Shown here: in pieces, positions 1 to 64,000 of the stretch
Layout of the letters: the number at the start of each line of letters is the position of its first letter
How positions within the stretch are numbered: the stretch's first letter is position 1
Notes under the pieces: model-generated
Told to the model about the DNA's origin: nothing
The model's input: only the letters and a program-made list of their open reading frames with translations
Databases searched by the model: none
Position numbers and translations under genes: made by a program
Assembly: GCF_000801105.2 (NCBI RefSeq)
Contig: NC_079517.1
Coordinates: 4,898,001-4,962,000, forward strand
From: Raphanus sativus
Taxonomy: Eukaryota; Streptophyta; Magnoliopsida; Brassicales; Brassicaceae
DNA length: 64,000 nt
Reading direction: 5' to 3'

Positions 1-24
1 AGTCTAACAAGCTCATCGCTCACG

Positions 25-180
25 GTGTACACGTATATTTTATCGTACATGTGTACAATTGTTTTACAAAAAATACATGTACACCAATTACATATATTTT
101 GCAAGTTCAAATACCATCACAGTGTACACATATATTTTATTGTCTACATGTACAATTGTTTTACCAAAATTGCATGTACA
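25..180. repeat. Imperfect direct repeat, two copies of about 59 bp
   Basis: Positions 25-83 and 122-180 are near-identical AT-rich copies, each running from GTGTACAC to CATGTACA, with a period of 97 bp. No coding potential or transposon end was recognised. Probably an old local duplication. Confidence 0.6.
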
Positions 181-429
181 ACGGTTCATTTGTATATTTA
201 ACAAGATATATGATGATCTTAATGATTTTGAGTATTTTATTTGAGTTTATTCAGATTATTTTAGGTTTCATTTTAGATATAGCATTTGCTAGTTCATTGC
301 ATATCACAAATAAAATGCAAGTTTGGAAGTTTTATGAAAAAAACAAAATGATGTAAAAATGAGCAAAATCATATAAATTTTGCACTTAAGTTTAAAATTA
401 TATTATTTGATATTATGGATATCTTACAA

Positions 430-490
430 CAGTTTAAGATACCCATAATATCAGTTTAAGATATCCATAATATCAGTTTAAGATATCGGA
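430..490. repeat. Short tandem repeat, 22-bp unit, about 2.6 copies
   Basis: Units begin at 430, 452 and 474 with CAGTTTAAGATA. The first two differ by one base and the third diverges after about 14 bases. It abuts the GGTTCGGGT-type sequence that follows. Confidence 0.6.
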
Positions 491-654
491 TACTCATTCG
501 GCTCTCGGTTTGGGTCGGGTTGGATACCGATTCTTCGGATACAACAGTTTAAGACCCAAACGGTTATTTCTGAAAAACCGAATATACCCGATACCTTGAT
601 TTTTCGGTTCGATTCCGGTTCGGGTCCTCGGGTCCAGTTTTTGTGCCAGGCCTA
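487..654. repeat. hAT-like transposon terminus (single end)
   Basis: The stretch is rich in CGGTTCGG and CGGGTC motifs. Read on the minus strand it ends TAGGCCTGGCACAAAAAC, which resembles the TAGxxxTGG ends of plant hAT elements. No matching left end or 8-bp target duplication was found, so this is either a solo or degraded end or an element extending beyond the window. Inferred from motif resemblance only. Confidence 0.35.
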
Positions 655-1271
655 TCTACAAGGTTGGCTTCTTTGAAAGTTCCACTATGTTTTCACCTCT
701 GGACGTTATGCCGATTAACCTTAACCATTTTTTTACAAATCACGTTTCGTCCAAACAATTATAAATTATGTAGTAATGTTTCTTAGCCCTCTACAATAAT
801 GGAAAATTCAGCCAAAAGAGCATCACGAGTTATATATAATCTAATTATATATATTCAAAACATAATACATTGTATGTTAAAAAAACATAATACATTGTAT
901 ATTGCTATGTGGTTACTTCAGCATTTCAAGTTTTCAACAAAAAATATATATATTCAAAACATAGACCGGAGAAAGAATGATGAAGATGTAACAAAAAAAA
1001 ATAACAATCAACATTTCAACCAAAGTATTACAGTTATCAAAAATAGATCAAAAATAAATGATATATACAAATGTATAACTGTAATATTAAAAATTTGAAT
1101 GCCGTATAATTATAATTTTTAGTATTATATTTTAAAGATTACTTTCAGTTTAACTAAATTAAACATTTTGAGATATTCAATAAATTTTTTGATATATTGT
1201 ATTTTTTCGGTTACTAATCCGCTCGTAGAGCAGACCAAACCCTATTATCACTAAATGCACAATCTATTCAG
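655..1271. other. Intergenic, no gene seen
   Basis: AT-rich sequence upstream of the defensin-like gene. The 99-codon open frame at 799-1098 has low-complexity composition and no recognisable domain. Confidence 0.5.
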
Positions 1272-1280
1272 TATAAATAA
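1272..1280 (+). promoter_or_regulatory. TATA box of the defensin-like gene
   Basis: TATAAATAA lies 82 bp upstream of the ATG at 1354, a normal plant spacing that allows a 5' UTR of about 50 nt. Confidence 0.55.
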
Positions 1281-1353
1281 GAGCAAAAACAGATATTTTT
1301 ATAAAAATAAAAACAAGCTTGAACACTATTACAAATCTAAAAAGAAGTTTAGA

Positions 1354-1677
1354 ATGGCCAGTGCGAAATTTTTTTCGTTTGCATTGCTCCTCGTCCTCGT
1401 CTTAGCCACTAGTACGTATTTGTATGATAATTAATTAAGGTTTGTTGACCAAAGAAAACGTTTGTGAACTTATGGTTATGTGTAATTGGCAGATGTTGAA
1501 GGATATGGGATAGAAGGAAGTGGTTCGTTGTGTTGCAACACTCACCCGAAATTTGGGAAGTGCAACCCAAGCAATGACAAAGAGAGGTGCAACAGTTGGT
1601 GTCTCGATGGATGCGACAATGGAAAAGGTGGTTACTGCAAACCTACTAACGGAGGCCAATGCCACTGTTATTGTTAA
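1354..1677 (+). CDS. Small secreted cysteine-rich defensin-like (DEFL) protein
   Basis: Two exons, 1354-1411 and 1493-1677, are joined by a GT/AG intron of 81 bp, giving about 80 residues. Exon 1 (MASAKFFSFALLLV...) is a typical signal peptide; the intron interrupts just after it, as is usual in plant DEFL genes. The mature part has ten cysteines: an adjacent CC pair, two single Cys, a CxxxC, a further Cys three residues on, a GGYC and a terminal CxCxC. The CxxxC plus CxC arrangement fits the cysteine-stabilised alpha-beta fold. Family members are secreted antimicrobial or signalling peptides; which one this is cannot be told. The ten-Cys pattern with a leading CC departs from the eight-Cys plant defensin norm. 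A TATA box is 82 bp upstream. No frameshift or internal stop is seen. Confidence 0.8.
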
Positions 1678-2191
1678 AGATTCACAGAAGATGGAATAAA
1701 TATATATGCATGTGCGTTAAACTATTACCGATGTTTATGTGATCGCCGCATACGTTTTTATGATTATATGAACCTGTGTTATTTGTTTGATGAATGGATA
1801 AAAGAGCTAAAGAAGCTTTAGTTATTTTATGTTTACTCCAGCCAATTAAACATAACACATGTAAGATTTTGTCATAAGACTGCATTTTTATTACAGTTCC
1901 CTTGAAATATTGATTTTTCGATTTGATTTCTGTTAGATAAAGGGTGTGATTGGTAGTGGTTGTGGGTGTTCTCCACAGCCTCATTTATCGCTGAAGCATC
2001 AAAACAAGAGCAATCAAGTTTTAATTTATTTTTTTAAACCACAATAACCTACAGATGTAGAAATGTTCTGCAGAGCCAAATATCCAAAATAATTTTTCAG
2101 TGTTTTCCATAAAATTCTACAGCAATAAAATCTAAGGCTATAGCAAAAAGTCGCGTTTGTAATAATATTTGCCAAAACACACAACCTTCAG
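1678..2191. other. Intergenic, no gene seen
   Basis: 3' flank of the defensin-like gene and promoter region of the PPR gene. In the PPR frame a TAG stop stands at 2141 with no ATG between it and 2192. Confidence 0.5.
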
Positions 2192-4729
2192 GTGCCAAAA
2201 GTGATTTTTTTGGTCCGATCGTTTCTCTGTAATAATGGCCTTCTCAAGAATCGCTCTCCTCTACAGCGATTCTCCAGACAACAACAACGCCAACTTCACC
2301 GACCAATCACCACGAAGCTAGACAGCAACAACAACAACAACACATTCCTTCCTCCCAATCAATCCGAACTCGCCCAAAACCTAATCACAATCTTCACAAC
2401 AAGACAACCTCTCTCCCCTTCAGACCCCGACCTTCTCCGTCTCGCCCCCGAGCTAAACACCAAAGTAGTCGAAACCGTCTTGAACGGATTCAAAAGATGG
2501 GCCCCGGCTCATCTCTTCTTCAGCTGGGCTTCTAAACAGCAAGGCTACCGAAACGACATGTACGCTTACAACGCCATGGCTTCTATCCTATCACGTGCTC
2601 GACAAAATGCCTCACTGAAGGCTTTGGTTAGAGACGTTCTGAACTCTCGCTGTCACATGTCCCCCGGGGGGTTAGGGTTCTTGATCAGGTGTCTGGGAGA
2701 CGCCGGGCTCGCGGAAGAAGCAAGTTTTGTTTTTGATCGAGCTAGAGAGATGGGTCTTTGCGTTCCCAATGTGTACACTTATAACTGTTTGTTAGAAGCG
2801 ATCTCTAAGTCGAGGTCGAGCTCGGTTGGTTTGGTTGAGGAGAAGCTGGAGGAGATGAGGCGTTGCGGGTTTGATTTCGACAAGTATACACTCACACCGG
2901 TGTTGCGGGTTTACTGCAACGCCGGCGAGTTCGAGAGAGCGTTGAGTGTTTTCGATGAGGTTCGTGGTCGAGGCTGGCTCGATGAACACATCTCGACGGT
3001 TTTGGTTGTGTCGTTTTGCAAGTGGGGTAAGGTGGATGAGGCTTTTGAGTTGGTTGAGATGCTTGAAGAGCGTGGGATCAGGTTGAACTATAAGACGTGT
3101 TGTGTTTTGGTTCATGGGTTTGTGAAGGAGTGTAGGGTTGATAAAGGGCTTCTGTTGTTTGAGAAGATGCGTGGGATGGGTATGGAGGGTGATATTGCGT
3201 TGTATGATGTGTTGATAGGAGGATTGTGTAAGGTTAAAGATCTTGAGAAGGCTCTGAGTTTGTACTTGGAGATGAAGGAGTCGGGAGTTATACCTGATAG
3301 AGGTATACTTGGGAAGCTGATACGTTCGTTTTCTGAAGAAAGTGAGTTAAGTCGAATAATGAAAGTGATTATTGGGGATATAGACACAAAATATGTGATG
3401 GTTTTGTACAAAAATCTGTTGGAGGGGTTTGTTCGGAATGATTTGGTGCATGATGCTTACAGTTTTGTTCAGAGCCTCTTGGGAAATCATGAGTCTGATG
3501 GTGAGTCTGAGATTGTTAAGCTTCTAAAGGATCACGATAAAGCAATTCTTCCAGATTCTGATACTCTTAACAGTGTGATTGACTGCTTGGTCAAAGCTAA
3601 TAAGATAGATATGGCAGTGAGGTTGTTACATGTTATTGTTCAAAATGGCTTTAATCCAAGTCTTATGATGTACAACAACATCATTGAGGGGTTGTGTAGA
3701 GAAGGAAAGTTAGAAGAAAGCTTGAGACTGTTGGAGGAAATGAAGGAACCAAGTCAATTCACACTTAATTGTATTTATGGTTGCTTGGCTGAACGATGCG
3801 ATGTTGCAGGAGCAGTGGACCTACTGAAAAAGATGCGTTTTTATGGACTCGAGCCATGGATAAAGCATTCAACCTTCCTTGTGAAAAAGCTCTGTGAGAA
3901 TGGGAGAGCCGTTGATGCTTGCAAATACCTTGATGATGTGGCTGGAGAAGGTTTCTCTAATCACATGGTGGCCTATACTGCTGCAGTTGACGGTCTCATA
4001 AAAAATGAAGGAGTGGATAGAGGTTTAGAGTTATTTCGAGACATATGTGCCAGTGGCCATTCCCCTGACGTGATTGCGTACAATGTACTGATAAAAGCTC
4101 TGTGCAAAGCATCTCGAACTACTGAAGCTGATAGCTTGTTCAACGAAATGGTATCAAAAGGACTAAAACCTTCTGTTGCTACTTATAACAGTATGATAGA
4201 TGGATGGTGCAAGGAAGGTGATATTGATAGGGCCATGTCTTGTATTGGGAGGATGTACGAGGATGAGAAAGACCCTGATGTCATTACTTACACTAGCTTA
4301 ATCCATGGGCTATGCGTCAGTGGAAGGCCTAGTGAAGCAATCTCTCGTTGGAATGAGATGAAGAGCAGAGATTGCTGTCCGAATATAATTACCTACATGG
4401 CGCTTATTCAAGGTCTTTGCAAGTGTGGCTGGTCAAGTGAAGCTTTGGTTTATTTCCGTGAGATGGAAGAAAAGGAAATGGAGCCTGATTCAGCTGTTTA
4501 CTTATCGCTAGTATGCTCTTTTCTGTCGAGTGAAAACATCAGTACCGGGTTTGAGATATTCAGAGAAATGGTTTGTAAAGGAAGGTTTCCGATTTTAGTA
4601 GATAGGAACTACCTGGTTGCTGTTGATGCTACGAATAAGTTTGTGGAAGACTATCGGACATCATGTTATGTTACAGGTTTAGTTAAAGACGGCAGATTGC
4701 CTGTTGTAGCTGCTGTGAGTAGACAATGA
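2192..4729 (+). CDS. P-type pentatricopeptide repeat (PPR) protein, probably mitochondrial
   Basis: A single open frame of 845 codons without introns, typical of plant PPR genes. About 17 tandem 35-residue P-type repeats run from about residue 190 to 815 (signatures PDVIAYNVLIKALCK, PSVATYNSMIDGWCK, PDVITYTSLIHGLC). PPR proteins bind organelle RNA and govern its processing, stability or translation. The basic, hydroxylated, Gln/Asn-rich N-terminus resembles a mitochondrial presequence. The position next to succinyl-CoA ligase alpha matches Arabidopsis At5g08310 (recalled). Oddity: the frame opens with GTG at 2192, preceded by an in-frame stop at 2141. The first in-frame ATG is at 2558 (residue 123), which would lose the presequence. 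Either the start ATG mutated to GTG, translation begins at a non-AUG codon, or an upstream exon is spliced to the CAG at 2189-2191. The repeat region itself is intact. Confidence 0.85.
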   Translation: MPKVIFLVRSFLCNNGLLKNRSPLQRFSRQQQRQLHRPITTKLDSNNNNNTFLPPNQSELAQNLITIFTTRQPLSPSDPDLLRLAPELNTKVVETVLNGFKRWAPAHLFFSWASKQQGYRNDMYAYNAMASILSRARQNASLKALVRDVLNSRCHMSPGGLGFLIRCLGDAGLAEEASFVFDRAREMGLCVPNVYTYNCLLEAISKSRSSSVGLVEEKLEEMRRCGFDFDKYTLTPVLRVYCNAGEFERALSVFDEVRGRGWLDEHISTVLVVSFCKWGKVDEAFELVEMLEERGIRLNYKTCCVLVHGFVKECRVDKGLLLFEKMRGMGMEGDIALYDVLIGGLCKVKDLEKALSLYLEMKESGVIPDRGILGKLIRSFSEESELSRIMKVIIGDIDTKYVMVLYKNLLEGFVRNDLVHDAYSFVQSLLGNHESDGESEIVKLLKDHDKAILPDSDTLNSVIDCLVKANKIDMAVRLLHVIVQNGFNPSLMMYNNIIEGLCREGKLEESLRLLEEMKEPSQFTLNCIYGCLAERCDVAGAVDLLKKMRFYGLEPWIKHSTFLVKKLCENGRAVDACKYLDDVAGEGFSNHMVAYTAAVDGLIKNEGVDRGLELFRDICASGHSPDVIAYNVLIKALCKASRTTEADSLFNEMVSKGLKPSVATYNSMIDGWCKEGDIDRAMSCIGRMYEDEKDPDVITYTSLIHGLCVSGRPSEAISRWNEMKSRDCCPNIITYMALIQGLCKCGWSSEALVYFREMEEKEMEPDSAVYLSLVCSFLSSENISTGFEIFREMVCKGRFPILVDRNYLVAVDATNKFVEDYRTSCYVTGLVKDGRLPVVAAVSRQ

Positions 4730-4799
4730 AGTAAACGCTTCTAATATAAACAGGGGATACTTATTGAGATTGGTAGCTTCCTCATTGTTGCTAACCTTA

Positions 4800-5083
4800 G
4801 TCTGATGCCATGGACCCAGCTCTGTCTTACACGGTATTTATGCGCATACATGTGAAAAAAGATGAAGAAGTATTTGCGATGGATATGTGTATTAATAGAA
4901 AGGCTAATGGCAGGCACAGGGGTGTACTATTTGGAACAGTACTTCAATGTTGGATGCTCGGATTAACGGATGTATTAAACATGGAAACTTGGAGCTTGCG
5001 GAAACAGTTGGAAAGAAGCTTGTAAAGCTGCAAGCCTGCAACCGCATAATGATGGACGATATGTCAAGGCTAGCAAACGTTTA
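4800..5083 (+). pseudogene. Relic of a PLS-type PPR gene (E-motif region)
   Basis: Starting with an ATG at 4951, one frame reads LDARINGCIKHGNLELAETV followed by GKKLVKLQ and then a stop near 5080. This resembles the E motif of PLS-class PPR proteins (consensus like CRxHGNxELAExAAxxLxxL). A partly overlapping frame (4810-5025) contains VLFGTVLQCW, resembling the preceding WxxLL block, so the frames are broken relative to each other. No upstream repeats or start are present. It lies just after an intact P-type PPR gene but belongs to a different subclass, so it is not simply that gene's tail. Confidence 0.45.
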
Positions 5084-5601
5084 ATGATCAATGAGAGAAA
5101 CAATGGAGAAGAAAGGAGTGAAGAAACTGTAGGAAACAGTATAGTTGAATTGAATAGAACACCACATAGATTAACAGCTCATGACAAAACGCATTTCGAC
5201 TCTGGTTGGAACTTGGATGGTTCCCAATGCTGACAATGACTAACAGTCAAGACTATTATTGTGTTTGTTCTTTGATCATATGCTGCAGTACCTATTAATA
5301 CAGCTAAACAATCGATTTCGGATATTTGGGTATGAGTAAAATTAGAGAAACATTGCCCCCACTCTTTTTCCTTGTAATGGAAGATACACATTTAAGAAAT
5401 TTCAAGCAAATTCGATTTATTCAGTCCAGCATTTGAACAAAAATTGTAATTCTTCTCATTTTCAAATCTTTTGATAATCAACTCTTCAATTGAAAAAAAA
5501 ATATCGATTTAGAAAAACAACCTCAAGAAGAGAAGTGAGGAATTAGGGTTTTTCTTGAATGTTTCAAGATGGAAGATAACGTGAGCTAGTGAAAATTCAC
5601 T
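5084..5601. other. Intergenic between PPR relic and SCS-alpha, no gene seen
   Basis: 3' flank of the minus-strand succinyl-CoA ligase gene. Nothing recognisable. Confidence 0.5.
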
Positions 5602-7349
<1,748 letters not shown>

Positions 7350-8121
7350 GGTTGGTACTAGGAGAGATCAGCTCAGGAAAAAAAAGGCTCTGATCCGAAT
7401 AAACTTGTGGGAACCCTAAAGGCGAAGACGAAAATGGAGAAAAAAGAAACTTCGTTTTTGAAGAAGAATCAAAAGCAGACAAAAAAAAGAGGCTTCCTTT
7501 TTGAAGGCTATACTTTTCTTAATATCTATTAGCCCAAACCAAACCCATTCTTTTGTTTCCAGAATTCTGCTAACATAGTGACTGTTATTATAACAAGAAG
7601 TAATTACTTAGTTAATCACATCTTAACATCTTCTAATAATCACATTTTTCATCGTTACATTTGACTTCTTTTTGATCATTCTGCTCAAAACGTTATATTT
7701 TGGTAACATGAGGTATTAATCTATTATTCAGTCTTTTGCTTAATCTATCTGTTGAATTAGTCGAATTATGTTTTAAGGAAATTCTATATCGTGATACATA
7801 TTCAACTTCTACTCGAAGATCCACCTTTGCTCTGTCTGAACAATATGAATATAGAAATATTCAAACCCCTGCATAAGACGAGATAGAAAAACCTTGTACT
7901 TAATACTAAATAAACACAATATTTGGCTTCTAAGTAATCATCATTTCACTGAAGTAAGTCTGAAGCACTTACACACACACATAAATGGCAAACAGCCGAT
8001 AGAGAGAGCAAGCAAAATCCGGAATAACAAATCACAAGTTCATAGGATATATATTTCAAATGATCAGAATCACTCATGACATAAAGAGTTTCGATCAAAT
8101 GTTGTGGCAAGACCCGGTTGG
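7350..8121. other. Intergenic: SCS-alpha promoter and YLS8 3' flank
   Basis: Upstream of the SCS-alpha ATG and downstream of YLS8. AT-rich with no gene or transposon end recognised. Confidence 0.5.
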
Positions 8122-8702
8122 TTAGTAGCGGTATTTGGTGGAGTAATCTTTAGGAGCAATCACCAGACCACGACCTTTCCTTGCACCACGGAAGACGGTT
8201 TCAATGATATCGATGAACTCCTGCTTGTCCTTCATAGCCCAGTTGATCTTGTTGTTGTTACCAGTCCCAAGATCGATCATAATGTGCTTGTTCCTGAAGA
8301 AGAACATGACAGTCGAAGGATCGTAGAGCTCGTACATGGTGTTGAAGTCCGGAACCTCAGTGATGTCCACCAGGTATATCACCGCAAAGTTCTTTATCGT
8401 CTCTGCGACAGATGCAAGCACCTCATCCATCTTTCCAACCAAACAAAAATCAAAACCAAATTCACTGTATCAGCAGCAAAACCCTAATCCTCGTCACTAA
8501 TTGGCTAAAATTCTCAAACAATCAACGCAATAAGATGGCAAATTCGAAGTTAACGAATACAAATCGAGATCGAAAAAGGTACCTGCATACAAGTCTCATC
8601 CCAATCATGGCCGAAACGTATGACGACGAGACGCTCTTCCTCGGCCAGAATCGCCTGATCTACAGCCCAACCGGAGTGCAGATGCGGTAGAAGATACGAC
8701 AT
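8122..8702 (-). CDS. YLS8: YLS8 / DIM1-type thioredoxin-like U5 snRNP protein
   Basis: Two exons, 8702-8583 and 8430-8122, give exactly 142 residues, the invariant length of this family. The protein starts MSYLLPHLHSGWAVDQAI and ends APKDYSTKYRY, and is almost unchanged from yeast to human (Dib1/DIM1/TXNL4A). It has a thioredoxin fold but no CxxC redox pair; family members sit in the U5 snRNP and U4/U6.U5 tri-snRNP and are needed for pre-mRNA splicing in the nucleus. The single intron follows Met-Gln at codon 40. It is divergent from HEMC across a 414-bp shared upstream region with three GGCCCA elements. Position matches Arabidopsis At5g08290 (recalled). Confidence 0.96.
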
Positions 8703-9116
8703 CGTTTCGTCTCCCTCTCTCCTTCTCGCGCTTTCTCGAAAACTCTGATCTGTTTCAGTTTCTCTCTTTAGCTCTCATTCTTATATTCGATTCCCACTAT
8801 CTATCGACGATGACCGACCCGCCCAGAGTTATTTGGGCTAACAGACAGCATAATACAAGATTGTAAGATTAGCTTAGGCCCATGAGATACTTTACGATAG
8901 ACCCATTAAGTATGAGGTCAATAGATTATAATCTTAGTCAAGGCCCATTAGATACTTTTTACATCTGGCCCAATAAGGAAGAGTCCACGAAACTAAAGCG
9001 ATTATCCTATCCAAAATCTTCCTAGATTTTCAGAGCTATCAACCTCCATCATTTCAGAACTTGAGCTTTCCCTCTAAATCTCACTCTGTTTTCTTGCACT
9101 CTGCTACCCGGAATCC
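8703..9116. promoter_or_regulatory. Shared divergent promoter of YLS8 (-) and HEMC (+)
   Basis: Only 414 bp separate the two start codons. Three GGCCCA (site II-like, TCP-binding type) elements occur at 8877-8882, 8943-8948 and 8968-8973, a pattern known from promoters of growth-linked housekeeping genes in plants. Coordinated expression is inferred, not shown. Confidence 0.55.
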
Positions 9117-10763
<1,647 letters not shown>

Positions 10764-10959
10764 GCCATTTGAAGAAGATGAGGAAGAAGGGTTGTAACAT
10801 GGTCAGAGCCAAGTGAACTGTTGTAACTTTTTTGATTTTGAGAGAAATATAACCTTGTTTTATTTGATTGTATTCTTGTATTTAGATAAAACAAGTCTTG
10901 CAATTGCAACTTTTTCATCACACTATGAATCTCGTTCCCAAGAAACTAGACTTCAGCTT

Positions 10960-12684
10960 TTATCTCCTTCCATCTTCCTCTTCATCAACTGGAGTATACC
11001 ACTCTGGTCTTCTCTCGGAGTTACTCAGACTGTAATCCAGCAACAATTCTTCATTGCACAACGCTCTTGTAGCCACCAGAACAACCGTCTTAAGTACAGG
11101 AGCATCCAAACTGCTACTACTCCCGGTCTTAAACGACAAGCCTCCAAATTTCATCATCTTCCCCTCTCCTGCATTTCCGTAAGCTACATTTGGAATGTAA
11201 GCTCGCATCCCATTCTCTGACAAAGGGAAGTCATACGGACAAACCATGACATTAGGATCCATATCTTTGCCCGGGTGATTCAAGAAATGACCGAACGCCA
11301 ACGGGTTTCTCATTTCAACAACAGCTTCGAGCGGCTTAGTCAGAATCTTGGTTTCCTTGTCTGAACCGTGCTCCACGGTTTTAGCATCTGTTCTAACCTC
11401 AGGCGTTGTGAAAGAGCCGTTCCATACTTGCCGTGATTCTCCTCCACGACCCCAAGGCTGAGCATTTATTACCGTCCCGTCATACCTCGTGATCAGATAT
11501 GAGTTATGTGCATCGACATCTGGATACCCGGGGATATATCTGTGGAAAGCAGGAGAATAAATCACACCAGGGTAGAAGGCTAAGACAGCTCCCACGTCTG
11601 CTTCACCTTCTATGAAACAACCTTGACCTGCGTCTTTGTGAGGTATTAAGGATGGTTTGATCTCGAGGGTGTACCCAATCCTATCCTTTAATAGCTTCGA
11701 GATTTCAGCAAGTTTAAGCGGCTTAGTCTCAGGAACTACTGTGCTGAAGAAGAAGAATCAGTGAGAAAGATGATCAAGATAAGAACAAGAGACTGGATAT
11801 GCATAAGTTCACTACACCTATTTATTTAAGACTCACCTGTCTTGTCTGCAGTTGGCGAAAGCTTCTGATCCTGACTCGTTTAGCTCCTCTGTTTTGTCTT
11901 TATGAGGAAGAAGAAGAAGAATCTCGTCCATGGAAGCACAAAAGTTTTCGAGCTGGTAGTGAATGTTCTCTTGTACTTGCTTCTGTTGCTCAGATAAAGT
12001 GGCTTTGCCAGCCATCTCAATGATCTCTTCTGCATCAGCCTCTTCAGCATCTCGTCCCAAACGATTATAGCTAATAAGACAGAGAATCTCCATTACTAAT
12101 AAAACCGATAAACAGCTACGCTAATACTTAGCAATCAGCTTCTCTCTTTGAAACACTGTAAAAATATTGTTCAAAGAAAAAAAGAAAAAAAACCTTGTAA
12201 ACATAAAAAGCTTGTTAATATCGGCTTCATATTGCAGTTGCCGTGGATTCTTGGCAAAAGTGGTACTCTTTGCTAGAACACCAACACCCTGGAGACAGAC
12301 CCCACAGACAAAAAAAACAAAATCTCAGCACGTTTGATAGTGTATTTGGAGCAGACTGATGTTTTCAGAGTCTCAGAAACATTTATTACATCAAAGTTCT
12401 TGGATTTACAAAACGGTTTACAATGCTAATTGATCATATTACATCTACGGACATCGAATCATTGAGATTCATTTTAGTTAGGACTCACATATGTGCTAAG
12501 TATATCATTTCCAATGCCACAAGCTACAAACAGATTCACGCATAGCTAACTACTAGGAAACATCTTATATGGTGAAGACTATAATCCTGCACCAAGAGGA
12601 TATTCAGCAGAAGTTATCGGAAAGAGATTCAGTTTTCACCTGCTGAAATTTGCTGAAAAGAAAAAACATTTTAGCAAACGCCAT
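10960..12684 (-). CDS. SETD9/C5orf35-like protein (divergent SET domain)
   Basis: Four exons on the minus strand, 12684-12640, 12288-12194, 12070-11837, 11743-10960, join in phase to 385 residues. The N-terminus ([10 protein letters not shown]...) is short and hydrophobic. The C-terminal two thirds carry [42 protein letters not shown] and a late ELLLDYSL, an arrangement like the substrate/cofactor blocks of SET methyltransferases (GxxxxGxF, xNHPG, ExxxDY). In animals the homologous C5orf35 protein is called SETD9; I know of no established plant function. Gene position matches the one I recall as At5g08270. The 3' end is convergent with HEMC, with 196 bp between stop codons. Enzymatic activity is inference. 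Confidence 0.8.
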
Positions 12685-13191
12685 TCTTTGTTCTCCTCAC
12701 TACGGGATCGAAGAGCAGAGAAGAAGATGAATCGCAAGTGCTTCCAGCTTGAAAGGATCCTCTTCAGGTGATTTACAAAAGGGAAGAAGACACGACTCGG
12801 GCCAGGAGCTTCAGCTTTTAGCTCACCCGTTGGGCCTCACTGGGCCGTTCTAAGTTTTATTTCCTTAAGAGCCTCTTTTATTATTCGTCTAAATCTTCTT
12901 TTTTTTGAGCAACACTATTCGTTTGTTGTTCAAAAAAAAAAGAGCAACACTATTCGTCTAAATCTTGTAATCAAAACATTATGATAAATAATTCAGTAAT
13001 ATAAACAATAATATTTATATTTTCTTGGTGTAAAAACGATAATATGAATTCAAATCATCAAAACAAATCAGCATAGAAAGGTTTAAAATGTTTTTATTTG
13101 ATTAACTGAAACTCATTATATCAATTGGGTATCAAGTACCCTACAACGGTTTCAAGATAACAACAACTTTGCCATGGCTTGGAGGTAGTGA
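12685..13191. other. Intergenic, no gene seen
   Basis: Promoter side of the SETD9-like gene and 3' flank of the carboxypeptidase gene. A GAGCAACACTATTCGT string occurs twice around 12906 and 12942, next to T and A runs; otherwise nothing. Confidence 0.5.
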
Positions 13192-18186
<4,995 letters not shown>

Positions 18187-18287
18187 CGCCAAAACGTCTT
18201 TCTCCTCGAAATGAGTAAATGAGAAAAGAACGCCCCCACTTCTTTATTTGTATTGCTTTTTTTTTCTTATTGGACCAAAAGAGACAT

Positions 18288-19096
18288 GCACAGCTCAGTG
18301 GCGGATCCAGACCGACTATTTGACGGGGGCACAAAATTAATTAATAATATTAAATTAATATAGAAAATTATTCATAAAAATTATTAATTGCTAATAACAA
18401 AGGATAAATAACAATAAACTGTTATAACAGCAATAACACTAATTTGTTTCAATTCATAATTAATTTATATTATTATATTTTTACAAATGTTATTAATTAC
18501 ACATTAATTTTACAATAGATAACAATATGTCAGTATCATATATATCTTTAAAAATTAAATTCTAAATTTATTAACTTAATTGCGAATGATTTCTTATTTT
18601 AATATTAATTAGTATTATTCATTTATTATCCATTGTGGATGGTTACTCTTAAAATAAGGAAATATGCTTCAAAGCAAATTTAACTCTAAATATGAAAATA
18701 TAATAGAAAGAAACTATGAAAAACAAATAAAGAAAAGACATTGCTAACAAGGAAAAAGAGAGAGTAATATTAATAATAAAACTTTGTCCAAAAAAAAAAA
18801 ATATTAATAATAAAACAAAAAGTAGGGAAATGCTACTACAATAACTAAAGAAAGATACAATACACTAGTACAGTGTGAAAGTGAAACAACACATTAATTA
18901 ATAATTATACAGCAAAAAAAAAAAAAAGACGCCAAGTAGGAGCTTCGAACGTCTTACATGCTGGAGTTAACTAGAGCGTCTATACCAATTGCTCTATCAG
19001 AGTTAACAGTATAAGGGACACCTAAGTAAAGTTTGTAAAGTAGTTGGGGGCACGTGCCCCCGTACGTGACACTGTAGATCCGCCCCTGGCACAGCT
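18288..19096. mobile_element. Non-autonomous hAT element with 8-bp target duplication
   Basis: The element is 18296-19088 (793 bp). Left end CAGTGGCGGATCCAGA and right end read inward CAGGGGCGGATCTACAG are inverted repeats. GCACAGCT flanks both sides (18288-18295 and 19089-19096), a perfect 8-bp duplication typical of hAT. The interior is AT-rich without a transposase. It sits about 100 bp upstream of the intact carboxypeptidase start codon, so it may affect that promoter. A tRNA-like stretch is near its right end. Confidence 0.85.
18933..19010 (-). other. tRNA-like stretch with A-box and B-box-like motifs inside the hAT element
   Basis: On the minus strand TGATAGAGCAATTGGTATAG resembles the D-arm/A-box of a tRNA gene, and about 40 bases further GTTCGAAGCTC resembles the T-arm/B-box (GTTCGAAxCC). 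No good acceptor stem or clear anticodon arm could be made, so this is not called as a functional tRNA. Confidence 0.4.
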
Positions 19097-19962
19097 CCTT
19101 TTCTTTTTTACCTTAAAGTCTTTTATTTACATGATAGGAATATATCTTTTTAATTGTTTATTACGAGTTCACGTGAATATGTTACAACAAAACAAAAAGA
19201 CCGAATGATATATAATTTTTAATTGCATAAGACAAAATTACTGTTTATGAACTTTTTGGTGAATGACAGATGAGTTTTCCTAGAACTAAAATATGTGACC
19301 ATATGAATAACATGATATTTTAAAAAAATAAGAATAACATGATGATCATTTAAATATGTATCTACTATCTATGAAAGATAATGAAATATAGTTTACAAAA
19401 AAAAAGATAATGAAATATTTTAAACTAATTAATATTTAGAAGCTTTTCTAATTATCAGAGTCAGTCACGGCGCACTATCACACCGAAGCTTCTGAAAGAA
19501 AACATTGACAAGACCGTAAATCAGATGAGAAGCTTCATATGGCATGATAAGAAAAACACTCACATTCGTGACGGTACTACTATATCATATCCTACTGATT
19601 AGCCTCATCCACGATTACATTTTCCCAATTTTATTTCACTATAATTTTTTGTTACAAATGCTACTTTTCAAAAAATCAGTGGAAACGATGGCACAAAAAA
19701 GTCAACAACCTGAAAAATCCCCCAAAATTAACGAATCAGGCATCAAAAACAAACATTAAAGAGAGACGTTCAAAGATTTTTCTATGTTCTATTCCATTGA
19801 TCTCACATTCATATACATTGGACTCTAGGAAGAGTATTACATTATTCTCACCACACAGCTAACATGATAAATCGCAAAACAAGCCAAATAAAAGACGCAC
19901 TGAAATCTTGAGTTTTTCATAGAAACATGCAATATGACTTGATCATTTGTGGTGCTGATTAG
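19097..19962. other. Intergenic between the two carboxypeptidase copies, no gene seen
   Basis: AT-rich. The open frame at 19544-19759 has no recognisable domain. Confidence 0.45.
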
Positions 19963-20035
19963 AAGCGAGTAGAAGGCAACGGGGTGGAAGCGAGAGAGTG
20001 TGAGAATAAGGTGAGGGATTGCGCTGGAGCAAAGA

Positions 20036-20329
20036 GCGGAACCCAGGGCCGGCTTAATACAAACATGGCCCTTGGGCAAGTATTATTTTAAGACCCTATA
20101 GCTAGTTAATTTCTTAGTGTCGACAAAAAGAATAGTTATTTTTAATATTTTTACTCCTTCAACTTTTGAACTCGCACCAGCTTCACAACATATACATAAC
20201 TAACCAAAAATTTTTGTGATCAAATATGCTAATGAAGATAATCAAAACCTCTAAAATTATTGGATTAAGAACGGGCTCTGGGGCGGTCGCACTGACCGCC
20301 CTCCCTATTAAGCCAGCTCTGGCGGAACC
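20036..20329. mobile_element. hAT MITE inserted in a coding exon of the carboxypeptidase pseudogene
   Basis: The element is 20044-20321 (278 bp). Left end CAGGGCCGGCTTAAT and right end read inward CAGAGCTGGCTTAAT match at 13 of 15 positions. GCGGAACC is duplicated at 20036-20043 and 20322-20329, an exact 8-bp target duplication. It splits the exon just after the catalytic-His block, between homologous sequence on both sides. No coding capacity. Confidence 0.9.
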
Positions 20330-21802
20330 TGATGACCAGCTCCTCTAACTGTAGCAAAAATTAGGCCTCCGGCTTAAGTCTCAACCCATCCAGCCACTTC
20401 ACTCTTGTGGAACCATGACCTCCAAGGTGACTCCACCTTAAGTCTCATCTCCCTTAAGCTATACCGCGTAGATGTTACTGGAAGTCTCCCATCCGTATCT
20501 CCGCTATTAACCAAAAGAACCAGTCCTATTAAAACTAATTACCAATTGTTTATAATGACTAGCTATATTTATTTCTATATAACTTATGATATGTTTTTAT
20601 AATGTTAATACCTATAGATCCAAATGCGGAGGCCACCCTTCAAGAGCTTCTTGATGATGGGAATCACGGCGGTCGGAGCTTCAGTCCATTTTATCACCGA
20701 ACTGATTAAACCATGCACAAGGCGCACACATACTTTAAAACCAACCTCAAACATACGAATATTGATAAAACAATTATTAGCATACTAATTTAGTAGAATG
20801 TAAGTAATTTCTCACTGTTAATTGATTGTGAGATAAAATTGTGTATGAAATGAACTTGTAACACTGACCTGCAAGCTGTGTACGGGTAAGGTATGTTTGT
20901 GACGTTTGCCTGAAGTGCGGTCTGCACATCTTTCCTATTGAAATATTTCTCAGCATACAGTGGTGTGCACGGGTCGTACCCATAAAGGCAACCTATCCCA
21001 GATATTCTGACCATTCAAAACCATTATAATTTCATCAATGATTGATAGAAACTAATAAAATCAAATTATAAGAAGGTTAATGTTACGTACTTGTGAAGTG
21101 AGGAGATTATGAGACATAACACGCGTATGTTTTTTAGAGGATGACGAGGAGGAGAGGCAAATGGGAGTGTAGATGATGTATATATTGATTGCGGCTTAAG
21201 CTGTAAACCCTGTAAAACTTTTGTTGCATTGTGCCGTTCCGTCTGGGGTTAGTTTATCTCCAAAACGGCACGAGTCGTGAACGTGTTTATGAACGTCGTC
21301 CGATATTAAAGCGTGGCTCCACGCGTAGTCAACTATGCCTGCAGCGTCTGTGGGTTCATTGAGTACGGGATTTCTAGTCTGCAGCAGTCAACAACCAAAG
21401 TCCAGTTGGTTTTCCTTAAAGATGTTCATTTCAATATACGTTTACTTGTATATCAAGAAACGTTGTTTTCTTGTTCCGAAAGCAACTGTTGTCCGTAATA
21501 CATATATAGTGTCATACCATGATGCCCTTCAGATTGATGCGAGAGTCTCTTGCAACCTTCTTGTTCCTGTCATAAATGACCTCCGCAAGCTGAGGAACAT
21601 AGTGACCTAAGAAAACAAAAATCGCTACTCAGTCTTATGTGTGTATATATATAGACATACACATGCATGCATGGAATGAATAGGTAGATAGATAGAGTGA
21701 AAGCAACGATAAACATCTCAACCAAAAGATTATGAAACCACATTTGGGACCTGTTAGCTCAACCAAGGACTTTTAGGAAATTCTCGTTTGGGATCTGTTT
21801 GT

Positions 21803-22118
21803 TAAACTAGATGAGTTTTCAACCTAAAATCAATTGGTGATAAAAGAAGTGGTCTATCTATTTTATTTATTGCTTAAGATCATTTCCAACTTCCGATATG
21901 TGACATTTATTCCTAATATGACCCTTTGAAATGATGACCCTTTGAAAGTTAATCTTGGAATGTTTGGGCAATGAGCCAATGATCAATAGGCCGACTTTGG
22001 GCTGGATCGATAATTGATTGAGTTAAATTGTTTGAATTGGACTCTGATATTATGTTAAATTAGATGAGTTTTCAACATAAAACCAATTAGTGGAGAAATG
22101 GTCCATTTATCTCTACAA
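21803..22118. repeat. Imperfect direct repeat in an intron of the pseudogene
   Basis: A stretch of about 65 bp beginning GTTAAACTAGATGAGTTTTC near 21803 recurs near 22052 as GTTAAATTAGATGAGTTTTC, each followed by a related CAATT/AGTGG segment. Probably a fragment of a dispersed repeat; no ends identified. Confidence 0.4.
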
Positions 22119-22927
22119 ATGATAGAAAATATTATTCTTTCAAAAGACAAAGCTCTTTATTAATCAAATTAAAAAAAAAAACTGAATACGACTTTAAAAT
22201 CTAAAAACTATATAAAAGAATATCATAAAAAATATTCTAAATATTTATCCGCATCAAGATCTATTATCCAAACTCTACTTGAAAGTCCTTGAAGACCAAA
22301 ATATAACATTTTACAATACCACACTTAAAAGATAAACCATGTCAAACCAAATTGAACTAACTTTGGACTTTTGATTCGTTGTTTATGTATTTTACCTGCA
22401 TAACTCTGTCCAGTGATGTAAAACTCGTTTGATCGAAACTCGGGGAATTTCTTGAACCAGTTGATCAAAAACACAAAAGAATCCTGTGCGGTAACTTGAT
22501 CTCCTAGGTTTTGAAGATCAGTTGAGTTATTGCTGTTCGAAAACCCAACGCCTACCGATGCTTCCAAGAACAAGATATTGGCCTCTGCACAAACATTTGA
22601 TTTATTAAAAAATTAGTACTAGAACTAATATATATTATCTGTATACATAAATGTATTCATTATCTTTAAATGTAAATTTCATTGTTATAAATAGTTCGTT
22701 GTACCTTTGTTCCAAGAGAATTTATTGAAGGTGAGGTTGCCACCTTTGGAATGGACCAGAAACGGGCCTTGTGCTTGCGCAGCACCACTAGCGATCGATG
22801 AGCAACCAGGTCCTGCAAAATCTCAATAAGTACTGATGATCAACAGTTTAAATCGTTAAACTAGATGAACAAGTCTGATTTTTGTTAAATTATTATTATT
22901 TCTATAACTTTTATAGAAAAGGGGTGT

Positions 22928-23843
22928 TTAGACCATCAATATCGGTGTCCTTAGCAATGTTCCTAAGTGATTTTGGGCTCAAATTTAAATAAAAAAGGCC
23001 GATAATTATAAGTACGAGTTCGATTGTCCTAAACTAAGAACTTTTTTGTGGCGTCTTTGATGCCACGCGTCAGAATGGGAGATATCACAAAGTTTCTTCT
23101 ACGCCTTCGACGAAGCAAGCTTACTCTCTCTCGTGATCTCTCCTGATAATCTGGGTTTTGTAATGGAGAGAAGAAACTGGCTTGGGCTTTGTCGAATTGG
23201 AGCCCTTCCAATTTTAGGTTTTTACCAGATTGGAGGAGATTGAAGCTACAATTTCGAAGAGAGGAAACGTATGGAGGGAGAGATTTGGAGACGATCGTCG
23301 GTGGCGAGTGGGAGAATAGATGATTACGGTGGCGGTGGTGACGGAGATGCGGCGGCGAAGTTTGGTGGAGAAGGGACGAGCGGGAGGAGAAGAAAAAAGG
23401 GACGTGGTCTAAGAAGGAAGACGTTATGCTGAGCGAGCGTGGAGAAGTTCGGACCGAGGAACTGGAGCGTGATGGAGTGGAATATTCCTGGTCGGTCGGA
23501 AAAGTCGTGATCGTTGAGGTTAGTTTGATATGTTCTCTCTCGTGTTCTGTCTCAGTTTTGCAAATAACAAAGAGATTTTAGCTTAAAGTTTTAATTTTCT
23601 TTGCGTGATTGAGCAGTGAATTATGCTGAAGAAGAGATCAAGAAGCAAGCAAGCTTCGTTAATGGCGGATAATTCTGGTCTAATATGTTATAGTTATTTA
23701 AAAAAAAATTACCTAAGGACTAACCAAAGTTCCACCAATATTCACTAATCTCATTAAAATCCCTAAACAAAGTCCTAAACTACAAAAACTAATAAAAAAC
23801 ACTAGGGACTTGGGCAAAAGTCCCACTGATATTGATGCTCTTA
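22928..23843. mobile_element. TTA-flanked non-autonomous DNA transposon (element 1)
   Basis: The element is 22931-23840 (910 bp), flanked by TTA at 22928-22930 and 23841-23843. Left end GACCATCAATATCGGTG and right end read inward GAGCATCAATATCAGTG are inverted repeats. A 3-bp TTA duplication is typical of PIF/Harbinger elements. The middle (about 23040-23640) is GC-richer and codon-like, including an ATG at 23271 opening a short frame that ends near 23429; this looks like captured genic sequence, but I do not recognise the source. It lies in intron 1 of the carboxypeptidase pseudogene. Confidence 0.7.
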
Positions 23844-24027
23844 GACCATTATTATCGGTGTCCTTATGCTGAGTTCTAAGCATTATTGGGCCAAAAAATA
23901 AATCAAAAAGGCTAATATTACAGAGGGACGTCCTTAACTAAGAAGTTTTCGCGTTGGTCCTTATGCCACCTGGCCGGATGCAATTGGGTGTTAATTAGAA
24001 AGGAGAGAGAGAGAGACGCAACGAAGG

Positions 24028-24254
24028 CGAGAACACCTTGTGCTTCTCCTCGATGAACTTCTGAATCGCGTATTGGTTAGCTCCAGTTCTCTCCTTCAAC
24101 AATACAATCGCATCCTTGATCATCTTCTTTGGCTTCACTTTTTAGCTTTCTTCGTCGTCTTGCCTCCCTTCGCAGCAGGCTCCGTCGTAACTGTCGTGTT
24201 GATTCCGTCCACGGGAGGAGGGATATTCTCTTGATCGACCGCTGGACTCGTCAT
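24028..24254 (-). pseudogene. Captured 5' fragment of a linker histone H1 gene
   Basis: From the ATG at 24254 the minus strand reads an acidic/Pro start, then EPAAKGGKTTKKAKK, a stop, and in another frame MIKDAIVLLKERTGANQYAI followed by QKFIEEKHK. The latter is the start of the winged-helix globular domain of plant histone H1 (family MIKDAIVxLKERTGSSQYAI). The frame change between tail and globular domain and the truncation after EKHK show it cannot make H1. It lies within transposon element 2, antisense to the ADA2 fragment. Confidence 0.8.
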
Positions 24255-24529
24255 CTGAAACCGTAAACGTAAGCTTTTAAGAGAATATGAGAAGTTATTA
24301 TGAGAATGGGTGATGTGATCGTATCATCGGAAACGTCCGATTTATATATTGACTCAATGATTCAAAGGTTTGATCTCGAATTGACTCAATGATTCAATTT
24401 ATTGGTTTAATTTTTCTAGCTAGGAAAAACTGTGTAAAATTGATCCCTTTAGGCTCAAATCTCTGGTAGTGTTGTTTGTTTGTTAGTGTTGAATGAATCT
24501 TATCTAAACCCTTTTTGTGTGTGTGACAG

Positions 24530-25113
24530 GACAATTTGTCTTTTCCGCTTGTTTCTTGTGATTGGAATGCGGATGAAGAGATACTCCTTCTTGAGGTAAA
24601 ATCATTCACTCAAACGTTTCTATCACCTAACGTATTTTGGTTTTGACTCTTGGGAGGTTTGGCTATTGTTTTTTTTTCTAGGCAATTGTGACATATGGGT
24701 TTGGGAATTGGAAAGAAGTTGTGAACTATGTTGGCAGTAAGACGCAGGCTGAGTGTATTGATTACTTCAACTCTGCTTGCATGCAGTCACCTTGCTTTCC
24801 CCTTCCGGTAAGAACACACATGATCTCCAGATATATTGACATTTGTCTCGTTTATTTTTATTTTTTACTAAAGCTCTTGGCTGTGTAGGACTTGTCTCGT
24901 ACAAATGGAAAGAGCAAAGATGAGCGTCTTGCTAAGAGTAAAGAGCACGTTGTGAAAATAGGTCTGCTTGATGATTTTGGAACTCTCGTATATTATTAAC
25001 CTTGAAAGAAGAAACTGAGAGCTCATTCTTTTTGTTTGTTTGTTACAGAAACAACTGCACTTTTGATGAACCTATCTCCAAAAGAAGAGCTGCCAATGTC
25101 AGCTGAAATCAAG
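24530..25113 (+). pseudogene. Captured internal fragment of a transcriptional adaptor ADA2 gene
   Basis: Successive exon-like pieces read DWNADEEILLLE, then TYGFGNWKEVVNYVGSKTQA with ECIDYFNSACMQSPCFPLP, then DLSRTNGKSKDERLAKSKE, then LLMNLSPKEELPMSAEIK. This is the SANT/Myb domain of plant ADA2 (SAGA complex subunit) plus following residues. The pieces are separated by sequences with GT and AG borders at positions expected for introns (donors near 24597, 24809 and 24961), so the source was genomic DNA, not mRNA. The ZZ finger, SWIRM domain and start codon are missing. Confidence 0.85.
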
Positions 25114-26027
25114 TATGTAACAACCAGTGTCCCGTGTGCTATATTCCCCTGCCTCGACTTGATGCTCTCGCTGCAAATCGGTTCTTTATTGGTATGCATA
25201 TATCCTATTACAAGTCTTTTTGATATTCAGATTGTATGGTCATGAAGCTATGATTTTGCATTTCATTATCTGATGAATTGGAGTAGTTAGAAGGGAAGAA
25301 TGAGTTGTAGTTTTGTTAACAATAAGAGTTGGATGAGATGAAGAATAGATTTTTTGGTTTTTGTTTTTTTTTTGTTCCAACTTTGTAATTTTATTATGTT
25401 TTCAATTTTAATGTTATATGTTTTATTAAAAACTTATCTTTTATATATAGTTACTTATTAAAAAAAAATTATTTTGCTAAGAGACAACAAAAGTCCTACC
25501 AATAATCCATATTTTTGGAATTGTCCTTAGCTTTGTCTCTTAAGGAAAAAAATAGTAATAAAATAAGTTAAGGACTAAAATTTAGTCCTACCAATAATGT
25601 TGCTCTTAGATGATTCAAATTTTTGAGTCTTTTGTCGTCTTTCTTTTTGTAAATGATTATATAAAGCAGATAGTTATTTGTCGAAATGCGTGACTATGGA
25701 GCTTTTGACCCAGTGATGGTAGGAACATTGAAATTTACGATAAGTGTGACGATACACATACGTACGTATGTAGAGAGAGAGAGAGACTGACCTCCGTTGA
25801 GCCAGAGGACTTAGAGGACGGCGAGAGGGGTTTTGTTGAGCTTCGAAGAACCAATAGAAAAGTGACTTCTGCTTCTGCTGAGGCCCGAGATTAACGTAAC
25901 CGGCGTAATGTCTGAAGTTAGCCGGTGGTTGACCCGGTAAACTGGTAACCAGGTCATCCTCCTTCTTACCACAGGCTAACGCCGGCAACACCAGAAAGCA
26001 CAGCAGCCAGAGTGCGTTCTTCTCCAT

Positions 26028-27308
26028 TGTCACACGCTAGCTCTTGCCTCTCTGTTTACAGATCTTCTATATACAGTAAAGAATAAATCGAGGCCCGACG
26101 CCTTTTTATAATGTGGTTATCATATAACCTTAGTCTCACACGATCATCTTTTCTTCTTTTGACACATCACGAGCGTCGCGGTTGCAGTAACTAGCAAATG
26201 TAATTGATTGAGTGGTGCTGTTGTTATTTGAACTTTCTGAATAGATCTTTCAACGATCGGCGTTTCCAGACATTAATTTATTACTTCTCATTTAAAATTC
26301 TTTTATAGGTTTCGAAACATTGAATCTCACAGTGGCAATTTCTGTTGCTACTATTTCAGATATCAACAATCTTCTGAGCCCGAATATATTAAAGAGACCC
26401 AAACGTTTCTAGCCCAAAATGGGATGAAATGGATCTCTAAATAGGTACAGCCGCACCCCGCACAGGTAAAGAACAAAGAATAATACTAGAATCAAAAATC
26501 TCGACATATTTTATTGGATAAAATTGAATTGGTCATCGAGAAAAAGCTAAATGAAGAAGTGCGACGTAGAAGTTAGGAACGTGATCACTACGATACTTAT
26601 TTTTCTTCCTTTCAACTTTACTTTGGTTTTATTAATTTTATCTTTGTGTTTCATTAAACTAATCCTTTCCATCAGGATGAATCTTTTCATCCTGATCTAT
26701 CTACCGTATTGAATAATGTGATTCGTTATTGGACACACGGTTTTGTTCATACATCTGAATTCATGATGTAATCGGACAGGTTTGCTTTGTCACTATTTTT
26801 TTTGAATATTCCAACAACAAATCTAATTTAACATGTACTATACTTTTATAGTCTTATCTTGTAAAAATATCCGTTACATTTAGAAAATATCAAAAAGTGG
26901 GAATATTTCTTTTTTACTTGCTTAACCATTTTTCATGCTGGATAAAGACATTACACATATTTTCCTTTTGGTTTTAACATGTGTTCTTAAGTTATTTTTA
27001 ACTGTTTTCATTTTCTTGTATTTTACTTAGCAATTTATTTGTTACTTATCTTTTTATTTCTACCCTATCTTCTGGAAATTTCCATAATATATTTTTCCGA
27101 TACTCATGCACCTCACTTGACAAAAATAAATATCAGTCAATTTTTTTCAAAGTAATAGTTTATGTCACCCTGATTCGAAACTGTGTCAATAGTAATGACT
27201 TATTATTTTAATTGAAATAAGAAAATAGGATAAAACCCAACCGCTCCGAGCGATATTTCAAAGTCTTCGCACGAATGCACAGTTTCTCTTTCCCTCAATT
27301 CGACTTCA
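26028..27308. other. Intergenic, no gene seen
   Basis: AT-rich. In the Arabidopsis order as I recall it, a cytochrome P450 gene (CYP86B2, At5g08250) would lie here; no P450 motif such as the FxxGxRxCxG heme loop is visible on either strand. Confidence 0.5.
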
Positions 27309-28249
27309 ATGGCCAGAACCGATAAGAGAGCCCGAGAAAGAAACGGCTCTTCTTCGTATTTTCTAGGATGTTTCGGATTTTCTCGGGAAAAATACTCAGA
27401 CAAGGGGATGGTTGAGACGGACAAGGGTGGTGAAAGGAAGATGAAGAAGAAGAAGAAGAGCAAGAAGCCAAGTCGGTGGTTTTTATGTTCTAAGTTTCGC
27501 TTCAAGAACGGCGAGATCAAACCGGCGCCGATAGAGGAAACAGAGAAACCGACTTCGAGCGTAGAAGATAAAACTGATAAGAAGAAACCCGTTCTGCTGA
27601 TAAGTCGTATGACTGATCGTAAGAATATTCCGGCTGATGAAAAGACCGCCGTGAATCATGAAACAAGAGAGGTAAAAACAAAAGTCTTTGATGTCGATTT
27701 TTGTACTTATGATTTTTGAAACGTTAAAAACATTTGACAGTAACTCGATTTATGATTTGAGTCCTATTTTTTTTTTGGTTGAAAATTTTATTCGTATCGT
27801 TCGTTTGCTTATTTATTCAGACAAAACCGAAGGACTTACAAGTCGTAACGACCGACCGATCAAAACCCACTGAACCGTTGCCTTCCTCGAGAGGAGACAC
27901 GTGTCCTGCACGTATATCCAACTCAGCCCGTTACGGGAAACCGAAGATGAAACCGTCTCGGGAGAAAGGCGGGTCACGGGTCGAAAAGTTTGATCCGGTG
28001 ATTGGTATTTCAGTCATTGTATTGACGCTGGTGATTATGTTAGTTTGGGGTCGACTCTGTGCGATTCTATGTACATCCGCTTGGTGTTATTTTCTACCTC
28101 GTCTCAGAGACGCGGCCGCGTTAGCAAAACGCAAACGCAGCGGTAGCGACGGTTCCGTGTGTGCGCCGGATTTGAATTCAGAGTCGTATAAAAGAAAAGT
28201 CGTTATGGACGGGTTTCTTGGCCGGCAAAATCGCGTTTCATTGTCGTGA
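27309..28249 (+). CDS. Uncharacterised protein with a C-terminal membrane segment
   Basis: Two exons, 27309-27671 and 27821-28249, give 263 residues. The N-terminal half is very basic and low in complexity (a MKKKKKSKK run, many Lys/Arg/Ser/Thr). A hydrophobic stretch near residues 185-215 ([20 protein letters not shown], then [13 protein letters not shown]) is a membrane span, followed by a short basic tail. No catalytic motif is visible. Position fits the gene I recall as At5g08240, which has a paralogue near HUA2 (At5g23160). The start is the first ATG of the frame; GT/AG splice sites join whole codons. Function unknown. Confidence 0.75.
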
Positions 28250-29579
28250 CGATTTCTTTTATATTATAATTGGTTTTGTCAAATATTATTATTTTTTTGT
28301 TTTTTTCTAAAGATGGATAAACAGTGTCTTCGTTTAATAACGATGATTGATCGACTGTGAAATGGATACATTAAATGGATAGTATATTATCTGTGGTCTT
28401 TTTGGAAGTCAATATTATCTAAGCCTACAATCTGGTCATCTCAAAAATTCCAATGCATCTACAGTAATAACAATAATGTTTGATCGCACTTATTAAACTA
28501 CAAGAAATATTTAGTCCGCAAATAGCGTTGTTTGCTTTTATATTTGTTATTGGTTCATTTGGTCGGTGGTGCCCACGTTTTTTCAGTTCTTTGAAAATAT
28601 GTGAGAATTTTGTGACAGTGACATAGCCAGACATAGTATAAACATTTATGTGACCAGAGTCTTTGCTGTATTTTTTTTGTTCGTTTGCCTCAACATACTT
28701 CTTTATCTTGTCATCTTGATCATGTTTGCAACAATAATCAGTTTCTGAACATCATATCCTTACCGGCTTAGATGGGAGACAGGCTATAGAGGTGCCATCA
28801 GACAGTCATGGCCCAAAGCAGATGAAACATCTGGTTCCGGCTGCCATTACAACGGATGTTTAACCGCTAGTAGTGATTTGTCTTCAGTCTACTGGTCAAA
28901 TATATATATATTTGTAAGAAGTTTAATCAAATCATACTTTGAACGCAAATTACTTTTGACACATTCGAAGCCGGCACTCCTATAGATTTATACATGGAGA
29001 TAAAAGTTTTGATCTTATATATGTATTTTATATTTAAAACCAAAGATTTGAGATAAATTGGATAATCTCTTTTTAATATAGAGAATTTCATTAGATAGTC
29101 TTTAATTCCTTATTAGTTTGTTTTTATAAAATAGACTAAAAAGAGGAAACTAACTAAAAGAAGTTTTATCAAAGGTATAAATATGCATTTATATTCTTAA
29201 TGTTAATTAATTTAGATTTAAGGGTTTATAATTAAGAGGTGGAGTTTTGAGGATGAATTCAATTTTTAAAAACAAAAGTCAATCTTAAAATTTTCAAAAT
29301 AAAATAGTTATTTTGGTTTTTTTTTATTTTTGTAGGTTATTTTTGCGATAAAAAATTAAAAAGGCTATTTCAGAAAATTACCCTTTTTATATATGTATAT
29401 TTTGTTTTCATTGTAAAATTTATATTCTTAGCAATATGAAAATAAAAAAATAAAAATGCAGTAAAAGAAATTAAAAAAAGAGTACAGATATCCGGCGGAA
29501 AATGCACAAGCTACTAGTCAGCGTCTCCTGCTTCTTCTTCCTCTCTTTCTTTCAGGCGTAACCCTAGAAAATTGGAGCC
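28250..29579. other. Intergenic, no gene seen
   Basis: 3' flank of the membrane protein gene and promoter of CLPP2. AT-rich; short dispersed-repeat-like pieces around 29220-29400 without definable ends. Confidence 0.45.
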
Positions 29580-30573
29580 ATGAGGGGTCTGATCTCCGGC
29601 GCGAAGAGGCTGTGGACACTATCACCGCAGACGGCGATAACCACCGCCATAGCGAGAAGAAGCTACAGTGTAATACCGATGGTCATCGAGACTTCATCGC
29701 GAGGCGAGAGAGCTTACGACATCTTCTCGCGACTGCTCAAGGAGCGTATCATCTGCATCAACGGCCCCATAAACGACGACACGTCCCACGTCGTCGTGGC
29801 TCAGCTTCTCTACCTCGAGTCCGAGAATCCTTCGAAGCCGATTCACATGTACCTCAATTCACCAGGCGGACACGTCACCGCCGGTACGCTTATCCGATTC
29901 CCGGTTACGATCTCTCTGTAATTATTATGCCAGATGTCCATGGATTCGATTGCTTGATCTATAATCTGTTTGCCTTGGATTTTGGATCTGTAATTGAGAA
30001 TCTACTCGTGCTATTGTAGAAGATGATAGTGATTAGTATCAAACTTATTGGATTCATTGCAGAAAGATTCTGGAATATTCGATCATTTGTGTAAAAGTTG
30101 TTAATGAATCTTCTTCTTAGTGGTGAAATGTTGATCCGTTATGGCTTTGCAATTGGGCAGGTCTTGCGATTTACGATACTATGCAGTACATTCGATCTCC
30201 GATAAGCACGATTTGTTTAGGTCAAGCTGCGTCCATGGCTTCTCTTCTGTTGGCAGCAGGTGCCAAAGGACAGAGACGGTCACTTCCCAATGCGAGCGTC
30301 ATGATTCATCAACCTTCGGGAGGATACAGCGGACAAGCCAAGGATATGACTATCCACACGAAGCAGATTGTTCGTGTTTGGGATGCTTTGAACCAGCTGT
30401 ACGTGAAACACACGGGGCAACCCATCGATGTGGTTGAGAAGAACATGGATAGGGATCATTTCATGACTCCTGAAGAGGCTAAATCGTTTGGTATAATCGA
30501 TGAAGTGATTGATGAGAGACCGATGGAGTTGGTGAAGGATGCTGTTGGAGATGAAAGCAAAGATAAAAGTTAA
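29580..30573 (+). CDS. CLPP2: ATP-dependent Clp protease proteolytic subunit 2, mitochondrial
   Basis: Two exons, 29580-29883 and 30161-30573, give 238 residues. ClpP forms the 14-mer serine protease chamber that works with ClpX in the mitochondrial matrix. Residues 1-30 ([15 protein letters not shown]...) are an Arg/Ser-rich presequence; the mature part starts near [20 protein letters not shown]. Catalytic Ser is in [12 protein letters not shown], His in [13 protein letters not shown], and Asp in the GIIDEVID region (residue assignment by family). The length and motifs are complete. The gene lies between the At5g08240-like and HULK1-like genes, whereas CLPP2 in Arabidopsis is, as I recall, At5g23140, next to HUA2 (At5g23150) in the paralogous segment. 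Confidence 0.94.
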
Positions 30574-31722
30574 GAGAAGCTGGTAATCAAAGTAATAAAC
30601 TTTTTTTACTCTCTCTTTTTTTCTCATTTTGCTCTTGTCTTGATGATGATATTGATAACCTCTCGCAAACCATTTTTATTTTTCCTCGTATCAAATCCTT
30701 AAGACTATTTTTTCGGTTCAGCTAAAATGCTTGAGTGGATAAATATTGGCGTTGGATTCTGATCTCCATCCCAATTGCAGTCTCATCAATAATAACGATG
30801 AGAATGCTTTGTGTCGCCTAGTCTTGCAGTTGCTTATAATGATCTGTTCTCTATGCCATTTGATTTAAGTTTTGAACAACATCAGATTCTCAAATACATT
30901 CTGGGGAGTACATAGCCCTTGAAACCGTATGTGCTCCTCTATTGTGCACTTGATCACCTGTAAATTTTTTAGATTGTGAAAAAGGGCAGGCAGGAACAAA
31001 AAGTTAGTAAAGGCAATGTTCTAAATTTTAGAAAATATATAATTAATATAACTATTAACTTACTGCATTTCACATGTTTTAAATTATTTCTGTTTCTGTT
31101 TATATGATGTTTTTAGGTTTCCAAGCAAATATTTAATGTTTTTTTTTTGTTTTTTTGACCAATTATATTTTATTGAATGATTTTTTATTGGTTAGATTAG
31201 GTTTAGTCATTGTAGAATGAATGAAAAATTAACAGTTTTTTTAATAATTGGGCAAAAAATTAAACACCAATTAATATGAAATAGAATCAAGTCAATATTT
31301 TTTTTAACATGGTTACCATTTTTTTTTTCCGTCACACACTATAAAGTAATTCAAAAAGGAAAATAAAATAGTGATCTCGTTCTCGTCTGTGAAGAGGGGG
31401 GAAGGAGACGAAAAGGCGGCGACGTGAGTAAACAAGTTTCGCTATAGCCTCTTCATCTCACAAAATCTCCGACTAAAATTTTGGTTTTTCTAACCCTAAT
31501 TCCCTTCTTCATCTCTCTTACTCGTTCTCGCTTCATTGCTTGAAGCCCTAAGCCCTCTCCATCTATCATCAGCAATCTTTTTTTTTTACGGTGGAGAAAT
31601 CTCTGGTGAATAAGAGTCGAAGTTTCTTATTGAATACACTCTGAGCTTGTTTTGGAATCGGCGATTCCGCTCGGTGTTTCTATCTGTACTCACAAAATTA
31701 GGGTTCTTATCCAGCGTCGCCG
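30574..31722. other. Intergenic and 5' UTR of the HUA2-like gene, no gene seen
   Basis: AT-rich DNA giving way from about 31370 to a C/T-rich leader with AACCCTAA-like strings at 31492, typical of a plant promoter and 5' UTR. Confidence 0.5.
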
Positions 31723-31847
31723 ATGGCTCCCAGCCGTAAAAAAACAGGGAGCAAAGGCATCGAGAAAGGAGAGTTTAGACTGGGTGATCTGGTTCTTGCT
31801 AAAGTCAAAGGCTTCCCTGCTTGGCCTGCTAAGGTTCGTCTTCTTCT

Positions 31848-31903
<56 letters not shown>

Positions 31904-34900
31904 GATGTTCGGCTTCATAGTATAAGGCTTCTAGCTTATTGCTATGTTAGTGTCTCTTAAGCTTGGAGCGTTTTGAACTGCTGTTATTTCTGATAGAGCT
32001 GCGTAGGATTGTTCATTTTTGACTTTAACTACTGTGAAAGTAAAAATGGTTTTGTGTTTCAGATCGACCGGCCCGAAGATTGGGATCAGGTACCAGACCC
32101 AAAGAAATACTTCGTTTATTTCTTTGGAACACAGGAAATGTAAGCATGCGCCTCTTCTTCTGTTTCTACTTATTGTTCATGGTTTTAGATCATTCTTATC
32201 CCCAGTTAGAAAGCTATATTCATATTCTGTTCGTCATGTTTCTGGAGTTAGGTAGTGTTCCCTCTCTGATTGCAAAAAGCAACTGCTTTGTTGTGATTTC
32301 GTTCTCTCAATATTAAGACTTTTGACCAATGTAATTACACTTCAATGCAGAGGTTTTGTTGCGCCTCCTGATATTCAAGCCTTCACTAGTGAGGCAAAGA
32401 GTAAACTTCTAAAAAGATGTCAAGGGAAAACGGTCAAGCACTTCGCACCAGCTGTGGAGGAAATCTCCGCTGCGTTTGAGAAGTCGCAGAGTTGCAAGTC
32501 CAGTGAGGCTCTTTTGAATGCTGTTGAGCCTAGTTTGACAAAGTCTAAGGCATTGGATGGAACCGATCATAGACACACTGGTGCGGATGAAAGTTCTGAT
32601 AAGTTCGATTCTAGGGTGGATCCTGATCTCCATAAATTAGTTGAGAATGATGGTGCGGAGCCAAAGCCTGACATAGGAGAGGAAGATTCCTCCCCGGGTG
32701 GTGGGCCACTGGAGCCTGACTCGGATAAAAGATGTAAAGATGAGGTTCTTAGAGCCAAGCGTCTGCCTGATAGTCGAGCTGCTACAGATAATAATTCCAC
32801 TGGTCAATTAAAGGGCAGTAAAAAGGAATCTTCTGACAATAAGTTGGTTTCGGATCTTAATATCGCTGGTTGTAAAAGCTCAAAAAAGTTGCTTAAAGAG
32901 AAACCAAGCGCCGGTGTCTCGAGTGATAAGCATGAGTATGCACTTGGCTCTAAAAATGGGAATTTGGGGAAGAAAAAGAGGTTTGAAAGTGAATTTGGAA
33001 AGTCTGCATCAGGAGCAGATGAAAGTCAACGTGCTGCCAAGAGACAACGATCTGAAGATGCTAAGGATCAAAACCCATCTAAGAGGAAACGTCTTCTTCC
33101 TGATGGTAAAGCCGAGGGATCTGATTCAGCTGGCGTTGTGTCAATTCGAAAGCGTGAGACTGCTGATAAGGAAATGGTTGGTTATACAAGGCGCCACAAA
33201 CATACACTTGAGCACACAAAATCTTCCTCCTTTTCTGGCTCTCGTGATAAAAAGGGAACAAATCATCCAGAGCGGAAGATCAGTTCATCTTCTGCTGAAT
33301 GTGTGAAGGTTTCAGCTGCTCAGCTGCCTAAGAGACGGAGGGCAGTTTATATCTCTGATGAAGATGACGATGAAGATCCAAAGACTCCGGTGCATGGAGG
33401 ACATATCAATGTTCGCAATGATACTACTGATGGTCCTAAAAGTGCTAAGGCGTCCCATGATGGTCCTAAAAGTGCTAAGGCGTCCCATGATGGTTCTAAA
33501 AGTGCTAAGGCGTCCCATGATGGTTCTAAAAGTGCTAAGGCGTCCCATGATGGTCCTAAAAGTGCTAAGGCGTCCCATGATGGTCCTAAAAGTGCTAAGG
33601 CGTCCCATGATACTTCTATTAAAGTGAAGCGGTTTGAAGGATCTGAAGAAAGTGCCGAAACAGGGAAGGTACCGCTGTATAAAAATTACAAGGAGGCTTC
33701 ACGTGCACTTCCTGATAGCGTGGAGGGTCTTTCGTACAGCTCGCCTATGGGAAAATCTGCGACCGAGTTCCCCCCAGAAAATGTCAAGCCAATCTTAAAA
33801 TCTCCCAAGAAATCCCCCAAGCAGATTGCAGTCAAGAAACAGGTGACAGGACAAAATAAAACTGCGAAAGTCTCTGGTGAAGGAATGCCAGATAGCGTGG
33901 AGAGCCTCACTAACAACTCGTCTATGGGAAAACCAGTCATCAAGTTGCCCACAAAAAATGTTAAGCAGGTCGTGAAATCTCCTAAGAAGTCCCCTCAGTT
34001 GGTTTCAACTAAGAATCAGGTGGCACGACAACATAAAATCGGAAAAGTCTCTGGTGTGGGGATGTCAAAAAAATGCCAAGGTGATTCTTCCAAGGATGCA
34101 GTGGCTGTTTCTGATAGAGCTAGCTCTTCTCAATCTCAAAGAAGCAAACCAGCATTAGGGGAAAAACCAACAAACACTCCAAAAGTTGCAACTCGTTTGA
34201 ACGATGCTGTAGTGTCAATAGACACTTCTGTTAACCTGTCCGCTGGGAGGTATGTTTTTGTATATCCCTATGTTATTGATATGTTTTTCTTTCGCTTGGA
34301 GGTTATAATCTTTGTATTCTTTTCGTATTGTAGGATTGGTGTCAATCAAGAAAATGGAAGTACTCCGTTGATCAGTTCCGGGTTGCCAGATTCTTCTTCA
34401 TCTATGAAGTTTCTGATTGCAGCTGCCCAAGCAAAAAGGAAACAAGCACATACACATACTTCACCGTCTGTGAATTTAGACAATAAGTTCTCTGGCATCG
34501 GTGAAACTCAGATGAGAAATAACAGCCCTTCCATGGTTCAGAATGTATCATCTCCTGCTGGCGACGCCATGGTGACTGATACTCTGGGACACCAAGAAGT
34601 TACAACTCCGTCAAATCATGGAAACCAGTCCGCATCAAGTAGCCAAGCTGAGATTGAAGAGAATGAAGAGAGAAGAGTTAGCTCAGGGCATATGCCAGTT
34701 GGGGATGCTGTCACTGAGGCTGCAATTTCAAAAGATGCTTTCGAGGGAATGATAGAGACCTTATCCAGAACGAAGGAAAGTATTGGACGTGCAACACGCC
34801 AGGCAATTCAGTGTGCCAAGCATGGGATTGCCAGTGAGGTAAGTTAAACTGTGGTACCTAATATCGGTAACATTTTTTGACCTCTTTCTTAAGACTGTCG

Positions 34901-37441
34901 TTTATCTATGATAAGCTTAAGAATAGACTGCAAATGAAGTTTCAATTCAGCCTTTGCTTTGGTCAAATGTTTCGCGAGAACTATCTGCAGCGTTTTTTTT
35001 TTTTAGGTTGTGGAACTTCTCATACGAAAGCTAGAAAGTGAGCCTCATTTCCGCCGTAAAGTGGACTTGTTTTTTCTCGTTGATTCGATCACCCAGTGTT
35101 CCCATAGCCAACAAGGTAAGCTTCCTCCTGAATGGATGTAGCAACTCTTTCCAAGTGGTTGATTTTCTTTTGAGGTGCTTGCGGTATATTTATACTGTTG
35201 CTGTCTTTCTGTCTACAGTCGAAGATAGTGTATCTGTCTGCTATCATGTATAACTAATAATATTAAAATGATAGATCATGATGCATGTGAACTCTTCTTC
35301 AGGTATAGCTGGCGCGTTGTATATTCCTACTGTGCAGGCAGCCTTGCCACGCCTTCTAGGTGCTGCGGCTCCGTCAGGGACTGGTGCTCGTGAAAATCGC
35401 CATCAATGTCGCAAGGTTTTTTGCTCTTTGTTCGATCGAGGGCACTCTCATGTTTTTGTTGTTCAGAGTCAATAATCTCTTGCTCCTGCTAGGTGTTGAG
35501 GTTGTGGCTTGAGAGGAAGATTTTCCCAGATTCTCTCCTGCGTCGCTATATTGGTGATATTAGTACCTCTGGCGGCGATGCAACCGCTGGGTTTACCTTA
35601 CGACGTCCTTCTAGATCTGAGCGTTCTGTAGATGACCCTCTAAGGGAAATGGAGGGGATGCTTGTTGATGAGTATGGGAGGTATGCAATTTTTTCCGGTT
35701 ATAGTTTCTGATGGGCATCTGGTTAGAGACAGATTTATTGCGGTTCTGATACGTGAACTATTTTTTCTGCAGTTATGCGAGTTTTCAGCTGCCTGGATTT
35801 TTATCTTCTCATACTGTTGGAGACGATGAAGAAGATGAGGATCATCCAACCACATCACGGGAAGTTAAAAACACACATATTGAAGAACCAGCCGATGCTA
35901 TAGGCAAATTAGAGGCACATGATAGTCCGAGTGATAAACCTCACTGTGTACGCGAAATGGAAGATGCTTCTTATCAGCCAAGAGATGAAGATCCTTCGTA
36001 TGATAGTTCGAGTGATAAACCTCACAGTGTGTTAGAGGCTGTCAATGGTGTGCGTGAAATTGAAGATGTTTCTTATCAGCGAAGAATTGAAGAACCATCG
36101 TATATCTGTGGGATTGAAGCAAGGGTCTCACCGGTTGCAACCACTGCAACTGAGCTGCCTCCTTTTCCAGAGGGTTCTCCTGCAACCGAGCCGCCTCCTT
36201 TTCCAGAGGGTTCTCCTGCAACCGAGCCGCCTCCTTTTCCAGAGGGTTCTCCTGCAACCGAGCCGCCTCCTTTCCAGAGGGTTCTCCTGCAACCGAGCCG
36301 CCTCCTTTTCCAGAGGGTTCTCCTCCGCTCCCTCATGAATCGCCTCCGTCTCCCCCTCCCCTACCTCCTTCTCCTCCATCCCCATCCCCTCCTCCACCTC
36401 CATCATCTCCACCGCAGCTACCACCACCACCGCCTCTCTCTGAGCAATTTTTACCAGCAGCACCAGCTCCATTACCACCTTGCCAATCTATAACTCTACC
36501 ACAATCATCCATAACTCAACCGTCCAAGCCTAGCTATCCTTCGTTACCACTTCAACCAGGATTTGCTCCTGCATCATATCCAGTATTGCAACATGAATAC
36601 CATATATCTACGCAGCGGTCTATCGTTGCTATTGTAAGCTCACTGACTCGTATTCTGATCTAGTCATCTTGTAATTGCTCAAGCTACATTGGCTTGTACT
36701 TTTTGATTTATTAACATGAAGCCTCATTACAGGACCAACCACTTCGGCCGAGCAGTATCTCTTTGGGACATGCCCCGAGGACTACGCATCTCGCTCCAGC
36801 CCCATCCAGCCATTTTTCGCTTCCAAGTCGGGTTATTGAATCACAACCCCAACGCTCCTCCTTTCCTCCTCCTTACCCTTTTCCAATTCAGCCAGTTGAC
36901 GCCCCGCGACATATGAATGAGGATCAATGGCGGTTGCCTTCAAATGCACGTCGTGCAGATACTCAACATGGAGCTTGGATACGTGGAAGAAACCCACTTC
37001 CAGGCTCTCTTACGGTTACAGATGGTATGTATATGCGAGAACATCACATACCTTTGCATGTTAGTTTGTTCATGTTCATGTCGTCTACCTATTATGGACA
37101 TTCTGCTGCATCAGTTGGTTATGCTTCTCCCTTCTCCCTTTTTGGTTGACATTGGTGATCTTATTTGGAACAACAGGTTTCGTTCAGCCTCCTCGAGAAA
37201 GACCACCTTCAGGGCCAATGAGCTATCAATTTGCTGCTAATAATATGCATGCGGTTACAGTTGTAGGTGAGACGATCTAACTCGATCCATCTGAATTTAG
37301 CCGATCATACATGAAGTTAGGATCTGTTGCGTTTCCCTGCAATGTTTAACGTTTCAATCTGCTATTCAAGGTCATACTGCTTCTCAGATGCTACCATCTC
37401 GGCCTGACCCATCTTCTGCAGCTCGTTGGAGGCCTTCTTGA
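31723..37441 (+). CDS. HULK1: HUA2-like PWWP and CID (RPR) domain protein, frameshifted near the C-terminus
   Basis: Eleven exons: 31723-31833, 32063-32139, 32351-34249, 34334-34838, 35007-35115, 35303-35415, 35493-35680, 35773-36633, 36733-37024, 37177-37266, 37371-37441. N-terminal PWWP domain (LGDLVLAKVKGFPAWPAKID, FVYFFGTQEIGFVAPPDIQ), a long Lys/Ser-rich middle with six 10-residue repeats, a CID/RPR domain (VVELLIRKLESEPHFRRKVD) and a Pro-rich tail ending ARWRPS. HUA2 relatives act in the nucleus on pre-mRNA processing and flowering-time genes. Exon 8 lacks one T at 36271-36273; all exons up to and after it agree in phase only if one base is added. As read, translation stops at 36491-36493, giving about 1,240 residues instead of about 1,438, and loses the Pro-rich end. 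This could be a real allele or a sequencing slip. Matches At5g08230 by position (recalled). Confidence 0.88.
31849..31897. repeat. CT microsatellite in intron 1 of the HUA2-like gene
   Basis: About 24 uninterrupted CT dinucleotides begin 15 bp after the exon 1 donor site. Likely length-variable. Confidence 0.95.
33429..33608 (+). repeat. In-frame minisatellite, 6 x 30 bp, encoding DGPKSAKASH
   Basis: Six perfect-length 30-bp units in exon 3 of the HUA2-like gene; units differ mainly by CCT/TCT (Pro/Ser at repeat position 3). The repeat is basic and Ser-rich, and adds 60 residues to the disordered middle of the protein. Confidence 0.97.
36152..36330 (+). repeat. Coding minisatellite, about 5 x 36 bp, with a one-base deletion in unit 4
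   Basis: Units start at 36152, 36188, 36224, 36260 and 36295, encoding EPPPFPEGSPAT. Units 1-3 are 36 bp; unit 4 is 35 bp because its T run is TTT rather than TTTT (36271-36273). The last unit is partial. This deletion causes the frameshift in the HUA2-like gene. Confidence 0.95.
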
Positions 37442-40044
37442 AGTTAAGGTAGAGACTACCTTTCGGTTGTTCTTTTACACTTAAAATAGGAAGTTGCTAG
37501 TTTTCATTAGCATGTTTCACTTTCTCCGTCTCTAATTTTCTTGTTCCTGGATTGTTATCAAACAGTTTGAAATAGACTTCTCTCCCTTCCATGGAAGACT
37601 TTTTGTTGGCGGTATATTCACTTCCAGAGGCATCAAAACTCTTCAGGCTATTGTCAGGAGAATACTGCTGTATATTGTAAATTTTCCTGACAAATGTTCT
37701 TAACGTTCTAGTTAAACGAGTTTCGAGTTTTCAACTCCTAATATATTGGGTTAAGTCTGTCTGATAAGAATTATAAAACTAGTAACTGTCTTTACTTGTA
37801 TTTGAGACCCGATCTTGAAAAAATGAACACCTGATGAGTGTAGTTTCTGCACAGAGAAGTAAGTTCGAAAGTATTAGGTGCAAGTTTATTGAACCTAATA
37901 TTGGTTCCCGAAAATGGTGACATGTTTATTTAGTGTTTCCTGTTGTTTGTGGGTAAAGTCACTTTAAAGTTTTTTGGTGTTCTCTACAGTTCCTCCTAGA
38001 CGAGATGACTGTATGAGAACCCGTAATGTTGAACCTCTGTATTACTGCTTTCTCCAACGGTTATTGAGGCGATGATGCTATTTTGCTCACTAACTTACTT
38101 TCCGTTTTTGCTGTTTTTGACAGGTGTCTCTTCTCTGCATAACCTAGGTTTTCCTGCCTGGAGCCGTAGCAGGAACATGAAGCATGCATTTAAACAACCG
38201 CAAGTTCATTCAGCGAGTTCTACAAGAATATCAATATTGAAAACACACTATATCAGAAGTTTGTTGAGAACTTGAGGTATTAGTTTCTCTTTATATTTGT
38301 CAACCAAACTTGTCTATGGGGCTTATAGTTCAATCTATAAAGGGTTTCCAGCATCCATGAATTAATAATATCCTTGCAAGTCATATTTGTGCTGGTGACA
38401 TAGTGAGCTTTTGTTTTAGACAACAGTGTAATACTGTTTGAGAAGACCTGATGTTGTAACTTTTGTGCAAGTACGGATTGAAAACTGCGAGAAACAGATA
38501 CAATTTTTTTTTGGGCTAAAGGAGAATACAAATACAGTTGTGTTTTATATTTGTTGGGATTTGACTTACCTGAGCCAATAAACTAACTCAACGAGCATTG
38601 TCCACCTAAGTAAATTTCTGGTACTTAATTGTAGAATTTGTTTTACGAGTGATTTAGTTCCTTGATCTGCATGGTTTCTATGTTGTCTATGAATTCTTTG
38701 GTTCTTCTTATATCTGGCTTCCTGATTTTTTTGTTGATTTCAATTTCTGAGTATACTAACACTCAGCTGCGTTGTCTCCAGCTAGGTTTACATTTTGGAA
38801 CCCGGGGTGTTAGAAACAGATGCATCCTGGTTGGACCAAGTTTTCACGTAATGTCGACGTAAAGACATTGAGCTGGAAATGAAGCATGAGCCTCATAAAA
38901 GTTGAAGACTGGTATATAACAGAACGTATTGATCATCTGCTTCGTTGATTTTCTTTAGGTAACATATTTTGAAAACGTTATGCCCGTACTCGGTAAAATA
39001 GAATTGCTTTTGGTTTTGATCTTCCCCCTAAAGATGTTGGACAACGAATTAGTAACTTATGGAACTTTCTAAAGAATTATCTACAAAATAATTTTTTTTT
39101 AACTCATCTCAGTCATTGATGTTTATTATACTACGTTGTTATAACCGGTTGTGCTATTACGTTTTTTTATTACATCCACAGCCGAGAACCACTTCTGTCG
39201 CCACAAATGCGGCAGACTTCAGGCCGCTTTTCTTGGTCGTGGAAATGATGGCGGCAGAAGTGGAGTTGGTATGGGAGATCATGAAGGTGCGGCAGTGTTG
39301 ACGACGGTGATTGTCGGTGGGTGGCGATTTTTTCTATCATGCGTTTACGAGAAAGTACGAGGTTAAATATTCCAATTAATTTAATCCACTTGCAAAAATT
39401 TATGCTTGTTTTTAAAACGGTGGATTTATGCTGTATATTTTTTTGATTGTTGATGAAAGTATATATTAACATTATTTTACCTAACGCGGTTGTTTGATTA
39501 ATTCCGGGACTTTTAGAGCGGTGGAGCTGTGTTCACACGATACGTTTGTAATATTAGTCAACGAAACCACAGCTCATACCTGACTTACTGGAAAGCACTA
39601 TTATCATAAAAGAAAATGTATATATATAAAATAGTGACAGTGTAATACAAATCTCACAAACCAACAATTTTAACAAATTGTTAATAAATGCATGGAATAT
39701 ATATTAGTGTTTGTCAAGGAAGGTTCATTGTAATGAAAAGAAAAAAAATTGACTGCGCTACAGATTTTGCTGATAAAACCACATGGTAGAAAAGTATTCA
39801 ATAACTTACAAAAAAAAGAAGGAAAAAAGCACAATCATTACATCACTATCACAAGCTTTCTTTTCCTCCTTCATAATTTTTCTCAATTTGGAAGTGTTTT
39901 TCTTTCTTCCTCAGAAAATTTTCTCTAATCTATTTACTTTGCATAAAGGCTATAATAGCTTCTTCTGCTTTTTGATTTGTATAGTTTGAAAAAAAGAATG
40001 GGTACAGTTAAATAACGAGAATAAAAACTGACCTTTCTGCTTTT
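37442..40044. other. Downstream region of the HUA2-like gene, no confident gene
   Basis: Several short open frames (for example 38072-38275 and 39151-39366) have no recognised domain or consistent splice pattern. Part may be a spliced 3' UTR of the HUA2-like gene. In Arabidopsis small or unknown loci and MIR834 are recalled near here; the MIR834 mature sequence was not found. Confidence 0.4.
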
Positions 40045-41700
40045 TTAGTCCATAGCAGTCTTGCTTTTCCGACCTGTTAAAGGCTTTGGTAACCCATCAA
40101 AGATTGAGCTTGTAATAGCCGCAGGCGTAAGCAAATCAGGTTTCAAGCTCCATTTAGAAGTCGGCCATAGAGACAGTGATGATGAACCGTTGCTGCTGCT
40201 GTTACCTTCGGGATCTTGCAGACTCGATGCACTCGACGATTTTCTAACACTGCCAAAGCTGTCTGAAACTGGAGCATCCATCAAGTTGATTGGTACCGGG
40301 TTGAAACTACTAGTCTCAGATTCTGCTGATAGATTAGTTCTGCTCGAAGCTTTCGATCTCAAAGCTAGGCCTTTTCCAGCTATCGATAAAAACCCTCCAT
40401 TGCTGCTACTGTTCTCCTCTTTCAACAGAAGTTCCGGAGTCCGGGATGAAAAATCGGCTTCGGATTTTTGACGTCTTCTCATAAACTTATCGGAACTCGT
40501 TTCTTGACCGGTGTTGTTGCTGTCCGGTGATTGGTTAACCTCATCGAAAAGTGCATTGGCTAAGCTTCTCGACTTCCTGTGGTGGTTTAAGGGAGTGCTA
40601 GTGGAAGGGAAAGGTCTGAGGTACTGATTACTACCACCGTTGCTAGAGAGATGATGATGAGAAGTTTCTGTCTTGTAAGTTCCCATCTCCAAGAACCCTC
40701 CTTCGGAAACTGTTCTGTTTGCTGGTTTTAGCCCGTAATAGCCTTGCAGCGAGTACATGGCTGGGGAAACTTTCTTCTCCGAAGATTTCAGTCTCAAAGA
40801 CTGGAATGAGTCAAACACGTCGTTGTTATCGTTTGGCGGTTCCAGTTCGTGGCATGAACATCCCTCTCTGCAAATTAAACGACAAGAGGAGATCACTTTG
40901 GTACTGAAATATTCAACACAACCAAAAGGCTCTAGATCTTTGGGAAATTGAGAAACAAAAGCTTAGGTAATAAATGTAAACTACTCCGCAATAAGAATCC
41001 AAACTTATAATAAGCAATAGCTTTTGCATATCACACAGCCTTTTAACTTACCCATGGTGTAAGGAGCCATTAGATAAACAAGGAGAAGGAGGATGTCTCC
41101 CAGGTAATGGAATCTGAAGAGACTTGAGAGCAAACATTTGAAGATCAGTAACGAGTCCATTCATCTTTTTAACATCTGCAACCTGCAAAACAGAGCATTT
41201 TCACGACACAATATTAATTAAAAAAAAAACATAAAAATCAAAACTTTTCTTTCCCTCGTGTGTTCTTAATCACGCCTCGATTCGAAATTAAAAAAAAAAA
41301 ATCCATTTTATCAGTACCATTAATTCAATTCTCTAATTAGTTAAATTCAAAACCTAATCTCATCGCAAAACATCTTCTTCCTTTTTTTAGTTACCTCGAC
41401 GCCGTATTTGATGGCAATGCCGGCGAGAGTATCGAACTTGGAGACGCGGTGCTCGATATAACCCCGGTCAGGGGAGTTCGAGCCAGGGAAAGTCGGGGAA
41501 GAGCTGGAAGGAGGAGGAGACGAGTTCGGCGAGGGGATGCGAAGGATCTTAGATCTAGAAGGACTCTTCTCTCGGGAATTTTCCGATCGATCTAAGAATC
41601 CACCGTAACAATTATCATCGCGGAACTTGCCGTTGCTGTATTCGGGAGGAGGAGGAGTCCCATTGCGATTGGAAAGCCTTCTCTCTCGATCCATGTACAT
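40045..41700 (-). CDS. LysM domain-containing protein (intracellular type)
   Basis: Three exons on the minus strand, 41700-41395, 41182-41052, 40867-40045, join in phase to 419 residues. There is no signal peptide. A Ser/Pro-rich N-terminus (PSPNSSPPPSSSSPTFPG) is followed by one LysM domain at about residues 85-130 (YIEHRVSKFDTLAGIAIKYG, then VEVADVKKMNGLVTDLQMFA, LKSLQIPLPG), interrupted by intron 1. The remaining 280 residues are Ser-rich and disordered-looking, ending LTGRKSKTAMD. LysM domains bind N-acetylglucosamine polymers outside cells; for this intracellular plant class the role is unknown. Two near ATGs (41700, 41694) are possible; the first is used. The 5' flank carries a GA microsatellite. 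Position matches At5g08200 (recalled). Confidence 0.9.
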
Positions 41701-41875
41701 AATAATAATAATCTCTCTTAGGACTTAGATCTGATCAGAATTCAAAAAAAAAACATCAGCTCCGATGAGGAGGAGGGGGAGGAAGAACAAAAAAAAACGA
41801 ACGAAGAAGAGCCGTGGACTCGACAGTCGATCCGATGGATTTTTTTTTCTTTTTTTTGCAGATTTTGCCGGGGGG

Positions 41876-41878
<3 letters not shown>

Positions 41879-41914
<36 letters not shown>
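41879..41914. repeat. GA microsatellite in the 5' region of the LysM gene
   Basis: About 17 GA dinucleotides, 180 bp upstream of the start codon. On the transcribed strand it reads as a CT tract, common in plant 5' UTRs. Confidence 0.9.
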
Positions 41915-41917
<3 letters not shown>

Positions 41918-42550
41918 CTGTGCTTCCTTCCTCCTCTTCTCTCTCGTCGCAGCGGTGGAATTATACCGATTTTTATTTTTAATTTAATTAAGAGCTCAGA
42001 ATAGATGAGAAACAGAAAATGATCGCATTATTTAAGAAATTAAGAATATGCTTTTCAAAAATAAATCGCTTTACAACTAAACAAAAATTGACGTTAATAA
42101 TTTTGATCTTTTAATTTTCGTTGCATTTTTCAAAAATATCATGTAAGCATTTTTTATTGTAGTGACATTAAGAAATTAAGATTATTAATGAGAGATTCTG
42201 ATTGGATAGAAAGAAATTATCTACTTCTCAATAATGCATAGCATTTGCTTCTCTAACTGGAAAAGAAAAAAAAAAGTCAAAAAACTAGTCTGTATGTTTG
42301 ACAAAACAAAATGTCGGCGAGGGGGAGAGTCCAATTAAATCACATTCTTTTTTGCCTAAACAAAACTACACATCTAGTACTGATAGATAAAACAATTAAT
42401 TACAGAAGTGAGGTTTTATTAAACACGTTCCTAACCTACAAACAACTAGTGGTCCAACCCCTCTCCTAAGGCTTTAAATGCTTGGTTTGAGACAAACGTC
42501 AGGTTACTTTGCGTTCTTTGAACCTTTTGTGTGGAAAACTACAAAGAGCT

Positions 42551-42658
42551 CTATGTTGTTGGCAACTATTACATCAAGTTTTTAGCAAAAAAGAAAAAAG
42601 GAAAGAGAAAACTATGTTGGCAACTATTACATCAAGTTTTTAGCAAAAAAGAAAAAAC
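42551..42658. repeat. Tandem duplication, period about 58 bp
   Basis: GGCAACTATTACATCAAG followed by TTTTTAGCAAAAAAGAAAAAA occurs at 42561 and again at 42619, with the preceding CTATGTTG also duplicated; a shorter third trace (TACATCAAG) follows at 42662. Confidence 0.8.
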
Positions 42659-42925
42659 TACTACATCAAGTGTTCTCCCAACGGTTCAGTTCGATGTCTC
42701 ATTGTTTGAGCTATGTCTTGGTGTCTAACTTCCTATACATGGATGAACATATTATCTTATACTATGTTTTAATAAAAGTTTGTGGATGTTTATACAAGTT
42801 CATATAGGGGGTATACATACCTTGGTTTATGTTTATTTTCATTTGTATTTTCATATAGCCACGGATCGTTAGAAGAGGATAGTATTATTATTAGAACATT
42901 GTCTAGCAATGGTCATTAAAACATT

Positions 42926-42998
42926 GGGGATGTAGCTCAGATGGTAGAGCGCTCGCTTAGCATGCGAGAGGTACGGGGATCGATACCCCGCATCTCCA
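42926..42998 (+). tRNA. tRNA-Ala (AGC)
   Basis: A 73-nt cloverleaf. Acceptor stem GGGGATG pairs with CATCTCC (one G-T pair), discriminator A at 42998. D-arm TAGCTCAGATGGTAGAGC gives the A-box; anticodon stem CTCGC/GCGAG encloses TTAGCAT with anticodon AGC at 42959-42961; T-arm GGGGATCGATACCCC gives the B-box (GATCGATACC). No intron. A T run follows about 25 bp downstream, suitable for Pol III termination. Confidence 0.97.
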
Positions 42999-43521
42999 AT
43001 TTTATAGATCCCCCCGCATTCATTTTTTTTTTAAGTTTTTTTTTAAGTTTTTTTTTCGACTCGACCGGCTTTCACTAGCAACTAGCAAGTCACCAGAGAC
43101 ACTTTTTAGGGCCTAACTAAAATCCGGCCAACCCAAACGACTTATAGCTTTTGACCTTTTACCAATTCTTTTTACACTTCTTACAGTAATGTTTATGTAG
43201 TAGCTTCACATTAGATTCGGTGTACATCATCATGATAATTAAATTGATAACCAAACCAAGAATTTAGAACAATCAACTTATAAACACAAGGATCTGGATC
43301 TGACAGTTGCAAAAAACAAGGCAATGCTTACTAATTACATCTGAATCACAAGTGATTTTAAATTCAAAAGAGAAAAAAAAAACAAATCTAAGTTAAAATG
43401 TGGAAAGCATATCAACACCAAGACGGACCATGTTTTTTTTTTGGCACTTTACAAAGAAACGCTAGAAAAATGAAGTCAAAATGATAATGTTAAAAACAAA
43501 GGATTCTCCCTTTCTTCTTGA
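42999..43521. other. Intergenic, no gene seen
   Basis: Repeated T-rich runs at 43024-43054 (terminator-like for the tRNA) followed by the 3' flank of the NF-YB gene. Confidence 0.5.
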
Positions 43522-44344
43522 TTAGCTTTGTAGATTCGACTGTTGGGTATTATCATCTACTTGTTGTTCTTGATCTGGTTGAGGAATAGAAACACCACCA
43601 TTCATTCTCGCTCGAGCTTCGGCAAACATTCTCTGCTGTTCCGCCGCTGCTTCCTCCTCCGTCATCTCTGCTCCGCTGTTCATCTTCACACTCCTCTGTG
43701 AATCTTGCTGCACAATTTTGCAAAAAAAAAACAAATTCAGAGCTTTATATAAATAAATTTTCGGACAAATTGGAGGGATGATGATGTTATTACCATGGTT
43801 TCGTATTTATGTTGCTCATAAGCAGCGTAGACTTCTTCAACGTATTCCCCAAAGCCAAGAACCTGAAGCGCTTTGAGCACATGCTCAGGCGCGATTGTTC
43901 GTTTATCCTCTTTGTTACACACTTCATTAGACTCTGACGATATCAGATTTATAAACTCTGCCATCATAGAAAGAAAATTAGCAGTTAGAAAAACGATAAT
44001 CAGCTAATGATGAACAAAAGAGTGATGATTCATCATATTTTACCTACACAACACTCGATGAGAAGATCTTGCGCATCTCTAGCAACACGAACATCCGCTG
44101 GTAACATCTCTTTTATAATTTTAGTCATTGTAGCTGAAAACAAAAAAAAATCATAAGGAACAAACAAACATATTGTTAAATACGAGTTTATGGATATTAC
44201 TCGAATGCAATCAAATCCTGAATCGCAAACTCTTAAACGAGATCGATATAGATCGAAGGAAGGAAAAGAAGACGACGAGGACGACGAACCTTTTGGTAGC
44301 GAAGCATCTTCCTTAGATTTTCCAACTATATCCATCGGATCCAT
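43522..44344 (-). CDS. NF-YB12: NF-YB12 / DR1 (NC2-beta)-type histone-fold protein
   Basis: Four exons on the minus strand, 44344-44290, 44133-44044, 43957-43794, 43707-43522, join in phase to 164 residues. Histone fold at about residues 19-105: TMTKIIKEMLPADVRVARDA, QDLLIECCVEFINLISSESN, EVCNKEDKRTIAPEHVLKAL, followed by a Glu/Ala/Gln-rich tail ending QQSNLQS. The motifs match DR1, the beta subunit of the NC2 repressor that binds TBP and blocks TFIIA/TFIIB entry; in plants the same proteins are listed as NF-YB12/13. The partner would be an NC2-alpha-like histone-fold protein. Position matches At5g08190 (recalled). No damage seen. Confidence 0.93.
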
Positions 44345-44680
44345 CGTTTTATCTCTCTACAGAAACGATAATCAGATTAAGAGTGGATGATTACTTGTAC
44401 CACGATTATCTATATGATGAAGAAGATAGAAAAATTTCGATTACAGGCTTACCTAATTCAATCCAGATCGAAGCGGAGGCGGAGTAGCGGCGAAGACGGG
44501 GTCTTATCGGCGGTTTTCTTTTTGTCTCTCTCTTTCTCTCTTTCTAACTCTGTAAGCCGAAGTCTGATTAGGGCATGACCTAATATTGAGTGGGCTTTTT
44601 ATTGAAGTTTACATTAATCCAAGTTGGACCTGGTCTGACTCAGCCCGTTTCAGCCCTCTGTTTTCTGTTTTTAATTTGAA

Positions 44681-45434
44681 CTAGATTTTGACCCGCACGC
44701 CCGTGCGGGTGTATATTTCAAAATATATTGCTATTTATTTTTCATGTTAATATCAAAGTTGGATAAACAATTCAAATCTGAATAACCGAACCGATCAAAA
44801 TTATTCAAAATTTTGATATTTAGACAACCGAAACCATAACCAATAAGTATTTTGGATATCAAAATGTATCCGAAGAAATTATATACTTATATACATATTA
44901 ATTATTTTTAGTTTTATTATATATAAAACATACAGAATATATATGATACTTTTAGGTTGATTTAAATATTTGAAAATATATAAAAATAGTCAAATATAAA
45001 TATCTAACATAGATGATTAGCATTTAGACAGTGGCATATGATGGTGAATATCAAGAAATTTCATTTGATATGTTTTTTTTTTTTTTTGGTTTTCACAAAA
45101 AAACAACTTTTCTTCATTGAAAATTTATGGACATTAATAAACCTATCAATTCACAGTGAATGTACCTTCGCCTGACGTGATCTCATAATATTTTCAGAGA
45201 ATCAAGAGTATATGAACAATACATAATAGTTGATTTATAAATTAATTTTGAACCAATTCTTTTGGTAACAGATTAATTGCAACTGAGTCAGCCGCATTTG
45301 TCGTCCGTATGGCAAGTTTTAAGGTAATTTACTTTTATTTAAAATAAAAATATTAACTCAATGGCAAAGGTTGGTAAATATTGAGCAAAACTCAGGGTCA
45401 AATACAAAATGTACTTCCCCTTTAATAGATTAGA
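44681..45434 (-). mobile_element. Non-autonomous Helitron (minus orientation)
   Basis: Read on the minus strand it starts TCTAATCTATTAAAG at 45434 and ends CTAG at 44681, inserted between A and T as Helitrons do. Just before the 3' end the sequence CCCGCACGGGCGTGCGGG can form a hairpin, followed by TCAAAATCTAG. 754 bp with no Rep/helicase coding. The 3' end shares TCAAAATCTAG with the Helitron at 48838-49831, so both belong to related families. Confidence 0.8.
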
Positions 45435-45990
45435 TAATCGAACCATCCTAGTAATGGGCTGGGCAGTTTGTAGGGAGTTTTTTTTTACATCAATTACGAG
45501 GGAGTCGACTTGATTTAACTGTTTTGTTGTTGTCATAAACTCAGGAGAGAGAGATAGAGGCTAGATGTACGCCAATTAGGCAGGCAAATGAAAAGAAAAA
45601 GAAAAAAAAAACAAATCAGAGAAGGGGTATCTAATCAATCAGAATCTGGATGACTCGTTCAAACATTATCACTCTCTTTCCTTCCTTTTTTTATGTTTGA
45701 CTGTCTGTGACCGTGTGTGGATTCATAGGGATTTATGAATCTTCTCGAAATCTCAGATTCCTCTTTGTCCCTCCAGATTCATGTGTGTTTTTCACATATT
45801 TGTGGTTCACTATTATTATTTTCTCTTATCCATTTGCGTCTGTCGTGCAATGAAAATCAATCAGCTACTGTTATTTCTGGTAATATACCATTGGGTTCTT
45901 TTTTCAGATCTGAGATTTCGTTGTTTATCTAAATCGGGAATTTTTTTTCTTTTTTCTCTTCCATTTCATTTCGGTTAGGTAGATAAAAAA
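45435..45990. promoter_or_regulatory. Upstream region and likely 5' part of the MIR162a transcript
   Basis: No protein gene. C/T-rich leader-like sequence from about 45640. The exact transcription start cannot be fixed by eye. Confidence 0.35.
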
Positions 45991-46124
45991 GCAAGAGTGA
46001 CAGTTGCTGGAGGCAGCGGTTCATCGATCTCTTCCTGAGAATTTTTTTTTGGAAAGAAAGGAAGATAAAAATTAAAAGCATGAACAGATCGATAAACCTC
46101 TGCATCCAGCGGTTTACCTCTTCG
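45991..46124 (+). ncRNA. MIR162A: MIR162a microRNA precursor hairpin
   Basis: The 21-nt mature miR162 (starts TCGATAAACCTCTG, ends CATCCAG) is at 46089-46109 on the 3' arm. The star strand (TGGAGGCAGCGGTTCATCGA and two more bases) is at 46008-46029 on the 5' arm and pairs with it. The stem extends outward through AAGAG/CTCTT, and a loop of about 60 nt joins the arms. miR162 targets DICER-LIKE 1 mRNA and so limits the miRNA machinery itself. Placement between NF-YB12 and the NHP2-like gene matches Arabidopsis At5g08185 (recalled). Confidence 0.96.
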
Positions 46125-47039
46125 TCAATCATCACTTTTGAATCCGTTTTTGACTTTCAAAGATTACGCAATTATTTTATTTATAGTTTGTTCCTCTGGT
46201 AGACCTAACAAACTGAATCAATAATCTCCTTGATCTGTTTTCTTCTGTTTTAACAGTGAGGGAAAATTTGCAATATTTTCTGGTAGTTTAGTTGAGTCAA
46301 CTGAAGGCTATATCAAATGGATCTGGGGTTTAATTTTAATAAAACTCCAGATTCTTTTGATATGAAAAATGATTAATCTTGTAGATTCTTCTCTTGGTCG
46401 GACCGAACAGTGGTCTGTGATGCCGTTGTTTGTTTCTGTTTTATGTATGAATGCTATAGAATAGGACAGATTCTCTAAGACGTTAAGTGTCATGTAAATC
46501 CCTTGCGTTTGTACTTCGAAAGATTTTAGAGAGCCATTGTTTGGGGCATCCTAGTCTTAGTTTCTCTCCTGTTCTGTTGCTTCTTTTCTTTTTTCCAGTG
46601 ATTCAATTTTGCAGTGATCATATTCCACATTTGAAGCTGCGGCACCAGTTCTTGTTACTGCTTACAGCTGGATATGGCGTCAATAATTAATTTCACTCTG
46701 AAAGCCGATATGGTCAAGATTTAATTTCACTCTGAAAGCTCGAGCTCCTATGTGTGTTTTAGTTTGCTTGTACTTTTTGTCTCAAGTAGGTCAAAACATT
46801 TCTCAACACTTTTTGGTAATAGAATCTTTTTGCCATATGTTTTTGCTCGTGGTGGATGAGGCAGACAGAACTAGGTGATAATGTTGAATTGTAAACCTCT
46901 TTGAATTTCTGATCAGAAACAAAAAAAAAACTCTTTGAATCAACTACAGTATATCAGACGGAACTAATAAACCGGTACTAAAACAAATTCGATTAGAAAA
47001 CCATTCTAAATAAATTTTTTAAAGAACATAGTCGAGTCC
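46125..47039. other. 3' part of the MIR162a transcript and intergenic DNA
   Basis: No protein gene seen. Arabidopsis pri-miR162a is known to be spliced; possible GT/AG pairs occur here but none can be assigned. Confidence 0.4.
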
Positions 47040-47225
47040 AATTATGGCCCAAATATTTAGGCCCATCACATCTAACATGTTTCAAGCCCATACAGACTTA
47101 GGGTTTCCAACAGACTCTCTTCTTCTGCTCAAGCAGTTCTATAAAAACCTCGTGGTTTGGTTAACAACCTCCATAAACCCTAATTACTTCCGCCACTCTT
47201 TTTTACTTGGTTGCTAGCTAAAAAG
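47040..47225 (+). promoter_or_regulatory. Site II plus telo-box promoter of the NHP2-like gene
   Basis: Two GGCCCA site II elements at 47046-47051 and 47060-47065, and a telo-box AAACCCTAA at 47175-47183, 43 bp before the ATG; TTAGGGTTT also occurs near 47098. This combination is characteristic of plant ribosomal-protein and nucleolar-protein genes. Confidence 0.75.
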
Positions 47226-48622
47226 ATGGGAAGCGACACCGAAGCAGAGAAGTCGATTCAAAAGGAGAATAAGAAGAAGGTTATCTCTCTTGCCCCTATC
47301 GCTAAACCTCTCGCCGGCAAAAAGCTACAGAAGAGAACATTTAAACTCATTCAAAAAGGTACCAATCTGATACATCCCCATTCGCATTAGTGTTACTTTT
47401 TTTGCCGAGATTCTCGAACCTAAGACATATCTGATATTGTACTCTGTTTGTCTCAGCTGCTGGAAACAAATGCTTGAAGAGAGGCGTCAAGGAAGTTGTC
47501 AAGAGCATAAGACGTGGCCAGAAAGGGTTCGTTTTCTTTTTCATGATTCTCTTTTTTCTTTTTGAGTGCATTATATGTTAGTTTCTTTGTGTGAAAGCCG
47601 TGTACAATTAAGCCGATGCTCTGGATTGAAAATAATGAATGTAGCATGGTACTGTACACGAAAACTGAGCTATGGATCGACATGTCTGCCATCTCTGAGT
47701 TTTTAACTGATTAGACGGCCTGGTTTAGATCCACATTCTATCATTTTAGTATGCATTTCGTACATTATAATGGCATCTATTATATTGTGAAAGCCCGTGT
47801 ATAATTAAGCCGATGCTCTGGATATTTAAATAGAATGAAGGTAGCATGGTACTGTGCACGAAAACTGAGCTTTGTTGCGGATTGACATGTCTGCCCTCTT
47901 TGAGTTTTTGTGATCAGAGGGCCTGGTTGAGATCCACATTCTATGTTTTTTTTTTGCTTGGATTTGATTTTAGTTTAGTATTCTTCGATGTTCTTTGTAA
48001 AATCCGTGTACAATTAAGCCGATGCTCTGGATTAAACATAAATGAATGTAGCATGGTACTGTATACGGAAACTAAATCACGAGTTTGAAATGTCTGTGCC
48101 CTCTCTGAGTACCTAATCGGTTCTTTGATTTGCGGGCCTGGTTTAAACCCACATTTTCTTGTCTATTTTTTTAGCTAGAAAATAATGATTTGTCTGTTTC
48201 TTTGATGCTACTTCGCTATTCCTATGATTTGTTTGTTTAATAGACTGTTTTTGGTTTTGCAGATTATGTGTTATAGCTGGAAACATATCTCCCATTGATG
48301 TGATTACCCATCTTCCAGTCTTGTGTGAAGAAGCTGGTGTTCCATACGTCTACGTTCCATCTAAAGAAGTAAGCCAATGTTCTAATTGTTAATCTAATCT
48401 TAATACGGATCTTTTTACTCGTGTCTAAGACTTGTCAATTGTATGATGTTTATATTTCAGGATCTCGCGCAAGCCGGGGCAACAAAACGACCCACTTGTT
48501 GTGTCTTGGTCATGCTTAAACCGGCCAAAGGTGAACTAAGCGCGGAAGATCTTAAACAGCTGAAGACAGACTACGAACAAGTCTCTGACGATGTTAAAGA
48601 GCTTTCAACTTCAGTAATCTGA
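47226..48622 (+). CDS. NHP2-like L7Ae-family H/ACA snoRNP protein
   Basis: Four exons, 47226-47358, 47457-47526, 48263-48368, 48461-48622, give 156 residues. A Lys-rich head (KKKVISLAPIAKPLAGKKLQ) precedes the L7Ae/L30e RNA-binding domain: KCLKRGVKEVVKSIRRGQKG, LCVIAGNISPIDVITHLPVL, CEEAGVPYVYVPSKEDLAQA, TKRPTCCVLVM. NHP2 is one of four core proteins (with dyskerin/CBF5, GAR1, NOP10) of H/ACA snoRNPs that make pseudouridine in rRNA in the nucleolus. The promoter has site II and telo-box elements. Intron 2 is 736 bp and holds three tandem H/ACA-snoRNA-like units. Matches At5g08180 (recalled). Confidence 0.93.
47600..47738 (+). ncRNA. Putative H/ACA snoRNA, unit 1, in intron 2 of the NHP2-like gene
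   Basis: Hairpin 1: outer stem GTGTACA/TGTACAC and inner stem ATGCT/AGCAT, separated by an internal loop (ATTAAGCCG on one side, GGTAC on the other) like a pseudouridylation pocket. Hairpin 2: outer stem GGATC/GATCC and inner stem GCCATCT/AGACGGC with one mismatch. ACA at 47733-47735 lies three bases before the proposed 3' end. A hinge ANANNA can be read as ACACGA or a degenerate AAAACTGA. Size of 139 nt is typical. Confidence 0.75.
47797..47941 (+). ncRNA. Putative H/ACA snoRNA, unit 2, in intron 2 of the NHP2-like gene
   Basis: A diverged copy of unit 1. Hairpin 1 outer stem GTGTATA/TGTGCAC keeps pairing through G-T pairs; hairpin 2 inner stem GCCCTCT/AGAGGGC is perfect although unit 1 has a mismatch there. 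Outer stem GGATT/GATCC, then ACA at 47936-47938 and three more bases. Pairing kept despite base changes supports an RNA-level function. Confidence 0.72.
48006..48156 (+). ncRNA. Putative H/ACA snoRNA, unit 3, in intron 2 of the NHP2-like gene
   Basis: Third copy. Hairpin 1 outer stem GTGTACA/TGTATAC (one G-T pair), inner ATGCT/AGCAT. A good H box AAACTA (ANANNA) follows at 48070-48075. Hairpin 2 has an inner GCCC/GGGC and an outer GAGTTT/AAACCC stem (one mismatch), then ACA at 48151-48153 and TTT. The most diverged unit, but it has the best H box. Confidence 0.68.
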
Positions 48623-48837
48623 TTAGGCACTAGAATCAAAGAAACACATGTTGCGCCTTATAGTGGCACACATGTTGTGCCTTATAGTGGCTAATTTGGT
48701 ATTGAATATGATGAGAGTGATTAAGGCCCCCTTATAATGATTTTTGGGTTTTGTACTAGCGATTGTAATTTAGGATCATAAAACATTGTTTCTTTCTATC
48801 AAGTGATGTTTGATTGATGGTCTACTAGTTAGTCACA

Positions 48838-49831
48838 TCTATATTATTAAAGTTGAAGTACAAAATGGAGATGTTTGGAAACAAGGATAATAGAATAAAT
48901 GAGATATGTTTAGTAATATGGATAGTAGAATAAATGAGATATGTTTGGCAACACGGATAGTAGAGATGTGTACTTTCTTTTATTTACATATTTAGCCATT
49001 GTATTTTCAGTAAATTAATAACAAATGAGAATTGATTGGAAACATGAATAACATAATTAATACTTCTTTTTATTTAAACATTTAGCTATTGTTTTTATAA
49101 TAAATTAAACAACCTTCTTTCTATATTTCTTTTTATTTAAAATTATGTCACTATATTTACAATTCTTTTTATTTAACATTCTTTATGGTGAAAATAAAAA
49201 CACAAACTGAAATATAAATAGTATATTATGTAAAACAATTTTAAAAACAGTATTATTACCTTATTTAGTTTTGTCAAATATAAAATTTCAAGAGTTCAAT
49301 TTTCAAAAAAAAATATCATAAAATTAATAATAACTCATAGAAAACTAATGCAAAAAAATTTAAAACTTTGAAACATGGATAAAAGTATGTCAAGAAGAAA
49401 AATAAGAAGAAAAAATAATGGCTTATGTTATTAATAAAAATTGGAAATCCATTATATCAGTTTTAAAAAATATACAAAATAGACTAATCTAATTACCTAA
49501 AAACATTGTTTTGACTAAAATAATCATAAAATAAAATTTAAATTTTATATACATATTTCAAATCAAAATAATAATTTAAAGTTGATTTATATAAAAAACT
49601 GTTTTAAAATATTCATATATTCAAAAATTATTTTACTAAAATATTATCCAATAACCATTATTAAAAAAAATGCCAGAGAAGCATATAGTTTACTAGAGAC
49701 ACTCTATGTGTCGAATTTATTATAAAGAAAATTTCACTATGATAAATACATTCAATAACTACAAACAAATAATATATTTCATAAAACTGAAAAATAATAC
49801 CCGCGCTTTCGAAGCGCGGATCAAAATCTAG
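48838..49831 (+). mobile_element. Non-autonomous Helitron (plus orientation)
   Basis: Starts TCTATATTATTAAAG at 48838, ends CTAG at 49831, between A (48837) and T (49832). A hairpin CCGCGCTTTCGAAGCGCGG at 49801-49819 lies 12 bases before the 3' end, a hallmark of Helitrons. 994 bp, AT-rich, no coding. The 5' part has a partial tandem repeat of about 36 bp (GGATAGTAGAATAAATGAGA). It lies 215 bp after the NHP2-like stop codon. Confidence 0.88.
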
Positions 49832-52513
<2,682 letters not shown>

Positions 52514-53010
52514 CGGTGTTCTTCGCAGGAATGAAGATACTCCCGCTCCCGCTCCCGCTCCCGGGATTTTATGAATCCTGTATTCGATTTAGAAGAGTGA
52601 ACCAGAACTGTTGTATTGTTTCTAAAACCGGATCGGTTTAATATTAGTAAAACCATTTCTGTCGGTTTAAATACCAAATTGAAAATAAATTTTTTATTGG
52701 ACCCAAAAAGGTGATGGTTGTCTTCTTGGTACGACTTTTTCTGGTTAAAATATTAAAATATTTTCTAGTAATGGTTTGTTACCAGAACCAATAAGCTAAT
52801 GGCAACAAATTAATTATGACTAATTCACTTATTGAAATTGAATGCTTAACTCTTAAAGTTAAGGCGAGCTGGTGCCCGTCTCGTAGAGCTGACATTGAAT
52901 GCTCAACTCTAGAGGATACGAAGAAAGAGACGAAATGCGAATCTGAGAAGGATCTTCGTCGTATTGAAAGGTTTCAATAGAGGAGACTGAGGAAGGAGAA
53001 ACTGCATAGT
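52514..53010. other. Intergenic between AIH and the kinase gene
   Basis: The AIH 3' region has a short CTCCCG hexamer repeat (about four copies near 52541-52564). The rest is the kinase promoter; nothing further seen. Confidence 0.5.
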
Positions 53011-54875
53011 ATGGGGTGTTCGTTCTCGGGACTGAACGCGCTTTACGACGCCGTCAACGGAGGCGGCGACGTCTGGATCAACGAGAATCGGTTCAGAGTC
53101 GTGAGGCAGCTCGGCGAAGGCGGTTTCGCGTTCGTCTATTTGGTGAAGGAGATCGTCGCCTCCGACGGTCTGGCGAATAAAGTCAAGGATCCGTCTCATC
53201 GCTCCGGTTAGTATTGATTACTTCTCTCGGATTGTGCGCTCCCATTCGTGATTGCTATTCTGCGTTGAATCTTAGCTACTACTGTTTCGGTTTGCCTAAC
53301 TTCATCGTGGTTTTGAGATCAGGCAGTGAGCTTTGTTTTAGGAATCAAGCTAAATCAATGTTAGGGTTTAAGCTCGGAATATGCGAATCTTTGTACCACA
53401 TAGAATGACGTTAGAGCTTTTAGAGCAAACAGTTTCGATCCTGTGTTAGGACTCTGTATCAACCAATTTTTTTTTATCTTTAATAGCTCTTGTAGAGATT
53501 GGTTTATCATTTTTTTATTGGCACTAAAGCTTAACTGCTTCTTTAAGACATCTTTCATCTTTGTACCATGAGTCCATGACTAAGGTTGATTTTTTATTTT
53601 TTTAATCTGTGATTTGCTTTTAGCTGATGGAACTTATGCTGTGAAGAAAGTTCTGATTCAGAACAAGGAGCAGCTGGAACTGGTGCGGGAGGAGATTCGT
53701 GTTTCATCCTTGTTCAACCACCCTAATTTGCTTCCTCTCCTTGATCACGCCATTATCTCTGTTAAGGTTAGTAGATAAGCACAAACCTTCTTGTGGGATT
53801 GTTTGTTGGATTCTATGGCTATTCTGTCTCTGTAGTTTTCTCATGTAAAAAAGTGTGTTGTTTTTTATTGATATGGTTAGGACGGCCAAGGGGCTGCTTG
53901 TAAACACGAGGCCTTCTTGCTATTTCCTGTTCACCTTGATGGGACCTTACTGGATAACTCCACTTCTATGAAGGCTAGAAAGGAATCATTCTCAACAACT
54001 GATGTTTTGCATATATTTCGTCAGGTAACTGAACTCTCTTTTTTTTTTAATTCCATATTTGATTTTCTGTTCCCCTTAAATTGCAAGTGCTTTGATTGCT
54101 GAAAGTTATTATTCCACTGCAGCTTTGTGATGGACTCGAACACATGCACTCTCTGGATCCACCATATGCTCACAACGATGTCAAACCTGGAAACGTGCTT
54201 TTAACACGTAGAAACGGACAGCCTCCTCTTGCGATTTTGATGGACTTTGGGAGTGCTCGTCCTTCACGGAAGCAAATCCGCTCCCGTCAAGAGGCTTTAC
54301 AGTTACAGGTTCTATATCCATCCCTTATTCATACTCATCACAAGCTTCTATTCGTATTATAGTTATAATTCATTTCTGATCGGTCATGAAATTATTTTGC
54401 GCTGTGAAATTTTTCATGTTTTCTTGACTTCAATAGGAATGGGCATCTGAACATTGTTCAGCACCGTTTCGAGCTCCCGAGCTCTGGGACTGCCCAAGCC
54501 ATGTAGATATCGATGAGAGAACAGACATCTGGTCACTAGGCTGCACATTATATGCAATAATGTAAACACGATTATCATCCCTCTAAGATTCAACAAGTCA
54601 CGTACTTAGTTAACTGACTGAATATATGAGTTTTTTTTTTTTGCAGGTATGGTATGTCTCCATTTGAATATGCACTTGGAGAATCTGGTGGAAGTCTTCA
54701 GCTAGCAATCGTGAACGCTCAGATTAAATGGCCAAACGCAGGACCAAAGGCTTCTTATCCTGAAGCTCTTCACCAGTTCGTGACTTGGATGTTGCAACCT
54801 CAGGCCGCGGTTCGGCCGCGCATTGGCGATATCATTATCCACGTCGACAAATTGATCGCGAAATTCACCAAATGA
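53011..54875 (+). CDS. STK16-like (NAK family) serine/threonine protein kinase
   Basis: Six exons, 53011-53206, 53624-53766, 53881-54024, 54123-54308, 54437-54561, 54647-54875, give 340 residues. MGCSFSG at the N-terminus is a strong N-myristoylation plus palmitoylation signal, so the kinase is probably membrane-bound. Kinase motifs: LGEGGFAFVYLV (Gly loop), YAVKK (catalytic Lys), EEIRV (Glu of helix C), AHNDVKPGNVLL (catalytic loop with HND in place of HRD), MDFGSA (DFG), FRAPELWD (APE) and DIWSLGCTLYAIMYG. Animal STK16 lies at the Golgi; a role in plants is not established to my knowledge. Position matches At5g08160 (ATPK3, recalled). Confidence 0.93.
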
Positions 54876-57444
54876 ATCTCCTTTATTCTAGTGGTTTTTG
54901 AAAGTAGTAAAAGAAATGTTCACTAGGTGCATACATGGGTACACACAAACGCATTGTCTCTCTCTCTTTTATTTACATGTTTAGGTATTAGATACATTCG
55001 TCATGTAATTTGAAACTATTAGGTTTCGTTGTCTTCTGTTTCTCTTTACTTGTGGTAAGTGGTAACCAATAAATTTACTGACGAACAAAATATATATTTA
55101 TGTAAACTATTCACTACATTTCATTTTAATTGTCTGTTATAAATTTATACACACAGATTAATAAAAATGTGATTTTATATATTTTCAAAATAAAAATACA
55201 ACTACTTATACGTTAAACTATATTTCAACAAATAAAAAAATAAATTAGAGAATGTTATTAACAAATTTTGCATTTAAATTTCAAATATTTATATATTTTC
55301 AAAATAAAAATACAATTATTTATATATCTAACTATATTTCAGCAAATAAAAAAGTAAATTGAAAAATATTATTAATAATTTTTGCACTAAAATTTTAAAA
55401 CAAAAGTTTCTCCATAAGATAACAATTAAACTGAAACGGAGAGAGTAGTTTCTAATAATGGTTTTAATGATTTCTTTTATTCTCGTTACGAAACATATAA
55501 CGTAGAGTATAATGTTGTTGTGTAATAAAGCAGTGTTCACTAGGTGCATGGGTACACATAAATACATAGCCGTAGACATGACATGTTGTTGAAGGAGTTA
55601 TTCCCTATTTAAATGAAATTATTGTTTTTGTATAGATGAAGATATGTTGACAAATATATATTCCACATGTATAGTTGTACGACCTTTTACTGTTACGGAT
55701 TTGAGTCACTTCAGGGAAACAAAAAGAAATAAATAGTGTAAGTCAATTTATGGAAGATAAAGGTCTGATCCCCATTTATTTCACAGTCAGTAAAACTATT
55801 AATTTCGAACGTAACTTCTTGCTTCTGTGACTCTAAAGTACAAAGATCTACAGTTCCCCACTTCCCCACATAAAAAATGATGATCGTACCTTTATACTTA
55901 TTCCTCTCTGCGGCTCTATATTTCCATTTTCAGAAACTTCTGATATTTTAACCAATAAACCCAATATTTATCTAATAAAACTGACGATATGAATTTCAGT
56001 TATTTGGATTTCTTTGTACCAAACTTTCATAAATAATATAACGTTTTTTTAAAAAAATAGCGATTAACTCCATACCTCTTAGATATTACAGAATGATAAC
56101 TGAAATTCAAGTGGTAGCCTGCACTGGAACTAAAGTATTAAACTAATCCTGATATAGGTAAATTTACTGCAGTGCATGTGAAGTATATTTAATTTGCTAT
56201 TGTGACATAGCCAGCAAGAGCTGTTTGAACTTTTTGAGGAAGAGAGAAAGGACTTAACAGCAGTAGATTAAAGAAAGACAGAACAGCGCAAGTCACAGGG
56301 ATGTAGTAAATTCTAGTACTTATTTACTGTCGATTACCCATTTTCCAATTATTTTCTCACCAGACTAAAGTTATTCTCCCCAACCATATTGATTTAATTG
56401 GATAGATTGCAAAAATATATAGAAACATAGTAGAAACCCAACATAATAAAAAGCTTGAAAACATTCTTCCTTTACACTTTGATTCAGCTTAGGAACATTC
56501 TTCCCTTACACTTTCCTTCGTTATAACTGTGTTGTCCTCTATACTTTAATGTAGTATTAAAATATAAAATGACATTGGTTAATGATTAGAATTGGTACAT
56601 TGTATATGTCCATTCTCTCTTTTTTTTTTTTTGAAAATTGGCTATATATGTCCATTCTCAATTGCTCAAAGAAAAGTATATGTCCATTCTCTACTCTCAC
56701 TTTGAATATAATATCCCAAAGCATTGGTGTAACTTTACAATACAATCGTTCCCTGTGTAGCTAGAAGGGATAATAAGCATTTCTATTACACACGATGAGA
56801 GTAGTGTACAAGAAAGAAATGAATTAAATTCTAATTATGCACTTTATTGTATAGTCTTTTCTTTATGTGAAAGGATAAGTTCCAATATTACAAACTCAAT
56901 GACACCTTAGTAAAACTATCTTGTTTTAAGATATAGTACGAAGCTTTAAGTTATTGCATTTATAAAAGATACAGTGTGAAGTTGTAAGTTATTGCACCCT
57001 CTGCGAGATAAGATATTTCACTTTCTCTCCTTCACGACTTCTAGCTGGACTCTTGCTGTTCTCAATCAACTCTCTCCATTTATGGCACTCGCGTCTCTCT
57101 TTCTCTCTCTAAGTTCTTAACTCAATGCTTGCTGAGATTTAATGAAACTGTTTTTTTTTGGGGGGGGGGAGGATGGGGTTAAATTTTTCACTAAATCTGT
57201 AACTACAAAACGTAAACATGGATGATATATAAGAGTCATAATCTTAATTTGAGTACACGAAAACATAACCTTTTAGTGGACTCTGTTTGTTTCTATCTAA
57301 ACTAGCAAGATTATGAAATATATTGTGTTTAGCTTATTTAAATATGATAAAGAGAAAAGATTTAATTACGATTAAAATTGTGTTTCTTCAAGCTCTTTTT
57401 TTTTGCTAAACTGTTTTTCTATTTTGTTAAAATTTTAGTTATTG
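54876..57444. other. Intergenic, no gene seen
   Basis: AT-rich region from the kinase 3' end to the hAT element. A TATATATTTTCAAAATAAAA-type string recurs around 55170 and 55290 as a local duplication of about 115 bp spacing. No recognisable protein, RNA or transposon end. Confidence 0.45.
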
Positions 57445-60400
57445 GATGGGTATAGTCCTGGGAAGCGGGTCGGATCCGCCCCGCCAGACCCGCCCCGCAG
57501 CGGGTTTGATTCATTTTTGATAATTCAAAGACTACCCGCATGACCCGCTACAACTTGGCTGTGAAACCCGCACCCGCCCCGCATTAATCAAGCGGGTCAA
57601 GCGGATACCCGCCAGAAAAAAAAAAAAAAAAAAAAAAGCAAACGACAAACAAAACTCAAACATGTTCAAAAGTCTAAAGTCTCAACAAGCATTACACTTT
57701 CAAGTTTCAACAAACACCAAACCATAATAAAGTCTGAGATACGATACTAACTGCATAAGTTATGGTCCAAACTGAAATGAATTTTAAAAACAAATTACAC
57801 AGAGTTCTTCCTTCTTGGTCTTGCAACAAACTCTTTTCTCAGAGTACCTAAATGGTTAAAAACATAATAAATGTTCAGAAAACAGATGAGATGAATGCAA
57901 AGTTTAATTAACTATCACTTACAAACGACTCTAGCGTAGGCGAGCTCTCATCTTCAGCATTAGGATTAGGATCAGTAACCTCTGTTTCTGCCCAAACAAG
58001 CAAAACATAAATGAAGGTAAATGAAGGTAAGTGAACACAAAATAAGTACTAAACTGTGAAAGAAATAACATAAACTTACCACTGTCATACGGCTCAAACC
58101 CACGAAGCCAATTACGAGCACAGATCAACGCCTGAACATTTCGTGGGAGAAGACAGCTTCGATACTTATTTAAAACTCGTGAGCCAATGCTGAAGGAGGA
58201 CTCAGATGCTACAGTGGTTATAGGGATACTTAGAAGATCAGAAGCCATAGTAGCCAAACCTCCAAAACGATGAGAGTTGTCTTTCCAGTAGGCCAAGACA
58301 TCTAAATTTGGAAAGGCCATCATGTCCACCGGTGGTTCGTCCAAGTACATATCCAGTGCCGATTTCCCACTAGCACTAACATTCCTCAAGCGAAAGTTGT
58401 AGAAGTCCTACACCGAAGCAAAAAAAAAATAAAGTATCACTAAGAATCCATAAATAAGCAACTAAATAAATAGTAGACACTTACATCATATGGAGATGCT
58501 TGAGTTTCAGCCACTGTTATGTTTTCACTGGGCAAGGGAGTTGCTTGAGTAGCTACGATGCTGTAGGCTTTGAAGAGATGTTTCAGTTTCTCAAACACAT
58601 GATCCACCTTTTGTTGAGAAGTACTCTCATCTAGCTTTGAGAAGCAATACTCTAGTAGAGACAACTTAAATCTAGGATCAAACACTGCTGCCATTGCAAG
58701 TATCACACTGTACTCACGCCAGTACTTGTCAAACTTAGCTTTCATTCCTCTAACCATCTCCACAATAACCTCTGAACTACTGTCCTCATGCGATTTCAGC
58801 CACAACTCAATCTTGTACACTTGCATAAAATACAAGTTAGAGGTAGGATAGGTCGAACCTGAGATCAAGTTGGTTATCTCATCAAATGGTTGAAGCAGCT
58901 CACATATTTGAATGCCCAAATCCCACTCTGTTTCTGTAGGCAGAAGCTTGTAGCTTGGATCAATCCCTAGATAACTGTCAAAGGCCAAACGATACTTGAT
59001 ACCTCGATCAAGCATTTTGTAGGTTGAGTTCCAACGGGTTGGGACGTCTAGTGTCAATCCAGCCTTCTGATCTATCCCAGCAGAATCCACACAACTTGCA
59101 AACAATTTTCTTCGAGCCTCTGAAGCTTGGACATGCTTGATGCTATCTCTGATTTTTCCTAAAGAATCCCCCATCACCTTTAACCCTTCTTGAACAATCA
59201 GGTTTAGTATGTGGGCAGAGCATCTGATATGAAAGAACTCCCCTTCGCACACCAAATCCCTTTGTAACACAAGCTGCCTCTTCAATATGTTTTGCATGCT
59301 GTCGTTGTTGCTTGCATTATCCAGAGTCAAAGAGAAGACCTTTCTCTCTATTCCCCACTCTTTCAAAACCTCTAAAATCTTCATAGCTAAATCAATTCCA
59401 GAATGTGGAGGAGGCATTGCGCAAAAGGCCAGAATCTTGTTCCTTAACTTCCAGTGGCTATCTACGTAATGTGCAGTCAAACAGATATACCCTTCCACAG
59501 TAATAGCAGTCCACAGATCAGATGTGAAGGAGATTCTACCAGGGATTTGAGACAATTCCAACTTCAACTTAGACTTCTCAACCTCATAAAACTTAAACAC
59601 ATCTGATGCAGCTGTCTTCCTAGAGATGAACTTCACATCCGCATTCAAATACGACCAGATGTTCCTAACTCTACCGTATTCAACATAGGAGAATGGGAGA
59701 TCATGTTCGATTATGCATTTAGCTACCATTTCACGAAAAACACCCTGATCAATCTTCCTAGCTTGCAGTTTCCCTTGCGCAGTAAGCATCATAGCACCCA
59801 AATCCCCACTAACAGGCACTCTATTGCAAACTAGCGAATGCCTATTGTAATTGGAGGTACCTTGTTTGTGTGGTTCATACGCATAATCCTTGGTGCAGTG
59901 ATTACACTTCGCCCTTAACTCTGGAACCCCATCAACAACTTTCGTGATCACAGAGAAGTTGTCCCACGCAGCTGATGTCTTCTTCCTCTTCCCCTGACTT
60001 GATTCCTCAGAAACTTTCGTTGGTAAACTCGACGCCTCGCTACCCACACTCGGAACACTCGGATTTGGTGTCGTTTTCTCACCATCAACTCCATCTTGTT
60101 TCACAAACTCCATGTCGGTACCTGTAAAAAAAATAAAAAAAATGAGAGAGACAAACTTCGAGAGACAGAGAACCGTGGAAATGGAAACAACAAAGACAAA
60201 CTAAAAAGATAGATAATTGTGAGACAGACACCAAGCGAGTAAACTAGAGAGAGACAGTTCCGTGAGAGAGAACACAATACACAAACTAAAGATACAGAGA
60301 CAGAGAGAGACAGCCGTGAGAGAGACAAAAAAATACAAGAGACAAACTAGAGATCTACAAACTAAAGAGAAACAGCAAGAGAGACAGACAATAGTGAGAC

Positions 60401-60961
60401 TAAGACAGAGAGACTAAGAAACTAAGAGACAATAGAGAGCCAAAAATACCTTGTTTGTTGTTATCGAGCAAGACTGAACCGTGAGAGAGACGAAACTGGT
60501 GACTGAGAGACCCAGAAGAGGCTCAAAGTCGACGGTTTGGAACTTTGGATCAGCAGAGAGCCAAGAGAGAGTGAGAGAGTGAGAGACTCGATTTAGGGTT
60601 ACGGCAAAGAGAAATGAAAACTAAAGATTAGGGTTTTCAGATTGGTTTTGTAACATAAAAGACTGAAAACCACACACAGTTACATTTTAAAAAAAAAAGA
60701 CGACACACACTAATAACCTAGAATACAAAAACGACACTAGCCAAATCTAATAAAAACAGCATGCTTTCTATATAAGCGGGTACCCGCTAACCCGTTTCTA
60801 GAATTACCATAACCCGCACCCGCCCCGCCTTTTATTTAGCCGATCCGCCTGGCCCGCGACTTTTGAAATCAAAATTTTTTTAAGCCCGCACCCGCCCCGC
60901 AGCGGGCCTAATGGGCCGGGGCCCGCGGGTTTTGAACCAAATTCCCAGCACTAGATGGGTA
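57445..60961. mobile_element. Complete hAT transposon, 3.5 kb, with transposase
   Basis: The element is 57453-60953 (3,501 bp). The left end TAGTCCTGGGAA and right end read inward TAGTGCTGGGAA match at 11 of 12 positions. The target duplication GATGGGTA is exact at 57445-57452 and 60954-60961. Subterminal regions on both sides are rich in CCCGCCCCGC motifs, likely transposase binding sites. One spliced transposase gene lies inside on the minus strand. A GAGAGACA-rich tract (60121-60480) forms its upstream region. The perfect duplication and intact gene suggest a recent insertion. Confidence 0.95.
57908..60113 (-). CDS. hAT-family transposase (zinc finger BED, RICESLEEPER/DAYSLEEPER-like)
   Basis: Three exons on the minus strand, 60113-58485, 58407-58080, 57987-57908, give 678 residues without an internal stop. 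BED zinc finger at about residues 48-95 ([24 protein letters not shown]). The RNase H-like core has Asp in FTSDLWTAI, Asp in [12 protein letters not shown], the CxxH of [16 protein letters not shown], and the late Glu in [16 protein letters not shown]. The C-terminal hATC dimerisation domain contains [20 protein letters not shown]. Intron borders are GT/AG and phases match. All catalytic positions I know for the family are present, so it may be active. It should recognise the element's own ends. Confidence 0.92.
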
Positions 60962-61482
60962 TGTTTGTCTTGTATTATTTAAGTCAAATATATTAATTTT
61001 AGGTTGTGAGCTGTATTTTGGGTCAGAAAGAGGATGAGAGATAAATAGCATTTCCCAGGTGTTTTAAATACAACCTCTTCTCCATGTCTATCTCCATCTC
61101 TCCCCACCCAACTCCCTTATCTTTTCAAAAGTCAGCCTCCTTCAGTTATCTTTAGGTTTCTAGGAAGAGAAAAAACAAGTAATTTCCATTTTTCCTCTTT
61201 TGCAAAGAATTATATTTCCTTTTTACAAAAAAAAAACTTTTTTACAAAGCAATTAATTCGTATTATTTTGAAATAAAAACTTGTTAAAACCCCTCTTACA
61301 TCATCCAGCCAGTGCTTATACATGCATTCACACACGCGCTTACATATATAAATAGCTTCTTGTGGTGACGGTCATACACTTTAGGGTTTTTTCATTGTTG
61401 GTCTCTTTTGTTGGGTCTTTTTGTTTCCTCTTCTGTTATTTAAATATATATACACTAAAAAGAGTAGTGATTTATATAAAAA
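60962..61482 (+). promoter_or_regulatory. Promoter region of SOB5
   Basis: A TATA box TATATAAATA at 61345-61354 lies 129 bp before the ATG. Nothing else recognised. Confidence 0.5.
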
Positions 61483-61887
61483 ATGGAGTCTGGAAAGATC
61501 TTTGGATCCGAAGAGGAGTCTCGCAGCTGTGAATCTGGATGGACAATGTATCTAGCCTCACTCTCTAATGATCATGGCCAAGACTGTTACTATGATGATG
61601 ATGGTGATGAAGATAGCGATGGTGGTGATTCAATGGACTCTGATGCATCTTCTGGTCCTATGGAAGCCACTGCAAATCTCAAACTTCCTCAAGAGATCGC
61701 CGAGCAGAATTCTATAAAGAAAAAGATTAAGAAGACTAATGAAGAGATGGTTTTGGTGGAGACCAGGGTTCACAACAACAATCATGATGATGATGATGAT
61801 GATGATGATGATAATCAGGAATTTGATCATGATGATGGTAATGATAGCTATAGTGCAATTCATAGTTACGTTGGTCCGATCGGTTAG
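61483..61887 (+). CDS. SOB5: SOB5 (suppressor of phyB-4 number 5), SOFL family
   Basis: A single exon of 134 residues. The N-terminal SOFL-A motif [12 protein letters not shown] and the SOFL-B motif [11 protein letters not shown] identify the SOB five-like family. Members are small plant-specific nuclear/cytoplasmic proteins that raise cytokinin levels when overexpressed; the biochemical activity is unknown. The middle is acidic ([12 protein letters not shown]), then a Lys-rich patch (KKKIKK), then a nine-Asp run encoded by a GAT microsatellite at about 61783-61812, which may vary in length. Position fits At5g08150 (recalled). Confidence 0.9.
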
Positions 61888-64000
61888 ACAAGAAGGGCTA
61901 ATTTGATTTTATGATTTCATGTTTATGTTTACTTAATTTATGTTCCAGTGTTTTCTATTTATATGATCGAATGTTCTGTCCTCATGTCGTTTACGTTTTT
62001 AGGTTTAATGATGAAAATTATTTTCTTCCTGCTAATTAATTATATATAGCCCATTTGATTACTACTGTTACAACAGTAGCGGTGATTATAGTACTAATAC
62101 ACAGTGGTTAAAGTGATGATGAGGGTGACTATGGCGATGAATGATAATGAAGTAGCTAGGGTTTCTTGAGATGTACATCAATGCATCCATTATGGGTTTC
62201 TTAATGGTTACCATAGTACACCCATTATGTAAATGCATAAATGCCTCTTACTAATTTCTATATTCTGTTTATATTCATTTTTACTACTAGTCTACTACTA
62301 CTAATTAAAATAAATATACATAATACTTTATGACACATAATAAGAATATCATGATGATCTTCCCACCAATATTGTGTTTTTTTTGGTTTTAGTATTAACT
62401 ACTATTGTGATGATTGATGTTAAAGAATTGGCACAGTTGTTTTTATGAGCTCGTAACCTTATTAAATCAGGATGTGTATTAACAATTCAGGAAGAATATT
62501 ACACTCGTAATCACATTTTTAAGATACTTTGCTCACTACATCTCGTCGCATTCATCATGAGAAATTTTTTATATATTAGAAACAAAAAAAAATTACAACA
62601 TATAACAAATAAATTGTGAATTGTTTATCTATTTTATAATGCACAATTCTACATGCAATAATATAGTTATATACATTGGACCAGAACCGACGAGTTAGTC
62701 TGCAACTGTTGAAGCCTCTGTGAATGTTGTACTAGTAAAAACCATTACACAAACTGGTTGAACAAATGTCAAAAAAATCTCTGCCGGTACAAGAAATGAG
62801 AACACTTAAAAAGAAAAAAAAATGTTGCATAGATTTGGTTCATAAACTATGGACACATACACACACGTGCACACAGTATGAGTTGTATAGAATTGAGAGA
62901 TCGAGACATAAAATGAGAACCCATCATCTTTGGTTGTATCTTAAGTACAGACAGGGTAACATGTTTCGTGACCATGAGGGACATATCTCTTCTGCACGTG
63001 TATCTCTCTGCAATTCCGTTTTATTTTCTTTGTTTGTCGTTTTACCCCAATTTTTTGTGACATTTGTTCACATACATCCTCCTGCAGTAACTACACAACT
63101 ACAAGATTTGTTTCCCAACTTTTATTTAGGACTTGATCCAGAGAATGTTTAGAAAAAGTCTATGGGTTCCACATAGATGGTTTCTAATTCAGTTAAACAT
63201 ATATGGTTACAAGTAAATGTTTCGATAGATGTATTTAAAAACACTTAAAATTTTGGTTTAGAAACAATACGATTATAGAGTGGAGACTGAAGAGTATCCT
63301 TTCGTACTCCCAATTTTTTTTTGGTGACATTTGTCCTTTTACCCCCATCTATATTTTTGAAACATTTGTCAGTAACTACTAACTACACAACTACAATTTG
63401 ATAGCTTGATACTAACGTCGAATCAATTCTGAAACTCACCAAGATTTGTTTCCCAACTTTCTTTCCATTTTATGCTTGTTTGTCATGCCAACACAAGAAC
63501 ACTTTTCAATGATGGACCGTGTACAGAAATGCAGCATCCTCCATCTAAGCTTGCTGAAGCTCACAGCATAGTTTTTGGCTCAGTATGGGACAGGTTTTCT
63601 TAAGGTTTTGATGGAGGAAGTGGTCAAAGTCGTCCACCAAAATTGACAAGATTGTTTAATAGAACCAGATTTTATAGAGAGTTCAAAAAAATCATGATTG
63701 AATGATCGGAGATTTTGTTTTTCAAACAAACAAAAACAAACTGTATATATAAAGGCTATCCTCTATTGCTTAAACCATCGTCACATCACATGGCTCACAC
63801 AATGAGGCGAAAATACAAGATAAAAAATAAACTAAGATAAAGGTTGACTCAATCCAAACATTGAATATACATATTCTTCAAGATAAAGACAAAATTATAT
63901 ATAGACGATGCTTACCAATCCATTTACCATATATTGTCGCTACTAGTTGTTGTTCTCTGGCTCTTCCTTTGCTCATAGTCTATCATCTGTAGGCAATTCA
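61888..64000. other. Intergenic, no confident gene
   Basis: AT-rich. The 128-codon frame at 62766-63152 shows no domain and unlikely composition. ACTACACAACTACAA and TTTGTTTCCCAACTTT strings recur near 63090-63120 and 63380-63460, an old local duplication. No tRNA or transposon end recognised. Confidence 0.45.

Follow-up and report, generated by a model that had tools for sequence, protein, structure and literature searches.

Three tandem snoR100-type H/ACA units in intron 2 of an NHP2-like gene of Raphanus sativus, and their predicted 18S rRNA targets

Intron 2 of an NHP2-like gene of Raphanus sativus contains three tandem units that are very probably box H/ACA snoRNAs of a known family, snoR100 (Rfam RF01219). 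They lie in a window of 64,000 nucleotides, by which we mean the whole stretch of DNA analysed, and all three are in sense orientation relative to the host gene (Table 1). Matched to the snoR100 covariance model, they exceed the curated gathering cut-off of the family, 50 bits, with E-values of 1.6e-20 to 7e-12 and across the whole 116-position model; among themselves they are 77-88% identical, gaps left out. A sequence-only reading of this DNA had described three diverged tandem copies, at coordinates that are right within 2 nt (the starts are placed here 2 nt further 5'), had proposed a covariance search, and had seen in them H/ACA snoRNAs within an NHP2 gene. All three units being over the cut-off in that search, this proposal is borne out by the covariance match, by three paralogous arrays kept as units and by two pockets that match rRNA. 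The same reading could not tell whether the RNAs were already catalogued. The family is, since the units match RF01219 and the RNA has been detected in Arabidopsis; hence the find is mostly ordinary, and adds new members to a known family.

Table 1. Position of the host gene, its upstream motifs, the three units and their guide strands (window coordinates)
Feature	Position	Strand	Remarks
NHP2-like host gene	47226..48622	+	coding exons 47226-47358, 47457-47526, 48263-48368, 48461-48622
Site II (GGCCCA x2, AGCCCA) and Telo-box (TAGGGTTT, AAACCCTA)	47046..47182	+	upstream; element starts 180 to 51 nt before ATG
Intron 2	47527..48262	+	GT...AG, contains all three units
snoR100 unit 1 (type A), set at full length with 3 nt past ACA	47598..47738	+	RF01219 at 47633-47738, 69.5 bits
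snoR100 unit 2 (type B)	47795..47941	+	RF01219 at 47833-47941, 68.8 bits
snoR100 unit 3 (type C)	48004..48156	+	RF01219 at 48040-48156, 102.4 bits
Unit 1, pocket 1 left guide strand ATTAAGCCG	47607..47615	+	matches 18S CGGCUUAAU; predicted target U1176
Units 2 and 3, pocket 1 left strand, same element	47804-47812, 48013-48021	+	
Unit 1, pocket 2 left guide strand ACATGTCTG	47680..47688	+	ATGTCTG matches 18S CAGACAU; predicted target U1215
Units 2 and 3, pocket 2 left strand, corresponding element	47885-47893, 48088-48096	+	
Unit 1, pocket 2 right guide strand CCTGGT	47719..47724	+	matches 18S ACCAGG
Units 2 and 3, pocket 2 right strand, same element	47922-47927, 48137-48142	+	

The host gene specifies a product of 156 amino acids, in a frame that runs without internal stop across four exons whose splice sites were placed by reading and with the help of the paralogues. 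The top relatives of this protein in the PDB are the H/ACA subunit NHP2 (9g25, E 2.7e-39), while the SNU13-type chain that scores best against it, 15.5K (named NHP2-like protein 1), gives E 6.6e-20; the Pfam domain Ribosomal_L7Ae (PF01248) is present. Judged by such comparisons, its closest characterised relatives are NHP2, not SNU13 or eL8. About 1.1 kb upstream of the gene lies a MIR162_1 microRNA precursor (window 45997-46119, plus strand, 99.4 bits), MIR162 being presumably also a neighbour of the NHP2 gene of Arabidopsis, and a tRNA gene match (60.3 bits) is found at window 42926-42998, on the plus strand. Telo-box and Site II motifs, the meaning of which we take from PMC4660826, stand upstream of two of the three NHP2 loci of the genome; a search upstream of the third, at C2, where part of the sequence is N, found no Telo-box and no Site II.

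The genome (433 Mb) holds at least ten copies of snoR100, at three loci: C7, the locus of the window, and C2 have three copies each, and C3 has four. The true number may be higher, for the search scored the best 52 of 38,521 candidates, and all ten of the matches reported were over the cut-off. Each of the ten sits in intron 2 of an NHP2 paralogue, and the presence of three such loci would be in keeping with an old genome triplication like that of Brassica and related plants. The copies belong to three types common to all arrays, A coming first, B in the middle and C last. From array to array the units are 89.5-95.2% identical (nine comparisons: A, B and C in each of three pairs), by a measure that penalises gaps and differences in length. 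The intron flanks and the spacers between units, by contrast, reach 31.1-73.0% (ten comparisons; the A-B spacer of C3, with its extra unit, was omitted). Set against the best of 100 shuffles, six of these ten values are not above it, three surpass it by under 3 points, and one stands well clear of it, that of the 5' flank of C7 compared with C2 (73.0% for a best shuffle of 63.5). Introns 1 and 3 are 44.6-65.7% identical between paralogues, exceeding the best shuffle in five of six cases, and the coding exons 87.8-88.4%, gaps being left out of this last measure, which thus differs from that used for the units. The units are therefore about as conserved as coding sequence, or more.

Two of the loci show peculiarities of their own. 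The extra unit at C3 (C3_2, L010:1716-1857) looks, by eye, like a mosaic, with a hairpin 1 loop resembling that of C7_2 and a hairpin 2 of type A. In the C2 paralogue (L009, G000:C2:26328000-26332000, minus strand), compared with the other two, exon 1 lacks three bases and has one inserted, and exon 2 lacks two; these changes do not cancel, and no continuous frame is left. Its array, by contrast, has three units over the cut-off, among them the one that scores highest in the whole genome against the Rfam model, at 108.4 bits. With its protein frame broken and its array intact, the locus may therefore host guide RNAs only; a broken gene with live RNAs and an assembly error (the assembly is a draft with N gaps) are both possible.

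As delimited here, the units are longer than the Rfam entry. They start 35, 38 and 36 nt (units 1, 2 and 3) upstream of their respective Rfam matches. The Rfam model starts within hairpin 1, and the 5' arm that we added on the basis of pairing and of the paralogues completes an 8-bp lower stem and provides the left strand of pocket 1. Our units thus share with Rfam snoR100 matches over the whole model above cut-off, the Arabidopsis RNA being nucleolar by FISH, and they differ from it in reaching 35-38 nt further 5', with hairpin 1 complete. For Arabidopsis thaliana snoR100, a northern band of ~160 nt has been reported together with the nucleolar FISH signal (PMC7464842), as well as, in the same paper, a second band of ~100 nt, given as 120 nt in its Discussion. 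The RNA was 2.2-fold enriched in whole lysate over nuclei, with a cytosolic signal too (PMC7464842). The ~160 nt band agrees better with the longer unit than with the Rfam form; that the ~100 nt band is this shorter form is a guess.

Turning to the fold, the minimum-energy structure of each window unit consists of two hairpins, as the sequence-only reading had it, and a tail; the hinge of unit 2 contains a further helix of 2 bp. The two-hairpin form is found in eight of the ten copies, C7_2 and C3_3 having the extra 2-bp helix, and the minimum-energy fold of C2_3 and C3_4, both of type C, differs from it (some units were trimmed by 1-2 nt for these runs). Fold stability was considered as proof and dropped, the energies overlapping with those of shuffles: the window units have z = -1.44, -1.27 and -0.46, and the ten copies range from -0.16 to -2.50, hardly below shuffles, with only C2_1 coming close to the customary 0.05 level, where 5 of 200 shuffles are equally good. 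In these minimum-energy folds the guide strands are partly paired internally (GCC with GGU in hairpin 1), and open pockets are therefore an assumption.

Pairing was counted over the ten copies on named stems with hand-set anchors; a MAFFT alignment of these units shifted the 3' hairpin of type C against the others and was left unused for the count. In the 8-bp lower stem of hairpin 1, 79 of 80 cells are paired, seven of them as G-U; for hairpin 2 the figures are 50 of 53 in the lower and 50 of 60 in the upper stem. The pairs of base changes that had been offered as stem-keeping are partly wrong: GTGTACA/TGTACAC and GTGTATA/TGTGCAC differ in such a way that the stem stays paired only via two G-U wobbles, while GCCATCT/AGACGGC contains an A-C mismatch, and its change to GCCCTCT/AGAGGGC is therefore one from mismatch to pair. 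Made of wobbles and a mismatch, the evidence of compensatory change fails in that form. Double changes are seen, in a hand-set alignment, only in the lower stem of hairpin 2, which the sequence-only reading had not cited and where GGATC/GATCC stands against GAGTTT/AAACCC, with GGATT/GATCC between the two. From type A to type C, an A-T pair becomes G-C and a C-G pair becomes T-A, type B having T-G, and one pair of this stem is A-C in the three type C units. Two pairs of the hairpin 2 upper stem are missing in type C, and type A has a mismatch there.

This last mismatch, together with Rfam scores of types A and B (69.5 and 68.8 bits) well under the window's top, 102.4 for type C, might make one think of decaying duplicates, with type C as the one functional unit and two passengers. 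We find this improbable. In conservation across arrays, types A and B equal type C (89.7-95.2% and 89.5-94.8% respectively), unlike the spacers; type C has defects of its own in hairpin 2, with the two pairs lost from its upper stem and the A-C in its lower one; and the lower scores may reflect which copies were used to build the Rfam model.

The sequence-only reading had also placed an ACA three bases from the 3' end, and indeed each window unit ends, as the ends were set, with ACATT plus one base. ACATT is present in all ten copies, with 3' ends set from the sequence. A strict H box, ANANNA, was found in the searched hinge of one copy in ten (C7 unit 3); AAACTG, one base off the H box, is present in seven, and C2_1 and C2_2 have neither.

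What would these RNAs guide? The scan for candidate targets was limited to 164 nt of 5.8S and 1,026 nt of 18S, the latter taken as pieces from this genome. The best match of pocket 1, GGAGCC[U]GCGGCUUAAUU, has 10 + 3 pairs with one G-U, and that of pocket 2, ACCAGG[U]CCAGACAU, has 7 + 6 contiguous pairs. The matching of pockets to rRNA, which had been suggested earlier, thus yields a candidate 18S uridine for both pockets, with the restriction that pocket 2 of type C, which has two extra bases, scores 13 when these are set aside and 6, elsewhere in 18S, if they are counted. Neither strand of the 64-kb window has a site that scores as high as the 18S matches, for either pocket. Shuffled versions of the 1,026 nt of 18S equal the scores of pocket 1 and pocket 2 in 8 and 21 of 20,000 runs respectively, shuffled 18S plus 5.8S in 2 of 2,000 per pocket, and shuffled guides in 4 and 3 of 5,000; extrapolation to all rRNA would raise these chance figures about fivefold, by estimate, and the borders of the pockets were chosen after the matches had been seen.

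The two predicted sites are 39 nt apart. Their numbers, U1176 and U1215, are Arabidopsis-equivalent, anchored on the U of the scanned 18S sequence that we take to be U1192; in human 18S the first site (1232) is presumably a pseudouridine and the second a C. In Arabidopsis, U1192 of 18S is the position that carries m1acp3-Psi (PMC8351944). Across the family, TAAGCCG, ATGTCT and CCTGGT are unchanged in the ten copies, and TAAGCCG lies outside the Rfam model, the ten units that have it being all ten Rfam matches. Pocket 1 pairs over 7 bases instead of 10 in C2_1, C3_1 and C3_2, and in C3_3 the final G of ATGTCTG is replaced by T, which makes one mismatch beside the target of pocket 2. On such complementarity, pocket 1 is likely to guide pseudouridylation at the 18S U1176-equivalent, and for pocket 2 the U1215-equivalent is a probable, equally predicted target. 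The 18S fragments at L014, L016 and L017 (G000:C260, C5596 and C5798) start abruptly after non-ribosomal sequence, preceded in L017 by a stretch occurring twice, and are displaced rDNA or misassembly; a 25S scan of prokaryote genome contigs gave 0 matches.

The most likely course of events would be the following. Intron 2 would be spliced, then trimmed to three separate RNAs of ~140-153 nt, each of which would be bound by CBF5, NOP10, GAR1 and NHP2. Pocket 1, in the 5' hairpin, would guide 18S pseudouridylation at GCC-U-G-CGGCUUAAUU, and pocket 2, in the 3' hairpin, at ACCAGG-U-C-CAGACAU, so that the tandem array would mainly lift the dose of one guide with two sites. Co-expression of host protein and guide RNA follows from the arrangement and may reasonably be presumed.

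A bolder conjecture, which we hold to be rather remote, is that the NHP2 intron array senses the state of H/ACA assembly and feeds back on splicing, C2 possibly being a host of guide RNAs only. Still fainter is the thought that the units, while snoR100-like, might act mainly in cis, the H/ACA proteins gathering on intron 2 to slow or divert its splicing, so that the level of NHP2 would feed back on its own gene. It would suit a host that encodes a protein of the same particle, for which SNORD86 in NOP56 offers a precedent (PMC11028025), and an intron with three to four such copies might be a sensitive sensor; both pockets, however, keep a complementarity to 18S for which a sensor acting purely in cis would have no need, and from the units to the splice sites the intron flanks mostly do not rise above shuffled background, except the 5' flank of C7 versus C2. 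As for a chance repeat or a plain intronic duplication with no RNA function, the overlap of fold energies with shuffles is in its favour, but the covariance E-values, the conservation of units with hardly any in spacers and an RNA of the family seen in Arabidopsis leave it next to no credence. The reading we prefer thus remains that of an array of genuine snoR100 guides.

Such an arrangement is a known theme, in view of parallels in other genes for proteins of snoRNPs. The Arabidopsis genes Fib1 and Fib2 are likewise plant snoRNP protein genes with a snoRNA, U60, which we take to be intronic and, differing in this from the units described here, of the C/D and not the H/ACA class. U60.1f and U60.2f were found there by dot-matrix analysis (PMC8351944). 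In human DKC1, introns 8 and 12 carry SNORA36A and SNORA56, an arrangement of coding and noncoding parts that its Drosophila orthologue reportedly shares (PMC12683209). This is the same situation of a core H/ACA protein gene with intronic H/ACA guide RNAs, with the difference that the protein is dyskerin, not NHP2, that the snoRNAs are others, and that there is one per intron, in contrast with the tandem array here. An intron of NOP56 hosts SNORD86, described as a cis-acting autoregulator (PMC11028025); it too is an intronic snoRNA in the gene for a protein of its own particle, while belonging to the C/D class and regulating in cis, and the NHP2 array is known here from its sequence.

On the family itself, snoR100 is named in a count table for potato (PMC5513076) and in a copy count for cotton (PMC11222342). 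The main text of PMC8351944 mentions neither snoR100 nor 1176 or 1215; the parts consulted of the plant ribosome structure papers PMC10281867, PMC9483110 and PMC10743738 contain no 18S site list that covers the U1176 and U1215 positions; snoR100 is unnamed in the corresponding part of PMC5122169; and the papers that a literature search for U1176 or U1215 brought up appear unrelated. Supplementary tables were outside this literature search, and host gene or targets may therefore be listed there already, so that we make no claim that they are unpublished.

What is added here is the full-length form, the conservation at three loci and the prediction of targets, and there is little in it to surprise a specialist. 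A catalogued plant guide RNA is placed in the gene of a protein of its own particle. The likely full length of snoR100 is given, the Rfam model being without the 5' arm of hairpin 1, and two testable target uridines of 18S are proposed, in the neighbourhood of helix 31. Should both targets hold true, a single guide, snoR100, would serve two sites lying close together, and its copies would be a dosage feature kept at three paralogous loci.
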